From Mycobacteroides salmoniphilum (GTDB lineage: Bacteria > Actinomycetota > Actinomycetes > Mycobacteriales > Mycobacteriaceae), in NCBI RefSeq assembly GCF_004924335.1, contig NZ_CP024633.1, forward strand, positions 3,782,001-3,846,000: a stretch of DNA of 64,000 bases. The letters run 5' to 3'. The position numbers and the translations under genes are program-made. How positions within the stretch are numbered: the stretch's first letter is position 1; every line of letters starts with the position of its first letter. This document shows positions 1 to 64,000 of the stretch, piece after piece. The notes under the pieces are model-generated. The model was not told the origin of the DNA. It did not search any database and saw only the letters and a program-made list of their open reading frames with translations.

Positions 1-1
1 G

Positions 2-625
2 GCATCGCCGGCGGCGGTCAAGGCCGTCGCGATCGCGTTCCTGGCCCTGGCCGCGGCAGCAGGATTGGCGCTGGCCATCCACACCGCCTGGTGGCTGGTG
101 GCCGTCGGCGCGGCATGCGTCGCTGGTGCCTGGTTCTACACCGGCGGGTCGAAACCCTACGGATACAGCGGATTTGGCGAAATCGCCGTCTTCATATTCT
201 TCGGCCTGGTGGCGGTGCTGGGCACCGAGTATGTGCAGACCTCGGCGGTCAGTCCCATCGGCCTGGCGCTGGCGGTGGCGATCGGCAGCTTCTCCAGCGC
301 GGTACTGGTCGCCAACAATCTGCGCGATATCCCCACCGATCGAGAATCCGGCAAGATCACGCTCGCCGTGCGGTTGGGCGACGCGCGCACCCGCATCCTG
401 TTCCCGGTACTGTTGACGGTTCCGGCCCTGGTCAGCGTCGGACTGGGTGTCGGGCACCCGTGGCGCCTGCTCGGGCTTGTGATGTTGCCGTTAATGGTCA
501 AGGCTGCCCGACCGGTTGTTACCAAAACGCAAGGGCCAGCATTGATCCCGACGGCTCGGGATACCGGACTCGCCATGCTCGGCTGGGCGATTCTCACCGC
601 CTCAGCGCTCGCCTGGTTGAGCTAA
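2..625 (+). CDS. menA: 1,4-dihydroxy-2-naphthoate prenyltransferase MenA, 3' part
   Basis: C-terminal part of the UbiA-family membrane prenyltransferase that attaches the polyprenyl tail to 1,4-dihydroxy-2-naphthoate in menaquinone synthesis. The frame is open from base 2, so the 5' end lies outside the window. Visible are several hydrophobic membrane segments, the [12 protein letters not shown] segment and the second aspartate-rich motif ([14 protein letters not shown]) typical of MenA, where the prenyl diphosphate and Mg ions bind. The gene ends at TAA 623-625. In M. tuberculosis menA (Rv0534c) sits near the cytochrome c maturation genes, as here, but 13.7 kb of extra genes now separate them. 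Confidence 0.93.
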
Positions 626-646
626 ATCCCCTGGGGCCGCGACGCC

Positions 647-1057
647 TTAGGAGAAGTTCTTACAGACAACACCTGTGTTTTGGCACGTAACACCGGTGTG
701 GTCCGGCGCACTCACCCAGCCGCCCCCCTGGTTGTAGCCCGGAGGCAAATCTGTGCGATTGGGGTTACCGGTGGCATCGCAGAATATCCAGCTGTTCTGG
801 CACGCATGTCCCTGGCCCTGCGGAAGCGTTCCCCAGCCGCTGTTGCCGTCCCTGCCGGGCTGCTGATTGGTGAATGACTGCCGCGAACCATCTCCGACGC
901 CCGGTCCGGGTATGGGCGGCTCGATCGGGCCCGCCAGCGATTCCCCGACCGCCGGCTCGCGCAGCACGTCGACGCCCTGCATCCCCAATCCAAACAGGGG
1001 AACAGCTAACAACGCCGTACAACAAAGAACGTTTCTTGCCTTCGTGAACGCATACAT
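647..1057 (-). CDS. small secreted cysteine-containing protein, function unknown
   Basis: 136 residues. Residues 1-26 form a Lys/Arg-started hydrophobic signal peptide. The mature part is rich in Pro, Gly and Asn and ends with two similar segments, CQN-SWIFC and CQN-TGVVC, each with two cysteines six residues apart, suggesting two disulphide-closed loops. I do not recognise a named family. It lies convergent to menA with about 20 bases between the two stops, and about 360 bases of non-coding DNA lie upstream of its start. Localisation outside the membrane is an inference from the signal peptide. Confidence 0.72.
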   Translation of the reverse strand: MYAFTKARNVLCCTALLAVPLFGLGMQGVDVLREPAVGESLAGPIEPPIPGPGVGDGSRQSFTNQQPGRDGNSGWGTLPQGQGHACQNSWIFCDATGNPNRTDLPPGYNQGGGWVSAPDHTGVTCQNTGVVCKNFS

Positions 1058-1415
1058 AGTGACTCCGTTAAGTCCGCATATTCAGGTGCGGCCCCCGGGA
1101 AACCACTGACAACGAAAACGTTAGGCGCCGCTTGTATGTCACCTACAGTACACCTGTTGTTCACTTTTGCTCAATCTGAAGTTAAGAGGTCGATAAACCC
1201 CTACCCCGGAAGGGGTATGCGGGCCACGATGTGGTTACGACCGTCCACTACCTGGGCAAAAGATGCAGCAACGCGACAACCGCGCGGGACATTCGCCGGC
1301 ATCGGCAGATTTCGGCACAGACTGCGGCCAACGGCCTATTGACGACGAGACGGCCTAGTGATAGCGCGCCGCTCGAGCATCCCTCAGGTCCACCCTCAGC
1401 CGGCGGCCGAAGCCG
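1058..1415. other. intergenic region upstream of the secreted-protein gene
   Basis: No credible gene is visible on either strand. The region must carry the promoter of the minus-strand secreted protein that starts at 1057. The only clear structure is a short palindrome at 1202-1217 (TACCCC-GGAA-GGGGTA). The left part (1060-1200) is less GC-rich than the surrounding genes. Confidence 0.55.
1202..1217. promoter_or_regulatory. short palindrome TACCCC-N4-GGGGTA
   Basis: A perfect 6-bp inverted repeat with a 4-base centre. It resembles copper-responsive RicR/CsoR sites (TACCC-N5-GGGTA), but the spacing between the TACCC and GGGTA halves is six, not five, and it lies about 145 bases from the nearest start codon (1057, minus strand). 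It could be an operator, a hairpin or chance. Confidence 0.3.
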
Positions 1416-1997
1416 CTAGGCGGCCCGATCGAGCAAACCAACCACAGCCTGGCGCAGTTCGTCGGCGGGCACCTGCTCGGTGATCACGGCCAGGGCCACG
1501 GGATCGCCGCCGCGCAGAATGCCCAGCATCATGTGCTCACACCCGATCCAGTTGTCTTTGTGCGCGATGGCTTCCCGCAGCGCCAGCTCCAGGCACTTCT
1601 TGGCCGAGGAATTGAACGGGATCATCCCAAACGGACGCCAACCGCGCACTCTGCCCTGACGACGCCCCGACTTTTCGAAGGCTTTGTCAAAGGCCTGCGG
1701 CCCAAAGACTTTCGACACACTCGCACGCACCTGGGACAGATCGATGCCGATGGCCTTGAGCGCCTGCGCGTCCTCATCGTCCAGCGGCGGCTCGTGGACC
1801 CCGGTGCGCAGCCGGTCACGCACAGTGTCGGCGGTCAGCCCGTACCCCGCCAGCAGCTCCGAAAGTGGTCCGCCCGCACTGTCGAGCACACCCACCAGAA
1901 CATGCTCGGCACCGATACGCGATTCGTCCATCTCGCGCGCTTCTTCCTGCGACAGCACCACGGCGACCTTGGCCGACTTCTGAAACTTCTCGAACAT
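1416..1997 (-). CDS. stand-alone double Clp_N domain protein (ClpC2/ClpC3-like)
   Basis: 193 residues with two Clp N-terminal repeats, about 2-64 and 126-190, and no AAA+ ATPase module, so it cannot unfold proteins itself. The first repeat begins MFEKFQ, like the ClpC1 N-domain. The second contains IPF at 126-128 followed by AKK and LxLRE. These match the ClpC1 residues I recall as contacting cyclomarin (Phe2, Phe80, Lys85, Glu89), here Phe2, Phe128, Lys133 and Glu137. Stand-alone Clp_N proteins in mycobacteria act as decoys or sponges for ClpC1-binding compounds and as adaptor-like proteins. It starts six bases after the HTH gene and is almost certainly co-transcribed with it. Confidence 0.85.
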   Translation of the reverse strand: MFEKFQKSAKVAVVLSQEEAREMDESRIGAEHVLVGVLDSAGGPLSELLAGYGLTADTVRDRLRTGVHEPPLDDEDAQALKAIGIDLSQVRASVSKVFGPQAFDKAFEKSGRRQGRVRGWRPFGMIPFNSSAKKCLELALREAIAHKDNWIGCEHMMLGILRGGDPVALAVITEQVPADELRQAVVGLLDRAA

Positions 1998-2003
1998 GGC
2001 TGC

Positions 2004-2225
2004 TCACTTCCTCGCGCGGTTGTATTTCTGATGCACTGCCTGACGGCTGACTTCGAGCGCCTCGGCGATGGCCTGCCAGCTCCAGCCCTGGCCGCGGGCG
2101 TTGGCGACATGGATCGCTTCCAGCCGTTCACACAGACGCCGCAGCGCCTGCACGGCCCGCAACCCCACCGCCGGATCGGTACTACTGACGGCGTCATCCA
2201 GGTCGGCCGTCGGGAGATCGCTCAT
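2004..2225 (-). CDS. small helix-turn-helix DNA-binding protein, probable autoregulator
   Basis: 73 residues if started at the ATG at 2225. The C-terminal half holds a clear helix-turn-helix (WSWQAIAEALEVSRQAVHQKY). A longer frame exists from 2261, but that start lies inside the -35 region of a strong promoter. From the ATG at 2225 the gene would be leaderless: a TAGATT -10 box ends 8 bases before the A of the ATG. Two tandem palindromes cover the promoter. It lies directly upstream of the Clp_N gene (6-bp gap), so it probably represses its own operon. Whether the Clp_N partner modulates DNA binding is inference. Confidence 0.82.
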   Translation of the reverse strand: MSDLPTADLDDAVSSTDPAVGLRAVQALRRLCERLEAIHVANARGQGWSWQAIAEALEVSRQAVHQKYNRARK

Positions 2226-2274
2226 GGATGTCAATCTATGTTGACATCCATGAGCTGTCAATAAAAGTTGACAG
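2224..2274 (-). promoter_or_regulatory. leaderless promoter with two tandem palindromic operators
   Basis: Operator 1 is a perfect 11-bp inverted repeat (2224-2234 and 2241-2251, 6-base centre). Operator 2 is a perfect 7-bp repeat, CTGTCAA-N6-TTGACAG (2255-2274). Both contain TGTCAA-N6-TTGACA and their centres are 27 bp apart. On the minus strand the -35 TTGACA is 2261-2256, the spacer is 17 bases and the -10 TAGATT is 2238-2233. Transcription is then predicted to begin at the ATG (2225). Each operator overlaps one promoter element. Confidence 0.85.
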
Positions 2275-2280
2275 TCGGGT

Positions 2281-3454
2281 CTACCAGCCGACGGGCAACT
2301 CGAGCAGGCCGCCGGTGAGCAGGTCCGTCCGCATCGTCAGTTCCGAGACCTCCTTGCGCAGGTAAAGCCCGGGTAGCCGCTCGACGAGCTGTCCAAGCAC
2401 CTCGGTGAGCTGCAACCGGGCCAGCGGTGCACCCACGCAATAACGCGCGCCGTACCCGAACGTGACGTGAGCCGCCGTATGCCGGGTGACATCCAGCCGG
2501 TCAGGCCCTCCGAATACCGCCTGATCGTGATTGGCCGCACCGACGTCCAGCAAGAGGAGGTCTCCGGCGGCGATACGCACCCCGTCGAGCTCGAGATCTT
2601 CGCGCGCGTATCGGGGGATCTCACCGCCACCCGTGCGCGAGGCACGCAACGTCTCTTCCACCGCGTTGGATATCAGATCTGGTTGTGCCACAAGCAAAGC
2701 CCACTGTTCGGGATTCGCCAGGAGCAGCAGGGCGGCCAGACCGAGCTGGACGACGGTGGTCTCGTGGCCCGCCAAGAAGCAATGCCATCGATTGCGAGGC
2801 GATCTCGTGGTCGGCAACACCCTCCACCGCACAGAGCCGGGAGATCACGTCATCGCCCGGATCCGCGCGCTTACGACCGACCAGTTGCATGCCGTAGACG
2901 AAAAGCTGCCCCATCCCCCACTCAGACAAGCTCCGATCGCGGGTATTCGATGCAGCCGTGGTCCATTCGCGAAACTCGGCCCTGTCCGCATACGGCACGC
3001 CGAGCAATTCGCACAACACCATCATCGGCAGCGGCTGGGCGATCGCGGTATACAAATCCGCGGGCGGCCCATGATCAATCATCGCGTCCAGCAGTTCGGA
3101 GGACAGCTCGTGCACACGGCTTTCCAACGCCCGCATCTGCTTTGGCGTGAAATGCGGTTGCATGAGACGCCGCCCCCGCGCGTGGTCGTCACGCTCGGTC
3201 TCATAGTTGCCGATCGGTCCGCCGAAAAATGCGGACTTACCGGACCGGGCAGCGGTATCGGGCGCGGGATGCGACCGGCCCACGCGATCGTCGTCGAACA
3301 ACTGCCGGACTGCCGCGTGTCCGGTGACTAGCCAGGCGGGGTCCCCGACGGCAGTGATCACACGGTGCACGGTCCCGGCACGCTGCAGCTCCCGCTGCAG
3401 GGGAGCTGGCGTGAACAATCCCTCACGAGCGAAGGGCAACTGCGGCGGTTGCAT
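2281..3454 (-). pseudogene. cytochrome P450, interrupted by a frameshift
   Basis: A bacterial class I P450 split over two frames. The 5' part (3454 to about 2775) carries the N-terminal half up to the I helix. The 3' part (about 2780 to 2281) carries the AGHETT oxygen-activation motif, the EETLR motif of the K helix and the haem-binding FGYGARYCVGA signature. The frame breaks between MALLL and AGHETT, where the coding strand reads CTTCTTGGCG; removing one T would restore a continuous protein of about 390 residues. The ATG at 3454 has a GGGGG stretch upstream and is preferred over a TTG at 3478. Inactivation or a sequencing error are both possible. It is divergent from the intact P450 at 3793. 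Confidence 0.85.
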
Positions 3455-3478
3455 GAAATTACTGACCCCCAGGATCAA

Positions 3479-3792
3479 AAAATAGAACCTCTAGTCAATT
3501 ACACCAGGCATCATAGGCGACCCGCCGCGATCAAACCGTCGAAATTCGGAAAACCTTCGACATTTGCGTGTGGCCAGCCATTATCCTATTTTCCCAGTTA
3601 ATAGCCTAGTAGATACATATTTGTATGTTGCTTACCTGCGATTGGAGCCAACCGATTCGGTCTCACCTACAGCCCGGGTATATCAGGGTTATCGATTGGC
3701 AGGACAGAAACTAGGACACGTTCTAGTGTGTGACCTTGTTCGAGAAACAGGCTTTCGATCGTTCGTCCGGTCAAGCGCCATAGGGGTGGAAA
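3479..3792. promoter_or_regulatory. AT-richer divergent regulatory region between two P450 genes
   Basis: About 340 bases between the ATG of the minus-strand P450 (3454) and the TTG of the plus-strand P450 (3793), clearly richer in A/T than the flanking genes, especially 3480-3640. No gene is visible. It holds ACATA-TTTG-TATGT (3626-3639) and a near-palindrome TAGGAC-AC-GTTCTA (3712-3725) that differs by one base from the KstR-type consensus TNNAACNNGTTNNA. Both are only candidates for operators of the divergent P450 genes. Confidence 0.5.
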
Positions 3793-5193
3793 TTGACACA
3801 AGCGGCCAGCGTTCCGTGCGCCCAGTCGGCCACGACCTATGTCAGCCCTCCCGGCATGCGAGTGGCCCGGGCGTTGTCCAGGCTGCCCCGGTTGGGCGAC
3901 ACCGTGGGGTTGATGTTGGATCCCACCTTCTACCTGTTTGACAAGTATCTGCGGCATGGCCCGGTGTTCACGGTCAAGACGCCCTATCAGACGTACACGG
4001 TGCTGGCCGGAGCCGACGCGGCCACCTTCATGAGCAGCAAAGAAGGGCGTGAGTGCCTGACGGTCGGCAGCTCATGGCGTTTCGTCGAGGAGCAGTTCGG
4101 CGGCAGAGACTCGCTGGTTGCCGTGGACGGGCCCCAGCACAAGCAGTGGCGCACGCTGCTGCAGCGAGGGTACTCGCGCGAGGCCATCGCCGGCCGTTAC
4201 ACGGAAGCCGTCGAGGTGATCGACGATGCCGTCGACAAGCATTGGCTGCCGGGACAGTCGGTACCGGTCCTCCCGGCCATGCAGAAGCTGTCCATCGCAC
4301 AGGTCGGCACCTTCGTCGGCGGCGTCCGCCCGACAGACAGCGACATCGACGATATCGCGCTCGTAACCCGCGATATCCTGAAGATCGCTCCGGTACAACA
4401 CATTCCGAAGTTCATGCTGCGGCTACCGCGCTACGTCAACGCACGGTCACGCATGGTCAGCGTGGCACAGTCGGCCGTCGCCCTGGCGCGGCGCGCACAA
4501 GCGGGCGACGGGCCCCGGCAGTCAGCGTTACTGGACGACATCCTCGAATCCTGCCGCGATGATCCCGAGGCGAACAACCAGCGCAACATGTTGTTCCATT
4601 CGGTCTTGCCCTACTTCGCAGGAGTCGAAACTACCTCGGCGACAGCAACATACGCGCTCTACCTGATCCTCAAACACCCAACGGTCTTGACGAGGATTCA
4701 GCACGAGGTGGATGCCATGTTCGCCGCGGGCGGGATTACCCACGACGGCTTGTTTCACTCAACCCCCGTACTACATGGCGCCGTGATGGAGGCGATGCGG
4801 CTACACCCCATCGCCTCCTTCATCATTCGCGTGGCAGCCCAGGATTTCGAATTCCACGGGCATCACGTTCGGCGCGGCGAAGGGGTGTTTGTCGGTACCA
4901 CTGTCCCCCACTTCCTCAGTGAGTTCTACCCCGACCCCATGAAATTCGACGTCGACCGGTATGGCGACTCGGTAGGGCCCAACCGGACGCCGGGTGCGTA
5001 CTCCCCTTTCGGGCGCGGGCCGCACATGTGTGTCGGCAAGGGGCTGGCCGAGTCGTTGATGCAGCTCATGCTCGCGCGCATCATCCATCGTCGCGCCCTG
5101 GAACCCAGTTCCCCGTCTTACCGGCTCTCCAACCGGGTATCGTCGAGCTCTCCGTCCCCGAAGTTCGCTGTCCGCGTTGTTAGTTCGCGATGA
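3793..5193 (+). CDS. cytochrome P450
   Basis: 466 residues, a complete P450 monooxygenase, soluble and expected to be served by a ferredoxin/reductase pair. Motifs in order: AGVETTSAT (I helix), EAMRLHP (ExxR, K helix), and the haem-cysteine loop FGRGPHMCVGKG near the C terminus. The TTG start at 3793 is chosen because AGGGGTGGA lies just upstream and the protein has normal length from there. Substrate is unknown. The stop overlaps the 3' end of the convergent nitroreductase-like gene by 14 bases. Neighbouring acyltransferase, aminotransferase and BVMO genes suggest a role in the same pathway, which is inference. Confidence 0.9.
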   Translation: MTQAASVPCAQSATTYVSPPGMRVARALSRLPRLGDTVGLMLDPTFYLFDKYLRHGPVFTVKTPYQTYTVLAGADAATFMSSKEGRECLTVGSSWRFVEEQFGGRDSLVAVDGPQHKQWRTLLQRGYSREAIAGRYTEAVEVIDDAVDKHWLPGQSVPVLPAMQKLSIAQVGTFVGGVRPTDSDIDDIALVTRDILKIAPVQHIPKFMLRLPRYVNARSRMVSVAQSAVALARRAQAGDGPRQSALLDDILESCRDDPEANNQRNMLFHSVLPYFAGVETTSATATYALYLILKHPTVLTRIQHEVDAMFAAGGITHDGLFHSTPVLHGAVMEAMRLHPIASFIIRVAAQDFEFHGHHVRRGEGVFVGTTVPHFLSEFYPDPMKFDVDRYGDSVGPNRTPGAYSPFGRGPHMCVGKGLAESLMQLMLARIIHRRALEPSSPSYRLSNRVSSSSPSPKFAVRVVSSR

Positions 5194-5659
5194 CGATGGA
5201 GTCGCTCAACTTGAACACACGGGGTTGGCGTTGCGCCTTGCGTTCCACATCGGCGTGGTATGGGGATAGCTGCAAGATACGAGCCCAGATAACCTCGCGG
5301 TCGACCCCTCGCAGGAGCTCGGCCATGCAGACTCTCTCGCTGCCACCGATGTTCACACGGCACGCGGGCCGTTTGATCAACCATGACGACCAGAGTGGAT
5401 GGTTCGGCCGCGACCAGTTGGTACCAACCACATATACCACGCCGTCGATCATCAAGTACTGCAAGGGCACAACGACTTCCTCCCCGCGGCCATTGGTGAC
5501 CAACAAGGTCAACGACGGAATCCGCGAGACGGCCGTGATGGTCCACCGCCCACCCGCGAGCCGATACAGCACGCGGTCCGCGATGACGGAAGACCGCCGG
5601 ATCGGCGCAGCCAGATTGTGGTGCCCCACCGACAGCACGGCCCTGCGGATCACCCCCAC
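5180..5659 (-). CDS. deazaflavin (F420)-dependent nitroreductase family protein
   Basis: 159 residues with the split beta-barrel signature of the Ddn/nitroreductase family (DUF385): the central part reads PLQYLMIDGVVYVVGTNW, followed by HPLWSSWLI and a CRVNIGG strand. Such proteins use F420H2 or bind F420, fatty acids or haem; the substrate cannot be read from sequence. GTG at 5659 has a GGAGCGGGG stretch upstream. The frame stays open further upstream to about 5715 without a common start codon. It is convergent with the P450 at 3793 (14-base overlap) and divergent from the WS/DGAT gene. Confidence 0.75.
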   Translation of the reverse strand: MGVIRRAVLSVGHHNLAAPIRRSSVIADRVLYRLAGGRWTITAVSRIPSLTLLVTNGRGEEVVVPLQYLMIDGVVYVVGTNWSRPNHPLWSSWLIKRPACRVNIGGSERVCMAELLRGVDREVIWARILQLSPYHADVERKAQRQPRVFKLSDSIVIAN

Positions 5660-5702
5660 GAGCCCGCCCCGCTCCTGCCATGCCTCCGCCGACGTGTCGA
5701 TG

Positions 5703-5852
5703 TCAACCTCCCCAATACAGATACCCGAACAATGCCATGACGATAGCGCTCGCCGATGGCGCGCCGAGCCGAATCTCGTCGATCAGCCCTGATGTGAAAC
5801 CAGTGATCACAATCCCGAGAACCTTGTGACCGAAGCGAATTCCACTCCCCAC
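5703..5852 (-). CDS. possible small membrane protein (weak)
   Basis: An open frame of about 49 residues from a GTG near 5852 to a TGA at 5703, with two hydrophobic stretches (VLGIVITGFTSGLI and SASAIVMALFGYLYW). Its end lies directly upstream of the reductase gene and contains GGGGAGG, so coupled translation is conceivable. Third-position GC is only moderate and no good ribosome-binding site precedes the GTG. It could equally be the leader of the 5659 gene or chance. Confidence 0.25.
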   Translation of the reverse strand: MGSGIRFGHKVLGIVITGFTSGLIDEIRLGAPSASAIVMALFGYLYWGG

Positions 5853-5870
5853 TAAGAGGAAGAACTGAGC

Positions 5871-7256
5871 ATGGAACAGCTGACCGGATACGACGCGAGC
5901 TTCCTCTACCTGGAGACACCCACGCACTATCACCAGGGCTACGGTGTCGTCATCCTCGACACATCCACGATGCCGGGCGGTTACAGCTTTGGAGCGGTCA
6001 GGGACTGGCTGGCCTCACGAATCGCCGAGATCCCCACCTATACCGAGAGAGCCTACGACCCCTGGTACAACCTCGGGCATCCGTTCTGGGTTGCCGACAG
6101 CTCGTTCGACCTGGATCGCCATGTGCACCGTGTCGTGCTCCCGTCGCCCGGCACCGACGCGCAGCTCGCCCAGTGCTGCTCCGAGATCGCCTCGCTCCCC
6201 CTTGATCAGCGTTATCCACTGTGGGGAATCTGGGTGTTGGAGGGTATGAGCAATGGGAACGTGGCGATTCTGATCAAGCGCCACAACGCGAGTCTCGATG
6301 GCGTTCGGGGTAATTCGCAGCTGGGTCAGTTGTGCGGCAACGAAGCCACCGAGTTGGCGGTGGTCCGCGACGCCGGGCCGATCGAGCCACTCGCCCTGGC
6401 GCTAGGGGGCTTACGCACCCTGGCTGGTAAGCCGGTCAAGATGGCCAAGATGCTGGCCGAGAACATCAGGTCACGTCGCCACGGGGAGACCCCCGAGCTT
6501 CCGCCCGGCGTCCCCGAACCTATGTCGGCGCCACGCACATCGTTCAACACCACGCTGACCTCCCACCGCAACCTGGCATGGGTGAGTCTGCCGATCGCCG
6601 ATGTGCTGCAGGTGAAAAGACGGCTGGACGTGAAGCTGAACGACGTCATGCTGGCGCTGACCGCGACCGTGATGCGCAAATACCTCACCGAACGCGATGA
6701 ACTCCCAGACCAACCGCTGCGCGCCTTCGTCCCGGTCTCGGTTCACGACAAACCCGGGCAGCACGGCCGCAACCGCACCACCGGTCTGCTGACCAGTCTG
6801 CAGACCCGCACCGACGACCCCGTGCAGCGAGCACGGGAGATCGCATCCATCACCGACGCCGCCAAGGTACACGCCGAGGCACTGGGCCCCGGGCGGATCC
6901 ACGACTGGTTCGACTTCAGCGCACGGTACTGGGGTCTGTTGTTCCGTGCGTACTCGCGTCTGCGCATGGCCGATCGGCACAAGGTGATGCAGAACCTCGT
7001 GTTATCGAATATCGGTGGGCGCCATACAGACCTGCACTTCGCCGGAGCACGGGTAATCGGTTTCTATCCCTTCGGTGCACCATTCGACGGCGGTGCGCTG
7101 TTCGTCACGGTTGCCTCTCACGACGACCGGCTCAACGTGGGCCTGATCGCGTGCCCCGAGATCATCCCTGCGCTCGCCGATATCGCCGCAGGCTATAAAG
7201 AGGCGCTCGCCGAATTGTCGGCGGCGCTGGATACCGCCGAGGCAATGTCCACATGA
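5871..7256 (+). CDS. WS/DGAT family acyltransferase with altered HHxxxDG motif
   Basis: 461 residues, the length and layout of wax ester synthase/diacylglycerol acyltransferases, which transfer acyl groups from acyl-CoA to alcohols or diacylglycerol. The N terminus (LTGYDASFLYLET) and the C-terminal segments (NLVLSNIGG, FYPFGAPFDGGALFVTVASHDDRLNVGL) are typical. The condensing motif HHxxxDG reads HNASLDG at residues 138-144: the second histidine, usually the catalytic base, is Asn139. Activity is therefore doubtful, or the substrate differs. AAGAGGAAG before the ATG is a good ribosome-binding site. The stop overlaps the start of the aminotransferase gene by four bases (ATGA), so the two form an operon. 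Confidence 0.88.
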   Translation: MEQLTGYDASFLYLETPTHYHQGYGVVILDTSTMPGGYSFGAVRDWLASRIAEIPTYTERAYDPWYNLGHPFWVADSSFDLDRHVHRVVLPSPGTDAQLAQCCSEIASLPLDQRYPLWGIWVLEGMSNGNVAILIKRHNASLDGVRGNSQLGQLCGNEATELAVVRDAGPIEPLALALGGLRTLAGKPVKMAKMLAENIRSRRHGETPELPPGVPEPMSAPRTSFNTTLTSHRNLAWVSLPIADVLQVKRRLDVKLNDVMLALTATVMRKYLTERDELPDQPLRAFVPVSVHDKPGQHGRNRTTGLLTSLQTRTDDPVQRAREIASITDAAKVHAEALGPGRIHDWFDFSARYWGLLFRAYSRLRMADRHKVMQNLVLSNIGGRHTDLHFAGARVIGFYPFGAPFDGGALFVTVASHDDRLNVGLIACPEIIPALADIAAGYKEALAELSAALDTAEAMST

Positions 7257-9427
7257 GCGGCCAGGGAGGGGCGGGAGCCGCCCTGAACGCCGATAGGTAC
7301 CGCGCCGCAACCCGGGACACGATCAGCACACTGATCGAGCTCAACAGGTCCAAACGGCCCAACATTCTCGTCGCGGGACTGGCGATCACGGCCGAGAGCG
7401 CACAGGTGGGATACCTGATCAACGAATTGCTCTCTACTGGTGGCGATTACGTAACCTACTTCGGCAACTCCCTGGAAGAGGCTTTGTCGGGGGCCATCCG
7501 ATTGATCCGCCATACCAGCAAGGTTAAGGACGATCGAGACTCCGAGAGCTGGATTCTGGTTGCGGACCGCGACGAAAGACTGCGGCGGTATTTCGACCCG
7601 CTCGGTGAGGGCGATCGTGCTGGGATGACGCGCCACGTGAGATTCGTGTCGTCCCCCGCGGAGGCGCTGGCGGAGCTTCCGACACTGCCCTGGTCTGGGC
7701 TGGTGGTCCTCGATCCCAGCGACGACACGACCGATCTACTGTCGACGGCGCAGCAGCACGACATGATCCGAGTGATCGCGGAGAGCCGTCCCTTGAGTGT
7801 CGTCGATAGCAGCAGCTGGCCCGATGGTGACGTGCTCGTTTTCGGCGAGAACCTCACCGATTTCCAGGCTCCGTTCGGCTCCTATTCGATGTCACAACGC
7901 GCATATCGCGTCTGGAACAACCCGCTGGATGCCATGGCACAGACATCGACCTTCGCCGCGAACGCCACAGCCTTGAGGCTGGTTGTCGAAACCCTGCGCC
8001 GCCATGGTCATGTCAACGCGGTCCAGGAAAGCGTGCTCGCTGATATCCACAGCTCGCGCCGGGCGCGCAACGACCACTTCCACCGTTTCTCGAATCCGTC
8101 GGCGGCCAACCTGCTGGAGGCCTTCGGCCTCGATTTCGACCTCTCGCAGGCCGACGGGGCACGGATCCTGTTGCGAGACGGCACAACACTGCTCGACTGC
8201 GCGCTCGGTAACGGCGCTAACCTACGCGGCCACAATCCGCCGGACGTCGCGGCGCTACTCGCTGATCACGACGAGGAGGAGGACTACACCGCACGGCTGT
8301 CTGAGTTACTGTGTGAAATAAGTGGTTTCGACGAGGTACTGCCAGCGGTCAGCGGGGCCACCTGCGTGGAGGCCGCGCTGTCGCTGGCACGGCTGGCACG
8401 CCCCGACAAACCGCGGATCGTCACATTCCGAGGCAATTTCTCGGGTAAGACCATCGCCACCCTCAATGTCAGTCGCTACGGACCGCAGCGTTCGGCCAGC
8501 ATCGATGGCGCATTCGAGCCGTACTACCCGGACGTGGTGTTCATCGACCCTTTCGGCGCCCAGGCGGCCCAGGAACTCACCCGGGCCCTGGAGCACCCGG
8601 ATGTGGGGCTGGTGTGGTGTGAACTGATCCAAGGGATGTCATGCCGTGCGATACCTCCTGAACTACTGCGCATCGTTGCCGATGCCAAGCAACGTCGTGG
8701 ATTCCTCATCGGCATCGACGAGGTGCTCACCGGCGTATGGCGCAGCGCCGAGACGTTCCTCCTGCAACAAACGTGGATGCCCGGCGCCGTGGACATCGTC
8801 ACCATCGCCAAACCCTTGTCGGACATGATGTTTCCCATGGCGGCCGCGCTGGCGACCTCGACGGTGGTCGACGCTGCGCGCGGAACAAATGCCCATGCTG
8901 TGGCCGACCTGCAGAGCCGATACCGAAACAACCTCGGCGCGCACATTGCCTGGCACGCTCTGCGCAGCGTCGACACCCCGGAGTTACACGCCCGGCGCCG
9001 AGCCGAACGTGCCATCCTCATCGACGGCCTACGCCGTCTTGCGGCGCGGTCACCGCTGTACCAGTCGGTGGAAGGCTACGGCACACACATACGCCTCATC
9101 GTCAGTTCGCGGTACTTCCCATTCCAGGAGAACGGCCTGATGGGGGAATTACTGGGCCAGGCCATGGAAGACCTGATCCTGCGGCGCTGCCAGGTGATTC
9201 TGGGCCGCGGCCGATTCTTTCCCCCGTTGTTCCCCCCCACCGGGACGATGGCCGAGGCGGTCGACCGGCTGGAACGGGGATTCGACGGTGTCACCCCGAT
9301 CACGGTGTACGCCACGCTGGTGCGCTGTCTCGCAGGTCTGACGACCTTCATGGTGAGAAGACAGATCCAGCGGCTCATGCCCGGCTCGATCCTGCCCCGG
9401 GGCACCACGAAGGAGCGGGCGACATGA
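7253..9427 (+). CDS. tandem class III aminotransferase-like protein (degenerate N-half, intact C-half)
   Basis: 724 residues. The C-terminal half (about 270-700) is a PLP-dependent class III aminotransferase: GNG...RGHNPP near its start, SGATCVEAALSLAR, the FRGNFSGKT loop, IDEVLTGVWRS and the PLP lysine in IAKPLSD (Lys520). The first 260 residues look like fragments of the same fold (MSQRAYRVWNNP and QTSTFAANATALR resemble the segments that follow the active lysine), but the lysine position reads GEN-L around residues 198-201. So the first module is probably non-catalytic. The gene overlaps the WS/DGAT gene by four bases and stops five bases from the convergent SDR. The amine acceptor is unknown. 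Confidence 0.8.
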   Translation: MSGQGGAGAALNADRYRAATRDTISTLIELNRSKRPNILVAGLAITAESAQVGYLINELLSTGGDYVTYFGNSLEEALSGAIRLIRHTSKVKDDRDSESWILVADRDERLRRYFDPLGEGDRAGMTRHVRFVSSPAEALAELPTLPWSGLVVLDPSDDTTDLLSTAQQHDMIRVIAESRPLSVVDSSSWPDGDVLVFGENLTDFQAPFGSYSMSQRAYRVWNNPLDAMAQTSTFAANATALRLVVETLRRHGHVNAVQESVLADIHSSRRARNDHFHRFSNPSAANLLEAFGLDFDLSQADGARILLRDGTTLLDCALGNGANLRGHNPPDVAALLADHDEEEDYTARLSELLCEISGFDEVLPAVSGATCVEAALSLARLARPDKPRIVTFRGNFSGKTIATLNVSRYGPQRSASIDGAFEPYYPDVVFIDPFGAQAAQELTRALEHPDVGLVWCELIQGMSCRAIPPELLRIVADAKQRRGFLIGIDEVLTGVWRSAETFLLQQTWMPGAVDIVTIAKPLSDMMFPMAAALATSTVVDAARGTNAHAVADLQSRYRNNLGAHIAWHALRSVDTPELHARRRAERAILIDGLRRLAARSPLYQSVEGYGTHIRLIVSSRYFPFQENGLMGELLGQAMEDLILRRCQVILGRGRFFPPLFPPTGTMAEAVDRLERGFDGVTPITVYATLVRCLAGLTTFMVRRQIQRLMPGSILPRGTTKERAT

Positions 9428-9432
9428 GCGGT

Positions 9433-10377
9433 TCAGTCGGACTGCCGCGGGCTGGCCCCACACCACCACGATGCCGCCACATTGGCAGTGATATCGGCGA
9501 TTTCGTTGGCCTCCTGAAACAGCACCCGCGCGTCGTCGACCGAACTCGCGGTGGGCCACGGCAGATAGCGATCAATCTTCGCGTAGGCGAGACCGGGCGG
9601 GGTGTCACCGCACGTGAGGAAGCCGTGCAACCAGTCGGCCGACCGTTCCGCCGTGCTGAAGCCCTCCGAATTCTCGAACTTGGCGAGTACCGCACGGAAC
9701 AGCCAGCGGGACACACCATTCATATTCCTGGTGATGCCGGTGGCCGGCATGATCCCCGGGTCGTACGAGAGCACCGCGTAGTCGTCCGGGGCTCGTTCGG
9801 AGTAGGCGCGACAGAGCTCCACCGTGCCCCTCTTACTGGTCACATATGCTTGCGGCCCGTCCAGCGCACCAGGCAGGCATGCCTGTGCCAGTGGAAGACT
9901 GGAGGGCTGCGGGAGCCCGGTCCACCAGCGCTGACGATCGTGGGCTCCGGAACCCACAAACACAACACGCACCTCGGCGCCCAGAGACGGCGACAGCAGT
10001 GCCAGGAGCAGATGTGGCGCTATCAGATTGGTGACCATCGTGCTGTCGAGGCCCCCGTACGCGGATCCCGGACGACGCCCGGGATGAACCGCGGCGTTGA
10101 GCACCACCGAGCCAATCGGCCCGAGGTCGCCGACACGCACAGCGTCATTGAGCTCGGCAGCGGCCTCCCGAACACTCGCCAGGACCGCAAGATCGCACAC
10201 CACGTAGCGCGCGGCATCTGGCCCGATACGACTGATCAACTCGTCTCGTCGTCTTTCATTGCGACACAACATGATCAGTCGATACTGGCCAGAGTCGGCA
10301 AGGAGCTGGGCCAGTGCTGACCCAAGCCCGGACGTGGCACCCGTCAGGACCAGCGATCGATTGCCGGTTCGGCGCAT
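9433..10377 (-). CDS. short-chain dehydrogenase/reductase
   Basis: 314 residues, an NAD(P)-dependent Rossmann oxidoreductase. TGATSGLG (residues 12-19) is the cofactor glycine motif, NAAVHPG corresponds to NNAG, and YVTSK carries the catalytic Tyr and Lys with a Ser upstream (VGSGAH). It resembles the retinol dehydrogenase/protochlorophyllide reductase-like SDR group, but the substrate is unknown. It is divergent from the BVMO gene, with about 50 bases between the starts, and convergent with the aminotransferase gene, so it may still be co-regulated with the block. Confidence 0.85.
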   Translation of the reverse strand: MRRTGNRSLVLTGATSGLGSALAQLLADSGQYRLIMLCRNERRRDELISRIGPDAARYVVCDLAVLASVREAAAELNDAVRVGDLGPIGSVVLNAAVHPGRRPGSAYGGLDSTMVTNLIAPHLLLALLSPSLGAEVRVVFVGSGAHDRQRWWTGLPQPSSLPLAQACLPGALDGPQAYVTSKRGTVELCRAYSERAPDDYAVLSYDPGIMPATGITRNMNGVSRWLFRAVLAKFENSEGFSTAERSADWLHGFLTCGDTPPGLAYAKIDRYLPWPTASSVDDARVLFQEANEIADITANVAASWWCGASPRQSD

Positions 10378-10428
10378 AGCTCAGGAATATACGGCCATAA
10401 TCATCTCGAATCAGGCAGGGAGACCCAG
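10378..10428. promoter_or_regulatory. short divergent promoter region (SDR / BVMO)
   Basis: The 51 bases between the divergent starts at 10377 and 10429 must hold both promoters. AGGGAG close to 10429 serves as ribosome-binding site for the BVMO. No clear palindrome is visible. Confidence 0.5.
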
Positions 10429-11898
10429 GTGAGCTTCGAACACGACCAAGCTGTCGACGTCCTCGTCGTGGGTGCCGGTATCGCCGGAATCAGCGCGGCG
10501 TGGCATTTCGCGAACCACTGCCCGTCCTTGAACATCGCAGTGCTGGAAAACCGTTCGGAGATAGGTGGCACATGGAGCCTCTTCCGCTACCCGGGCGTGC
10601 GCTGCGACTCGGACATGTACACGCTCGGCTTCTCCTTCGCACCGTGGACCGGGCGAGAGGCGATCGTGGACGGTGGCACCATCCTGCGGTATCTGAAAGA
10701 CGTGGTCGCCAAGGAAAATCTCGAGCGGCTCATCCGATTCAACCACGGGGTACGCGAGGCGCGGTGGTCGTCGGAGACCGCCACGTGGACGGTGCTGGTG
10801 GACACCCCAGACGGCCCCCGGACCATGACGTCGTCGTTTCTCATGGTGTGCACGGGGTACTACCGCTACGACGGTGGATATCTGCCGGAGTTCCCCGGGA
10901 TCGAAAGCTTCCCCGGCCCCGTGGTGCATCCGCAGGAATGGCCCGAGCAGCTCGTCCTGAAAGATAAACGGGTCGCCCTCATCGGCAGCGGAGCGACCGC
11001 CATGACCCTCGCACCGCGACTGGCCGAGGAAGCCCGGCATGTCAGTGTGGTGCAACGTTCGCCAAGCTATGTTGTGAGCCGCCCGCAGCGCGATCGCTTC
11101 GCTAACCTGCTCTTGCGCTGGCTCCCCGACAGCCTGGCGCTGCAGATCATCCGCGCCAAAAACATCTCCCTCATGACACTTTCCCTCTACCTTGCCCGAC
11201 GGGTTCCAGAGCGCATGGGCGAGGCCATCATCGACCGCGCGAAGCGCGAACTCCCGGCGGGCTATGACAGCGAGACTCATTTCCGGCCGCGGTACAAGAT
11301 CTGGGACAACCGGTTGTGTCTGATCCTCGACGGCAACCTGTTCGAATCGATCGGACGCGGAGACCTCAGCATGGTGACCGGGGAGATCGAGAGGTTCACC
11401 GAGACCGGCCTCGTTCTCACCTCCGGCGAGCACGTGCCTGCCGACATCGTGGTGGCGGCCACCGGATTCCACATGCGACTATTCGGCGGCATCGAGTTCT
11501 ACCGCGACGACGAGCCCATCGACTTCAGCAGCACCGTCTGCTACAAGGGCATGATGCTCGACGGCGTACCGAATTTCGCCTTCACCGTCGGATATCAGGC
11601 CGCGAGCTACACGCTCAAGGCAGACATCGTGTCCCGGTATGTCAGCAGGCTGCTCGGTTACCTCGACTCCCATCGAATTTCCTCTGTGACACCACACCTC
11701 GATGACGATTCGGTGGCCCTGGAGCCGTTCACGGGATACCGACCGGGCTATGTGGAACGCGTGCTGGCCGACCTGCCACGCCAGGGATCACGACCGCCCT
11801 GGCGACTGAGCATGAACTACTACCGCGACATGTGGATGGCGCGCGCGCAACCGGTCCAGGATGACAACCTTCGATTCTCACAAAGCGCTGCGCGATAG
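10429..11898 (+). CDS. flavin-containing Baeyer-Villiger type monooxygenase
   Basis: 489 residues. VLVVGAGIAGISAAW is the FAD Rossmann motif, GGTWSLFRYPGVRCDSD matches the substrate/flavin loop of BVMOs, and FPGPVVHPQEWP fits the BVMO fingerprint FxGxxxHxxxW. VALIGSGATAMTLAP is the second (NADPH) Rossmann motif and ATGFHMR the last conserved segment. The enzyme should insert oxygen next to a carbonyl, giving an ester or lactone, using NADPH. The GTG at 10429 follows AGGGAGACCCAG. Eighteen bases separate it from the sulfotransferase, with which it probably forms an operon. Confidence 0.9.
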   Translation: MSFEHDQAVDVLVVGAGIAGISAAWHFANHCPSLNIAVLENRSEIGGTWSLFRYPGVRCDSDMYTLGFSFAPWTGREAIVDGGTILRYLKDVVAKENLERLIRFNHGVREARWSSETATWTVLVDTPDGPRTMTSSFLMVCTGYYRYDGGYLPEFPGIESFPGPVVHPQEWPEQLVLKDKRVALIGSGATAMTLAPRLAEEARHVSVVQRSPSYVVSRPQRDRFANLLLRWLPDSLALQIIRAKNISLMTLSLYLARRVPERMGEAIIDRAKRELPAGYDSETHFRPRYKIWDNRLCLILDGNLFESIGRGDLSMVTGEIERFTETGLVLTSGEHVPADIVVAATGFHMRLFGGIEFYRDDEPIDFSSTVCYKGMMLDGVPNFAFTVGYQAASYTLKADIVSRYVSRLLGYLDSHRISSVTPHLDDDSVALEPFTGYRPGYVERVLADLPRQGSRPPWRLSMNYYRDMWMARAQPVQDDNLRFSQSAAR

Positions 11899-11915
11899 GA
11901 CAATTAGGCCAGGTA

Positions 11916-13175
11916 ATGATGACACCGGCATTCCGAGTCACCCGTCCGTGGCCGATCCGCATGCTCAATCACGCCGGACGACCGCTTGCCAGGATCGGCG
12001 CGGCCCCACGACTCGACCCGCAGGCCCTACGGGCCGCCGCAAGCCGCGCCGCCGGGTTGCCATGGATTCCCGACGGCTACCTCGACGCCGCGCTGGACGT
12101 TCTCGTGGCTTCGTTGCGCGACGAAGCAGAACTCAGTTTCCTGGGCCGAAAGATGGTGCAAGTACGCCTCGTCGGGATGTTGAGCACGCGTCTGCGTTTG
12201 CGGGAACTGATCAGAAAACATCCCGAGATCACGGAGCTGCAGGTGGAGCCGCCGATCGTCATCGTCGGCCTTCAGCGCACCGGAACCACCCTGCTGCATC
12301 GGCTCCTCGCCGCTGACCCGGCGGCAGGTTCGATGCGATCGTGGGAAGGCGCGCAGCCCCTGCCCCATCCACACGAATCCGCCGGCGCGGCCGATCTACG
12401 AATAGCCAAGGCCGCCAAGGATGAGACCTCGTTGCGATATCTGGCACCGCAGTTCTTCGCCATCCACTCGGTGGAAGCGGAAGCGCCCGAGGAAGATGTG
12501 CTGCTGCTGGATTTCGCGCTGCACAGTCAGATGCCTGAGGTGATGTTCCACGTCCCAACCTATGCGCGTTGGCTTGCCGCACAAGATATCCAGCCCGCAT
12601 ACGAGCTGCATCGACTGCTTCTTCAGGTGCTTCAGTGGCAGCGGCCGCGTGGGTGCTGGGTACTCAAAACACCTGCGCATCTTGAACATCTGGATGTGTT
12701 ACTGCGGGTCTATCCGGGCGCGGTAGTGGTCTGGACACACCGGGATCCGGTACAGACCACGGCTTCGTCGTCAAGCATGCTGGCGCACTATCAGGCATTG
12801 TTCAGCGACCGCGTGGACCATCATCGGCTCTCCCGATACTGGCTTGGCAAGAACGCGGAAATCATCGACCGCGCGATCGCGGTTCGCGGCAACCATCCCG
12901 AGTCGTTCATCGACATCAATTACCCTGAGCTGCTGAATGATCCGATGGGAGCGGTGCGCAGTATCCACGAGGCCGCCGGGCGCCCACTCTCTGATGAGGC
13001 GGTCGCGGCCATGCAGACATCGTTGCGCAGGAACAGACAACACAAGCATGGCGAGCACCGATACAGTCTCGAACAATTCGGACTGACGACAGCAGAGGTG
13101 GACGACGCATACCGACGATACGTCGACTACTTCTCGATCGAACGCGAAAGTGGTGGCGTGCGTGAGCGTCAATGA
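11916..13175 (+). CDS. sulfotransferase family protein
   Basis: 419 residues. The 5'-phosphosulfate loop is GLQRTGTTLLHRLL (about residues 115-128) and the 3'-phosphate segment is HRDPVQTTASSSSM (about 283-296). These are the PAPS-binding motifs of the bacterial Sulfotransfer_3 group common in mycobacteria, where members act on lipids and glycolipids. The acceptor is not known. Two ATG codons stand in tandem at 11916 and 11919 after AGGCCAGG. The 3' end overlaps the next gene, so translation is probably coupled. Confidence 0.88.
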   Translation: MMTPAFRVTRPWPIRMLNHAGRPLARIGAAPRLDPQALRAAASRAAGLPWIPDGYLDAALDVLVASLRDEAELSFLGRKMVQVRLVGMLSTRLRLRELIRKHPEITELQVEPPIVIVGLQRTGTTLLHRLLAADPAAGSMRSWEGAQPLPHPHESAGAADLRIAKAAKDETSLRYLAPQFFAIHSVEAEAPEEDVLLLDFALHSQMPEVMFHVPTYARWLAAQDIQPAYELHRLLLQVLQWQRPRGCWVLKTPAHLEHLDVLLRVYPGAVVVWTHRDPVQTTASSSSMLAHYQALFSDRVDHHRLSRYWLGKNAEIIDRAIAVRGNHPESFIDINYPELLNDPMGAVRSIHEAAGRPLSDEAVAAMQTSLRRNRQHKHGEHRYSLEQFGLTTAEVDDAYRRYVDYFSIERESGGVRERQ

Positions 13176-14352
13176 CCTCGACGGCGTGGTGACACGACCT
13201 TTCACCGACGCGATCGCCGAAGCCGAGCAACTCGTCACCACCGCGCCTCATATCGAATCGGAATCGGACCTCCTCGAGGGCCTCGAGTACCTCGCCGGAA
13301 GTATCGCCGCTTCTCTACATTTGGTCTTCAACTTCAGCGCAGATCATCCTGTGTTACTCAGCGGCACAGGACCGTTCACCAAGATGGGGCTGGACAACCC
13401 GGATTTTCTGTACTTCGCCACGCAGATCGACGGACGCCATGACTACGTGCTCAGCGGTACTCGCGGCAGCACCGTCGACCTCAACTTCCAGCTGCTCGAC
13501 AGCGACTACACCGATACCGGAGTGCCGGGGAGCGTCACCGCCTTCGACGATCGTGACCTGATGATCGCCGCGGACGGCGGCTACCGGGTGAGCATCGGTG
13601 CGACGCCCATCGCGGACTGCCACAAACACATCCCCATCGCGGCCCGGCCCGCGCAGCTGATCGTCCGGGAGGCGTACAACGACTGGTCCGAAAAACGCGG
13701 AACGGTGGTGATTAGCCGTGTCGACACCATAGGCTCGGGGGCGTCGCCCATCACCAAAGACTTCATTGCCGGGCGATATGTTGGCGCCGGGATGCATTTG
13801 GTCAATCGGGTGAAGACGTGGCTGCAGTTCCCCCAGTGGTTTTATATGAACAATCCCGCCAACGTCTTCGAGCCACCACGCATCACTCCCGGCGGGCTCG
13901 CCACCCAATTCTCGTCGGTGGGCCACTTCGAGCTCGAACCTCACCAGGCTCTCGTCGTGACCGTGCCGAAATCCGATGCCCCGTACCAAGGTTTCCAGGT
14001 AGGCAGCATGTGGTACGTGTCGCTGGACTACGCCAACCATCAGACGTCATTGAACGCGCAGCAGTCGCATGTGGACCCCGACGGCATGATCCGGCTAGTG
14101 ATCAGTAATCAGAACCCCGGCATTGCCAACTGGATCGAGACCGTGGGACATCGTCGCGGGTTCCTGAAGTTCCGTTGGCAGCGCACGGACCGCCCCGTAC
14201 TCGACGAAGACGGCCCCCGCGCCGAGGTGGTGGATTTCGACCGTCTCCCCAGTACCTTGCCGTTCTACGCCGATAGCGCCATATCAGCGCAGCAGTGGCA
14301 TACCCGCATCGCCGCACGGCAGAGCGCGGTGGCAGCGCGGATGTTGGGATAA
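13150..14352 (+). CDS. DUF1214-like protein of the biosynthetic block
   Basis: 400 residues, no signal peptide or membrane segment. The middle and C-terminal part (GSMWYVSLDYANHQTSLN, QQSH, GMIRLVISNQNPG, NWIETVGHRRGFLKFRWQ) resembles the DUF1214 fold, here probably a cytosolic protein. Function unknown; related proteins are often annotated as carotenoid- or steroid-associated oxidoreductase partners, which I cannot confirm. The frame opens with GTG at 13150, and another GTG at 13165 is equally plausible. Either start overlaps the sulfotransferase, so it is the last gene of that operon. A hairpin follows its stop. Confidence 0.7.
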   Translation: MVACVSVNDLDGVVTRPFTDAIAEAEQLVTTAPHIESESDLLEGLEYLAGSIAASLHLVFNFSADHPVLLSGTGPFTKMGLDNPDFLYFATQIDGRHDYVLSGTRGSTVDLNFQLLDSDYTDTGVPGSVTAFDDRDLMIAADGGYRVSIGATPIADCHKHIPIAARPAQLIVREAYNDWSEKRGTVVISRVDTIGSGASPITKDFIAGRYVGAGMHLVNRVKTWLQFPQWFYMNNPANVFEPPRITPGGLATQFSSVGHFELEPHQALVVTVPKSDAPYQGFQVGSMWYVSLDYANHQTSLNAQQSHVDPDGMIRLVISNQNPGIANWIETVGHRRGFLKFRWQRTDRPVLDEDGPRAEVVDFDRLPSTLPFYADSAISAQQWHTRIAARQSAVAARMLG

Positions 14353-14354
14353 CG

Positions 14355-14376
14355 CGCCGCAGTGCATGCTGCGGCG
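14355..14376. terminator. hairpin between convergent genes
   Basis: Perfect 8-bp stem CGCCGCAG/CTGCGGCG with a 6-base loop, three bases after the DUF1214-like gene stop and 29 bases from the end of the minus-strand DUF4229 gene. There is no T-tract, as is common for mycobacterial terminators. It can work in both directions. Confidence 0.65.
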
Positions 14377-14404
14377 TCGCGAGGAGGAGTCGGTGTCGGC
14401 GGAC

Positions 14405-14710
14405 CTAGTCTTGTGGCTTTTCGCCGCGCAACCGGGCCTGTAGATCCGCACGCTCGGCCCGGCGCCGCTCGTCGACGACGGCGATGCTCGCGGTCACCCG
14501 ACGGCGCAGCGGTGCGAACACCGCCATGCCCAGCGGCAGCGCGATGATCAACGCGAACAGAACCGCGACCGCTAAGGGGAAGTCCTCGTACCCGATGAGC
14601 CGCGCCACCCAGAAGATGGCGAGCGTCAGGACGACCGCCAGACCCAAGCGCGCCAGCGTGTACAACGCGATATCGATAGCGAGCCGGCTCCCCGGCGACC
14701 GTTCAGCCAC
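14405..14710 (-). CDS. DUF4229 membrane protein (Rv0531-like)
   Basis: 101 residues with two hydrophobic segments (about 13-37 and 45-66) and a charged C-terminal tail rich in Arg and Glu (RRRAERADLQARLRGEK). Length and layout match the mycobacterial DUF4229 protein found at this place in M. tuberculosis (Rv0531, from memory of gene order). It marks the return to conserved core genes after the accessory block. Function unknown. Confidence 0.8.
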   Translation of the reverse strand: MAERSPGSRLAIDIALYTLARLGLAVVLTLAIFWVARLIGYEDFPLAVAVLFALIIALPLGMAVFAPLRRRVTASIAVVDERRRAERADLQARLRGEKPQD

Positions 14711-14786
14711 GTCACCACCCTATCGCTGCGCCGAACACCAGCCTTGGCCGCGCGTATATTTGGAGTTAGTTGTTCAGGAGGCTCTT

Positions 14787-14948
14787 GTGTACTACGTGCT
14801 CATCGCGGTCGTGCTCGGCGCGCTGGTCTACGCCGGATGGCGAATCAGTCAGTCGGTCCCGTCCCGTCCGCAGACCCGCGTGACCGGCCCCGACGACGAC
14901 CCCGAATTCCTCTGGCGCATCAGTAGGGACGATCCGTCCGAACACTGA
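14787..14948 (+). CDS. single-span small membrane protein (Rv0530A-like)
   Basis: 53 residues. GTG at 14787 is preceded by AGGAGG with five bases spacing. Residues 2-17 (YYVLIAVVLGALVYAG) form one membrane helix, followed by a short acidic cytoplasmic tail (PDDDPEFLWRISRDD). The longer open frame upstream overlaps the DUF4229 gene on the other strand and is a shadow. Function unknown; position fits Rv0530A. Confidence 0.75.
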   Translation: MYYVLIAVVLGALVYAGWRISQSVPSRPQTRVTGPDDDPEFLWRISRDDPSEH

Positions 14949-14980
14949 AGGTTGCGCGGCCCGCGGCCGCACAACCACGC

Positions 14981-16507
14981 CTAGCCCTGGAACGTCTGCT
15001 GCTGTTGCTGGCGCTGTGTGCCGGTGAACCCCTGCGCAACGACGGCAGCCAGCTCGATGAGCGAGCGACGCGTCGCGGGACGGAGCCGGTCCAGGCTGAT
15101 CTCCGCGCCCTCTTCCAGGTGCGGATCGAACGGCACCAAGCGCACCGCACGGCACCGACGCGAAAAGTGATCGACGACCTTCTGCATGTCGACCTTGCCC
15201 GAACGCGGACGCACCGCGTTGATGACCGCAACCGAGCGGCGCACCAGCTCGCGATGTCCGTGTGCATCGAGCCAGTCCAGGGTGGCGGAGGCACTGCGCG
15301 CACCGTCCACCGAGCCAGAGCTGATCACCACGAGTGTGTCGGCCTGCTCCAGCACCGAGGACATCGCCGAGTGCATGAGTCCGGTACCGCAGTCCGTGAG
15401 CACGACACTGTAGAAGCGCTCAAGAAGCTCCAGCGTGCGCGAGTAGTCCTCGGCGCTGAACGCCTCGGACACCGCGGGATCGCTTTCCGACGCGAGCACC
15501 TCCAGCCGGCTCGGCCCTTGTGAGGTGTAGCTCCGCACATCGCTATAGCGCTGGATCGAGTTGGCGTCCCGCAGCAGGTGACGCACCGTTGCCGGCGTCT
15601 CCAGGGGCACCTTCTGACTCAGTGTGCCGCGGTCCGGGTTTGCGTCGACGGCGATGACCCGGTCACCGCGGATGGACGCGAAGGTCGCACCGAGGGTTGC
15701 GGTGACGGTGGTCTTGCCGACGCCTCCCTTGAGGCTCAACAGGGCGATCTTGTAGCAGCCCTGCAACGGCTGATTCACCTGGGCGACGAGGTCGTTTTCC
15801 TCAGTCTTCTTGGTGCCCTCGCCGAGGTTGATCGTCCCGAACGACGCACGGTAGACGGTCTTGCGCCAACCCGCCGATGGTGCTGGCTTGTGCGGGCGCA
15901 ATAACGCCGACGTGGACAGGTCGCGCGAGGAGGGCGGCAGCTCGGGCCGAATCTGGGATCCAATGCCGGTTTGCTGGCCGCCGACCGGGGTGTAGTACCG
16001 GGAGCCGCCGACGGGAGGCTGCTGCGCCTGTTGGGGAATGCCCGACGCGGGGGTGTCGTTGCCCCAGCGATCCGCCGTGAAGGGCGTCAACTGTGCGGGC
16101 CGTTCGGCCGAGTCGCTGAATCGGTTGTCAGCCCTAAAGCCTCCGGGGCCGCCCTGTCCGCCGGATGACCCGGCCGCACCGATGGCTGTCGGATCGGTGT
16201 TCTCCTGTCCACCGGACGGCGTGAAATCGAGCGGCGCGAACGAGCCGCCAAGCGTGTTGAGCGACGGCACCGAGGGATCGTGCCCACCCAGGCCCGCGAT
16301 GTCCTGCTGTGGCGCGAACGGATCCTGGAACGGGACCGCTTGGAACTGTTGGGTCATCTCGTGGGGCTGTTGGGGCGCGCTCTGCCCATACATCACCGGC
16401 TGCGCGGGCTCCTGTGCTGCCCACGGCGGGGCCGTTGGTCCACCCTGCGCCTCGTCGGCGTACGGCGACGGTCCATCCGGCGCGCGGTGCGCGGGATAGT
16501 CAGACAT
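14981..16507 (-). CDS. ParA/MinD-type ATPase with long disordered N terminus
   Basis: About 508 residues from the ATG at 16507, which has GGGGGA in front; an ATG further upstream (16549) has no such site. Residues 1-230 are Pro/Gln/Gly-rich and probably disordered. The C-terminal half is a deviant Walker A ATPase: LLSLKGGVGKTTVTATLG, then VIAVDANPDRGTL and LTDCGTG. The C terminus carries a short glutamine run. Family members position cell-envelope or secretion machines at the membrane; related proteins are found near ESX loci. It fits Rv0530. The partner is unknown. Confidence 0.85.
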   Translation of the reverse strand: MSDYPAHRAPDGPSPYADEAQGGPTAPPWAAQEPAQPVMYGQSAPQQPHEMTQQFQAVPFQDPFAPQQDIAGLGGHDPSVPSLNTLGGSFAPLDFTPSGGQENTDPTAIGAAGSSGGQGGPGGFRADNRFSDSAERPAQLTPFTADRWGNDTPASGIPQQAQQPPVGGSRYYTPVGGQQTGIGSQIRPELPPSSRDLSTSALLRPHKPAPSAGWRKTVYRASFGTINLGEGTKKTEENDLVAQVNQPLQGCYKIALLSLKGGVGKTTVTATLGATFASIRGDRVIAVDANPDRGTLSQKVPLETPATVRHLLRDANSIQRYSDVRSYTSQGPSRLEVLASESDPAVSEAFSAEDYSRTLELLERFYSVVLTDCGTGLMHSAMSSVLEQADTLVVISSGSVDGARSASATLDWLDAHGHRELVRRSVAVINAVRPRSGKVDMQKVVDHFSRRCRAVRLVPFDPHLEEGAEISLDRLRPATRRSLIELAAVVAQGFTGTQRQQQQQTFQG

Positions 16508-16644
16508 CGATCCCCCAATGCATTGGTTGGATGTGCAGTTCGGACACACGGAGTCCGGAACGACTGTTCAGAAGGACTCAGCATCGCACCCTATCGCAGG
16601 TGTGATGAACCGATCTGGCGGAACAGTTCCCCCAGACCTCCCGC

Positions 16645-17619
16645 CTAGCTCACCCCAGCGTACGAGTGAAGTCCGACCGTCACCAGGTTGACGAAGAACA
16701 GGTTGAACACCATGGCCACGAATCCGGCCACGTTGATCCACGCCGCCTTCTTATCCCGCCACCCGGCGGTGGACCGTGCGTGCAGGTAGGCGGCATACAC
16801 GACCCAGGCAACGAAGGACACCGTCTCCTTGGGATCCCATGCCCAGAACCGCCCCCACGCCTCCTCGGCCCAGATGGCACCGAAGATCACGCCGAACCCG
16901 AAGATGGGGAAACCGAAGATGGTGGTCCGATACGCCAACCTGTCCAACGACTGGGCATCGGGCAGACGCTGCACCAGGGAGTTGTCCGGGAAGTACATCT
17001 TGACCAGGAACAGGATGCTCGCCACTCCGGCCACCAGGAACACACCCGACCCGAGACTCACCACCGACACGTGGATAGGCAGCCAATAGGACTGCAACGC
17101 GGGCATCACCGGGGCGGCATAGGTGTAGAGGTAGCGGCCCGACACCGTCAGCAGGATCAGTACCGGAATCAGCACGAAGACCCAGAGCGCCCGGCGCCCC
17201 TGTGCGCTGTCGGCGCGCGGGCGCAGCACCACGGCCGCAGTGACCAGACCACACGCACACGTCAGGTTGATGAACTCGTACATGTTGCCCCAGGGCACCC
17301 GGGTGGTGGCCACACCGCGCAACACGATGCACGCCAACAGCAGCCCAATGCCCAGGTACACCAGCGCCAACCCGGCGCCACCGACCCGCTCACCGAGCGG
17401 GCGCTTGCCCTGCGGCATCACCCGTCCCGGCTGATTCTCGGCGGCGGACACCACGTCACCGCCGGAGCTGACGAGCTCTCGCTGGGCAGTCTTGGTGCTC
17501 TGCCGGTAGGCCAGCTCGATGGCCAACAGCACCAGCGCACCGACCATCACCACAATTGCCGAGGTGAAGGCATAGTCCGAGAACCTGGCCAGATTCACAT
17601 CGATATTGGTCGAATTCAT
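16645..17619 (-). CDS. ccsB: cytochrome c biogenesis protein CcsA/CcsB
   Basis: 324 residues, polytopic membrane protein of the CcmC/CcsA family. The tryptophan-rich haem-handling motif is WGRFWAWDPKETVSF (about residues 248-262), followed by HARSTAGW. It presents haem on the outer face and, with ResB, attaches it to apocytochrome c (system II). It fits Rv0529. Its ATG overlaps the stop of resB by four bases, so it is translated in one operon with resB, ccdA and the thioredoxin-like gene. Confidence 0.94.
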   Translation of the reverse strand: MNSTNIDVNLARFSDYAFTSAIVVMVGALVLLAIELAYRQSTKTAQRELVSSGGDVVSAAENQPGRVMPQGKRPLGERVGGAGLALVYLGIGLLLACIVLRGVATTRVPWGNMYEFINLTCACGLVTAAVVLRPRADSAQGRRALWVFVLIPVLILLTVSGRYLYTYAAPVMPALQSYWLPIHVSVVSLGSGVFLVAGVASILFLVKMYFPDNSLVQRLPDAQSLDRLAYRTTIFGFPIFGFGVIFGAIWAEEAWGRFWAWDPKETVSFVAWVVYAAYLHARSTAGWRDKKAAWINVAGFVAMVFNLFFVNLVTVGLHSYAGVS

Positions 17620-19211
17620 TCGGCATCCTCATCTTTGTGGCCGTCGTCGGCCCTTACGACGGGCAGATTCTCAAGGCAGCGGTCGCACAACCGCTCGAAT
17701 TCATCGCCCCAGCCGGAGCTGTCGGTGCGCGCCAGTCCTCCCAGCTCGACGTTTACCGTACCTGCGGCCACTCCCGGTGTCAGCCGCGCCCAGACTCGAC
17801 GGCGCTTGATGACGAGCGACACCACCAGGCCCGCCATCATGGTCAACGCGAAGATGAGCACCCACATCTGGGCCGGGTCACGTGACACCTGCAGATTGAC
17901 GAAGTTGACGGCGCTGTCGAACCTGACGATGGTGCCGTCATTGAGCTTGACCGACTGCCCGGGTAGCAGGTTGGCGCGTGCCACCTGATTGAGCCGTTTC
18001 TGCTCGATCATGCGGGGGTCGAGCTCGAAGATCGACTGGGCGCGACCCGAGTCCAGCCCGGTGTCGCCACGATAGATGTTGATGGCCACCGCGGGCTTGC
18101 GCATCTCCGGGAAGCTCGATGAGAGCAGGGTGCCGTGCAGTTGTTCGGTGGGCGCGAACAGACCCTGGATGGCGATCTGGTTCTTACGACGCACGTTGGG
18201 ATCCGGATAGCTGCCGGCCGGAGGATCGATACGCACGGCCCCCGAAGACAGCAGGGTGGTGGGGTCGTCCGGTCGCCACTGAATGGTCTCGCTGCGTTGA
18301 CGCCCATCCGGGAAGGTCACCGTGAAGGTCGGGGCATACCCGTAGCCGAGCAGATATACGCGGTTGCCGTTGACACGCAGCGGATGGTTCATGGCCAGCC
18401 GCTCCGGCCTCCAGACGTTGTTCTGAAGGTCGTCGCCGGCCTGGTATTCAATGTTCGATTCGAACGAATGAGCCTGTCCCGAGGCAAGGTAGGTGGCCTT
18501 GAAGTCTTTGACCTTGACGCAGATCGGATCCAGGTTGGTGCCGTCGACGGTGTTGCCGGCCCGGAACGAGTCGAAGGCTGCGGGCGACGACGAGCAAAAT
18601 CCCGGGCCGTTGTTGGCGATGACGATGACATTGCCCTCGTATCCGAAGAGCTTGCCCACCGCGAACGCGACCAACAGGCCGACGAGGGAAAGGTGGAAGA
18701 CCAGGTTCCCGAACTCTCGCAGATAGCCCTTCTCCGCGGAAATCTCGGTGATCCCGGCCGTTTCGCGAGTGGTTCTGCGCCAGCCCTTCAGCTGACTCTC
18801 GATGGTCGACGCGATATCGGACTGGTCGGCCCGCACCACCTTTTCCTGGTGCCTGGGCAGTCGCCCCAGGTTCCGGGGCACCGGAACCGGCTGCGCGCGA
18901 AGGGCCTTGGCGTGCTCGATGGTCCGGGGAATGATGCATCCCACCAGCGAGACGAAGAGCAGAACGTAGATCGCCGTGAACCAGAAGCTGGAGAACACCT
19001 CAAAGGCCTGCACCCGATCCAGCCAGGGCCCGATGGTGGAGTGTTCTGCCAAATACTCGTCGACCTTGGCCTGGTTGAGTGCACGCTGCGGCAGCATCGC
19101 GCCCGGTATCGCGCCGAGCGCGAGGAGCACCAACAGTGCCAGCGCGGTGCCCATCGACGTCAGGCCGCGCCAGGTGTTGCGCGAGTAAGCAAGGAGACGC
19201 TTGGCGATCAT
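17616..19211 (-). CDS. resB: cytochrome c biogenesis protein ResB
   Basis: 531 residues from the ATG at 19211 (MIAKRLLAYSRNTWRGLTSM); the longer open frame upstream overlaps ccdA and is not used. Membrane segments near residues 20-40, 80-100 and 175-195 precede a large outer domain, and a final helix (MWVLIFALTMMAGLVVSLVI) precedes the cytoplasmic tail. ResB forms the haem lyase with CcsB in system II cytochrome c maturation. It fits Rv0528. Start and stop overlap the neighbouring genes, the pattern of a tightly coupled operon. Confidence 0.93.
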   Translation of the reverse strand: MIAKRLLAYSRNTWRGLTSMGTALALLVLLALGAIPGAMLPQRALNQAKVDEYLAEHSTIGPWLDRVQAFEVFSSFWFTAIYVLLFVSLVGCIIPRTIEHAKALRAQPVPVPRNLGRLPRHQEKVVRADQSDIASTIESQLKGWRRTTRETAGITEISAEKGYLREFGNLVFHLSLVGLLVAFAVGKLFGYEGNVIVIANNGPGFCSSSPAAFDSFRAGNTVDGTNLDPICVKVKDFKATYLASGQAHSFESNIEYQAGDDLQNNVWRPERLAMNHPLRVNGNRVYLLGYGYAPTFTVTFPDGRQRSETIQWRPDDPTTLLSSGAVRIDPPAGSYPDPNVRRKNQIAIQGLFAPTEQLHGTLLSSSFPEMRKPAVAINIYRGDTGLDSGRAQSIFELDPRMIEQKRLNQVARANLLPGQSVKLNDGTIVRFDSAVNFVNLQVSRDPAQMWVLIFALTMMAGLVVSLVIKRRRVWARLTPGVAAGTVNVELGGLARTDSSGWGDEFERLCDRCLENLPVVRADDGHKDEDAE

Positions 19212-19213
19212 CA

Positions 19214-19999
19214 CTAGATGGGCAACCTCGCGTCCGAAACGAATGAATCGCGAACCCAGGCGACAAAATCGGCCCACACCCCGGTAACCAGCGCGACCCC
19301 GACCGCCAGTAATGCGATACCACCGACGATCTGGATGGTCCGGCCGTGTCGTCGCAGCCAGTCCATACCCCGTACCGCGCGCGCCGAACCGAAGGCCAGC
19401 AGCAGGAACGGGATTCCCAGCCCCAGGCAGTAGGCGATCACCAGCGTGATCCCACGCGCCACATCGGCACCCTCGGTGGCCGATGCCACCGCGACCACAC
19501 CGGTGAGGGTCGGACCCAGGCAAGGCGTCCACCCGAGCGCGAACACCGCACCGAGCAGTGGCGCTCCGGCCACCGTCGAAATGCGGCGCGGCGTAAACCG
19601 GAAGTCGCGCTGCAGGGCCGGCACCAGACCGATGAACACCAGCCCCATCGCGATCGTGATCACTCCCCCGATACGTTGCAGCAGCACCTGATTGGTGATC
19701 AGTGTGGTCGTCATGCCCATCACGGCCACGGTGCCCAGCAGGAACACCGCGGTAAACCCGGCCACGAACAGCAACGCCGATCCGGTGACCCGTAGCCGCG
19801 CCGTGCGGGCACCGGCATCGTCGTGGTCATCGGCACCCACCACGGCGGCGAGGTAGGACAGATAGCCGGGCACCAGCGGGATCACGCACGGCGAGGCGAA
19901 TGACACCAGCCCGGCCAGCGCACAGGCACCCAGGGCCAGCAACAGTGGTCCACTGGTTGCCGCGTCCTGGAACGCGGAGCCGGCATCGGCGAGGATCAC
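19214..19999 (-). CDS. ccdA: thiol-disulphide interchange membrane protein CcdA
   Basis: 261 residues with six hydrophobic segments. [16 protein letters not shown] carries the first conserved cysteine and [11 protein letters not shown] the second, the pair that moves electrons across the membrane from thioredoxin to the outer thiol protein. This keeps the CxxCH site of apocytochromes c reduced. It fits Rv0527. GTG at 19999 overlaps the stop of the thioredoxin-like gene by four bases. Confidence 0.95.
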
Positions 20000-20607
20000 T
20001 TGGTCACTCCCGCGGGATCTTTCGCCGATTCTTGCGCAATGCGCTGAACCACCGGCTGCAGATCTTGAGTCAACAGCTCGCGCAGGAACACCGCCGCCAC
20101 CCGATGCCGGCGGTCCAGCACCAAAGTCGCGGGAATGGCCCCTGTCGGGAACTTCCTGCCGAACGCGATGAGCGAACGCATCGACGGGTCATAGATGGAT
20201 GGGTATGGCACCTTGCGGTCGGTCACAAAGTCCTGCGCCTTGGTGATCTCGTTGTCCCGCACGTTGATGCCGAGAAATTCGACGCCTTGCGCATGAGTGG
20301 CCTTATAGACGTCTTCCAGTGCCGAGAACTCCGAGCGGCAGGGCCCGCACCATTGCCCCCACACGTTGATGACGACGACCTTCTCGGTGAAATCGTTGAC
20401 TGAGAGCGTCTTTGTGGGGACAAGCAGGTTTGGCCCCTCGATCGGACCAGGCGTCTGACGGACCTCGGGCGGATCGTAGAAGATGTCGGTCTTACCGCCG
20501 GGTGAAACGAATTGAAACTGCCCGCCGCGCGCAACTGCGTCATCGCCGGTCGAGCACCCGGCGATGAGCAGAACCAGCGCGGACATCGCCGCGACCACAC
20601 GTCGCAC
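19996..20607 (-). CDS. TlpA/ResA-like thioredoxin lipoprotein
   Basis: 203 residues. The signal peptide ends in the lipobox LIAGC (Cys18), so it is anchored on the outer side of the membrane. The redox centre is [11 protein letters not shown], a standard WCxxC thioredoxin motif, followed by PATLVLD with the cis-proline segment. It probably receives electrons from CcdA and reduces apocytochrome c. It fits Rv0526. GTG at 20607 lies four bases after the upstream phosphatase gene, so the whole string from hemL down to ccsB may be one transcript. Confidence 0.93.
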
Positions 20608-20610
20608 TAG

Positions 20611-21246
20611 CTATCCTGCCGGTTCCGAGTACACGACGTCGACAAACTCGTCCCCGTCGAACACCAGCGAGGTGAGTGAGGCGACGTTGCACTGGCGTTT
20701 ACGTGGGTCGTGCCACAGTTTCTTACCGAGCAGATACTGGCGCGCGGTCCACACCGGCAGCTGATGGCTCACGCACACCACCTCGGAACCCTCGGCGCGA
20801 CCGCGCGCACGGTCGATCGCCGCCGTCATCCGGGACGCGATGTCGCGGTACGGCTCTCCCCAGGACGGGGTGAACGGGTCGCGCAGCTTCCACCAGTTAC
20901 GGGGGTCACGCAACGCACCGTCACCCACCGACACCCTCATGCCCTCGAAGGAGTTGCCGGCCTCGATGAGGTCATCATCGGAGATGATGGTGAGCCCATG
21001 GGCATCGGCGATGGGCGTGGCAGTCTGCTGGGCGCGCAGCAGCGGCGAGGCCACCACCGCGGTAATCTCGTTGCCCCGCAGCGACTCTGCCACCTTCGCG
21101 GCCTGCGCCTGCCCCTTGTCCGACAACCGGAAGTTCGGCAGCCGGCCGTACAGAACGCCCTCGGGGTTGTGTACCTCGCCATGGCGCATCAAATGAACGA
21201 CCGTGCGGGGCCGGGATGCGCCGCTCGCGCGAAGACCGTCAGTCAT
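20611..21246 (-). CDS. histidine phosphatase (phosphoglycerate mutase-like)
   Basis: 211 residues. VHLMRHGEVHNPEG carries the catalytic RHG histidine and VVCVSHQLPV the second histidine of the superfamily. YGRLPNFRLSDKG is the family substrate loop. It fits Rv0525; substrate unknown. The first codons (MTDGLRASGAS) are written by a DNA repeat that is also found at the starts of hemL and hemC. It lies eight bases after hemL. Confidence 0.9.
   Translation of the reverse strand: MTDGLRASGASRPRTVVHLMRHGEVHNPEGVLYGRLPNFRLSDKGQAQAAKVAESLRGNEITAVVASPLLRAQQTATPIADAHGLTIISDDDLIEAGNSFEGMRVSVGDGALRDPRNWWKLRDPFTPSWGEPYRDIASRMTAAIDRARGRAEGSEVVCVSHQLPVWTARQYLLGKKLWHDPRKRQCNVASLTSLVFDGDEFVDVVYSEPAG
21215..21246 (-). 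repeat. repeat copy at the start of the histidine phosphatase gene
   Basis: The plus strand reads GATGCGCCGCTCGCGCGAAG and then ACCGTCAGTCAT. It is related to the two tandem copies upstream of hemC (GATGAGCCTCTCGGGCGAAG then ACAGTCAA) and codes for MTDGLRASGAS. Confidence 0.7.
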
Positions 21247-21254
21247 GAAATTCC

Positions 21255-22628
21255 CTACTTCTCCTCGACAGAGGCCGCGGCACGAGCAGCGGCGGGCAAA
21301 GCGTCGGCAATACGGTCGAACGCCTCGTCATCGAGGGCGGTGGAAACAAACCAAGTCTCGAACGCACTCGGCGGCGGATACACGCCGCGGCTCAGCAGTG
21401 CATGGAAAAATGCGGGGTAACGCCATGTTTCGGTCGCCTTGGCGCCCTGGAAGTCCTGCACGGGCTCGGCACCGAAGAAGAGGCTGAACATGTTGCCGGC
21501 CCGACCAATCTGGTGCGCCACCCCCTCCGCATCCAGGGAAGCGGTGACCAGGGCGATGATCGCGTCGGCGTTACGATCAAGCGTTTCATAGACTTTCGCA
21601 TCTGCCGCACGCAACGACGCCAGCCCCGCCGCAACCGCGACCGGGTTACCGGACAGCGTTCCCGCCTGGTACACCGGGCCAAGCGGCGCGAGGCGCTCCA
21701 TGATGTCGGCGCGACCGCCGAACGCCGCGGCGGGCATGCCACCGCTCATCACCTTGCCGAAGGTGACGAGATCACCGGCCACCTGATCGATCCCGAACCA
21801 GCCCGAACGGCTGACCCGGAAACCCGTCATGACTTCGTCCATGATGAGCAGCGCGCCATGGTTTTCGGTGATACGCCGCAGTCCGGCGTTGAAATCCGGG
21901 GCGGGTGCGACCGTGCCCATGTTGCCGGCGGCCGCCTCGGTGATGACAGCGGCGATCTGATCGCCTTGCTCGGCGAACGTTCGGGCCACTGCGCCGATGT
22001 CGTTGTACGGCAACACGATGGTGTCGGCGGCGGAGGCGCCGGTGACACCGGGCGAGGAAGGCAGGCCAAATGTGGCCACGCCCGATCCGGCGTCGGCGAG
22101 CAGAGCGTCCACATGCCCGTGGTAACAACCGGCGAACTTCACGATCTTGGGTCGACCGGTGAATCCGCGAGCCAGTCGCACCGCACTCATGGTGGCCTCG
22201 GTGCCGGAGCTGACCAGACGCACCTTTTCTACCGGCCGTACGCGATCGACGAGCTCGCGCGCGAGCTCGATCTCACCCTCAATGGGCGCGCCGTAAGACA
22301 GCCCATCCTTGGCGGCCCGCTGCACGGCCTCCACCACGGTGGGGTGCGCGTGGCCGAGGATCAACGGACCCCAGGAGCAGACCAGATCCACGTACCGGTT
22401 GTCGTCCACATCGGTGAGCCAGCATCCGGCGCCAGACTTGATGAACCGCGGGACGCCGCCGACCGCGGCGAAGGCACGCACCGGCGAGTTGACTCCACCT
22501 GGGATGACGGCCGAGGCGTCGGCGAACAGACGTGCGGAGTTGGGCGTCGCGTCGGGCAGCGATGAGCCGCTCGCGCGAAGAGCATCAGACACGGCATCCA
22601 GTGTCTCAGCTGGCGCCAAATCGTCCAC
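21255..22628 (-). CDS. hemL: glutamate-1-semialdehyde 2,1-aminomutase
   Basis: 457 residues; moves the amino group of glutamate-1-semialdehyde to give 5-aminolevulinate, the second step of the C5 haem pathway. Visible are [11 protein letters not shown] near the N terminus, [16 protein letters not shown], the YHGHVDALL loop, [11 protein letters not shown] and the PLP lysine in [17 protein letters not shown]. The start is uncertain: GTG 22628 gives 457 residues, and GTG 22592 (VSDALRASG) is equally possible. The second option begins within the repeat described elsewhere. It is followed by the histidine phosphatase and the cytochrome c genes. Confidence 0.95.
22561..22592 (-). repeat. repeat copy near the start of hemL
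   Basis: The plus strand reads GATGAGCCGCTCGCGCGAAG and then AGCATCAGACAC. It codes for [11 protein letters not shown] in hemL and shares 16 consecutive bases, GCCGCTCGCGCGAAGA in part, with the copy at 21215-21246. Confidence 0.7.
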
Positions 22629-22644
22629 TACAGGGTGTAGTGGA

Positions 22645-23034
22645 TCAGTCGAGTCTCAGCGCAAAGGTGGGGTGATCGGCGTCGTCGGGCAGCTGAGCGA
22701 AGTAGCCGTCGACCACCTTTCCAGCCTTGGGCTTGTAGGCAGCGATGATGGGCGCACGATCGGCTACCGGGACCTCGGTGGCCGTGTACGTCGTGCTGGC
22801 GCCCTTGACCGTCAGCGTCACCTGCGGGTTGGCCCTGATGTTCTTGACCCATTGGCTCTCGCCGCGGGTGGACACCAGGTACTTGATGCCATCGACGTCC
22901 ACGGTGGCCACCGGAATCTGCTGCGGCTCACCGCTGACCCGCTTGGTGATGGTGAGTGTCTCGCCAATGTTGGCAGCCATGGCCACCCGGTTGAAGACCT
23001 TGCGAACAAACCATGGGGGCTTGAGGTATGCCAT
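22645..23034 (-). CDS. deazaflavin-dependent nitroreductase family protein
   Basis: 129 residues of the split-barrel family (DUF385/F420-binding). Typical segments are [31 protein letters not shown] and the basic N terminus. The usual reactions are F420H2-dependent reduction or simple binding of F420 or fatty acids; substrate unknown. It ends 16 bases before hemL and could share its transcript. It is divergent from a second family member that starts at 23056, 21 bases away. Confidence 0.82.
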
Positions 23035-23055
23035 GGATCACAGTTTGATGGTGGT

Positions 23056-23427
23056 ATGCAGATACCGCAATCGGTCGCGCGCTTCAACAAGTACGTCACC
23101 AACCCCGTCCAGCGGCTGTGGGCGGGCTGGGCCCCGAGCTTCGCCATCATCGAGCACAAGGGCCGCAAGTCGGGCAAGGAGTTCCGGACGCCCGTCACCG
23201 CGTTCAAGACGCCCGACGGCGTGGCCATCCTGCTGACGTACGGCCCGGACCGGGACTGGCTGAAGAACCTACAGGCGGCCGGTGGCGGGAGGATCGTGCG
23301 CAGAGGGAAGACCCACGACGTCGTCAATCCGCGTGTGGTCGGCCGGGACGAGGCGGCCGCACTGGTGAAGGGCCGCACGTTCGGGAAGCTCCCGTTCGAG
23401 CAGGCCGTGCTGCTGACCTACGCCTGA
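23056..23427 (+). CDS. deazaflavin-dependent nitroreductase family protein
   Basis: 123 residues. The N terminus (MQIPQSVARFNKYVTNPVQRLWAGWAP) and the core (IIEHKGRKSGKEFRTPVTAF, YGPDRDWLKNLQAAGGG) are those of Ddn-like F420 binders: the GRKSG motif and the RDWLKN segment. The ATG at 23056 is used because the conserved N terminus begins there; the much longer open frame upstream runs antisense to hemL. The stop overlaps the convergent DUF2236 gene by ten bases. Confidence 0.83.
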   Translation: MQIPQSVARFNKYVTNPVQRLWAGWAPSFAIIEHKGRKSGKEFRTPVTAFKTPDGVAILLTYGPDRDWLKNLQAAGGGRIVRRGKTHDVVNPRVVGRDEAAALVKGRTFGKLPFEQAVLLTYA

Positions 23428-24665
23428 GCGGTCGGCACCGGCGCCGGTTGCGACACCTCACGGCGTGCCGTGCTGACGGCGAGGCTGGTCCGTGTCACCG
23501 CATCCGCAAGGATCTGCCGCTGACGGTCTTCGAACCTGGTGCGCAGGCGTGGGCTCACGATGCGGGCCATTCGCGAGGTCAGGTTGTACGCGGCAATGAT
23601 CGGAGTGATCAACAGCAGCGGGCTGGGCGCGGGCAGGCCGAACTTCTTCCGTTGCGCCCCGTAGGCAATGCCGGCGATCTCTGCATGGAATCGGCGCACC
23701 GCCCGTTGCACGACCGCGGCGATGGGCCCACCGGTGGGCAACCCGTATACGCCGGTGACGGCATCCAGGGTGGCCTGGGTGAGCGCACGGGTGTGCTCAT
23801 CGCTGCCCGCATCGGTGAGCATGATCAGGTAGGCGAGCCGTCCGAGCCCGGTCAAGGTGTCCATCTGCAATTCCGGCGCCAGTCCCATCAGATGGCTCTG
23901 GTAACGCCAGAGGTGCAGGACCGCCTTGAGGTCCGCCGGGCTGCCGATCGCGCCGAACGCCACGAGGCTGATCGAGCCGGCGAAGATCGGTACCCACCCG
24001 GCGGCCGTCTGCGCCTGCCCGGCGGGAACATCGAACTTGTCCTCGTCCCAGCCGCCCATTGTGCGCGCACCCGCCCGGGCATAGCCATGGATGAGCCGCA
24101 CCCGCACCGTGGCCTTAAAACCATTGCCGTAGCGGTCCATACCGCCGGGCTCTCCACACGAGAACATCCACTTCGCTGCCTCGATCAACCGCCCGGCGGA
24201 GGCGTTCTCGATACCGCCGGCCCGGGCCAGAAGTTCGTTACCACCACGCTCGTTGAGAAAACTCGCGGGCAGGGTGACCGCCAGCGCACCGAGGAAGGAC
24301 AGCCGCACCGGGGTATTCCGCAGCGCCTGTTGGGCACGCTGGATCTTGCGGAAATCCACCCAATACGGGGTGCTCTCCGCGTCCTCGATAAAGGCCACCA
24401 GTTCGGGCAGCGGATCCTCAACACTGGCCAAGCCGTGTTCCAAGGCATCTTCGAATTGCTTGCGGCCCACTCCCTTGGGGAGACGCGACATGGCTTCCAC
24501 CAGATCATCGGCCAGTGGATCGCCCCTCAGCGTGTATCTACGGAACGTCGACAGCTGGGCTTCAGTCGGCCGCGCACCAACCGCGTCCAACAGCGCCATG
24601 AGCGGTTCGGAAGGCATCTGCCGCCGATTTCCGACGGGTGTTTCCAATGCAGTGGTGTGCGACAT
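23418..24665 (-). CDS. DUF2236 (MpaB-like) oxygenase-family protein
   Basis: 415 residues from the ATG at 24665, which has AGAGGACAGG in front. It fits the DUF2236 family, related to the haem-b rubber oxygenase Lcp and to fungal MpaB. Visible family segments are YWVDFRKIQRAQQA, RVRLIHGYARAGA (conserved Arg/His), DAGSDEHTRALTQATL and YGAQRKKFGLP. The expected activity is oxidation of a lipid or polyprenyl substrate, not known in detail. It is divergent from a TetR gene across a perfect operator palindrome, the usual arrangement for this family. Confidence 0.85.
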   Translation of the reverse strand: MSHTTALETPVGNRRQMPSEPLMALLDAVGARPTEAQLSTFRRYTLRGDPLADDLVEAMSRLPKGVGRKQFEDALEHGLASVEDPLPELVAFIEDAESTPYWVDFRKIQRAQQALRNTPVRLSFLGALAVTLPASFLNERGGNELLARAGGIENASAGRLIEAAKWMFSCGEPGGMDRYGNGFKATVRVRLIHGYARAGARTMGGWDEDKFDVPAGQAQTAAGWVPIFAGSISLVAFGAIGSPADLKAVLHLWRYQSHLMGLAPELQMDTLTGLGRLAYLIMLTDAGSDEHTRALTQATLDAVTGVYGLPTGGPIAAVVQRAVRRFHAEIAGIAYGAQRKKFGLPAPSPLLLITPIIAAYNLTSRMARIVSPRLRTRFEDRQRQILADAVTRTSLAVSTARREVSQPAPVPTAQA

Positions 24666-24693
24666 GACCTGTCCTCTCGGGCTCAATCCCATA

Positions 24694-24717
24694 AAAACAG
24701 ATCAGACGATCTGTTTT
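24694..24717. promoter_or_regulatory. TetR operator palindrome
   Basis: Perfect 10-bp inverted repeat AAAACAGATC-AGAC-GATCTGTTTT in the divergent region between the DUF2236 gene (start 24665) and the TetR gene. It lies within the promoter area of the oxygenase and upstream of the regulator, so one site can control both. Confidence 0.85.
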
Positions 24718-24776
24718 ACTGAACATATGCTCTACCCGACGGTCCATCCACGCAAGACCCGGAGGTGAAGTCGCAG

Positions 24777-25394
24777 ATGACAGCGGGTGACGCGACCCAT
24801 ATGTCGCAGGCCGAGAGGCGACGGAGCACCACCGCGAAGCTGCTGGAAGCCACCATCGACTCGGTCCTCGATATCGGCTACACCGCCACCACCGTGCGCG
24901 GCGTAGCCGAGCGCGCCGGCGTATCGCTGGGCGCGCGTAGCCACTTCTTTCCGCGGCGGATCGACATGGTGATGGCCGCCCTCGACTACCTCTGCGCCGA
25001 TCGGCTAGCGGCAGCACGCGCCAGCGTCGACCAGATGCCCACGGGCGCCGACGGCAGGCTCCGGCACCTACTGAACCTCATGTGGCATGACTACACGAGC
25101 CGGAGTTTCATTGCAGGAATGAAGCTTTGGGTTGCGGCGGCCGATGATCCCGAGCTACGCACGCACCTGGCCGCCAGCACTCAGGCGTTGAACGCAGCGC
25201 TACAAGAGCTCTACGCGCACGCCATCGACGAAGACTTGGCCAAAACCCCCAACCTGTTACCGCGGATCGTGATGGTTCATCACCTGCTCAGTGGATACGC
25301 GTTCAACCACGCCTTCGCGCCCGATGGTCAAGAGCCAGGAAGTCTCGACTGGCCGCAGCTACGCGACGAACTCGAGCGACTGATTCGCGGGTAG
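24777..25394 (+). CDS. TetR family transcriptional regulator
   Basis: 205 residues from the ATG at 24777, behind GGAGGTGA; a GTG at 24765 overlaps that ribosome-binding site and is less likely. The N-terminal HTH is clear (LLEATIDSVLDIGYTATTVRGVAERAGVSLGARSHFF, residues about 22-58), followed by an all-helical ligand domain. It most likely represses the divergent DUF2236 oxygenase through the palindrome at 24694-24717. The ligand is unknown. Confidence 0.9.
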   Translation: MTAGDATHMSQAERRRSTTAKLLEATIDSVLDIGYTATTVRGVAERAGVSLGARSHFFPRRIDMVMAALDYLCADRLAAARASVDQMPTGADGRLRHLLNLMWHDYTSRSFIAGMKLWVAAADDPELRTHLAASTQALNAALQELYAHAIDEDLAKTPNLLPRIVMVHHLLSGYAFNHAFAPDGQEPGSLDWPQLRDELERLIRG

Positions 25395-25405
25395 GCGTAC
25401 CTACC
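25390..25405. terminator. hairpin covering both stop codons of convergent genes
   Basis: GGTAGG-CGTA-CCTACC, a perfect 6-bp stem. It contains the TAG of the TetR gene on the plus strand and the TAG of the M13 peptidase gene on the minus strand. There is no T-tract. Confidence 0.45.
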
Positions 25406-27476
25406 AGATCTTCACAAACTTGTCCGGCGAGTTCACCATGGGATCGCCTGCCACGCAACCAAATTCGGCAGCGAACGGCGCAACATTGGGCACCACGCCG
25501 TTGACGCGCAGCGCCGGAGGCGAATGCGGATCGCTGGCAAGCTGGGTAATCGCAGCCTCGGGGCGCTGTTTGTCTCGCCAGATCCGCGCGTAGTTCAGAA
25601 AGAACCGCTGCGTGTCGTTGAACCCGACGATGCCGCTGATCTTGTCGCCATCCTTCTTCTTGGCCAGCTCGGCGACCAGCGCGTCATAGGCGGTGTTGAC
25701 ACCCCCGAGATCCGCGATGTTCTCACCCAACGTGAGCTTGCCGTCGACATGTAGCTCCGGGTGGCCCGGAATCGGCGCGTAGGCATTGAACTGCTCCACC
25801 AGCCGGTTGGCGCGCTTCTCGAACTCTTCGCGATCGTTCGGAGTCCACCAATTGACCCGGTTGCCCTCACCGTCGAATTGGCTGCCCTCGTCGTCGAACG
25901 CATGGGTGAATTCGTGACCGATCACCGCACCGATACCGCCGTAGTTGAACGCCGGATCGCCCTTGGGGTCATAGAACGGTGCTTGCAGGATCGCGGCCGG
26001 AATGGTGATGCTGTTCTCGGTGGGGTCGTACTGAGCGTTGACCGTCTGCGGCGTCATTCCCCACAGCGATCGGTCGGTGGGATGCCCGATCTTGGCCATG
26101 TCGAAGTCGTGATTGAACTTCAACGCCGCAGCCCGGTCGACGTAGAAGTTATCGCCGGTCAGCTTCAGCTTGGAGAAATCCCGATTCTTGTCGGGGAAGC
26201 CCACCTTGAGGATCAGCTTGTCCCACTTACCCTTTGCGGCAAGTTTGGTCTGCGGGCTCATCCAGTCGACGGCCTCGATGCGTTTCCGTAGGGCCTCCTT
26301 GACATTGCCCACTACCTCGGTGGCCGCGCGCTTGGCGCGATCACTGAACATGCGGTCGACGTACAGCTGTCCCAGCGCCGGGCCCACCAGCGTGTTCACG
26401 ATCCCAAGGCCCTGCTCCCAGCGCTGCTTCTGCGCCGTGGTTCCGGTAAGCACCGACTCGTAGGTAAAAGCGTTGTCGCGGAATGCCTTGGATAACGCGT
26501 CGACCGATCTGTGCACCGCATGGAAGGTCAGATACGACTTCCACGTGTCCAGATCGGTAGTGGCGAGCAACCGATCGAACGTCGTGAAGAACTCGGTCTC
26601 GGCAAGGGAGAACGACCTGGCAACCGGGGCCCCGTGCGCCTTAAGGTAGGCACCCCATTCAAAATGCGGTGTCACTGCATTTGCCTGCGCGACGGTGACC
26701 AGCTTGTACTGGTTGGCCGGATCACGTTGCTGCACAGGGCTCAACGTCGCAGCGGCCAGTGCCGATTCGAGCGCGGCCACCTGTTCGGCACGGGCCTTGC
26801 CAACCTCCTGGTCCGCTCCGATCAATTCGAACGTCGATGCGATGTAGGTGCGATAGGCATGGAAGACCGACGCGTACTTGGGATCGGTGTAGTAGTCCTT
26901 GGCGGGCATGCCCAGCGCATCGGCCCTGGCGTAGCCGATCTGCTCGGTGGCATTGGCATAGTCGGCGCCGGCCTCGAAGCCGAACACCAGGTGCTGCCCC
27001 GTGGCGGCGTCGGTGGCCAGAAAGGCCGCGAGCGCCTCGGGTGAATTGATCTGATCGATCGCGGCGAGCGTCGGACGAACGGGGTCATATCCGGCCGCGT
27101 CGAGCTTCGCATCGTCGGTGGCGGCACGGTAGAGGAGACCGACCTGATAGTTGACCGACTCATGATCGGCAGTTCCGAGTCCGGCGACCGCACCCTCGAC
27201 GATCTCGTGCTGAACCTCACGGGACTGGTCGGCCAGCATGTCGAAGCTGCCATAACTGGACTTGTCCGCAGGGATGGTGGCCTGCTCGACCCATTTGGCG
27301 TTCACAAACCCGTTGAGATCGGCGCACGCGGCGAAACGCATGCTCAGCTGCGCGTTGTCGAACGTCGGAATGGGCACATTCGATGCCACCGGGGCGGTGG
27401 GCTGGTCCCGGGTACACCCGGAAATGGACATGGCCAGCACTAGCGCCGCCATACCGGCGGATCGACTCAGACGCAT
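25401..27476 (-). CDS. M13 family zinc metallopeptidase, lipoprotein type (Zmp1-related)
   Basis: About 691 residues from the ATG at 27476 (MRLSRSAGMAALVLAMSISGC); earlier starts are possible up to 27518. The lipobox SISGC predicts a membrane-anchored exported enzyme, unlike M. tuberculosis Zmp1, which as I recall has no normal signal peptide. The neprilysin-type zinc site is GHEFTHAFDDEGSQFD (HExxH, 25902-25916), with ENIADLGG carrying the third zinc ligand. NAYY-like substrate segments are replaced by VNAQYDPTENSITIPAAIL. It should cleave peptides outside the cytoplasmic membrane. Confidence 0.92.
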   Translation of the reverse strand: MRLSRSAGMAALVLAMSISGCTRDQPTAPVASNVPIPTFDNAQLSMRFAACADLNGFVNAKWVEQATIPADKSSYGSFDMLADQSREVQHEIVEGAVAGLGTADHESVNYQVGLLYRAATDDAKLDAAGYDPVRPTLAAIDQINSPEALAAFLATDAATGQHLVFGFEAGADYANATEQIGYARADALGMPAKDYYTDPKYASVFHAYRTYIASTFELIGADQEVGKARAEQVAALESALAAATLSPVQQRDPANQYKLVTVAQANAVTPHFEWGAYLKAHGAPVARSFSLAETEFFTTFDRLLATTDLDTWKSYLTFHAVHRSVDALSKAFRDNAFTYESVLTGTTAQKQRWEQGLGIVNTLVGPALGQLYVDRMFSDRAKRAATEVVGNVKEALRKRIEAVDWMSPQTKLAAKGKWDKLILKVGFPDKNRDFSKLKLTGDNFYVDRAAALKFNHDFDMAKIGHPTDRSLWGMTPQTVNAQYDPTENSITIPAAILQAPFYDPKGDPAFNYGGIGAVIGHEFTHAFDDEGSQFDGEGNRVNWWTPNDREEFEKRANRLVEQFNAYAPIPGHPELHVDGKLTLGENIADLGGVNTAYDALVAELAKKKDGDKISGIVGFNDTQRFFLNYARIWRDKQRPEAAITQLASDPHSPPALRVNGVVPNVAPFAAEFGCVAGDPMVNSPDKFVKIW

Positions 27477-27583
27477 GCCCACCATTTTGCCCATCTGAAA
27501 CGCTACGTCGAGCCTCACGCTGTGGCGGGTTTCACGGAGAGGAGGAATTGGTTCGACTCGCTAACGGTCGTACGCTGACACGA

Positions 27584-28363
27584 GTGCCGGTGCAGGAGAT
27601 GTTTTTCATCGCGCTTGCCGCGTTCGGGGCAGGCGCGATCAACGTGGTCGCCGGGTCCGGCACCCTTATCACCTTCCCCACCCTTATCGCCTTTGGTTAT
27701 CCACCCGTGGTCGCGACGATGTCGAATGCCGTCGGGTTGACGGTCGGGAGCATGACGGGCGTATGGGGGTACCGCCGCGAACTGTCCGGTCAATGGTCCC
27801 GCCTTAAGTGGCAGATACCCGCGGTGCTGGTCGGCGCGCTCATTGGATCGTTCCTGTTGCTGCACCTGCCCGAGAAGACGTTCGTGACCATCGTGCCGGT
27901 GCTGCTCATCCTCGCGCTGGTTCTCGTGGTAGTCGGCCCGAAGATCCAAGCCTGGGCGCGTCGGCGTTCCGAAGCACAGGGCCTGGATGCCGATCATGTC
28001 CCTCCGGGCCGCATGGCAGCACTCACCGGAGGCAACTTCCTTGTCGGGATCTACGGCGGGTATTTCACTGCAGCCCAAGGGATCATGCAGATCGCGGTGA
28101 TGGGCGCACTGCTACCCGAGTCCATGCAACGGATGAACGCGGCCAAGAATGTACTGGCCATGATCACCAATATCGTTGCCGCCCTTGCATACACGATCGT
28201 CGCCTTCGACCGGGTGAGCTGGACGGCGGCCGGAATCATCGCGGCGGGCTCGTTCGTGGGTGGGCTGGCCGGCGCACGGTGGGGACGCAGGCTCTCGCCC
28301 GGTGCCCTGCGTGTGGTCATCGTGACGGTGGGCCTGATCGGCCTGTGGCGCCTGCTCTTCTGA
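27584..28363 (+). CDS. TSUP-family (TauE/SafE) membrane transporter
   Basis: About 259 residues from the GTG at 27584; TTG 27548, directly after GGAGAGGAGG, gives 12 more residues and may be the true start. Eight hydrophobic segments and the repeated family pattern AGAINVVAGSGTLITFPTL near the N terminus and TGGNFLVGIYGGYFTAAQG in the second half identify the family. Members move sulfite, sulfonates or other organic anions out of or into the cell; the substrate is not readable. It is divergent from the peptidase gene. Confidence 0.88.
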   Translation: MPVQEMFFIALAAFGAGAINVVAGSGTLITFPTLIAFGYPPVVATMSNAVGLTVGSMTGVWGYRRELSGQWSRLKWQIPAVLVGALIGSFLLLHLPEKTFVTIVPVLLILALVLVVVGPKIQAWARRRSEAQGLDADHVPPGRMAALTGGNFLVGIYGGYFTAAQGIMQIAVMGALLPESMQRMNAAKNVLAMITNIVAALAYTIVAFDRVSWTAAGIIAAGSFVGGLAGARWGRRLSPGALRVVIVTVGLIGLWRLLF

Positions 28364-28364
28364 G

Positions 28365-28427
28365 CGTCGACACGCCGCGTTTCGATCTGTTTCGCGAGTA
28401 GCTCGCGCACAACACGGCGTGCCGACG
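28365..28427. terminator. nested inverted repeat at the 3' ends of convergent genes
   Basis: The outer arms at 28365-28377 and 28415-28427 match at 12 of 13 positions. Inside them lies a perfect hairpin CGCGAG-TAG-CTCGCG (28393-28407). The element starts two bases after the TSUP stop and ends ten bases before the stop of the minus-strand lipoprotein gene, so a bidirectional terminator is likely. The left arm shares a 13-mer (28369-28381) with another 3'-end hairpin at 47295-47307. Confidence 0.65.
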
Positions 28428-28436
28428 GTAAGTGAC

Positions 28437-29027
28437 CTAGGCGGTCTCGATGAAGGCGCCCGCCGTCGTATAGCGGACATTCTTACTGGCACGCGGACTT
28501 CCCACGACCACCTGAATCTTGGGCTCTGGCTCATTGGCAAAGAACTTCTCGATGGTCAGCACGCTCACCTTGCCGTCCGGCACACCGGAATCCTGCACCG
28601 CCGAACTCAGCACGCTCGACAGCACGGCCGGAGTAACGATGTCACTCTTGAAGGAACTCTCTTCGACGACGCCCGGCTCATTGCGGCTGACGTCAACGGG
28701 CCTGACCGTGACACCCGCACCGTCGTATCGGTACTCGTCGACGTTCTTCGGCTTCTTCGGATCGATGGCCTGCACGGCCACCGAGGTGTACCCGCTGATG
28801 GTGAACATCAGATAGTCGGCCGAGCTCACGCCGATCTTGTCGTTGATGGCGGTCAGGGCCTTGGTCAGCTCGTCGGCATTCCACCGTTCGACGGTGTCCT
28901 GGCTCGGCGCCCCGGCGGCCTGCGATGCCACCGATTCCAGCTTCTCCGTCGCCTGTTGACGAATGTCGGAACACCCGACCGTTGTCAGACTCAAGGCCAC
29001 ACCGAGCGCGATCACACGCGTAAACAC
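28437..29027 (-). CDS. lipoprotein of unknown function
   Basis: 196 residues. The signal peptide MFTRVIALGVALSLTTVGC ends in a lipobox with Cys19. The mature protein is hydrophilic, with an early helical stretch (SDIRQQATEKLESVASQAAG) and a mixed fold with VRPVDVSRNEPG and KVSVLTIEKFF. No known domain is recognised. It is probably anchored on the outside of the cytoplasmic membrane. It stands 43 bases after the copper ATPase gene on the same strand and may be expressed with it. Confidence 0.75.
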   Translation of the reverse strand: MFTRVIALGVALSLTTVGCSDIRQQATEKLESVASQAAGAPSQDTVERWNADELTKALTAINDKIGVSSADYLMFTISGYTSVAVQAIDPKKPKNVDEYRYDGAGVTVRPVDVSRNEPGVVEESSFKSDIVTPAVLSSVLSSAVQDSGVPDGKVSVLTIEKFFANEPEPKIQVVVGSPRASKNVRYTTAGAFIETA

Positions 29028-29070
29028 CTACGACTCCTCCTCGGGATCCTCACAGCATTCGGTAAGGAAC

Positions 29071-31248
29071 CTAGCGGAAGGTTCGCAGCCGCAGGCTGTT
29101 CAGTACCACGAAGACCGATGACATCGCCATCGCTGCGCCAGCGATCATCGGATTGAGCAAACCCAGGGCGGCGAGCGGAATGGCAGCGGTGTTGTAGGCG
29201 AATGCCCAGAACAGGTTGGCCTTGATGGTGCCAAGCGTCTTGCGCGACAACCGCAGTGCCGTCGGCACGGTAGTCAGGTCACCGCGCACCAGGGTCAGGT
29301 CGCTCGCCTCGATCGCGGCGTCGGTACCGGTGCCCATGGCCATCCCGATATCGGCCGTGGCCAGCGCGGCGGAGTCGTTGACACCGTCGCCCACCATCGC
29401 GACCTTCTTCCCTTCGGCCTGCAGGCGTGTGACGACGTCGGCCTTCTCGGTGGGTTTGACACCGGCGATGACATTGCTCGCCGCGATGCCGACTTCTTCG
29501 GCCACGCGGGCGGCCACCTCGGCGTTGTCGCCCGTCAGTAGCACCGGGGTGATGCCCATGGCCTTGAGCTCGTCGATGGCCTGCCGACTCGACGGCTTCA
29601 CCGTGTCCGCCACCTCGATCTCGCCGCGGCGCAGTCCACCCCAGCTGACCGCCGCGGTGGTGTTCTTACCCGCGATGGCTTCAATCGAAACCTCTTGGCC
29701 GTCAACAACACCGGTAACACCGATACCGGGCTCGTTACGGAAACCCACCACCGGCGACAACGTCAGCCCACGCGTCCGCGCCGACTCCACGATGGCCTTG
29801 GCGACCGGATGCTCGGAGGCCGACTCCACCGATGCGGCGATGCGCAGGATCTCGTCGGCGTCGGAGACACCGGACCCGATGCTGCGCCGCACGGCCACGA
29901 CGCTCATCGCACCGGTGGTCACGGTGCCCGTCTTGTCGAGCACGACGGTGTCGATGTTCTTGACGTTCTCCAGCACCTCGGGGCCCTTGATCAGCACGCC
30001 GAGCTGCGCACCCCGCCCGGTGCCCACGAGAATCGCTGTGGGCGTAGCTAATCCCAGTGCGCACGGGCACGCGATGATCAACACAGCGACGGCCGCGGTG
30101 AACGCCGACGAGAGCGGATAGCCCTGCGCCACCCAGCCCACGAACGTCAGGGCCGCGATACCGAGCACAACGGGTACGAACACCGACGACACCCGGTCGG
30201 CAAGTCGCTGCACCTGCGCCTTGCCGGTCTGCGCATCCGACACCAGCCGTGCCATCCGGGCCAGCTGCGTATCGGCACCTACCTTGTGGGCGCGCACGAC
30301 GATCCGTCCGTGCGTGTTGACGTAACCGCCCACCACCGGATCTCCCGCGCCCACCTCGACGGGTACAGACTCGCCGGTCATGGTGGAGGTATCCAACGCC
30401 GAATGGCCATCGACCACCACACCGTCGGTGGCGATGCGCTCCCCCGGCCGCACGACGAATTGGTCACCCACAGCCAATTGGTCGACGGGGATGCGAGTCT
30501 CGTGTCCGCCGCGCAGCACCGCGACATCCTTGGCGCCCAGCGACAGCAGTGCGCGCAGCGCCGAGCCCGCCGACCGCTTGGCGCGTGACTCCGCGAAGCG
30601 GCCCGCGAGCAGGAATACGGTGACCGCCGCGACCACCTCAAAGTAGACGTGGATGTCGCCGTGGGTATGCCCGGCGCCAGCGAACAGCACCCACAGCGAC
30701 CACACGTACGCGGCGATGGTGCCCAGCGACACCAGGGTGTCCATCGTCGAGGCGCCATGGCGTGCGTTGACGAACGCCGCACGGTGGAACGGGTAGCCGC
30801 CCCACACCAGGATCGGGGTGGTCAGTGCCGCGACCACAATCTCCCAGCCGGTGAAATGCCAGGGCATCACCATCGAGATGGCCACCACCGGGATGGCCAG
30901 GATGAGCGAGCCGATGAGCCGGGCCCTGAGCTGACCATCGGGCACATCGTGGTTCATGTGGTCCCGCGGATCGAGACCGTCATGCTCGTGGCCGGCCTGA
31001 TGAGCACCGGCCTGAGAGCCGCCGACTACCTGGGCCTTGTAGCCGACCGACTCGACGGCCTTGACCAAGTCATCATCGGAGATCGAACCGTCGTGCTCGA
31101 CACGAGCGCTTTCCAGCGCCAGGTTTACGCGCGCCGTCACGCCCTCGAGTTTGTTGAGCCCTTTTTCCACGCGGGACGCGCACGAGGCACATGTCATGCC
31201 ATGAAGGCGCAGATCAGTGGTCTCCATGCCCGTGTCAACAAACTCCAT
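29071..31248 (-). CDS. copper-transporting P1B-type ATPase
   Basis: 725 residues. An N-terminal HMA domain carries GMTCASCASR; a His-rich linker (HQAGHEHDGLDPRDHMNHD) follows. The transmembrane metal site is ACPCALGLATP, the phosphorylated aspartate is in DKTGTVTTG, the HP locus is SEHPVAKAI, and GDGVNDSAALATADIGMAMG is the hinge. It exports Cu(I) from the cytoplasm. A TACCC-N5-GGGTA palindrome just upstream fits the RicR/CsoR copper repressors. ATG 31248 lies six bases after a TACCAT -10 box, so the transcript is probably leaderless; a second ATG at 31227 is possible. Confidence 0.94.
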   Translation of the reverse strand: MEFVDTGMETTDLRLHGMTCASCASRVEKGLNKLEGVTARVNLALESARVEHDGSISDDDLVKAVESVGYKAQVVGGSQAGAHQAGHEHDGLDPRDHMNHDVPDGQLRARLIGSLILAIPVVAISMVMPWHFTGWEIVVAALTTPILVWGGYPFHRAAFVNARHGASTMDTLVSLGTIAAYVWSLWVLFAGAGHTHGDIHVYFEVVAAVTVFLLAGRFAESRAKRSAGSALRALLSLGAKDVAVLRGGHETRIPVDQLAVGDQFVVRPGERIATDGVVVDGHSALDTSTMTGESVPVEVGAGDPVVGGYVNTHGRIVVRAHKVGADTQLARMARLVSDAQTGKAQVQRLADRVSSVFVPVVLGIAALTFVGWVAQGYPLSSAFTAAVAVLIIACPCALGLATPTAILVGTGRGAQLGVLIKGPEVLENVKNIDTVVLDKTGTVTTGAMSVVAVRRSIGSGVSDADEILRIAASVESASEHPVAKAIVESARTRGLTLSPVVGFRNEPGIGVTGVVDGQEVSIEAIAGKNTTAAVSWGGLRRGEIEVADTVKPSSRQAIDELKAMGITPVLLTGDNAEVAARVAEEVGIAASNVIAGVKPTEKADVVTRLQAEGKKVAMVGDGVNDSAALATADIGMAMGTGTDAAIEASDLTLVRGDLTTVPTALRLSRKTLGTIKANLFWAFAYNTAAIPLAALGLLNPMIAGAAMAMSSVFVVLNSLRLRTFR

Positions 31249-31258
31249 GTCTAAATGG

Positions 31259-31273
31259 TACCCCTAGGGGGTA
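31259..31273. promoter_or_regulatory. RicR/CsoR-type copper operator with leaderless promoter
   Basis: TACCC-CTAGG-GGGTA matches the TACCC-N5-GGGTA pattern reported for RicR sites. It ends 11 bases before the ATG of the copper ATPase on the minus strand and overlaps its -10 box (TACCAT, 31260-31255). Copper-responsive derepression is expected; no copper regulator gene lies in the window. Confidence 0.85.
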
Positions 31274-31295
31274 CTAATCGATAGGGTGATCTGCA

Positions 31296-32054
31296 CTACT
31301 GGCGCCGGCGGGCTGCCACGATCTGCAGCGGCATCGGCAGCTGAACCCTGGCCCGAAGCTCGACAACGATCGACGGGTCCGCATGCGCAGCCAGGGTACG
31401 CAACGCCTTCGGACCGTAGGCGCGCAACTGGCTGATCGCACCATCATGAGCAACCGGACGCACCCAACCCACGGCCGCCGCGACGAGGAATGCCGGAGCC
31501 AACAGCGGAGCCGGCAAGCGCAGCAAGTCGATAATCAAGAGCGTGCGCCCCACCCTGGTGCCCTCGGAGAACACCTTCGCCGCACGTGACGGCGCGAGAT
31601 GGTGAAACGACAGCGCGAACACCACCTGATCGAATGACCCGTCCCCTGCGTCGATAGCTGTGGCATCCATGGCCCGAACAGTGACCCGGGAATCCGAACC
31701 CAGATCGGACGCCGCGATACCCGCGACAGAGGTGGGCTCGATATCCGTCACCGTGATCGAAGCATCAGGACGTAGCTTCAGCAGTTCACGAGACAGACCG
31801 CCGTGGGCGGCACCGAGCTCAAGCACCCGGGGGTTGTCGATGCCGACAAGAAACCCGGCCGCCTGCTCCGCATTCCATCTGTGCAGGCCCTTCTTCTCAC
31901 CCATGAGATCGAGGGACGCAACGACGGCCCGCTTCTTCGCAGGAACATCGTCGCGGTCCAGATACTCGAGTCGGCCCGTCTGCAATGCGCGGTCAAGCAC
32001 GCAGGCACCGTATCCAGCGCGCGGCATCACGTCGATATCAGCGGTGTTCGTCAT
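31296..32054 (-). CDS. class I SAM-dependent methyltransferase
   Basis: 252 residues. RVLELGAAHGGLSRELL is motif I with the SAM-binding glycines, TVTDIEP follows as motif II, and SFDQVVFALSFHHLAP as motif III/IV. It is a soluble methyltransferase of the Methyltransf_11/25 type with a C-terminal extension. The methyl acceptor is unknown. GGTGGGG precedes the ATG at 32054. A perfect 12-bp palindrome lies directly upstream, so it is probably under a dedicated repressor that is not obvious in the neighbourhood. Confidence 0.85.
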   Translation of the reverse strand: MTNTADIDVMPRAGYGACVLDRALQTGRLEYLDRDDVPAKKRAVVASLDLMGEKKGLHRWNAEQAAGFLVGIDNPRVLELGAAHGGLSRELLKLRPDASITVTDIEPTSVAGIAASDLGSDSRVTVRAMDATAIDAGDGSFDQVVFALSFHHLAPSRAAKVFSEGTRVGRTLLIIDLLRLPAPLLAPAFLVAAAVGWVRPVAHDGAISQLRAYGPKALRTLAAHADPSIVVELRARVQLPMPLQIVAARRRQ

Positions 32055-32065
32055 GACCCCACCGT

Positions 32066-32096
32066 ATTCCTATGTCAGCCATATTGACATAGGAAT
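32066..32096. promoter_or_regulatory. perfect palindrome upstream of the methyltransferase
   Basis: ATTCCTATGTCA-N7-TGACATAGGAAT, two perfect 12-base arms (32066-32077 and 32085-32096), 12 bases upstream of the ATG on the minus strand. It has the size of a TetR/MarR operator. It ends exactly at the stop codon area of the minus-strand gene at 32096-32365. Confidence 0.8.
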
Positions 32097-32365
32097 TAGC
32101 TGTGAATTGAAAGTCTCGCATCGCGATGATCGCGAACACCCCGCGATATCGCCATGACCAGGAATATCCCGGCGAGAGCGGTGAGCGCGAGCGCCCGAGC
32201 CACGCATGCGCCATCCAATGCGGTGAAGTACAACGTCGGCTCACCCTTGGCCACGGGTGCGACCTCGGTGGGTACGCGGGCGGCCACCGCCGCCCAGCCG
32301 GCGAGTGCCATCGCCACCGCTGCGATGGCCAGATCCACCGCTACCCGCTTGCCAAACTTCACCAC
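32096..32365 (-). CDS. small two-span membrane protein
   Basis: 89 residues with hydrophobic stretches at about 10-32 and 57-75. No known domain. It is the last of four small membrane-protein genes that follow one another downstream of hemB on the minus strand with overlapping ends (7-base overlap with the DUF3093 gene), so it is part of one transcript. GTG at 32365 or 32362. Confidence 0.68.
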   Translation of the reverse strand: MVKFGKRVAVDLAIAAVAMALAGWAAVAARVPTEVAPVAKGEPTLYFTALDGACVARALALTALAGIFLVMAISRGVRDHRDARLSIHS

Positions 32366-32877
32366 TGCTCACTCTCGGTATCGAGCTCCGGGTCATCGCC
32401 CAGATCCATGCCTGCCGGCGGCGCGGGCACCAACGTGGTGAGCGCCGTCCGCAGCTCCTCATGTTTCTTGGCCCACGCCTGCGCGCGACGCCCCCCTGTC
32501 AGGCGCAGACCGACGGGTTTGCGTCCCTTGGGCACCCCGGTCAGCTCTCCCAGCGGACGGGATTCCTCCCAGATGTAGCGGTCGGCGTCGGGATACAGCC
32601 ACTTTATCTGGCTGATCGCCAGCGTCTCACCCCCCTGGCGGAGCTCGGTGGGCGTCAGTTCCACGGTGGCGTGCACCCGCGCGGCATAGATCTGCAGCGC
32701 GAGGAAGAAGGCGACGATGGCCGCCGTGATCGCCGGCATCACGGGGCTCATGCCCGCATTGCCCCACAGCTGAAGTCCGAACATGATGAGCCCGGCGAGT
32801 GGGCCGAGCAGGAGCCATCGCCACCGGCCACCGGGTTCATAAAACAGACGCGGTTCGGCCTCTGACACGTCAGCCAT
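32359..32877 (-). CDS. DUF3093-like membrane protein
   Basis: 172 residues from the ATG at 32877, preceded by GGGGGTGAAC. Two membrane helices near the N terminus (LLLGPLAGLIMFGLQLWG and MPAITAAIVAFFLALQIYAA) are followed by a soluble domain with VELTPTELRQGGETL, a tryptophan-rich stretch (WLYPDADRYIWEES) and a basic loop, the pattern of actinobacterial DUF3093 proteins. Function unknown. It overlaps the upstream gene by eight bases. Confidence 0.75.
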   Translation of the reverse strand: MADVSEAEPRLFYEPGGRWRWLLLGPLAGLIMFGLQLWGNAGMSPVMPAITAAIVAFFLALQIYAARVHATVELTPTELRQGGETLAISQIKWLYPDADRYIWEESRPLGELTGVPKGRKPVGLRLTGGRRAQAWAKKHEELRTALTTLVPAPPAGMDLGDDPELDTESEQW

Positions 32878-33307
32878 GTTCACCCCCGTCAAACCAGTTC
32901 TGCGCGGTCGGCCTGATGATCAGCACATTGGCCACGACCAGGGACAGCGCGGCGACGAGCAGCAGCGGACCCACCGAACCGGTACTGGCCATCGCGATGG
33001 CCCCAAGCACCGAGACCAGCGAGAGGGCGATCAACGCCCGGCGGTAGCGCTTATCCCCCTGCCGCGTGCGCCCGGCGAGAAATGCGATACCGGCCGCCAG
33101 CAGGATGCACAACACGCCCCACGCCCGGAAGTAGGTGACGAGATTTCGTATCTCCGCGTCGGTCAGTTCGGGCTTCGCGGCGGCCCGCACCGCGTCGAAG
33201 CGCTGGGTCACCCCGGCCAGACCGTTGAGGAACAAGGCGGCCGATGAGACCACCCAGAACCAGAACGCCACATCGACGATGCGCGGGCGCGGTTGTTCGG
33301 GTGTCAT
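32870..33307 (-). CDS. four-span membrane protein, unknown function
   Basis: 145 residues with hydrophobic stretches near residues 12-30, 60-82, 90-106 and 111-130. The N terminus is MTPEQPRPRIVDVAFWFWVVSS. It resembles the small membrane proteins that follow hemB in M. tuberculosis (Rv0513/Rv0514 region). No catalytic motif is visible. It shares an operon with its overlapping downstream neighbour. Confidence 0.7.
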   Translation of the reverse strand: MTPEQPRPRIVDVAFWFWVVSSAALFLNGLAGVTQRFDAVRAAAKPELTDAEIRNLVTYFRAWGVLCILLAAGIAFLAGRTRQGDKRYRRALIALSLVSVLGAIAMASTGSVGPLLLVAALSLVVANVLIIRPTAQNWFDGGEHG

Positions 33308-33356
33308 TCGGGCCCCTTCATCATTTCGCGCATAATTCCGGCAGCGTATCGGGGTG

Positions 33357-33833
33357 CTAGCGCTGCCTCGTCAGGTACGCGGTGGAGTCCTCGCGATGCA
33401 ACAGGAATAGCCCGCCGCAGATCAAGACGGACGCGGTGATCCCCGAGAGCGCCTGCACAATCGCCGGCACACCCTCCAGGTCGACCAACCGCGTCGCGGT
33501 GAACACCACCGAACCCACCGCGCCACCGGTCAGGAAGGTGCGGGCCAGGCGGTATCCCGCGCGCATCAGGAAGATTCCGGTGACGACGAGAGCTCCCACC
33601 ACCACGACGATGAACCCGTTGAAGGCGTAGACCGTCCACAGCGGGGCGGCCTTGCGCACCTCGGGGTCCTGCTGCCATTGACCGACGTTCGCGGCCATGT
33701 AACTCACGATCATCAGCGGGAGCGAGGCCAGCCACAGCCAACAACCGGTGTCGATATCGTCGGGTCGCGGCTTGGCCGGACCTGCCGAGGGTTGTCCAGC
33801 CAATCCGCTCTGATTGTGCGGATCGGGATGCAT
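33357..33833 (-). CDS. four-span membrane protein downstream of hemB (Rv0513-like)
   Basis: 158 residues from the ATG at 33833 (a GTG one codon upstream is also possible). A Pro-rich N terminus (PSAGPAKPRPDDIDTG) precedes four hydrophobic segments. It sits 31 bases after the hemB stop on the same strand, the place of Rv0513. Function unknown; association with the haem operon is by position only. Confidence 0.72.
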   Translation of the reverse strand: MHPDPHNQSGLAGQPSAGPAKPRPDDIDTGCWLWLASLPLMIVSYMAANVGQWQQDPEVRKAAPLWTVYAFNGFIVVVVGALVVTGIFLMRAGYRLARTFLTGGAVGSVVFTATRLVDLEGVPAIVQALSGITASVLICGGLFLLHREDSTAYLTRQR

Positions 33834-33867
33834 CACGCGACCACGGTAGTGGAAGGGGACAAACCGT

Positions 33868-34848
33868 CTACTCCAGCCAGCCCGCGACGTCCGCGGCCCA
33901 ATACGTCAGCACGATATCGGCCCCCGCACGCCGGATGGAGGTCAGCGTCTCCAGCACCATGGCCTGCAAATCGATCCAATTGTTCTGCGCCGCAGCACAG
34001 ATCATCGAATACTCACCCGACACCTGATACGCCGCGACCGGCACCGGAGATACATCGGCCACCTGCCGAAGCACATCCAGATAGGCCATTGCCGGTTTCA
34101 CCATCAGGATGTCGGCACCCTCCTCGACGTCGAGCTCGGCCTCACGTAAGGCTTCCCGACCGTTCGCCACGTCCTGCTGGTAGGTGCGCCGGTCTCCGCG
34201 CAGCGACGACCCCACCGCCTCGCGGAACGGCCCGTAGAACGCCGAGGCGTACTTGGCCGCATACGCCAGGATGATCACGTCGGTGTGCCCGGCAACGTCC
34301 AGGCCCTCGCGAATGGCCGCCACCTGGCCGTCCATCATGCCGCTGGGTCCCACCACACGAGCACCCGAATTTGCCTGCGCCACCGCCAGGTCCACGTACT
34401 GCGTCAGCGTCGCATCGTTATCCACCCGGCCCGAGGCGTCCAGCACCCCACAGTGGCCGTGATCGGTGAATTCGTCGAGGCAGGTGTCGGCCATCAGCAC
34501 CGTGGAATCACCGAGGTCCGCCGACAGGATCGACAGCGCACGGTTCAGGATGCCTTCCGGAGCCAGCCCGGCACTCCCGGTGGCGTCCTTGTCCTTCTCC
34601 TCGGGAACCCCGAACAGCATGAGCCCACCGACGCCGGCCTTGACCGCGTCCTCGGCGGCCCTGCGCAGGGATTCGATGCTGTGCTGCACCACGCCCGGCA
34701 TAGACGCGATCGGGCGCGACTCGGTAACACCGTCGGCCACGAACATCGGCAACACCAACTGCCGCGGCGCGAGGGTCGTCTCGGCAACCAGCCGGCGGAT
34801 CGCCGGGGTGGCTCTCAGCCGACGGGGACGCTGGTAAGGGAACGGCAC
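33868..34848 (-). CDS. hemB: delta-aminolevulinic acid dehydratase (porphobilinogen synthase)
   Basis: 326 residues; condenses two 5-aminolevulinates to porphobilinogen. The Schiff-base lysines are in [16 protein letters not shown] and [13 protein letters not shown]. The metal region reads [14 protein letters not shown]: the middle cysteine of the zinc-type CxCxxxxxxxxC site is Asp, so this is not the three-cysteine zinc form and is more likely Mg-dependent. It follows hemD by about 40 bases. Confidence 0.96.
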
Positions 34849-34888
34849 AGTAAAGACCTCCGCTACTTCTCCCGCTATCTATCCGCTG

Positions 34889-36538
34889 CTAGCGCCGTCG
34901 GCTCTTCTTACGCGGTGGCGGCAGTGCGCCCTCGGTACGCAGCCGAGCGGCGTGCTCGGCAAGAGCCTCGACCAGCGGACCAACAGCGGCCGTCTCCGGT
35001 TGCACGTCCACCCGCAGCCCAAACTCGATGGCGGTCTCAGCGGTTTTCGGTCCGATGCAGGCCACGATGGTGCGCGCGTGTGGCTTCCCGGCGATGCCCA
35101 CCAGGTTGCGGACCGTCGAGCTCGACGTGAAGCACACGGCGTCGAATCCGCCGGTCTTGATCATCTCGCGGGTCTGCGCTGCCGGCGGCGCCGCACGTAC
35201 GGTGCGGTAGGCGGTCACGTCGTCGATTTCCCAGCCGCGCTCCCGCATGCCCTCGGCGAGGGTCTCGGTGGCGATGTCGGCGCGGGGCAGCAGCACCCGG
35301 TTCACCGGATCGAAAACGTCGTCGTAGGGCGGGAACTCGTCGAGCAGTCCGAGCGAGGACTGCTCACCGGCGGGCACCAGCTCGGGGTTGATACCGAAGG
35401 CGCGCACCTTGTCGGCGGTGGCCTGACCCACGCACGCGATCTTCACACCGGAGAAAGCGCGGGCGTCCAGGCCGAATTCTGCGAACTTCTCCCACACCGC
35501 GCGGACCGCGTTGGTGGAGGTAAAGACCACCCACTGGTACCGGCCGTCGACCAAACCCTTGACAGCCCTTTCCATCTGGGCGGGGCTACGCGGGGGCTCG
35601 ACGGCGATGGTGGGCACCTCGACCGGCAGGGCTCCGTATCCGACAAGCTTCTCGCTCATCTCGCCGGCCTGATCCTTGGTGCGCGGTACCAGCACGGTCC
35701 AGCCGTAGAGCGCGCGGCTCTCCCACCAGTTCAGCTTGGAGCGGCTACTAACCACACGGCCGATCGTCAGCACCAGGGCGCCGGTCATCGGCCCGTGCGG
35801 ATCATTGGCGTCCACGGGGACACCGTCGATCAGCGAGGCCAGTGTGGTCTCCACGGTCCGCTGCGCGCAGGTGGTGCCCTGCGCGGTGACCGCGACCAGG
35901 GTCTGATCGGACAAACCGTGCTCGATGAGCGCCTTAGCGGCGTCGGGTACATGCGTCGGGGTGGCGTGCAGGATCAGCGGACCCGGGGCGGCGGCCAGCG
36001 CCGCCCAGTCCACATCGCCGCGCACATCGGCGACGGTGTGCGCGGATCCCGGCGGCAGGCCGGCGTAGGCGGGCACCGCCGTGCTCGACGACAGGCCGGG
36101 CAGAATCTCGAAGGCCACCTGGGTACGGGTGACCGCCATGACCTCGGCGAGCACCGAATCGATCGAGAGCGGATCGCCAGCGACGAGCCGCACGACGTCC
36201 ACGCCGTTCTTGGCCTCGGCGACCAGCGTCTTGGCGACATCGGCGGGATCACCCAGCGCTGGGCGGATGTCGATGGTGAGCGGTGGCTCGGCACCGGCCT
36301 CAGTATCAACCGAAGCGGGCGCGTCATCGCTACCTGTCGCGGGTTTGACCGGCGCGGGTTCAGGAAGCTCGACCGCGGATCCGACAAGATCGAGCACTGC
36401 CTGCGGCACGTCGGGGTCGGTAAACACGACCGTGGCGCCGGTGAGTACCGCACGCGCCCGGACGGTCAACAGACCCGGGTCTCCCGGCCCGGAACCAACG
36501 AACAGGATGCGCCCTGGCTTCTTGCGCCCTCGGGTCAC
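34889..36538 (-). CDS. hemD: fused uroporphyrinogen-III C-methyltransferase / uroporphyrinogen-III synthase
   Basis: 549 residues, a two-domain fusion. Residues 1-265 are a CobA/CysG-type SAM methyltransferase: FVGSGPGDPGLLTVRARAVL at the N terminus and VRLVAGDPLSID. Residues 280-540 are the HemD synthase fold: LVPRTKDQAGEMSEKLVGYGA, FTSTNAVRAVWE, VTAYRTV and CFTSSSTVRNLV. The first domain leads to sirohaem/cobalamin precursors, the second closes the ring of uroporphyrinogen III. The last residues are a basic tail (PPPRKKSRRR). It fits Rv0511. GTG start at 36538. Confidence 0.94.
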   Translation of the reverse strand: MTRGRKKPGRILFVGSGPGDPGLLTVRARAVLTGATVVFTDPDVPQAVLDLVGSAVELPEPAPVKPATGSDDAPASVDTEAGAEPPLTIDIRPALGDPADVAKTLVAEAKNGVDVVRLVAGDPLSIDSVLAEVMAVTRTQVAFEILPGLSSSTAVPAYAGLPPGSAHTVADVRGDVDWAALAAAPGPLILHATPTHVPDAAKALIEHGLSDQTLVAVTAQGTTCAQRTVETTLASLIDGVPVDANDPHGPMTGALVLTIGRVVSSRSKLNWWESRALYGWTVLVPRTKDQAGEMSEKLVGYGALPVEVPTIAVEPPRSPAQMERAVKGLVDGRYQWVVFTSTNAVRAVWEKFAEFGLDARAFSGVKIACVGQATADKVRAFGINPELVPAGEQSSLGLLDEFPPYDDVFDPVNRVLLPRADIATETLAEGMRERGWEIDDVTAYRTVRAAPPAAQTREMIKTGGFDAVCFTSSSTVRNLVGIAGKPHARTIVACIGPKTAETAIEFGLRVDVQPETAAVGPLVEALAEHAARLRTEGALPPPRKKSRRR

Positions 36539-36569
36539 TACTGCCTCCCATATCGGCGGTTTGCGCCGC

Positions 36570-37493
36570 CTATTCAGCTGTCATCAGTGCTCGCGCACCG
36601 AGATCGAGCAGTTCCCTCGCGACCGCGAGCCCAAGCTCGGCGGCCCGATCGGGGGTGCCAATCCCGGAGGCCCGAATCACGTCAGATCCGTCCAGCGCCG
36701 CCGCACATCCGCGCAACGACAGTTCGTCGAAGACGCGACCATCCTCATCAATCGACTCGACCACCTCGGCGATCGCGCCAACCGGTGCGGTACAGCCCGC
36801 CTCCAGCTCGGCAAGCAGAGCCCTTTCGGCAGTCACCGCGGCGCGCGTGTCGGCGTGATCGAGTTCCGCCAGTACAGCCACCAGATCGGTGACCTCACTG
36901 CGGCACTCCACCGCCAGCGCTCCCTGAGCCGGTGCGGGCAATACCTGCACCGGTTCCAGTGTCTCGGTGATGCGGTCCAAACGTCCGATACGGGCTAAAC
37001 CCGCTCGGGCGACTACCACAGCATCAAGATCACCATTGGAGACCCTGCTCAACCTGGTATCCAGGTTGCCTCTTAGGGGGCGAATTTCCAAACCGAGACC
37101 CAGTGCTCTAAGCTGCGCGGCCCGACGCGGGGACGAGGTACCAATCACGGAGCCCGTGGGCAACTCCCCCAGCACCAGTCCATCCCGGGCCACGAGGGCG
37201 TCCCGATAGTCTTCACGCGGGGGAATAGCGGCTATGACGAATCGCGGGTCGGCCGCCGTTGGCAAATCTTTGTAGGAGTGCACGGCAACATCGACGACGT
37301 TATCGGCGATGGCTTCGCGCAGAGCGGCCGTGAAGACCCCTACACCGATTTGCTCGACGGGTGCGGACGACTGGTCCCCTGCCGTGGTCACGATTACCAG
37401 CTCTGCCTCGTGCCCTTTGGCGCGCAAAGCATCCCTGATTCCCCCGGCCTGAGTCGTCGCCAACAGACTGCCGCGGGTACCAATTCGGATCAT
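36570..37493 (-). CDS. hemC: hydroxymethylbilane synthase (porphobilinogen deaminase)
   Basis: 307 residues from the ATG at 37493 ([17 protein letters not shown]); the longer open frame upstream runs through two repeat copies and the end of hemA. Joins four porphobilinogens into hydroxymethylbilane. Substrate arginines are visible in [11 protein letters not shown] and [13 protein letters not shown]. The dipyrromethane cofactor cysteine is in [14 protein letters not shown]. It is the second gene of the hemA-hemC-hemD-hemB operon. Confidence 0.96.
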
Positions 37494-37494
37494 G

Positions 37495-37555
37495 GATGAG
37501 CCTCTCGGGCGAAGACAGTCAAGGGTGGATGAGCCTCTCGGGCGAGGACCGTCAA
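37495..37555 (-). repeat. two tandem copies of a repeat between hemA and hemC
   Basis: Two 28-base copies (37495-37522 and 37528-37555), 33 bases apart, differing at two positions. They fill the gap between the hemA stop and the hemC ATG. Related copies stand at 21215-21246 and 22561-22592, at the 5' ends of the histidine phosphatase gene and of hemL. Confidence 0.8.
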
Positions 37556-38895
37556 CCACGGCTCTCTTCGTGTAATTCCGTTGTCGCAAGCGGCAATTCG
37601 CCCGCCGTGGCCACCGCCTCGACGGTTTGCGGATCGAGCTCGAACAGCTCACGCAACGCCTCGGCGTAACTGTCCCCGCCGGGCGCGGACGCCAGCTGCT
37701 TCACCCGCACCGTGGGGGCGTGCAACAGCTTGTCGACGACTCGGCGAACGGTCTTGGCGACCTCGTCCCGCTCGGCCCCCGCCAGACTCGGCAGTCGGCC
37801 GTCCAGTCGCAGCAGCTCGGCCTCCACCACCTCGGCGGCCCGCTGGCGCAGCGCGGTGACCGTCGGGGTGACCTCCGCCATCCGCTCGCCGGTCAGGTAC
37901 CGGGCGACCTCGTCGTTGACGATCTGACGAGCCGCGCCCGCGTCGTTGGCTGCCGCACGCGCAGTGGGCTCACGCTGGATGCGCTCCATGTCCACCACGA
38001 CGACGCCGGGCAGACCGGCCACCGTCGGGTCCACATCACGCGGCATGCCCAGGTCGCAGAACACGAGTTGGCGGCCGCCACCCAGGGCACGGTGCACATC
38101 GGCCAGCGAGATCACCGGCCGGACCGCACCCGTGCAGGACACCACCACATCGGACTGAGCCAGCGCCTGGTCCAGGTTGTCGAGGGTGATCGCCTGCGCG
38201 TTCACACCTGCCTCTCGCGCGGTCGCGGCGAGCCGTTGCGCACGCGCCGCGCTGCGGTTGACCACCCAGAGGTTGTCGATACCGGCGCGGATCAGCTGTG
38301 CGGTCGCCAAGGAGCCCATCGAGCCCGCGCCGACAACGGCAGCGGTGCGTCCGGGAAGACCATTGAGCTTGCCGTCGGCCAGATCCAGGGCCACTGACAC
38401 CACCGAGGCCCCGGCGGCGTCAATGCCGGTCTCCGAATGCACTCGTTTGCCCACACGCAGAGCACTCTGGGACAGCTCGTGCAGCACCCGGCCCACCGCC
38501 TGATGCGTTTCGGCGGTGGCGTAGGCGTTGCGCACCTGCCCCAAAACCTGCTGCTCGCCGACCACCATGGAATCCAGGCCGCTGGCGACCGCGAACAGGT
38601 GCTCGACGGCGGCCTCGCTGTATCGGACGTAGGCATATTTGGTGAGCTCGTTCATGCCGATACCCGCATGCCGGGCGATGGCCTCACCGATGACAGTCAG
38701 GCCGCCGTGAAAGGCCTCAACCACGGCATACACCTCGACCCGGTTGCAGGTCGAGAGCACCATGACCTCGCTGACCAGGGGTGATTGCAGAATCTGTTCG
38801 ATGATTTTGGGCTGATCGGCCTCGCCAATCGCCAGCTTCTCCAACACCGGCACAGGCGCGCTACGGTGCGAGGCTCCGAACAGCAGGACACTCAC
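37552..38895 (-). CDS. hemA: glutamyl-tRNA reductase
   Basis: 447 residues. The catalytic cysteine is Cys50 in [22 protein letters not shown] at the N terminus, [12 protein letters not shown] and the NADPH site [15 protein letters not shown] follow in order; the C-terminal dimerisation helix is rich in Arg and Glu. Reduces glutamyl-tRNA(Glu) to glutamate-1-semialdehyde, the substrate of HemL. First gene of the haem operon; the gap upstream (38896-39006) should hold its promoter. Confidence 0.96.
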
Positions 38896-39006
38896 CGCAG
38901 GTCACTCCGCTGACATCTCACTGTCCAGCTCCCTTGCTTTTGGTGAGGCTCGAACTTCATGCACGGTAGCCCGAAAATGGCCACTGGGCAAAATCCAAAC
39001 AGCCTG

Positions 39007-39261
39007 TTATCGGTCACGTTTCAGGTCCGCCCGCAGCCGGGGCTCGTCCACTTCCCAATAGCTGTGCTCCTGACCGTCGAGCAGCACCACCGGAAGCCGG
39101 TCGCCAAACTCCGCGCGCAACGACGAATCTGTGATCGCGGCCTCATCCACATCGGTGACGGTGAGCGGGATCCCGAACTCGTCGGCAACGGCCGCCAATT
39201 CACGCTGCGCCCGTTCGCAGGCGGAGCACCCTGGGCGCGTCAGCAGCGTTAGAGACGTCAT
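39007..39261 (-). CDS. glutaredoxin-like protein (Rv0508-like)
   Basis: 84 residues from the ATG at 39261 ([18 protein letters not shown]); 13 upstream residues of the open frame are not conserved-looking. The CSAC motif is a CxxC redox centre in a short thioredoxin fold (DUF836). [18 protein letters not shown] provides the cis-proline segment. Probably a cytosolic thiol-disulphide protein. It precedes hemA on the same strand by 110 bases. Confidence 0.85.
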
Positions 39262-39359
39262 ATACCAATTCTGCCACCGGGTCCCCCGAGCTCCCGCCAC
39301 CCTCAGTAGGGTTAAACGGCATTCGGAAACGGCGGACAGGAAGGGCGGTTAGGCCGGCT

Positions 39360-40283
39360 ATGACCAGCCCCCAGATCAACGGCGAGCCCCCTGCCGAAGG
39401 CGCCGCTGAGCAGCAGCAGCTGCTCGCCGAGGCGTTCGCCGAAGATGTCGCACGCGCCGCATCCTTCGCCGAGGCGGACGCCGCCGTCGACGACGTGCCC
39501 CCGGGCCCCCCGCCCGCCGATCTGACCGCCGCTGCGTTTTTCGATGTCGACAACACGCTGGTGCATGGCTCCTCGCTGGTTCATTTCGGCCGAGGCCTGG
39601 CGCAGCGCGACTACTTCCAGTACTCGGACATGCTTCAGTTCGTCTGGGCGCAGGCGAAGTTCCGGCTGACCGGCCGCGAGAACTCCGATGACGTCGCCGC
39701 GGGCCGACAGAAGGCGCTCTCGTTCATCGAGGGGCGCAGCGTCGATGAACTCGTCAACCTCAGTGAGGACATTTACGACGAGACGATCGCCGACAAGATC
39801 TGGCCCGGCACCCGAGCGCTGACCCAGATGCACCTGGACGCCGGCCAGCAGGTATGGCTCGTCACGGCGACACCCAAGGAACTGGCGGAGACCATTGCCC
39901 GACGGCTGGGCCTCACCGGAGCCCTGGGCACCGTTGCCGAGTCGGTGGACGGGGTCTTCACCGGACGCCTGGTCGGCGACATCCTGCACGGACCGGGCAA
40001 GGCGCGTGCCGTGCGCAACCTCGCCATCCGGAACGGGCTGAATCTCAAGCGCTGCACCGCCTATAGCGACAGCGTCAACGACGTGCCGATGCTGTCGCTG
40101 GTGGGCACCGCCGTGGCCATCAATCCCGACGCGGAGCTGCGCGACGTGGCGCGACGCCGCGGCTGGGAAGTCCGCGACTTCCGCACCGCCCGCAAGGCCG
40201 CCCGTATCGGGGTGCCGTCGGCGGTGCTGCTCGGTGCCGCGGGCGGTGCGTTGGCGGCCGCCCTGGCCCGACGCGAGAAGTAA
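39360..40283 (+). CDS. HAD-superfamily IB phosphatase (SerB1-like)
   Basis: 307 residues. The nucleophile motif is [15 protein letters not shown] (DxDxT, around residue 61-65), followed by [10 protein letters not shown] (motif II), the Lys region GPGKARAV and [11 protein letters not shown] (motif III). The N-terminal 45 residues are acidic and Ala/Glu-rich. The C terminus is a hydrophobic and basic tail ([19 protein letters not shown]). It fits Rv0505c, annotated as SerB1; the true substrate may be a phospholipid or glycerol phosphate rather than phosphoserine. Confidence 0.88.
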
Positions 40284-40368
40284 CAATCACCACTACCGCT
40301 GCTGATAGGCTCAGCGCCGCTCGAACTGTCTAGATTCGTACCTGACCTGCAGCGAAATGGGTTAATGC

Positions 40369-40836
40369 ATGGCCATCCGCCAAGACATCATCGGAACGCA
40401 CTACCGCTACCCCGATTACTTCGAGGTCGGCCGCGAGAAGATGCGTGAATTCGCGGCGGCCATCCAGGACGGCTGTGAGGAAAACTCCGGCGTTGTCGCG
40501 CCCATCACGTTCCTCGCCGTCGCGGGCCGGCGCGTGCAGCACAAAATCTTCACCGAGATGGATCTGCCCATCAACGTGGCACGGGTGCTGCACCGCGACC
40601 AGAAGCTGAAGTTCCACCGCCCCGTCAAGGCAGGCGACCGGCTGTACTTCGACAGCTACCTGGACAGCGTGCTGGAGTCGCACGGCATGGTGACCGCCGA
40701 GGTGCGCGCCGAGGTCACCGATGCCGACGGGCAACCCGTGGCCACGAGCATCGTCACCATGATCGGCGAGGCTGAAGGACACGAAACCGACGCGAACTCC
40801 ATGGCCGCCAACATCGCCTCGCATCGCAAGGGCTAG
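40369..40836 (+). CDS. hotdog-fold dehydratase subunit (MaoC N-terminal, Rv0504c-like)
   Basis: 155 residues with a MaoC/FAS1-like dehydratase N-domain fold: N-terminal [21 protein letters not shown], then [15 protein letters not shown], and the hotdog segment [28 protein letters not shown]. It resembles HadA/HadC-type subunits that pair with a catalytic HadB in mycolic-acid elongation; no partner is encoded nearby. It fits Rv0504c. Stop overlaps the convergent AraC gene by four bases. Confidence 0.82.
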
Positions 40837-41837
40837 CGGCCTCTGCGGCTCGTTCGGTAAGCACTCGGGGTGGTGCCGAACCAGCGCTTACAACTTCGGG
40901 TGAACACGCTCTGTTCGGCGTAGCCGAGTTGCCTGCTGACATGGTCCAGGTTCAGCTCGGTATCGGAAAGCAATCGCTCGGCGGTTTCACGACGGATGTG
41001 GTCGACGAGTTCGGCGAAGGTCGTACCCTCGGCGCCGAGGCGCCGTTGCAGCGCTTTGGGGTGCACTCCGAGGTGTAATGCGATGTCCCCCAGACCGATC
41101 GCCCCCGTGGGAAGCAGCTGACGGATGAGGATCCGGGCCAGCCGACTCGAATCCGGCCGACGGTCAGCGAGGGTCCCCGTCAAGTAATCGACCGCAGTCT
41201 GATGCGCGAGGCGGTCTTTGGGCAGCGACTTCTGCATATCAGTGGCGCGCAGTGTGAACCCCGCAACGGGTTCGCAGAACAACGGCGGACAGCCGAAGTA
41301 ACGCCGATACTCCGACGGTGCCGTCAAGGCCGAGTGGGGCAGGTGCACCGCCACTGGGCGATAACCGCGACCCAGGAAGTGGTGCAGCACCCGCAATGTC
41401 ACACCCAACGACAGCTCGAGCGCCTGCGCCTGTGGGGGCGCCGGGGCGAGAAGAAACTCGAACTCGAACCGGCAGCGCACCGGATCGGGAAGATCGATCA
41501 CCCGCACGCTGATCGCGGGACAGTATGCGGCCATGAACTTTTCAAGGATGTCGAAAGCGTCGGCAACGGTTGCCGCGCTACGCGCGGCCAGGCCCACGGG
41601 TCCCAGTATCTCGATGCCCTGGCGTCGCGCTAGCCGAAGGCCGAAATCGGGTGCGCTGACCGCAATCGCGCTCTCCTCCAGTACGGCCATCCCATTCGGC
41701 AGCGAGATGAACCGGTCGTAGACCCCGGCATCGTCCGGTGAAATCCGCGCTGCGGCAAGCAGCTTGTCGCCATCGCCGCCGAGCTCTGATACCAGGGGCT
41801 GATAGTTCGTCAACGCCGAGCCGCGGATCACCGACAT
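40833..41837 (-). CDS. AraC family transcriptional regulator
   Basis: 334 residues from the ATG at 41837 ([22 protein letters not shown]). An N-terminal arabinose-binding-like domain (PF12625 type, about 20-210) is followed by a C-terminal Ara[27 protein letters not shown] and [32 protein letters not shown]. It is divergent from the DUF1254/DUF1214 lipoprotein gene, which it probably controls; the inducer is unknown. Confidence 0.9.
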
Positions 41838-41946
41838 GTCCCGAACTGTCAAATATCTGTCCGCCAAAGTCAAGACAACCCTGTGAAAATGCTGCACGAT
41901 CGACGGTGATCGACCAAGATCATTACAACTGGAAAGGGTGTCGCCC

Positions 41947-43377
41947 GTGAGCGGTAGGCGTTGGCAGTGGGGCAGATGGCTGGCCGTGACGAGCGTCATC
42001 CTGTTGGCGTCCGGGATGAACGGCTGCTCGAAAAACTCTGAACCCCAAAAGCTTTCCGCCGACGAGGCGAAGGCGATTGCGCTGGATGCCTACGTGTACG
42101 GCTACCCGCTGGTGACCATGGAGATGACGCGGCGGGTGATGACCAATGTCGACAAGGTGACGGCCCCGCGCGCCCCCATGGGGCAGCTGATGCGGATGCG
42201 CGAGTATCCCAACGCGTCGTTCCGGGATGTGACCGCTCCCAACGCAGACACCCTGTACACCAACGCCTTTGTGGACGTGAGCAAAGAGCCCTATGTGCTG
42301 AGCCTGCCCGAGGCCAACGATCGCTACTACCTGTTCCCGATGCTCGACGGGTACACCAACGTTTTCGAGGTACCCGGCAAACGCACCACGGGCACCGGCC
42401 CGCAGACCTACGCCATCACCGGCCCTGGCTGGAAAGGCACCCTGCCCGAGGGGGTCAAGGAGTACAAGTCCCCGACATCCATCGTGTGGCTTCTGGGGCG
42501 CATTTACTGCACGGGAACACCCGAAGACTATGCCGCCGTCCACACGATGCAGGACGCGATCTCGCTGGTGCCGCTGAGCTCCTACGGCAAACCGTATACG
42601 CCGCCCGCGAACACGGTAGATCCGAGCATCGACATGAAAACGCCTGTCCGCGATCAGGTCAACAACCTGAGCACCACGGCGTACTTCGATCTACTCGCCA
42701 CCCTGATGAAGGACAATCCGCCCGCCGAGGCCGATAAGCCGATGGTCGACAAGATGGCCAAGATCGGCATCGAGGCCGGCAAGCCCTTCGACATCGACAA
42801 GCTCGGCGCCGATACGGTCGGTGCGCTGCAGTCGGTACCGAAGGAGGGATTCGGCAAGATCGCGGCCCGTTTCAAGGACCTCAAAGACATCAACGGGTGG
42901 CAATTCAGCACCGAAACCGGCCAATATGGCACCGAGTACCTGCAGCGCGCCACGATCACCGCATTCGGGTTGGGCGCCAATCTGCCTCAGGACGCCGTCT
43001 ACCCCACCTCCGAGGTCGACTCCTCCGGCAAGTCCTACGACGGCGCCCACAACTACACACTGCACTTCGCCAAGGACCAGCTGCCGCCCGCCGAGGGGTT
43101 CTGGTCGCTGACGATGTACGACGGGGGGTTCTACTTTGTCGACAACCCACTCAACCGATACACCCTGAGCCAGCGCAACAACGTCACCGCCAACCCCGAC
43201 GGATCGGTGGACTTGTATCTACAACATGAGAACCCCGGCCCGGAAAAGGAGGCAAACTGGCTCCCCGCCCCCTCCGGAAAGTTCATCCTGATGCTGCGCC
43301 TGTACTGGCCCACGCAGACACCGCCGTCGATCATCGACGGCACCTGGAAGCCGCCCGCCGTGCACCACGCCCCGTGA
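41947..43377 (+). CDS. DUF1254/DUF1214 lipoprotein
   Basis: 476 residues from the GTG at 41947 (GGAAAGG upstream; a GTG at 41938 also fits). The signal peptide ends in the lipobox MNGC. A DUF1254 domain follows (YVYGYPLVTMEMTRR, REYPNASFRDVTAPNADTLYTNAF, DRYYLFPMLDGYTNVF), then a DUF1214 domain near the C terminus (GFWSLTMYDGGFYFVDNPLNRY, YLQHENPGPEKEANWLPAP, LRLYWP). Exported, function unknown. It heads an operon-like row with the haemophore gene 16 bases on and a small secreted protein. Confidence 0.9.
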   Translation: MSGRRWQWGRWLAVTSVILLASGMNGCSKNSEPQKLSADEAKAIALDAYVYGYPLVTMEMTRRVMTNVDKVTAPRAPMGQLMRMREYPNASFRDVTAPNADTLYTNAFVDVSKEPYVLSLPEANDRYYLFPMLDGYTNVFEVPGKRTTGTGPQTYAITGPGWKGTLPEGVKEYKSPTSIVWLLGRIYCTGTPEDYAAVHTMQDAISLVPLSSYGKPYTPPANTVDPSIDMKTPVRDQVNNLSTTAYFDLLATLMKDNPPAEADKPMVDKMAKIGIEAGKPFDIDKLGADTVGALQSVPKEGFGKIAARFKDLKDINGWQFSTETGQYGTEYLQRATITAFGLGANLPQDAVYPTSEVDSSGKSYDGAHNYTLHFAKDQLPPAEGFWSLTMYDGGFYFVDNPLNRYTLSQRNNVTANPDGSVDLYLQHENPGPEKEANWLPAPSGKFILMLRLYWPTQTPPSIIDGTWKPPAVHHAP

Positions 43378-43393
43378 TTCGAAGGAGATCGCC

Positions 43394-43744
43394 ATGAAAC
43401 TCGTTACCACAAGCCTGTTTACCGCTCTCGGCGCCGCGGCGCTCATCACCGCGGCGGCCGCGAACGCCGAGCCGGAGCGCCCGCCCAACTGCACGGCGGG
43501 CGACCTGGCCGGAGTATCGGCGGGCGTCGCCGCATCAACATCGAGCTACCTGTTCACCCATCCGGAGGTCAACGACTTCTTCACCGGTCTACAGGGGCGT
43601 CCGCACCCCGAGGTGCAGAGCGCGGTCAAGAGCTACATGGACGCCAACCCGGACACGGCAGCAGATCTGCGCGGAATCCGGCAGCCGCTCGTCGAACTGC
43701 GAGACCGCTGCCAACTGCCCGCCGCACCGCAGGTACAGCCGTGA
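43394..43744 (+). CDS. secreted haem-binding protein (mycobacterial haemophore type)
   Basis: 116 residues. A signal peptide (1-25, cleavage after ANA) precedes the MHB/haemophore domain: NCTAGDLAGVSAGVAASTSSYLFTHPEVNDFFTGL, AVKSYMDANPDTAADLRGIRQPLVELRDRC. Two cysteines should form a disulphide. Related to Rv0203, which carries haem outside the cell. AGGAGATC precedes the ATG. Encoded between an exported DUF1254 lipoprotein and a second secreted protein; joint action in haem handling is inference. Confidence 0.9.
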   Translation: MKLVTTSLFTALGAAALITAAAANAEPERPPNCTAGDLAGVSAGVAASTSSYLFTHPEVNDFFTGLQGRPHPEVQSAVKSYMDANPDTAADLRGIRQPLVELRDRCQLPAAPQVQP

Positions 43745-44028
43745 GGCGCATGGTCGCAGCGGCCGCCGCGACCGTGGCACTGGCGGGCCTGCTGACGATT
43801 GCGCCACCGTCAGGTGTCGCCAACGCCGACGTGTGCGCGAGTGCCGGACGGCGGGTTTCGGTGGGCGGCTGCGCCAACATCGCGGACGCGGTGGCGCCCT
43901 ACGTGCCTCCGCCCGCGTACTACGCCCCGATGCCGGAAGATCCCCCTCCGCCACCTCCGGGATCGAATGTCAGTGCATGCGTGCACTACAACGGCCGCTG
44001 GGTGAGCGCCGGAGGCTGCAACCCCTAG
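43741..44028 (+). CDS. small secreted protein with duplicated cysteine segment
   Basis: 95 residues. A signal peptide (about 1-29, ending ANA) precedes two similar segments, CASAGRRVSVGGC and CVHYNGRWVSAGGC, separated by a Pro/Tyr-rich linker (YVPPPAYYAPMPEDPPPPPP). Each likely closes a disulphide loop. It starts with GTG within the last codon and stop of the haemophore gene (4-base overlap). Function unknown. Confidence 0.78.
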   Translation: MRRMVAAAAATVALAGLLTIAPPSGVANADVCASAGRRVSVGGCANIADAVAPYVPPPAYYAPMPEDPPPPPPGSNVSACVHYNGRWVSAGGCNP

Positions 44029-44288
44029 CGGGTGATGTACTCGACGAGGGCCGGGTGTAGTCGGTGCCTGCCGAAACCGGCGGCCGGGTCGGGCCGCCAG
44101 AAGATCGGTAGGTCCTTCTCTTCGGCTGCGCGATGACACTCGATCAGCAGCTCATCATTCAGGGGCTCAGTGGCCCGCCGCCTCAGTGTGGATTTAAGCG
44201 CGTCGGGCAGTGCCTTCCAGATTGCTTCCGGGTTCAGATCCGTGGTCACACAGCGCCTCTCACTCTTGCCCTGGGCACTGACCAGCAC
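44025..44288 (-). CDS. small hypothetical protein
   Basis: 87 residues, possibly 74 if it starts at the GTG before TTDLNPEAIWKALPDALKSTL. Helical, charged, without membrane segments. It overlaps the convergent secreted-protein gene by four bases and lies downstream of the DUF4352-like gene on the same strand. No family recognised; the codon pattern looks coding. Confidence 0.6.
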   Translation of the reverse strand: MLVSAQGKSERRCVTTDLNPEAIWKALPDALKSTLRRRATEPLNDELLIECHRAAEEKDLPIFWRPDPAAGFGRHRLHPALVEYITR

Positions 44289-44324
44289 CCAGGAGCCGCC
44301 TTTCCCGACCAGACTCTGGGTTGA

Positions 44325-44930
44325 TCACTGCGCGGCGCCGCCGTCGCCCACTTCAGCCAAACTCATCTGAGTGCCGGGGGCCGTCACTGAGTCGCGCAGG
44401 ATGATCGCCGAAGGCTCAGCCCCGGCGGGGATATCGAACGCTATGGACGCAACAATGCTGTCGCCGGGACCGAGGTCTGCGCCGAGCACGGGCTGCGAGG
44501 CCGCCTGGTCCGCACCGAAGGTTTGATCGCCCGCAACGAGTTGCTGAATCGCAGGCTCGAACCTGTGAGGGACGTCGCCGTCATTGATCACGCGCACACC
44601 GACCAGAACATGGCCACCCTCGTCGTTCTGAGCCAGTCCGGGATCGCCCGCCGCCGGGGATGCCGTGACCTCCGTCACGGCCAGGGCTAACTGACCGGCT
44701 CGCGCCTCGCGACCAGGGCCGCCACCTTCAGGTGCCACTGAAGCAACTTCGTGAACCAGCGGCGATCCAGAGGCGCTAAAGTTCCTGCCGTCTTCGATCC
44801 CCACCAACGTGGCAACGACAATGAAGGTCGCGATAACGACTCCGAACAGCATGGGCGCCACAGGAAAATTGCCGCTAACCAGGTACAACCCGGCGGCGCC
44901 ATTCTCACCTTCCAGCGAAGGCCGAGTCAC
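44325..44930 (-). CDS. membrane-anchored DUF4352-like protein
   Basis: 201 residues from the GTG at 44930, chosen because GAGGA stands eight bases upstream; the frame is open further to 45047. One membrane helix (MLFGVVIATFIVVATLVGI) is followed by an exported beta-rich domain (LALAVTEVTASPAAGDPG, VLVGVRVINDGDVPHRF, SIVASIAFDIPAGAEPSAIILRDS), the immunoglobulin-like fold of DUF4352/MPT63-type proteins. Function unknown. Confidence 0.72.
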   Translation of the reverse strand: MTRPSLEGENGAAGLYLVSGNFPVAPMLFGVVIATFIVVATLVGIEDGRNFSASGSPLVHEVASVAPEGGGPGREARAGQLALAVTEVTASPAAGDPGLAQNDEGGHVLVGVRVINDGDVPHRFEPAIQQLVAGDQTFGADQAASQPVLGADLGPGDSIVASIAFDIPAGAEPSAIILRDSVTAPGTQMSLAEVGDGGAAQ

Positions 44931-45271
44931 AATAACGATCCTCAATTCAGGGTAGCGGTGTAACACATGAGCGCCCCCCTCAATGAGTAAGAGGCTAACA
45001 TCAATAGGTCCTATCGGCACGGCTGCGTATTCGTTACAGGCGGCCACCAGCTGTTTGCGAGAAACTACCGATAGCCCCTGATGTCACGCCCGTCCGCCTT
45101 TGCTGATCCGGAAGTCAGGCCGACCCGTACTGCCGAGACCAGCGACGATGACAACAGCCGATCGGTACGGTCCCCCGGCGGGCGGCCTGTTTGCCTCTGG
45201 ACATCCCTAGGCACTCGGGGCAGCGCACGGCCACGACGAGGTCGGCACCCCGTTCTAGGCAGACATCGCGG
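44931..45271. other. intergenic region without recognised gene
   Basis: 341 bases between the start of the DUF4352-like gene and the end of the nitronate monooxygenase gene, both on the minus strand. I see no convincing reading frame, RNA gene or palindrome. It should hold the promoter of the DUF4352-like gene near 44950-45020, where the sequence is least GC-rich. Confidence 0.5.
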
Positions 45272-46201
45272 TCAGCCGTACTGGGCGGCGAGCTTGCCGA
45301 TCACGGCGGTGAACTCGTCCATGGTGGTGTCGAGGATGTCTTTCACCGACTCGACCGCACCGATGCGCCCGGCGACCTGACCGCCGAGCGGTACGAAAGT
45401 GTCCATGTTGCCTCCGAAGTAGAGGTCCAACGGGTTCCCGGTTTCCAGCAGTGACACCAGATCTCGCCGTTCCATCTCTTCGGTGCGCGCGCTACGCAGC
45501 GCACGCAGGCCCGGCTTGGTCAGCCGGTTGAGCAGTACGGTGTCGGTCTCGCGGGCAGCGACGACGGCCGCCTTCCAATTTCCATGGATGGGCGATTCCG
45601 CGGCCGACATCATCCGGGTGCCCATCTGCACCCCCTCGGCACCGAGCGCGAAGGCGGCGGCCATCGATGCGCCGTCGCAGATGCCACCGGCGGCGATGAT
45701 GGGTACGTCCACGTGCGAGCGCACTAGCGGCAGGAGCACCATGGTGGATGCGCCCTTCGGGTCCTTGAAACCACCGCCCTCGACGCCTTCCACCACCAAT
45801 CCGTCCACTCCCGCGTCGACGGCCTTGAGGGCCGCCGCGAGTGTGGGGACGACATGAAAGACGGTGAGCCCGTTGTCCTTCAGGACCCGGGTGTACTTGT
45901 TGGGGTCTCCCGCACTGGTAGTCACGAACGTCACGCCCTGATCCACCACGAACTGCGCGATGGACGGGTCCCGCACAAATGCCTGCGCGATGTTCACCCC
46001 GAAGGGTTTATCGGTGAGCTCACGCATGACGCGGATCTCGCCCTTGATGGCATCGAGCTCGCCGGAGCTGGTTTCGATGATGCCGAGCCCGCCGGCATTG
46101 CACACCGCGCTGGCCAGCTGTGATCGTGCGATCCACCCCATCGGGGCCTGCACGATCGGCCGCTCCACGCCCAGCATCTCGGTAACCCGGTTTGTGACCA
46201 C
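45272..46201 (-). CDS. nitronate monooxygenase (2-nitropropane dioxygenase) family
   Basis: 309 residues, FMN-dependent TIM barrel. Visible: PIVQAPMGWIA, the GGLGIIE segment, FGVNIAQAF, VVEGVEGGG and IIAAGGICDGASMAAAFALGAEGVQMGTR, the FMN phosphate site. Family members oxidise alkyl nitronates; some act as enoyl-type reductases. GTG at 46201. Confidence 0.9.
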   Translation of the reverse strand: MVTNRVTEMLGVERPIVQAPMGWIARSQLASAVCNAGGLGIIETSSGELDAIKGEIRVMRELTDKPFGVNIAQAFVRDPSIAQFVVDQGVTFVTTSAGDPNKYTRVLKDNGLTVFHVVPTLAAALKAVDAGVDGLVVEGVEGGGFKDPKGASTMVLLPLVRSHVDVPIIAAGGICDGASMAAAFALGAEGVQMGTRMMSAAESPIHGNWKAAVVAARETDTVLLNRLTKPGLRALRSARTEEMERRDLVSLLETGNPLDLYFGGNMDTFVPLGGQVAGRIGAVESVKDILDTTMDEFTAVIGKLAAQYG

Positions 46202-46233
46202 CCGTCGAACCTACGCCGATTACCCGGGTGCGA

Positions 46234-47148
46234 TTACAGCAGATCCTCGAGCGCGCCGGGCAGATTGGGATACTGAAACTGAAAGTTAGCTGCTTCCAGC
46301 ACCTTTGAGGTCGCGTACCGACCGGTGAGACCGAGTTCGGGATCGGTGCGCAGCGCAATGGCGCCGATGCGCAACATGAAGGCGGGGGTTGGCAGCCCGG
46401 GACGGTGTAGCTGCGCACGCAGCGCCGCCATCAGGTCGGCATTGCGCACGGGATGCTCACTGGCGGCGACCACGCAGCCAGCGGGAAGCTCGATGCCCGG
46501 GGTCAGCCCCAGCCCCGCCCGCACGATGGCCAGCCAATCGGTGAGGTGGATCCACGAGAACCATTGCCGCCCCGAAGCCACCCTGCCGCCGAGGCCGAGT
46601 TTGGTCAGGGCTACCAGCCTCCGCAGCGCCGGGGATTGCGGATCGAGCACGATCGACGTGCGCAGGATGATTCCGTGCTCGGTGTTGGCACCGTTGAATG
46701 CCTCTTCCCAGGGGCGTGCGACCCCGGTCATCTGCGGCAATCCCACGACGGGCAGCGGTGTGCCCTCCGTGCATCGGGTCTCACCGGCATCCGACCAGAT
46801 AGCGGTGGTGCTGGCCTGAATCCAATGCGCGACAGGCGTATTGAGGTGAGTACTGGCGTCCACCAGCGCACGGGTGGCCAGCACCCGACCGCGGGTCAGC
46901 TCAGCGATGTTGCGCCGGGTGGGCCGACAATCCACCAGCTTGCCGGCCAGGTTGATCACCGCGGTGGCCGGGCCCTCCAGCTCCGCGGCCCAGTCACCCA
47001 CGGTCTGGCCATCCCAACGCACCTGGCGAACATTCAGATGCGGATTTGGCTGACGGGTGAGCACCACAACCTCATGGCCGCGTGGAACAAGGTCATCGGT
47101 GATGCGGCGGCCCAGCGATCCACTGCCACCGGCGAGAACGATCTTCAT
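46234..47148 (-). CDS. TIGR01777-type NAD-dependent epimerase
   Basis: 304 residues from the ATG at 47148 with AAAGGGGG in front. MKIVLAGGSGSLGRRI is the nucleotide-binding motif; VINLAGKLVDCR, WIQASTTAIWSDAGE and the C-terminal DUF1731-like part (LTGRYATSKVLEAANFQFQYP) define the family, also called SulA/YfcH. Substrate unknown. It is separated from the upstream PlsC-like gene by about 180 bases with a hairpin. Confidence 0.88.
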   Translation of the reverse strand: MKIVLAGGSGSLGRRITDDLVPRGHEVVVLTRQPNPHLNVRQVRWDGQTVGDWAAELEGPATAVINLAGKLVDCRPTRRNIAELTRGRVLATRALVDASTHLNTPVAHWIQASTTAIWSDAGETRCTEGTPLPVVGLPQMTGVARPWEEAFNGANTEHGIILRTSIVLDPQSPALRRLVALTKLGLGGRVASGRQWFSWIHLTDWLAIVRAGLGLTPGIELPAGCVVAASEHPVRNADLMAALRAQLHRPGLPTPAFMLRIGAIALRTDPELGLTGRYATSKVLEAANFQFQYPNLPGALEDLL

Positions 47149-47286
47149 TGATCGAGCCCCCTTTCTACGGCGAGTATCCGCCGGGCGGGGACGAGCGGTC
47201 AGCACATGGAGATGTAGCTCACCGGTGGTGCTGATCACGGCACCGCGGCAGCGCGACTACGGTTTTCGAGGCATCGGCCGGGTAGC

Positions 47287-47307
47287 ACACGCGGAACGCG
47301 GCGTGTC
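47287..47307. terminator. hairpin downstream of the PlsC-like gene
   Basis: ACACGC (47287-47292) pairs with GCGTGT (47301-47306). It lies 20 bases after the stop of the minus-strand acyltransferase gene. The 13-mer AACGCGGCGTGTC (47295-47307) is the reverse complement of 28369-28381, part of another 3'-end element. Confidence 0.5.
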
Positions 47308-47326
47308 AGTGCGGAAGGAAAACCGC

Positions 47327-48403
47327 TCAGCCGAAGAACATGTTGCGCCGGGCGGCAAGCAGCCGGTACAGCGTCTGCTGAATCGTCTCGCGCACCTGGT
47401 CGGTGACGTCGAAGGTGACCATCGGGTCGTCGGCGGCCGCGTCGTCATACCCGTCCGTGGGGATGGGCGTGCCGAACTCGATGTGCCACTTGGAGGGCAG
47501 CGGCACCAAGCCAACGGGTCCGGCCGCCGGGAACAGCGGGGTTACCGGGAAGTACGGCAGCCCGAACAGTCGGGCGATCACCTTCAGGTCGGCAATCATC
47601 GGATAGATCTCCTCGGACCCGACGATCGAGCACGGGATGATCGGCGCTCCGGTCCGAATGGCTGCCGCGACAAATCCCCCGCGACCGAACCGCTGCAGCT
47701 TGTAACGATCCTTGAACGGCTTGCCCAGGCCCTTGTACCCCTCGGGGAACACGGCGGTCAGCTCGCCCGCGGACAGTAGCCGGTGCGCATCGGCGGTGCA
47801 GGCCAGCGTATGACCGGCTTTTCGCGCCAGCTGCCCCAGGAACGGCGCATCGAACACCATGTCCGCGGCCAGGTTGCGCAGGGTCCGGTTGCCGGGGCAG
47901 CGGTCGTGTACCGCCACCGACAGCATCAGACCGTCGAGCGGCAGCACACCCGCATGGTTAGCCACAACCAGGGCTCCACCGGTCGCCGGAATGTTCTCCA
48001 CGCCGGTCACGTCCACTCTGAACCATCGGTTGAACAATGGCCTCAGCAAAGGAAGTAAGAGTGATTCGTTGAGATGCTCGTCGAACCCGAAATCATCGAC
48101 GCTGTAGTCGCCGCCCACCCTGCGGCGAATGAACTCAGCGACGGCGGCGATGTTGGCCGCGAGCGCGGTCAGCGACTCTTCATCGCCCACGTGTGCGTTG
48201 CCCTGGGCCGCACGGATCTCGTTGAGGTCATGGATCACCGCGGCGGTGTCCGCGGAATTTTCTGCCGGCGCATCGCTTGCCAACGATGACGGGTGCCGTC
48301 TTCCGGCATCGGCACGAGCCTCGGCCCGGCGAGCGCGTGCAGCATGGCGTTCCGAATTAGCCTGCAGTTGAATGACTTTGGCCTTTGTTTCACCAGCCAT
48401 GCT
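47327..48403 (-). CDS. lysophospholipid acyltransferase, PlsC family (Rv0502-like)
   Basis: 358 residues from the ATG at 48403 behind GGAGGTGA. The N-terminal 130 residues are charged and helical (QANSERHAARARRAEARADAGRR). The acyltransferase part begins with FRVDVTGVENIPATGGALVVANHAGVLPLD, where the usual NHxxxxD appears as NHAGVLPLD, followed by FPEGYKGLGK (motif III). It transfers acyl chains to a lysolipid at the membrane. It is followed upstream by the epimerase gene, 20 bases apart, as in Rv0501-Rv0502. Confidence 0.9.
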   Translation of the reverse strand, partial: SMAGETKAKVIQLQANSERHAARARRAEARADAGRRHPSSLASDAPAENSADTAAVIHDLNEIRAAQGNAHVGDEESLTALAANIAAVAEFIRRRVGGDYSVDDFGFDEHLNESLLLPLLRPLFNRWFRVDVTGVENIPATGGALVVANHAGVLPLDGLMLSVAVHDRCPGNRTLRNLAADMVFDAPFLGQLARKAGHTLACTADAHRLLSAGELTAVFPEGYKGLGKPFKDRYKLQRFGRGGFVAAAIRTGAPIIPCSIVGSEEIYPMIADLKVIARLFGLPYFPVTPLFPAAGPVGLVPLPSKWHIEFGTPIPTDGYDDAAADDPMVTFDVTDQVRETIQQTLYRLLAARRNMFFG

Positions 48404-48422
48404 TTTCACCTCCACCCTATTT

Positions 48423-49487
48423 CTACGAACTGATCTTCTGCGCGAGAGCCACCGCGCGATCTCCCAATGAGCGTACCCACTCCGGCTCGATAACTGGAGT
48501 GATCCCGCGGCCCCGAACGTAATCTCCGAAGGCCCCCATGGTGGTCCACTTGGGCTGATACCCGAGCTCGGTCTTCATCCGGGTGTTGTCCATGGCACGC
48601 CCATATGCCAGCCAGTCACGCTGTTCAGAACTCAGTTCGGTGTACCGGGTGCCCTTGGTGAAGGACGCGATCGCCGCTACCGCAAACGACGGGACAGGGA
48701 TCCCGAGTTGCCCGGAACGGCGGACCGCCTGCGACATCATCATCATGCCGTCGGCCGCGATATTGAACGTCCCCGCCTTACCGGCCATGGTGGCGCGCTC
48801 GAGCGCGCCCAGCGCGTCCTGCTCATGCAGCAGCTGCAGGCGGGCGTCGCGTCCGAGCATGGTCGGGACCACGGGGCCCGCCAGATAGCGAGCCAACGCG
48901 GTATCCATACCGGGACCGATCAGGTTGGCCAGCCGCAGAATCGTCACCGCAACATCGGGCCGGCGACGGCCCAGACCCCGGGCATAGCTCTCGATATCGA
49001 TGCTGTCCCGCGCGAATCCGTCGGACGGCGGACGGCGGGCACCCATCTCTTCGGTGAACATCACCGGATCGCGACCGCTGGACCCATACACCTGTGCGGT
49101 GGATTTGACGACGACGCGCTGCACGGTGGGCGCCTTCTGGCAGGCCGCGAACAGCTGCATCGCACCCATCACGTTCAGTTCCTTGAGCGCAGCACGCCCA
49201 CCCGAACGCGGCGAGAACGAAGCAGAGGCGGTGTGCACCACCGTATCGACCTCACCGTTGCGGATGACCTTCGCGATGAACGGGTTGCGAATATCGGCCC
49301 GCACGAACTCGGCCCGACCCATCCTGCGCAGCAGGTCCTTACTGGGAGCGACGGCGTCCACCGCGATGACGCGGTTGATCATCGGGTTCTGCACCAGGCG
49401 CGCGGCCAGGTAACCCCCGAGGAATCGGCTGGCTCCGGTGACCAGCACCACCCGTGGGTAATGCAGAGTGGTCTCACCGGTGCTCAC
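48423..49487 (-). CDS. NAD-dependent epimerase/dehydratase (Rv0501-like)
   Basis: 354 residues, extended SDR. VVLVTGASRFLGGYLAARL is the Rossmann motif (TGAxxxxG) and VVKSTAQVYGSSGRD the active-site Ser region. The usual YxxxK is not obvious in SIDIESYARGLG (a Tyr but no Lys three residues later), so the catalytic set is altered. It fits the gene annotated galE2 (Rv0501) in M. tuberculosis. GTG at 49487. Confidence 0.87.
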   Translation of the reverse strand: MSTGETTLHYPRVVLVTGASRFLGGYLAARLVQNPMINRVIAVDAVAPSKDLLRRMGRAEFVRADIRNPFIAKVIRNGEVDTVVHTASASFSPRSGGRAALKELNVMGAMQLFAACQKAPTVQRVVVKSTAQVYGSSGRDPVMFTEEMGARRPPSDGFARDSIDIESYARGLGRRRPDVAVTILRLANLIGPGMDTALARYLAGPVVPTMLGRDARLQLLHEQDALGALERATMAGKAGTFNIAADGMMMMSQAVRRSGQLGIPVPSFAVAAIASFTKGTRYTELSSEQRDWLAYGRAMDNTRMKTELGYQPKWTTMGAFGDYVRGRGITPVIEPEWVRSLGDRAVALAQKISS

Positions 49488-49550
49488 GGACGAAGCCTAT
49501 CCATCACTGCACCAATGGGCATCCTGAGTGGATACCCACTAACGCAAGGT

Positions 49551-49652
49551 TTACTTACCGAGTTTTCTGCGCTGAACCCGGGTACGGCGAAGCAGCTTGC
49601 GGTGCTTCTTCTTGGACATACGCTTACGCCGCTTCTTGATAACTGAACCCAT
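49551..49652 (-). CDS. small ribosomal protein bS22 (mS38/AURKAIP1-like)
   Basis: 33 residues, 19 of them Arg or Lys, starting [24 protein letters not shown] lies seven bases before the ATG at 49652. It matches the AURKAIP1/COX24 domain protein described as an extra small-subunit protein, bS22, in mycobacterial ribosomes, and the M. tuberculosis gene Rv0500B. It is absent from many automatic annotations because of its size. Confidence 0.88.
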
Positions 49653-49852
49653 GAACTCCTGCTAACTACTTTGAAATCGTCTTTTCCGTGGGCGGTGCAC
49701 AGCGGCTTATGCCAGCCGTACACGAGCGCCCTAACCCCTCAAGGCTTAAAACCAGGGTGCCGCACGACTCTACCCGTTACGGTCCCCCGTCAGGAAACCG
49801 GCCGAATCGCGAGGGGCGCTCCCCTCGGTTCCTACTCGCCGACCGGGGTACG

Positions 49853-49891
49853 CCCCCACGGGTGGGAGATACCCCCACCCGCGTGCGGGGG
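49853..49891 (-). terminator. overlapping GC-rich hairpins after the HTH gene
   Basis: GGGTGGG (49860-49866) pairs perfectly with CCCACCC (49874-49880). Alternative stems are CCCAC/GTGGG (49855-49866) and CCCCC/GGGGG (49872-49891). The group begins two bases after the stop of the minus-strand HTH gene, so a terminator is the simplest reading. No T-tract follows. Confidence 0.55.
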
Positions 49892-49892
49892 C

Positions 49893-50153
49893 CTATCCGG
49901 CGTCGAAGTAGGACGCCTGCAGCAGATCGTTGACGGCCTTGGCGTGCACACGGAACGATCGACCGACCCGCACCGCGGGCAGCTCTCCGTTGTGCACCAG
50001 CCGGTAAACGGTCATCTTGCTGACGCGCATCAGCGCGGCGACCTCGGCGACCGTCAGGAACTGAGCCTTTCCAGATTGGCCAGTAGCCGCCGCATCCCGG
50101 CCCGGCTTGGCGCCGGCCCCGTCGCGCGCGGATGGCCCGTTCATTGAAGTCAT
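49893..50153 (-). CDS. excisionase-type HTH DNA-binding protein (Rv0500A-like)
   Basis: 86 residues from the ATG at 50153. The HTH_17/MerR-like fold is FLTVAEVAALMRVSKMTVYRLVHNGELPAVRVGRSFRVHAKAVNDLL, residues about 31-78. The N-terminal 28 residues are Gly/Ala/Ser-rich. Such single-domain proteins are chromosomal regulators in actinobacteria, here not linked to any integrase or phage gene. Target unknown. Confidence 0.88.
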   Translation of the reverse strand: MTSMNGPSARDGAGAKPGRDAAATGQSGKAQFLTVAEVAALMRVSKMTVYRLVHNGELPAVRVGRSFRVHAKAVNDLLQASYFDAG

Positions 50154-50295
50154 CGCATACCCATTTCCCTTGGCACATGTCGTGCCGCCGATCTTCCCCA
50201 TCGGCGGTACGGACACGCACGTGCTAGAAGGAGAATAGCGGGACCAGTGGGGTTACTGATACCCGTGTGGGCTAATTGATCAAGATTTGGTTAAA

Positions 50296-51183
50296 TTACT
50301 CTGATGTGATTCCGAGCTGCTCGGAGCGGGTTTTTGCGGCCTCGACAGCCGCGTAGACGCTTGCCCGCAAACCTCCACGTTCCAATTCACGCAGCGCAGC
50401 GGCGGTGGTACCACCCGGCGAGGTAATCGTCGCACGAAGCTCGGCAGCGGTCGTGTCGACCTCTGTGCGCGTCTGTAGCCCCGGGGCACGATTCTCGTCG
50501 GTTTCGGCCCGTTCGAGGAGCATCGCGGCGGATCCGGCCATGGTTTGGATGACGAGGTCGGTCGCGACGGGCCGAGTCAGACCCGAAGCGACCCCCGCAT
50601 CGACGAGCGCCTCCACAAGCAGGAAGAAGTAGGCCGGGCCCGATCCGGACAGCGCGGTGACGGTATCCATCTGAGATTCGGCCACCTTGATGACGCTGCC
50701 CACCGACTCCAGCAGCTCGGCCACGGCGCTCAGCTGCTCGTCGGTCGCGAACCGGCCCTTGGCGATGGCGCTCACCCCGGCGCCCACGAGCATCGGGGCG
50801 TTGGGCATCACACGCACCACCGGCGCCCCGGCGGCCAGTTTGGACTCGAAGAAACCCGCGGACACTCCCGCGGCCACCGAGACCAACACCTGTTCGGTCT
50901 CCCGCTCATTACTCTCTGCGTCCAGTTTCGCCAGCGCGGCGGCGATCTCGCTGGTCGCGCTTTCGACATCGGACGGTTTGACCGCCACCACAATGAAGTC
51001 GGCGCCCTCGACGGCGTCGGCCACCTCGCTGACCCGGATCGAGTACGCCTCGGCCAGAGCCTTCGCCCGCGCGGGGACCTTCTCGGAAACGACGATGTCC
51101 TTGGCTTGGCGTCCGGCCCGCAGCAGCCCGGAGATAAGTGCTTCGCCAATATTGCCGCCACCGATAATTGCGATTCTGGACAT
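50296..51183 (-). CDS. proC: pyrroline-5-carboxylate reductase
   Basis: 295 residues. MSRIAIIGGGNIGEALISGLL is the NAD(P) motif; the family signature TVTALSGSGPAYFFLLVEALVDAGV and the C-terminal VTSPGGTTAAALRELE are present. Last step of proline synthesis. It fits Rv0500. The C-terminal LITSE end is followed by about 140 bases before the HTH gene. Confidence 0.95.
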   Translation of the reverse strand: MSRIAIIGGGNIGEALISGLLRAGRQAKDIVVSEKVPARAKALAEAYSIRVSEVADAVEGADFIVVAVKPSDVESATSEIAAALAKLDAESNERETEQVLVSVAAGVSAGFFESKLAAGAPVVRVMPNAPMLVGAGVSAIAKGRFATDEQLSAVAELLESVGSVIKVAESQMDTVTALSGSGPAYFFLLVEALVDAGVASGLTRPVATDLVIQTMAGSAAMLLERAETDENRAPGLQTRTEVDTTAAELRATITSPGGTTAAALRELERGGLRASVYAAVEAAKTRSEQLGITSE

Positions 51184-51357
51184 GGCGACCAGCATGGCAG
51201 ACCAGCTAGCGCGCCCGGAAACGGCTTTCTGGCCGTGTGTCGGGCGTCCCGCGCGCTATGTGCACGCGGATATGCACATTCGCCTCGGTTTGTGACTATT
51301 CGCAGACCTCGCGCCAAGTGGTGGCGCACAGCGGGGTATCCGGACTACAAGTTACCT

Positions 51358-52602
51358 ATGTCACAACCGCAGCGTCGCGTGGAGACGGACCCAGTTTCGG
51401 CACCTGAATCGGTCGGCATCGGCCTTCCCGACGGGGTACATGGGTGGGCACAGCCCGAGTTCGACCGGGTGGTCCGGAGGTTTGCGTCCATGTATGTCGG
51501 CCACCCCGGTGGCGGCGCGCTCTGTGTCTACGTCGACGGCGAACCGGTTCTCGATATCTGGGCCGGTGAAGCGCGGCCGGGCCTGCCATGGACCCACGAC
51601 ACCGCCCCGATCGTCTATTCGGCGTCGAAGGGGGTTACCGCCACGGTGATCCATCGCCTGGCGGACCGCGGACTACTGAGCTACGACGCTCCGGTCGCCC
51701 GCTACTGGCCGGAGTTCGCCGCCAACGGCAAGGAAGCGGTCACCGTGCGCGATGTCCTGGCGCACAAGTCCGGCTTGGCGGCGCTGGCCGCGATCGCCTC
51801 CACGCCCGAGGAGCTTCTCGACCACGAACTCATGGAGCAGCGGCTCGCCGCCACACCCGTCGGGCGCTACTACGGCAAGGCCGCCTATCACGCGATGAGT
51901 TACGGCTGGCTACTGGCCGGGCTCGCGCGCGCGATCACCGGCAACGACATGCGCACGCTGTATCGCACCGAGATCGCGGACGTCCTCGGGGTCGACGGCA
52001 TTCACCTGGGCCGCCCGCCCGCCGATTCGCCGACGGTTCCCGCGGGCATCTACGCGCAACTCGACAAGGCCGTGAAGCTGCCCTTCCTTTCGCGCGGCCT
52101 GTCCATCGGGGCACGCGTCGTCGACTTCATACCGGGCGCGCGGGGGGCCACCGGAGCGATCCACCTGCCGGGGGCCGAGCGCATCGTCGCCGACGACGGG
52201 CACGCCAGCGCACCGCTCTACGACACCCAGATGGGTGCGGGCAACGCCATCTGCACCGCCCCGGCGCTGGCCAAGCTCTACGGCGCGCTGAGTAATCGGG
52301 GAAGCGTGGACGGCCGGCAGCTGTTGTCGGCCGAGAAAACCGCTGAACTTGCTCACGGCCGCGGGGGCAGACCCAACCTTCCCCTGACCCGCGATCTTTG
52401 GGAGCTGGGCTATCACTGCATCCCCGCGCCGGGTTTGGTGGGCGGTTTCGGACATATGGGCGCGGGCGGTTCCACCGGATGGGCAGACCCGAAGCGCCAC
52501 ATTGCCGTGGGGCTGGCACACAACCATCTGATCCTGCCCAACCCGCTGCACAACGTGGCCTTCCCGCGGCTGTGGGCGGCGACCGCGCGGAGTGTGCGCT
52601 AG
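51358..52602 (+). CDS. serine hydrolase of the class C beta-lactamase fold (EstB/LipL-like)
   Basis: 414 residues from the ATG at 51358. [14 protein letters not shown] carries the SxxK nucleophile motif. [13 protein letters not shown] stands where the YxN/YxS motif is found, and GHMGAGGS near the C terminus takes the place of KTG/HTG. No signal peptide, so it is probably a cytosolic esterase or lipase. Its stop overlaps the R2lox gene end by four bases. The much longer frame upstream runs antisense to proC. Confidence 0.86.
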
Positions 52603-53540
52603 GCCATGGCCGCGAGCGCCTGCCTATCCTCGGCAGCGAACGTGTCTTCAAGCTGGAGCGGCGAGTAGTCGAGGTCGATCTCACCGAGCGGGCGCCCACG
52701 CGCGCTGCTGATGGTGCCGAACCGGCGCATTCCCTTGTCGGCGGAGTACTGCATGAACTCAGCCAGCACGAGCCCAAACGGGGTGTCGTCGCCGTACAGC
52801 CCGAAGCCTTCCTCGGTGAGACGCAACGCGATCGGGATGAGTTCGTTCATACGGGCCTCGAACACCGGCCAGTTAGCATCATCGGCGGCCACATGCCGCC
52901 GACAGGTAAAGGTGCCCCAGGCCATGTGGCGCCGCTCGTCGTCGCCGATCCGGCGGATCAGTTCCTGCATGCCGGGCAGAATCCCGCGGTCCACACAAAT
53001 CTTGTGCCACGCAAAGTATCCCGTCAGCGCCAGCATGCCCTCGACGACGTGGTTGTAGGTCACCGAGGCCCGAATCTGAGCAGCCGGTGACGGATCTGTG
53101 GACAGCGTCGCCAAGGCATCGGGAAGCTCATCGAAGAAGATCTCGCGGTATGCCGGCAGGTCGTCGAGATATCCGTGCAGATCGTCGCTGATCCCCACGG
53201 CGTCGAGCCACAGCCTGAACACCTGAGTGTGTTTTGCCTCCTCAAAGGCGAACTGCGTCAAGTACATTTCGTCACCGAGCCGCCCCTCGGCACGCATCGC
53301 CGCCATGAACGGCTGAATGTCCTGCGTGACCGATTCCTCGCCGGCGATGAACTGCGCGCACAGCCTGGTCGCGTAGTCGCGCTCCCGATCGCTGAGCGAT
53401 TCCCAGTCCGCCCGATCGCGTGAGAAGTCGATATCGGCCGGATCCCAGAACTTCGCATTGCCGCCCGCGAACAGCTTGAGCGGCAAAGAATCCCAGTTCA
53501 GCCCTCCCTTGCGCAGCGATCCGTAGTGTGTCCGCGTCAT
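52599..53540 (-). CDS. R2-like ligand-binding oxidase (R2lox)
   Basis: 313 residues with the ferritin-like four-helix metal site: GEESVTQD (first Glu), FEEAKHTQ (Glu and His), [10 protein letters not shown] (Glu) and [11 protein letters not shown] (Glu and His). The Val in GEESV and the Tyr in VTYNH match the residues cross-linked in characterised R2lox proteins. It differs from ribonucleotide reductase R2, lacking the radical tyrosine context, and should carry a Mn/Fe centre with a bound fatty acid. It fits Rv0233. Substrate is unknown. Confidence 0.92.
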
Positions 53541-53608
53541 GAGGGCCTCCTAGTGTCGACATTGACCTAGTAGCCATCCTGAATGTGCGTCAGCTCACAA
53601 TCAAGAGC

Positions 53609-54979
53609 TCATCCCACCCGCATCTGATCGAGGATCACGCGGGTGGCCAGCTCGGCGCTCTGCGCCGCACCGCCGATCGTCGACGGGAAGTCTGTCGCGG
53701 TCCAGTCACCCGCGAGCGCCAGCCCACGTACCGCCGTCCGCTGCGGCGGACGCATGCCCGCCGTCCCCGGACGCTCGCTGTAGGTGGCACGCGGCATCCG
53801 CACCACCTTGGCGTGCACCAGTTCGGCATTCCGAGCGGCCGGATAGTAGTTGCGCAGGAACCGCATACACGTGTCGACGATCTCACTACTCGACTGCAAC
53901 GCGTTCAGAGCATATGCGGCGCTGACTGTGATCTCGTAGGAGTACAGACCGCGCTCACTGCCGTCGTATCCCACCATCTTCTGCCGGTCGAAGACCTGCT
54001 CAACCACGCCCTCGCCACCCACGAGCGCGTCGAGGATTGTCGTCAGCCCCAGCGATTTGTTCAGATACAGGTACACGCTCACCAGCGGGGCGGGGACGAG
54101 CTTGGCTGCCGCACTGTACAACCGCTCATGGCCGGGGACGGCATCGAGCAAACCCTCCACCGCCCACGGCGGGACCGCACAGATCACCGCGTCGGCGGAG
54201 ATGAACTCACCATCGGTCAGCGATACGCCGGAAACGGCATTGTCGTGCAGCACTATTGATTTGACCCCGGCGCGGCCACGAACCTCGCAACCGTGATTGG
54301 CGAGCACCTTCTCGGCGCCCGTGACGAACAGCGAGCTGAAGTCGACCGTGGAGTACAGCAGCGTCCCGTTGCGAGCGGCACCGCGTCCCCGCCGGGCCAT
54401 GGTGACCAATAGATTGCGGAAAGCACTGGCGGAGATCAGATCCGGCTTCTCGTTGTGCGCGCCGATGATCAAGAAATCAATCCAGGTATCGCGGGCGATC
54501 TTGGGCATACCGATGCGATCGAGCCACTCTCGCGCGGTGATGGCATCCAGGTCGCGTGGTGGACGCACACAATCCCTGACCATCCGCAGGTAGGCCCGCC
54601 ACACCCGGAGCCGGTCTGCGATGCTCGCGGCGGGCAGCCACGCGAATGTCCGGAACAGCGAGGTGTCGTCTACCTCTCCCCCGGGCAGCAGCCGTCGCGC
54701 ATACGTTCCCGACTGGGCCGCCAAAAGATCTCGCGCCCCGATGGTTTCGAGATAGCGCAACAGCTCCTCCATCGAGCCGGACATCACGTGCACACCGTTG
54801 TCCGCGACGTCGTCGACCTGAGGGATCTCGATCGAATGGGTGCGCCCGCCCAGCGTGGCCCGACGCTCCAGCAGGGTCACCCGGAACCCGGCCTCAGCCA
54901 TCCACACCGCCGACGCGAGCCCGGCCACCCCGGCCCCGATCACCACGCAGTGCCGCGAGGAATCACTCACGGGCGGCAC
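53609..54979 (-). CDS. FAD-dependent amine oxidase/desaturase-like protein
   Basis: 456 residues. VVIGAGVAGLASAVWMAEAGFRVTLLERRATLGGRTHS is the FAD dinucleotide-binding motif with the following GGR segment; the C-terminal FAD motif is LALAGDWTATDFPSTIGGAAQSAEL. The general layout is that of HpnE/carotenoid desaturase-like enzymes, which act on polyisoprenoids; exact reaction unknown. Its start overlaps the TetR stop by 17 bases, so both are one transcription unit, and the R2lox gene follows 68 bases after its stop. Confidence 0.87.
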   Translation of the reverse strand: MPPVSDSSRHCVVIGAGVAGLASAVWMAEAGFRVTLLERRATLGGRTHSIEIPQVDDVADNGVHVMSGSMEELLRYLETIGARDLLAAQSGTYARRLLPGGEVDDTSLFRTFAWLPAASIADRLRVWRAYLRMVRDCVRPPRDLDAITAREWLDRIGMPKIARDTWIDFLIIGAHNEKPDLISASAFRNLLVTMARRGRGAARNGTLLYSTVDFSSLFVTGAEKVLANHGCEVRGRAGVKSIVLHDNAVSGVSLTDGEFISADAVICAVPPWAVEGLLDAVPGHERLYSAAAKLVPAPLVSVYLYLNKSLGLTTILDALVGGEGVVEQVFDRQKMVGYDGSERGLYSYEITVSAAYALNALQSSSEIVDTCMRFLRNYYPAARNAELVHAKVVRMPRATYSERPGTAGMRPPQRTAVRGLALAGDWTATDFPSTIGGAAQSAELATRVILDQMRVG

Positions 54980-55562
54980 CCAATCCGTGAGTGATGTAGT
55001 CAGCGAAGTAGCGGCGCACCGCCGCCGGATCCGACAGGTCGATCACGATCGGCGGGAGCACTTCGATGCTCATCAGGGTTCGGATGATCCATTCGGCAGC
55101 CTCCTCCGGTACGATGCGGCCGGGAATCTCCTTGCGCTCCTGCGCTTCCCGTATGCGTGGAGCCCAGAACGCGACGGAGCGCTGCATCAGGTCCTCACCA
55201 CGCTCGTCCAGGATCAGATCCAGCAGATCGGTGGTGTGCAAGGCCAGGTGATCCGTCCATCGGCGGTGCTCGCAGATACCCGCGGCCGCAGCCGAGACCT
55301 GGTCGACCAGCGTGGTCTCCGCGCCCACCGCTGCGGCGAAGAAGTCGATGAATGCGTCTGCGAGATAACCGAATGCGGCATCGATGGCGGCCTGCTTGCC
55401 GCCGAACCAGTTGTACAGGGTGCTCCGGGATACCCCGGCCTGCTCGGCCGCGGCGGACAGGTTGAACCGCTGCATGCCCGAGCGCACCAGCGTCATGGCG
55501 ACTGCGGCCACGATGGGCTCGGGAATGCCGTCACGGGGATTTTCGGATGCCGCGATCTTCAT
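54963..55562 (-). CDS. TetR family transcriptional regulator
   Basis: 199 residues from the ATG at 55562; the frame is open to 55598, but that part covers the operator. HTH: MQRFNLSAAAEQAGVSRSTLYNWFGGKQAAIDAAF, residues about 30-64. The C-terminal half is a helical ligand domain. A palindrome lies directly upstream of the ATG, so self-repression is likely, and with it control of the overlapping FAD oxidase gene. Confidence 0.9.
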   Translation of the reverse strand: MKIAASENPRDGIPEPIVAAVAMTLVRSGMQRFNLSAAAEQAGVSRSTLYNWFGGKQAAIDAAFGYLADAFIDFFAAAVGAETTLVDQVSAAAAGICEHRRWTDHLALHTTDLLDLILDERGEDLMQRSVAFWAPRIREAQERKEIPGRIVPEEAAEWIIRTLMSIEVLPPIVIDLSDPAAVRRYFADYITHGLGAARE

Positions 55563-55563
55563 G

Positions 55564-55590
55564 TTGGACACAATATGAAAAAGTGTCCAA
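55564..55590. promoter_or_regulatory. TetR operator upstream of the regulator
   Basis: TTGGACAC (55564-55571) and GTGTCCAA (55583-55590) are perfect 8-base arms with an 11-base A/T-rich centre. The centre includes CATATT on the minus strand, a plausible -10 box nine bases before the ATG, which would make the message leaderless or nearly so. Confidence 0.82.
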
Positions 55591-55629
55591 CCCGTCAATC
55601 ACGCGTTGTCGCGGGCAGGCCCGCAGCGG

Positions 55630-56073
55630 TTACGCAGGTACGCAGACGATGACCGGGATCTCCCGGTCGGTGTTCTTCTGGTATCCCGCATACCCGGGAT
55701 TGGCCTTGACGATCGCCGGCCACAGCGCGGCCTTCTCCTCGGCAGAGGCGGTGTGCGCCGTGAAGGGACGCGCTACGTCGTCCACGGCGATCTCGACGGC
55801 CGGGTTCTTGACGAGGTTCTTGTACCAGGCGGGGTTCTCGGTGCCCCCTCCGTAGGAGGCCACCAGCACCACCTTGCCGGGCTCGTAGATCGGCGCGGTC
55901 AACAGGGTGCCGCGGCGCTGCCCCGTCTTGCTACCGATGGTGTAGAGCTCCACCGGCTGCATGCCCAGCACCTTCTTGGGATACCGGCCGCCGGTGAGCG
56001 CAAGCACCGCTCGGTGTCCGTTCTCCAAGAACCAGGCACCGATCCGGATGGCCCAATCAGGTTGTGTGCTCAC
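55630..56073 (-). CDS. deazaflavin-dependent nitroreductase family protein
   Basis: 147 residues from the GTG at 56073 behind AAGGAG. Core segments GMQPVELYTIGSKTGQRRGTLLTAPIYEP, VASYGGGTENPAWYKNLVKNPAVEI and NPGYAGYQKNTDREIPVIV are those of F420-binding Ddn-like proteins. It starts 11 bases after its paralogue ends, forming a tandem pair of about 50 percent visible identity. Substrate unknown. Confidence 0.87.
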   Translation of the reverse strand: MSTQPDWAIRIGAWFLENGHRAVLALTGGRYPKKVLGMQPVELYTIGSKTGQRRGTLLTAPIYEPGKVVLVASYGGGTENPAWYKNLVKNPAVEIAVDDVARPFTAHTASAEEKAALWPAIVKANPGYAGYQKNTDREIPVIVCVPA

Positions 56074-56083
56074 AGAAATCTCC

Positions 56084-56539
56084 TTAAACCGGTTCACAGA
56101 TGACGACCGGGATGTCCCGGGTGGTGCTGCGCTGATATCCCGCGTAGGGATTGCCGAATCCCCGGGTGATCTCCGGCCAGAGCTCGGCCTTCTCCTCGTC
56201 CGAGGCGGTGCGCGCCGTGTACGGCTTGGTCTGACCGCGCACCGTGATCTCGACATTCGGATTGGCCACCAGATTCAGATACCAGGCCGGGTTATGTGAG
56301 GCCCCTCCAAGCGAAGCGATCACGACAATCCGCTCCGGCGTGAAGATGGGCGAGCTCAACAAGGAGGACCGACGTTCACCGGATTTGCGCCCGATGGTGT
56401 GCAGCTCGAGCGTTGGCATGAACCCGAGCTTGTGCGGCCAGCGGCCGCCGGTCAGCTTCAACAAGGCGCGATGCCCGTTCTCGAGCACCCATGCGCCTCC
56501 CTCGGCAGCCCAGTCAGGCGTCTTCTGCTTGTCACCCAT
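56084..56539 (-). CDS. deazaflavin-dependent nitroreductase family protein
   Basis: 151 residues from the ATG at 56539 behind GGAGGG. Shares with the downstream paralogue the segments GGAWVLENGHRALLKLTGGR, ELHTIGRKSGERRSSLLSSPIF, VIASLGGASHNPAWYLNLVANPNVEI and PYAGYQRSTTRDIPVVI. A recent tandem duplication is likely. It is followed upstream by the Rv0499-like thioesterase gene with 30 bases between. Confidence 0.87.
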   Translation of the reverse strand: MGDKQKTPDWAAEGGAWVLENGHRALLKLTGGRWPHKLGFMPTLELHTIGRKSGERRSSLLSSPIFTPERIVVIASLGGASHNPAWYLNLVANPNVEITVRGQTKPYTARTASDEEKAELWPEITRGFGNPYAGYQRSTTRDIPVVICEPV

Positions 56540-56568
56540 GGTCGACACCCTCCAGTTGAGTAGCCCGA

Positions 56569-57375
56569 TCAGTTTACCGGCACCATGGCGAGCTGGCGAG
56601 ACTGCACCACCAGAGCGCCCTCGGAGTCGATCACCGTGTGTTCGGAATCAAACCAGTGTTGGCCGATCTGGTTGGTGCTGCACAACACTCGCAACCAGCC
56701 GTCCGCAGGCAGCGTGCGCAGATACGTGGTCAGCTGCACGGTGGGCGCCCAGCCGAAGCGCCCCAGCGGGAAGGTCACCGGTACCGAGATATCGCCGCAC
56801 ACCAACGCGAACAGCCCGTCGGGCGCCATATCGCGCGGGCGAGCCCACAGCACGATCTCGGGCTTACCCCGCTCGCTCAGGTCGCTCATCGACCGCAGCG
56901 AGGGACGCACATCGATCCCGCCGTACAGATGGAAGATGTCCCCCATCGGGTGGCCCTCGGCGATCGGGGCCACCCCGGGCGGCGGCTCAGTGGGCAGCTG
57001 GGTGAGCGCGGGCGGCAGGGCCGTCAGCAGGGGGCCCACATGCAGCTCGGGTGTGCCCAGCGTGACGACGGCGTGTACCGCGGTGCGGTCGCCCTGGACG
57101 AGCTCCGCATCCACGAGTGAGATCTGCCTGCCCCGCTTACGGACGGACGTACGTACCTGCATGTCACCGGGTGAAGGGGCGAACAGGTAGCTCGCGCTGA
57201 CGGCAATGGGCTCACTCTCGCCGAGCGTCTCTCGCGCTGCCCCGGCGAGCAGCGCGAGCATGACGCCACCATGCAGCTTGGGTCCGATGGTCCAGATGTC
57301 GTTTAAATGCGCGTCAAACAGCCCATCGCCCGTGGGCGTAAGAGACATTGCTTGCGCGAAAGAAGCATTAACCAC
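56569..57375 (-). CDS. acyl-CoA thioesterase-like hotdog protein (Rv0499-like)
   Basis: 268 residues from the GTG at 57375; an ATG at 57348 is possible. Double hotdog layout of the TesB/4HBT_3 group: DAHLNDIWTIGPKLHGGVMLALLAGAA in the first half, SPGDMQVRTSVRKRGRQISLVDAELVQGDR, and VQLTTYLRTLPADGWLRVLCSTNQIG, HTVIDSEGALVVQSRQLAMV in the second. Probably hydrolyses or binds acyl-CoA. Starts five bases after the Rv0498-like gene, so operon partner of it. Confidence 0.82.
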   Translation of the reverse strand: MVNASFAQAMSLTPTGDGLFDAHLNDIWTIGPKLHGGVMLALLAGAARETLGESEPIAVSASYLFAPSPGDMQVRTSVRKRGRQISLVDAELVQGDRTAVHAVVTLGTPELHVGPLLTALPPALTQLPTEPPPGVAPIAEGHPMGDIFHLYGGIDVRPSLRSMSDLSERGKPEIVLWARPRDMAPDGLFALVCGDISVPVTFPLGRFGWAPTVQLTTYLRTLPADGWLRVLCSTNQIGQHWFDSEHTVIDSEGALVVQSRQLAMVPVN

Positions 57376-57380
57376 GCCAC

Positions 57381-58226
57381 CTATCGCACCAGATGGGTTC
57401 TGGCGAACTCCAGGGACTCCCTCAGAATCGCCTCGCGCTGGTCTTCGGTGCGCGCCGTCGAGGTGTGCACCTCCAGCACCACCTGTCCGGTGAAGTCGCC
57501 TATCGCCAGCTCCCGGCATACCTGCGCGACGGGCTGAGTCCCCTTGCCCGGCACCAGATGTTCATCGACGGATGCACCCGTGCCGTCGGTGAGATGCAGG
57601 TGCGTCAGCCCCGATCCCATCCGGCGCATCATCTCCACCGCGTCGGTCCCGGCGGTGGCGGTATGCGACAGGTCGAGGGTGTAGTGCGCATGGTTGGCGT
57701 CGGTGGGATCGAACGACGGTGCGAACGCGGAGACTCCGATTCCGGGCCTGCCGCCGCGACGCTTCATGCGTTCCACCGATGACTGCCCGGCACCGAACAG
57801 ACGGTCGGCCCGCAGTGGAAACATGTTCTCCACCGCGACGTAGACGCCACTCGAATCCTCCAGCGAGGCAACCTGTTCGGCGAACCCTTCGGCGTACCGG
57901 CGCTGCCAGCGAAAGGGTGGGTGCACGACAACGGTCTGCGCACCCAACTTCTCGGCCGCCCGGACGCTGCGTTCCAGCTTCGGGATCGGGTTGGCCCCCC
58001 AGACGCGCTGCGACACCAGGAGGCACGGGGCATGCACGGACAACACCGGCATGTCGTACTTACGGGAGAGCTTCGCGACGGCGCCGACGTCCTGACTCAC
58101 CGCCTCGGCCCACACCATGAGCTCGACACCGTCGTACCCGAGTCGAGCCGCATACTCGAAGGCCGCTTCGGTTTTAAGTGGATACACCGAGGCCGTGGAC
58201 AGACCAACCTTGATCGCAGGGCGCAC
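57381..58226 (-). CDS. sugar phosphate isomerase/epimerase-like TIM barrel (Rv0498-like)
   Basis: 281 residues of the AP endonuclease 2/xylose isomerase-like barrel family. Visible metal-region segments: GYDGVELMVW, LSVHAPCLL, VVVHPPFRWQ, YVAVENMFP, YTLDLSHTATAG, THLHLTDGTGAS and VVLEVHTSTA. Catalytic function unknown. It stands between the Rv0497- and Rv0499-like genes as in M. tuberculosis. Confidence 0.87.
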   Translation of the reverse strand: MRPAIKVGLSTASVYPLKTEAAFEYAARLGYDGVELMVWAEAVSQDVGAVAKLSRKYDMPVLSVHAPCLLVSQRVWGANPIPKLERSVRAAEKLGAQTVVVHPPFRWQRRYAEGFAEQVASLEDSSGVYVAVENMFPLRADRLFGAGQSSVERMKRRGGRPGIGVSAFAPSFDPTDANHAHYTLDLSHTATAGTDAVEMMRRMGSGLTHLHLTDGTGASVDEHLVPGKGTQPVAQVCRELAIGDFTGQVVLEVHTSTARTEDQREAILRESLEFARTHLVR

Positions 58227-58242
58227 GATTGGATAACGCTAC

Positions 58243-59514
58243 CTAATCAACCGACTGCAGCATGAGCACAAGCGGGCCGAACGCGATCAGCGCTCCCACC
58301 ACGATGGCGATCAGAATGCTGACCAGGTCGACTGTCTTGCGAATCACCCACAGCGAGGCGACCAAAATTGCGATGAACAACACACCCAAGACCAACGCGA
58401 TGCCCTGATTCCAGCTCCACAATTCCCGGAAGCCGAAGAACAGACCCGCACCCGCGGCGGCGGCCAGCAGATACTGCGCAGCGATCCAGCTGCCCTGCAG
58501 GTAGGTCTTGATCTTCTCCCGGCGGTCGGCCTTGGCCTCGGCGTCGGGCTTGTCGGTGTCGGCCCCGACGTCGGCGAGCTGATTGGCCTCAGGTTCGGCC
58601 GGGCCCCCGTGCGCGCCCATGAGCTCCTGAAGCTCGTGCTCCAGCTGATAGTGGCTTTCCTCGCCCTCGAACTCGTCGTCCTCGACGTCCTGCTCGGCAT
58701 CGTGGGAGGTCCATTCGACGCCGGGGGCGTGGCCGTACTGCTCGTACTCGTCGCCTTCTTCGTACTCCGTGTAGTTCCCGTGGCCCGACGACTGCACGGC
58801 CTCCAGGGCCTCCACGGGCTCGTCTTCGCGAGTTTCCGGCTGCGCAATCGCCTCCGGCTGTGCGACCGACTCTGGCTCGGGTTCCGGCTCGGGTTCCGGT
58901 GCGACGGGCTCGGGGAGAGACACCGGCGCGACCGGAACCGCGGGGGCTGCCGGTGCTGCCGGTGGGGTGGGAGCGACCACGGCGGGCCTCGGCGCCGGCG
59001 TCGGCTCCGAGGCGGGCGGCTCTTTGGTGATCGGCGAGATGACACCGGTCGCGTCGTTGAAATCGATCGACTTGCGCGGTTCCCCCGGCCGGGCGACGGG
59101 CGTGGGGGTTGGCGGGAAGATGCTGCGAAGCGGTGACGCCATCGAGGACGGCTGAGCGTGCGTCGACGACGTGCTGGGACCGCGACGCGCGGCCTCGTCG
59201 GCCATGCTGTCGCCGCCGAACAACGCATCCTCGTTGGAACGCAGGTAGGAGCGCGCTCCCGTTTCGGGTGCCTTGGGTGTCTCGGGCGCCGTCGACGTGT
59301 CCGCAGTGGGCGTGGGCGCGGGGTTCGGGCGCGCCCGTCCGCCCTTCTTGTCACGGATGACGGGGATTTCACCGGTCAGCTCGGCCACCGGGATCGCGTC
59401 GGCATTGCCGCGCATCCTGCGGCGGTGGCCGCTGATCTTGCCGTCGGCGGCACCATTGCGTGCCAGCAGCTCGGCAACCGATACCGGCCGCTGCGTGTCG
59501 TCTGAGTCGGTCAT
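58243..59514 (-). CDS. long disordered membrane protein (Rv0497-like)
   Basis: 423 residues from the ATG at 59514. The first 300 residues are hydrophilic, rich in Pro, Glu and Ala, with repeated PAPAVP and PEPEPEPES stretches, and begin VAELLARNGAADGKISGHRRRMRGNADAIPVAELTGEIPV. The C-terminal 80 residues hold three membrane helices. Topology suggests a cytoplasmic tail anchored in the membrane. Function unknown; Rv0497 carries the same layout. It lies 16 bases from the Rv0498-like gene. Confidence 0.85.
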   Translation of the reverse strand: MTDSDDTQRPVSVAELLARNGAADGKISGHRRRMRGNADAIPVAELTGEIPVIRDKKGGRARPNPAPTPTADTSTAPETPKAPETGARSYLRSNEDALFGGDSMADEAARRGPSTSSTHAQPSSMASPLRSIFPPTPTPVARPGEPRKSIDFNDATGVISPITKEPPASEPTPAPRPAVVAPTPPAAPAAPAVPVAPVSLPEPVAPEPEPEPEPESVAQPEAIAQPETREDEPVEALEAVQSSGHGNYTEYEEGDEYEQYGHAPGVEWTSHDAEQDVEDDEFEGEESHYQLEHELQELMGAHGGPAEPEANQLADVGADTDKPDAEAKADRREKIKTYLQGSWIAAQYLLAAAAGAGLFFGFRELWSWNQGIALVLGVLFIAILVASLWVIRKTVDLVSILIAIVVGALIAFGPLVLMLQSVD

Positions 59515-59580
59515 GTCCTCTCCTACCATCCGAGGCTTAAGGTCGCCGGCGTCGCGGCTCCGAGGCCGTGTCGGACGGGT

Positions 59581-60528
59581 TCAGTCAACGAGTGCGGTGC
59601 CATCGGCTTCGCTATCCAGCTTGCGCAGAATTAGCCCTTCGCGCAGAGCCCAGGGACAGATGTCGACCGCCTCTAACGACAGAGCACGCATGCTTGCCTC
59701 CGCAACGAGTGCTCCGGCGACGATCTGAGGCGCCCTATCGACACTGACTCCCTCCAACTCCGCACGGTCTGCGGTCGTCATTCGCGAGATGAACGCGATC
59801 AACTGACGCAGTCCGCTTGCTGTAAGTGTCCTCTTAACTCGTGGTCCTGCGCCGGAAGGCGCCGCACCGGTGAGTCGCGCAAGCGACCGGAACGTTTTCG
59901 AGGACGCTACGGCCAGGTCGGGCACTCCTGCCGCCGCCACCTGCTTGGCAGCGTCCACGAGTTCCGATTCCAGCCAGTCACGCAGCATAGCGACGCGGCG
60001 ACGTCCCGGCGGATCTTCGGCCAACCACTCCCGGGTCAATCGTCCCGCGCCCAGGGGCAGGGACAACGCGATGTCGGGTTCTTCATCGACACCGCAGGAC
60101 AGCTCCAGCGAGCCGCCGCCAATGTCGAGGTTGATGATGCGTCCCGCGCTCCAGCCGTACCAACGCCGCACCGCCAGGAAAGTCAGTCGTGACTCGTTGA
60201 CGCCGGAAAGAACGGCGAGATCCACGCCGGTTTCCTTCTTGACGCGTGTCAGCACCTCATCGGAGTTGGTGGCATCCCGAACCGCCGAGGTGGCGAACGC
60301 CATGATCTCCGCGCAGCCGGAGCTGCGGGCAATCTTGGAGAACTCCTGGATGGTGTGCACCAGGCTGTCAGAGCCCTTGCGAGTGAGCTTGCCGGACTCA
60401 TCGATCGCCTCTGCCAGACGCAGTGCCGCCTTGGTGGAACTCATGGGTGTGGGGTGTCCACCCCGTCGGGCATCGACCACCAACAGGTGCACCGTGTTGC
60501 TGCCGACATCCAGCACGCCTAATCGCAC
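59581..60528 (-). CDS. ppx: exopolyphosphatase / pppGpp phosphohydrolase family protein
   Basis: 315 residues from the GTG at 60528 ([20 protein letters not shown]); a GTG three codons upstream is possible. Ppx/GppA actin-like ATPase fold: DVGSNT phosphate loop, [11 protein letters not shown] region after [11 protein letters not shown], and the catalytic Glu region [15 protein letters not shown]. Hydrolyses inorganic polyphosphate; fits Rv0496 (ppx1). A divergent gene starts 35 bases away. Confidence 0.93.
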
Positions 60529-60562
60529 GCAGCACACGTTAGTGGGTCTACCGTTTACATCT

Positions 60563-61378
60563 GTGACGACGCTGCCAAAACAGCCCTTTGGACGTGACGC
60601 CTCCCTCGACGGCCAGGAGGTGGAGCTCGACTTCGCCCGCGAGTGGGTGGAGTTCTACGACCCGGAGAATCCGGAGCACCTGATCAAGGCCGACATGACC
60701 TGGCTGCTATCGCATTGGACCTGCGTGTTCGGCACGCCCGCGTGCCAGGGCACGGTTGCTGGACGACCCGACGACGGTTGCTGCTCCCATGGTGCCTTTT
60801 TGTCCGATGCCGACGATCGCGCCAAGCTGGACGACTCGGCGAAACAGCTCACCGATGAGGACTGGCAATTCCGGGAGAAGGGGCTGGGCCGCAAGGGCTA
60901 CCTGGAGAAGGACGAGCTCGACGGGGAAAAACAGTGGCGCACACGCAAGTACAAGGGTGCGTGCATCTTTCTGAACCGTCCCGGCTTCGCGGGCGGCATC
61001 GGCTGCGCCCTGCATTCCAAGGCCATCAAGCTGGGCGTGGAGCCGCTGACGATGAAACCCGAGGTCTGCTGGCAACTGCCGATTCGGCGGACGCAGGCCT
61101 GGGTGGACCGCCCGGACGGTTCGCAGATCCTCAAGACGACGATCACCGAGTACGACCGTCGCGGCTGGGGTGAGGGCGGCGCCGACCTGCACTGGTACTG
61201 CACCGGAGACCCGGCCGCACATGTCGGCAAGAAGCAGGTCTGGCAGTCGTACGGCCCCGAGTTGACGGAGCTGCTGGGCGAGAAGGCCTACTCCGAGCTG
61301 GCCGCGATGTGCAAGCGCCGCCGGGGGCTGGGACTGATCGCGGTGCATCCGGCGACGGTCGCGGCGGCACCTCACTAG
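60563..61378 (+). CDS. conserved DUF5926/Rv0495c-like protein
   Basis: 271 residues from the GTG at 60563. Cysteines and histidines are unusually many for a cytosolic protein: [53 protein letters not shown] and LHWYCTG, which may bind metal, perhaps an Fe-S cluster or zinc. I recall no assigned function; it fits Rv0495c. Divergent from ppx, so both promoters lie within 34 bases. Confidence 0.85.
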
Positions 61379-61382
61379 CTGG

Positions 61383-62252
61383 TTAGAGACCCGCGAAGAG
61401 GTCGGTCTCTGGCTCAGTGGTTGCCACGCGGGTGTGCGCGAGTTCGAACTTCTCCGTCGGCCATAGCTGCTGTCGCCAGGTCCACGGCACAAGAAAGAAC
61501 GGTCCGTTGGGATCCACTTGCGATGCGTGCGCCCGCAAGGCCTTGTCTCGTACGGGGAAGTAGTCGGCACAGGAGACCTCGGTGGTCACCCGAGGCCCTC
61601 GCAGCCGCCGGGTCAGCGGACTCACCCGTCGCACCCAACCGGGGACCGCGACATCGCCCGCTCGGGAATCCGCCGGTCCTGCGCGAGTTCTCCGGCGTGG
61701 GATACGGCTGATGATCCGCTCCACCCGTCCCGCGAGCTTCACCATTCCCGGTGTCACCCGGACGATTTCGTGGAAGTAGTAGAGCTTGCCCACCTCTTCG
61801 CATGCCTCATACGCGGCGACGGCCAGCTGATGGCAACGAACGTGATCGGGGTGTGGGTAGCCGCCACATTCGTTATAGGTGATCATCACGTGCGGCCGGA
61901 ACTGCCCGATCACCTCGACGAGGCGAGCCAGGGATTCGACGAGCGGCACGCGGGCGAACCCATCCTCGGGCAACAGACTGGGGTCGAGTTGCAGGCCGGA
62001 GTCCATGAACCCCAGCCAGTGATGTTCAACGCCAAGGGTTTTCGCTGCCATCGCCATCTCCGCACGGCGCACGTTCGACAGGTTCTCGTGGGTACCCGGC
62101 AGATTCATCGCCGGGTTGAGAATGTCACCACGCTCGCCGCCGGTGGCCGTGACGACGAGAACCTCATGCCCCTCGGCCGCGTACTTGGCCAGGGTCGCCG
62201 CACCGCGGCTCGACTCGTCGTCGGGGTGGGCGTGCACCGCCATCAACCGCAT
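61383..62252 (-). CDS. mycothiol S-conjugate amidase-like deacetylase (Mca paralogue)
   Basis: 289 residues from the ATG at 62252. Zinc site of the MshB/Mca family: AVHAHPDDESS (HxxD/DE) and GYPHPDHVRCHQ (third histidine). TATGGERGDILNPAMNLP and the C-terminal TTEVSCADYFPVRDKALRAHASQVDPN, LWPTEKFELAHTRV and PETDLFAGL match Mca. The stretch between KLYYFHEI and RGPRVTTEV, usually a helical lid, is rich in Arg and differs from the Mca sequence I recall. It may act on mycothiol conjugates or on another GlcNAc-like substrate. Confidence 0.82.
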   Translation of the reverse strand: MRLMAVHAHPDDESSRGAATLAKYAAEGHEVLVVTATGGERGDILNPAMNLPGTHENLSNVRRAEMAMAAKTLGVEHHWLGFMDSGLQLDPSLLPEDGFARVPLVESLARLVEVIGQFRPHVMITYNECGGYPHPDHVRCHQLAVAAYEACEEVGKLYYFHEIVRVTPGMVKLAGRVERIISRIPRRRTRAGPADSRAGDVAVPGWVRRVSPLTRRLRGPRVTTEVSCADYFPVRDKALRAHASQVDPNGPFFLVPWTWRQQLWPTEKFELAHTRVATTEPETDLFAGL

Positions 62253-62299
62253 GGTGTCAGTGGAACACAACGCGCCCGCCGCGCACTTCCCGGCCGGGG

Positions 62300-62845
62300 T
62301 CAGCCGGTGCGGTGCGGGCCGCGGGCCGGCAGCTCGCGTGCGAGACCGCCCAGACCGAACCAGAAGACGGGCTTGAGAATGGCGGCGACCGGGCTGATCA
62401 CATACTGCGATCCCGGAATGTTTGTCAGGTACCGCGGCGCGCAGGCCAGCGTCCAGTCCACCGTGGCCTTGCCGGGATCGGCCTCCGGCACGACCCGGTA
62501 CTCCTCGCACCACGACCCGAACACCGGCAGAGTGGCATCCAGCGCCGTGTACCGCATGACGCGGGGGGCATCGAAGTGAATGATCTGCTCGTGCTGGGCG
62601 AACACCATCCAGGAGTGGATGTACATCTGGAAGTCCCGCACGGTGCCGGCGGTTGGCGTGATGTCCTGCGGATACCGGCAGCCCCATACCGAGGGCAGCC
62701 ACGACCACATTCGATCGCCGGACACCACCTGCCACACCTCCTCGGGCGGCGCATCGAAAGTACGCCGGACTCGAGTCACGAACGGCGCGGTGGCGAAGAA
62801 GTCCTCGACCCCGTCGAGCGCGATGGGGACTGCGTCAAATCGCAT
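62300..62845 (-). CDS. SRPBCC (polyketide cyclase-like) protein
   Basis: 181 residues of the START/Bet v1-like fold: VRRTFDAPPEEVWQVVSGDRMWSWLP, QDITPTAGTVRDFQMYIHSWMVFAQHEQIIHFDAPRVMRYTALDATLPVFGSWCEEYRV. The cavity fold binds hydrophobic ligands. It overlaps the upstream BVMO gene by 11 bases and probably works on the same substrate. It ends 48 bases before the Mca paralogue start. Confidence 0.83.
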   Translation of the reverse strand: MRFDAVPIALDGVEDFFATAPFVTRVRRTFDAPPEEVWQVVSGDRMWSWLPSVWGCRYPQDITPTAGTVRDFQMYIHSWMVFAQHEQIIHFDAPRVMRYTALDATLPVFGSWCEEYRVVPEADPGKATVDWTLACAPRYLTNIPGSQYVISPVAAILKPVFWFGLGGLARELPARGPHRTG

Positions 62846-64000
62846 GTTCGATCTCCTTCACCGGGCTGTTAACGGACCTGAAATCGTAGGCACCCGAAGG
62901 GAATGTGACACTGCGCCGATACGACTGCAACACCGTCCAGGGCCGCACATAGGGCGTGTCGCCCTGCGAGTTGATGAAGTAACTGTTCGACCCGGCGCAG
63001 TTCACCGTGAAGTACCGATTCAGGTTGGCACCGCTGCGGGCGATATTCGTCTGAAAGTCGTCCAGCGCCTCCTGCGTGACCTCGACCCAGGTGGCTCGTT
63101 TGGCACGGGCCAGCTTGATGACGGCCTCGATGTGACGCATCGAGTTCTCCAGGATGTAGTGGAAGCTGGTGCCGGTCCACGAGTACGGACCGACGAGCAT
63201 GAACCTGTTGGGAAGGCCCGGGACCGAAGTACTTTGGTACGCCTGCAGCCCGTTGTCGCGGTAAAACTCCGCCAGGTCGAATCCCTTGGTGCCCAGCACA
63301 GTTCCCAGCCGATAGGTTTCCGGGTCGGAGAACATCTCGTACCCGGTGGCCAGCACCAGAACATCGACGGGGCGTTCGGCACCCGTCGTGTCCACGATGC
63401 CCGTCGGGGTGATCCGCTCGATGCCGTTCGACACCAGCGTCACGTTCGGCCGGTTAAAGGTCGGCAGGTAGTCCGCACCCAGCGTGCCGCGCGTGCAGCC
63501 CGCCCCGAACCGCGGCCGCAGCTGCTCTCGCACCTGCGGGTCATCCACCTTGTGCCGGAGCCAGCCCAGATACGCCCACAGTGCCACCCTGTCGAAGACC
63601 GCCGCGCCCACCCGGAACAATGGCTTGGGGGTATAAATCAGGACGCGCAAGCCAAGTTCAATGCCCGCCAAGGCAATACCGTTGACCGCATTGGCGAACC
63701 TGCGCCTTGCCAGTAACCGCTGCAGCGGCCGAGGCATCCGGAAGTCCGGCTTCGGGAAGTACCACTGCGGTGTCCGCTGATACACATCGAGATGTTCCAC
63801 CTCCGCGGCAATGGCCGGAGCGATCTGCACGGTGGAACTTCCCACACCGATGATTCCGACACGCTTGCCGCGCATGTCCACGTCGTGTTGCCACCGGGAC
63901 GGCACCTGGATCGGGCCGGTAAAGGTGTCCAGCCCCGGGATGTCCGGGGCCGTTCGCGGGTTGATGTACGCGCCGATGGCGCTGATCAGGAAGCGTGACG
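62835..64000 (-). CDS. flavin-containing monooxygenase (BVMO-like), 5' end outside window
   Basis: The frame is open to the window edge; about 388 residues are visible. Segment order: TAPDIPGLDTFTG, the place of the BVMO fingerprint (FTGPIQVPSRWQHD, lacking the His of FxGxxxHxxxW), VGIIGVGSSTVQIAP (NADPH motif), YQRTPQWYFPKPDF and ATGYEMFSDP. The N-terminal FAD motif lies outside. Should oxidise a ketone or lipid. Last three genes of the window (BVMO, SRPBCC, Mca-like) are on one strand. Confidence 0.85.
   Translation of the reverse strand, partial: SRFLISAIGAYINPRTAPDIPGLDTFTGPIQVPSRWQHDVDMRGKRVGIIGVGSSTVQIAPAIAAEVEHLDVYQRTPQWYFPKPDFRMPRPLQRLLARRRFANAVNGIALAGIELGLRVLIYTPKPLFRVGAAVFDRVALWAYLGWLRHKVDDPQVREQLRPRFGAGCTRGTLGADYLPTFNRPNVTLVSNGIERITPTGIVDTTGAERPVDVLVLATGYEMFSDPETYRLGTVLGTKGFDLAEFYRDNGLQAYQSTSVPGLPNRFMLVGPYSWTGTSFHYILENSMRHIEAVIKLARAKRATWVEVTQEALDDFQTNIARSGANLNRYFTVNCAGSNSYFINSQGDTPYVRPWTVLQSYRRSVTFPSGAYDFRSVNSPVKEIEHAI

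What the first reader, a model, noticed from the sequence alone, without database searches (positions are those of the whole stretch)
2224..2274. Leaderless promoter built inside two tandem palindromes, serving an HTH + Clp_N pair
A -35 TTGACA, 17-base spacer, -10 TAGATT and an ATG eight bases later are all covered by two palindromes sharing TGTCAA-N6-TTGACA. Sites centred 27 bp apart each overlap one promoter box. This is the shape of a self-repressing switch. The downstream Clp_N protein has no ATPase, so the pair could sense ClpC1 state or ClpC1-binding compounds and derepress itself.
Basis: partly seen in the sequence, partly recalled or inferred. Interest (0 to 1): 0.72.

Follow-up and report, generated by a model that had tools for sequence, protein, structure and literature searches.

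The report
Split ClpC2-type self-repressing switch
A start-site switch with two mirror-image DNA boxes sits in front of a small DNA-binding protein and a protease-docking protein; it looks like a two-gene, widely conserved version of a known mycobacterial alarm that senses drugs attacking the ClpC1 protease, and it suggests which part of that alarm reads DNA.

Summary
On the minus strand, TTGACA (2256-2261), a 17-nt spacer, TAGATT (2233-2238) and ATG (2223-2225) are covered by two TGTCAA-N6-TTGACA palindromes 27 bp apart, the only two perfect matches in the 4.78-Mb genome. They precede a 73-aa HTH gene and a 193-aa Clp_N gene without ATPase. The unit is widespread: 109 of 109 homologous loci have at least one N6 site and 100 have two or more. 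It closely resembles ClpC2, a fused HTH+Clp_N autorepressor derepressed by cyclomarin (PMC10030653), and is probably the M. smegmatis MSMEG_3760-clpC3 pair, inferred from gene order. Three points appear new. First, pair operators are N6 and fused clpC2 operators N7 in the co-resident genomes tested (23 of 23 parsed, of 25 tried). Second, ClpC2's DNA-reading helix probably lies in residues 73-81, between its two crystallised fragments, rather than in the published C-terminal site. Third, the split Clp_N carries an insertion found almost only beside this HTH (88 of 90 places), a possible docking segment. Binding and ligand response of the pair itself are inferred, not shown.

The parts
2256..2273 (-). 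far operator, GTCAA-N6-TTGAC core (arms 2255-2261/2268-2274); its TTGACA half (2256-2261) is the -35 box
   Evidence: conserved
2229..2246 (-). near operator, GTCAA-N6-TTGAC core; its spacer and inner half carry the -10 box
   Evidence: conserved
2220..2255 (.). extended near palindrome, 15-bp perfect arms that include the start codon
2256..2261 (-). -35 box TTGACA
2233..2238 (-). -10 box TAGATT, 17-nt spacer, 7 nt before the ATG (leaderless start predicted)
   Evidence: pattern only, no mapped transcript
2004..2225 (-). 73-aa HTH protein (stop included), proposed repressor
   Evidence: homologous to the ClpC2 N-terminal domain
2016..2048 (-). proposed DNA-reading helix, residues 60-70 of the HTH protein
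   Evidence: by alignment to ClpC2 residues 73-81; inference
1416..1997 (-). 193-aa Clp_N protein (stop included), proposed ligand/substrate sensor and sponge; no ATPase
1677..1778 (-). insertion between the two Clp_N repeats (residues 74-107, DEDAQALKAIGIDL...FG), proposed HTH-docking segment
1998..2006 (-). TGA stop of the HTH gene and 6-nt gap to the Clp_N ATG (same frame here; gaps of -1 and -4 commonest among the 105 partners found)

Best explanation
This is a split (two-gene) member of the ClpC2 kind of switch. Proposed mechanism: the 73-aa HTH protein dimerises and reads GTCAA half-sites in the two N6 palindromes, covering -35 and -10 and shutting off a leaderless promoter that makes both proteins. 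The Clp_N protein, a ClpC1 N-domain look-alike without an ATPase, docks on the HTH protein, perhaps through its extra IGIDL segment. When Clp_N is occupied by a ClpC1-targeting peptide or by unfolded protein, repression is lifted, and the excess Clp_N soaks up the ligand and spares ClpC1. Shown by computation: anatomy, conservation, homology to ClpC2, N6/N7 separation, and insertion-HTH linkage. Shown in print for the homologue ClpC2 only: autorepression, operator binding, cyclomarin derepression, sponge function. Inferred: that this HTH binds these sites, that Clp_N signals to it in trans, and the ligand.
For: Two or more N6 sites are in 100 of 109 loci and at least one in 109 of 109; spacing 27/28/29 in 67/26/7 of those 100, which keeps the -35/-10 spacer at 17/18/19. 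A Clp_N ORF follows the HTH gene in 80 of 80 named loci by motif search (one of them, L126, is frame-broken). Neighbours differ among the eight loci whose flanks I scanned, so synteny does not explain the conservation. The HTH is homologous to the ClpC2 N-domain (hhalign P 1.2e-7, probability 94%). ClpC2 is an autorepressor with two operators over -35/-10, a probably leaderless transcript and cyclomarin derepression (PMC10030653). Cyclomarin-contact residues F2, F80 and E89 of ClpC1 correspond to window F2, F128 and E137, present in 88, 86 and 87 of 89 aligned (21 of 109 loci dropped there). The locus of G318 (mpg divergent; HTH-Clp_N; ABC ATPase; ABC-2 permease; TetR) matches the published order around MSMEG_3760-3765, where two palindromes lie at -47 and -19 of MSMEG_3760 (PMC5660060) and MSMEG_3761 is called clpC3 (PMC10454040). 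The TetR protein MSMEG_3765 does not bind that fragment (PMC5660060).
Against: No binding, transcript or ligand data exist for this pair. PMC5660060 reports MSMEG_3760 and MSMEG_3761 as monocistronic, which does not sit well with one operon if they are this pair. For ClpC2, arginines R185/R189 in the C-terminal domain affect DNA binding, so Clp_N may contact DNA. The AlphaFold model of the HTH protein runs residues 50-72 as one helix rather than a clear HTH, and fold searches gave nothing. The insertion's docking role is association only. In PMC12913811 (passages) all three compounds bound ClpC2 (ecumicin analogue weakly, 43.8 uM) but only the cyclomarin analogue induced it, which also conflicts with PMC10864484's 'comparable affinities' of ecumicin; the inducing ligand cannot be guessed safely.
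Confidence: 0.66

Rival explanations
1. The HTH protein represses by itself; Clp_N is only a co-expressed sponge. Derepression comes from turnover of the small HTH protein, for example when cyclomarin over-activates ClpC1, not from Clp_N signalling.
For: The HTH is a separate protein downstream of N6 sites in the loci examined. Cyclomarin is described as potentiating ClpC1 (PMC10746685).
Against: In ClpC2 cyclomarin weakens DNA binding in vitro without ClpC1. The insertion-bearing Clp_N is almost never away from the HTH (88 of 90), which suggests physical partnership.
Confidence: 0.2
2. Clp_N itself reads the operator, as published for the ClpC2 C-terminal domain, and the HTH protein only dimerises.
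For: ClpC2 R185A/R189A binds operator DNA less well (PMC10030653).
Against: R189 is not conserved in the split Clp_N (window A145; [quoted passage not shown] In M. smegmatis the N-domain change R57A raised clpC2 mRNA more (4.6-fold) than R188A/R192A (2.0-fold). The shared feature of the two systems with the same half-site is the HTH.
Confidence: 0.07
3. The palindromes belong to another regulator, such as a TetR protein, and the gene pair is incidental.
For: TTGAC-rich palindromes occur elsewhere: each of 7 Mycobacteroides genomes searched has a GTCAACA..TGTTGAC site away from the pair; in the window's genome it lies close to an ORF that reads like a TetR regulator by eye.
Against: The double N6 array goes with the pair in different neighbourhoods. 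The neighbouring TetR of M. smegmatis does not bind it (PMC5660060).
Confidence: 0.04
4. The pair is a toxin-antitoxin-like module, since the nearest natural PDB sequence match of the HTH is the antitoxin RelI.
For: Profile match of the HTH to RelI, E 0.0015 (designed helical proteins score alike).
Against: The partner is a Clp_N domain, not a RelE/ParE-like toxin. The RelI paper itself suggests that some RelI homologues emerged from ClpC2.
Confidence: 0.03

Closest known systems
ClpC2 (Rv2667 and its M. smegmatis orthologue), cyclomarin-sensing autorepressor (PMC10030653)
   Same: homologous HTH N-domain; Clp_N domain without ATPase; two GTCAA/TTGAC operators over -35 and -10; probably leaderless start
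   Different: fused in one protein; operator spacing N7 instead of N6; no IGIDL string in 12 ClpC2 loci; window Clp_N is nearer to the ClpC1 N-domain (best E 2.7e-22) than to ClpC2 (2.4e-9)
ClpC3 (MSMEG_3761) with MSMEG_3760
   Same: matching gene order and two palindromes at -47/-19
RelS-RelI toxin-antitoxin, RelI antitoxin (PMC13284704)
   Same: RelI carries a related HTH
   Different: partner is an RNase toxin; [quoted passage not shown]

Membership tests
ClpC2-type autoregulated ClpC1-mimic module | HTH domain of the ClpC2 N-domain family | tested here: met
   hhalign A1 vs A2, P 1.2e-7, probability 94%
ClpC2-type autoregulated ClpC1-mimic module | Clp_N double repeat without AAA modules | tested here: met
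   two Clp_N stretches only, 193 aa
ClpC2-type autoregulated ClpC1-mimic module | two palindromic operators overlapping -35 and -10 of a leaderless promoter | tested here: met
   (sequence level only)
ClpC2-type autoregulated ClpC1-mimic module | cyclomarin-contact residues (ClpC1 F2, F80, E89) | tested here: met
   window F2, F128, E137
ClpC2 proper (orthologue) | HTH and Clp_N fused in one polypeptide | tested here: not met
   two ORFs with a TGA between them; separate ORFs in 80 of 80 named loci by motif search
ClpC2 proper (orthologue) | operator CGTCAAC-N5-GTTGACG, that is N7 between GTCAA and TTGAC | tested here: not met
   N6 in the window and in the parsed pair loci, N7 at clpC2; among 109 pair loci one 9-of-10 N7 match, 190 nt upstream in L103
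ClpC3 (MSMEG_3761) | orthology to MSMEG_3761 | tested here: inconclusive
ClpC2-type autoregulated ClpC1-mimic module | autorepression, lifted by a Clp_N ligand | not testable with these tools
   needs binding and expression assays

The most novel reading that the evidence does not exclude
Actinobacteria run two parallel, insulated ClpC1-mimic alarms built from the same HTH and half-site: a fused one (ClpC2, N7 operators) and a split one (HTH + ClpC3-like Clp_N, N6 operators). A one-base change of spacing keeps them from cross-talking in the same cell. The split Clp_N signals to its HTH partner in trans through a dedicated docking insertion. In both, DNA is read by the HTH helix, which in ClpC2 fell between the two crystallised fragments, so the published C-terminal DNA site of ClpC2 would need revision.
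Probability: 0.45. Interest if true: 0.74.

Novelty: new variant of a known kind. Interest (0 to 1): 0.62.

Why it matters
ClpC1 is a drug target in mycobacteria, and ClpC2/ClpC3 proteins are reported to blunt compounds aimed at it (PMC10030653; PMC10914731, passage). Knowing that the split, probably ClpC3, protein comes with its own repressor and operators would make its induction directly testable. The split pair is a natural separation of domains that argues the HTH, not the Clp_N domain, reads DNA. The N6/N7 difference would be a clean case of one-base operator insulation between paralogues living in the same genomes.

Tried and rejected

I first thought that Gordonia/Williamsia-type partners had lost the second Clp_N repeat. 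Reading ten such partners (L085, L097, L101, L105, L107, L112, L116, L118, L119, L120) showed a diverged second repeat after a Gly/Arg-rich linker, so that idea was dropped. The script dropped 21 of 109 loci, including those types, because its motif required a canonical second repeat; the 89-sequence conservation counts are biased in that direction. The partner-finder missed 4 of 109: L077, L105 and L116 do carry the motif on reading, and L033 has a broken Clp_N frame. In one search the crude partner pick returned wrong frames for L017 and L020; both have the proper partner.

Mobile-element origin was considered: tblastn of the HTH finds 7 plasmid records (one an Agarilytica plasmid at 45%) and no phage record; not pursued. 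A wider regulon in the window's genome was looked for: only the two promoter sites are perfect TGTCAA-N6-TTGACA. The shorter GTCAA-N6-TTGAC has two more places (control 2). One of them has a look-alike in each of the 6 relatives searched; that these lie at the same place was not checked. The lone perfect N7 palindrome beside menC in the window's genome (1 perfect; 34 at up to one mismatch versus 9 in the control) might be a scar of a lost clpC2, but the alignment to relatives ends 25-34 bases before it, so this is left open. Absence of clpC2 in this genome rests. The flanking-motif scan for the M. smegmatis neighbourhood found an ABC motif in 1 of 38 loci (L189).

The extended arms of the near palindrome: column by column over 102 promoters the flanking complementarity exceeds shuffles only slightly (for example 0.64 against 0.54 next to the core; shuffle fractions 0.01 to 0.68 for the near site), so only a minority of loci carry the effect.

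Full report
What is there. Read from the sequence, the minus strand carries TTGACA (2261-2256), 17 nt, TAGATT (2238-2233), 7 nt, and ATG (2225-2223). Two palindromes TGTCAA-N6-TTGACA lie at 2229-2246 and 2256-2273, 27 bp start to start. The far one contributes the -35 box; the -10 box lies across the spacer and inner half of the near one. A pattern scan of 1300-2600 finds this promoter and no other. The two sites are the only perfect matches of the 12 specified bases in the 4.78-Mb genome. Downstream lie a 73-aa HTH gene (2004-2225) and, 6 nt further, a 193-aa protein with two Clp_N stretches and no ATPase (1416-1997). The two nearest named genomes in the scan are Mycobacteroides sp. CBMA 271 (HTH 96% identical) and Mycobacterium sp. 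D16R12 (97%) (the scan may leave out the window's own record).

Conservation. An HTH query over 251 family genomes matched 170 at E<=0.001, and a profile over 296 genomes of the class matched 174; both include weaker, more distant HTHs. A Clp_N ORF follows the HTH gene in 80 of 80 by motif search. Over those 80 plus 29 unnamed family loci (possible overlaps not removed), with a threshold of 9 of 10 core bases, 99 have two N6 sites, 1 has three and 9 have one (n = 109). The spacing of the last two sites is 27, 28 or 29 bp in 67, 26 and 7 of the 100 with at least two. Because the -35 and -10 boxes are parts of the two sites, this fixes the promoter spacer at 17-19. A TANNNT was found in the scanned near-site stretch in 79 of 100, and an ATG starts 0-4 nt after the site core in 86 of 100; the rest use other starts or were not resolved. 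In most of the nine one-site loci part of a half-site remains at the other position, by eye. Among the eight loci whose flank ORFs I scanned (seven, one) the families found are P450 and UbiA (L048), MFS (L051, L079), MerR and UbiA (L060), AAA (L069) and MPG/ABC/TetR (L265), with none for L054 and L058. UbiA recurs once; otherwise the neighbourhoods differ, so the promoter goes with the pair.

What it is related to. ClpC2 of mycobacteria is a fused protein whose C-terminal Clp_N domain binds cyclomarin A. It represses its own gene, binds CGTCAAC-n5-GTTGACG palindromes that overlap -35 and -10 of a probably leaderless promoter, is released by cyclomarin and then acts as a sponge (PMC10030653; I read the abstract, Results parts 1 and 3, and passages). 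Their N-domain profile aligns with the pair's HTH (44 columns, P 1.2e-7, probability 94%, 30% identity). The PDB chain 8ada has residues 1-72 only and stops at V72, and the other crystal construct is 94-252. The stretch equivalent to the pair's SRQAVHQKYNR, TKQAAQKRF at 73-81, therefore lies in neither. This suggests that the DNA-reading helix was outside both structures and that the published assignment of DNA binding to the C-terminal domain needs a second look. That an HTH exists in ClpC2 is already in print, from HHpred, in the RelI paper (PMC13284704, passages). In the split partners the published pair of arginines is not kept: R185 corresponds to R141 (89 of 89), which ClpC1 also has, and R189 corresponds to A145 (R in 13 of 89).

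Two operators, one base apart. In 39 of 198 genomes of the genus the pair's HTH is present at E<=1.1e-21; 35 of those 39 also have a ClpC2 N-domain (counted by eye). The window's genome is one of the four without. For 25 genomes with both I compared the promoters. The script parsed both in 23: the pair had an N6 site and no N7 in 23 of 23, and clpC2 had an N7 site and no N6 in 23 of 23 (six of the 23 pairs and one of the 23 clpC2 genes showed a single site). For the other two (G384, G262) the pair region was not parsed by that script but shows N6 sites, and clpC2 N7. Same half-site and same HTH family with different spacing suggests two insulated switches; binding was not tested.

A segment that goes with the split. 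The pair's Clp_N has an insertion between the repeats (window residues 74-107). D76 is D in 88 of 89, and A79, L80, G84, I85, D86, F98 and G99 are invariant in 89 of 89 aligned partners (21 of 109 loci were dropped there). In 21 diverse rows six positions (L, G, I, D, F, G) are invariant. The string IGIDL is absent from 12 ClpC2 loci, from the other stand-alone Clp_N of this genome and from 7 loci of full-length Clp ATPases. In 296 class genomes the profile matches 105 places; 15 weak ones (E 2e-4 to 5e-4) in frames of 841-937 aa, Clp-ATPase-like, were set aside. Of the remaining 90, 88 have the HTH 202-335 nt upstream on the same strand (HTH list limited to its 104 best places). Of those 104 HTH places, 16 lack the insertion downstream. 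I read this as a possible docking segment for the HTH, needed only when the two are separate chains; this is inference.

Link to ClpC3. In genome G318 the order is mpg (divergent), HTH, Clp_N, ABC ATPase, ABC-2 permease, TetR. This matches the published order around MSMEG_3760-3765, where two palindromes lie at -47 and -19 of MSMEG_3760, the promoter has a small but significant activity, and the neighbouring TetR neither regulates nor binds it (PMC5660060; sections 16 and 19 and passages). MSMEG_3761 is listed as clpC3 with 10.94 in the first column of the cold-shock table (PMC10454040, passages). Secondary sources say ClpC3 binds cyclomarin and ecumicin and is induced when ClpC1 is targeted (PMC10864484; PMC10746685; passages). 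The primary paper (Hoi et al. 2023) is not held and was not read. So the window's pair is probably the MSMEG_3760-clpC3 pair of this species. MSMEG_3760 occurs in one paper of the library, which does not name its regulator in what I read. Searches for Rv2667 with helix-turn-helix (0 papers), ClpC3 with mycobacteri (6 papers) and a five-term search (20 of 316 listed) showed no account of the HTH partner in their listings. PMC5660060 calls 3760 and 3761 monocistronic, which speaks against a simple operon there.

How it most likely works: see Best explanation. A side observation: the near palindrome has 15-bp arms that include the start codon. As RNA this stretch would fold at -30.7 kcal/mol with the AUG inside the stem (z -7.75), similarly in L049 (-29.4, z -6.46) but not in L048 (-19.1, z -1.86). 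Of 102 distinct promoters, 9 have at least 7 of 9 flanking pairs (at least one row, L171, was scored in the wrong orientation there and has full arms when read correctly, so the count is approximate). Several Mycobacteroides keep the arms with matched changes on both sides (window, L049/L170, L171), while L048/L169 and L172 do not. Over all promoters the column-wise excess over shuffles is small. A leaderless transcript would not contain this hairpin, but read-through RNA from the gene upstream would, so it could silence read-through translation. This is speculation.

Verdict.

Noticed in passing
window 2281-3478, minus strand: The cytochrome P450 just upstream of the pair is split over two overlapping frames (the C-terminal part matches p450, the N-terminal part has no Pfam match), while the homologue beside the pair in L048 is one 393-aa ORF: likely frame-broken or a sequence error.
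   Followed up: partly
window 2220-2255: 15-bp perfect arms around the near operator enclose the start codon; about 9 of 102 distinct promoters have at least 7 of 9 flanking pairs, with matched changes among some Mycobacteroides. Possible silencing hairpin in read-through RNA.
   Followed up: partly
G000:C1:3761985-3762001 (L198, L220): A lone perfect N7 palindrome (ClpC2-type) beside menC (named by eye) in a genome without clpC2; three relatives (L227-L229) carry clpC2 near menC. Possible scar of a lost gene, not proven.
   Followed up: partly
G000:C1:2647387-2647402 (L040): A further GTCAA-N6-TTGAC palindrome of the GTCAACA..TGTTGAC type; each of the 6 relatives searched has a look-alike (same place not checked). 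In this genome it lies at the start of an ORF that reads like a methyltransferase and near one that reads like TetR, both by eye.
   Followed up: partly
G000:C1:3337994-3338146 (L003): A second stand-alone Clp_N protein in the genome, 167-aa frame, no GTCAA/TTGAC palindrome in the 3.1-kb locus and no IGIDL string; no HTH partner seen by eye.
   Followed up: partly
one search list, for example G530:C49:57003, G442:C9:168463: 16 of the 104 best HTH places in the class have no insertion-bearing Clp_N downstream; other partners of this HTH may exist.
   Followed up: no
H6, NZ_CP021745.1:51488-51673: A relative of the HTH (45% identity) on a plasmid record of Agarilytica rhodophyticola, a marine bacterium outside Actinobacteria (taxonomy recalled).
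   Followed up: no
L033; L126: Two pair loci keep the HTH gene and two N6 sites but have a broken Clp_N frame.
   Followed up: no
L077: A contig labelled Acidobacteria MAG carries a mycobacterial-type pair; probably a mis-binned contig.
   Followed up: no
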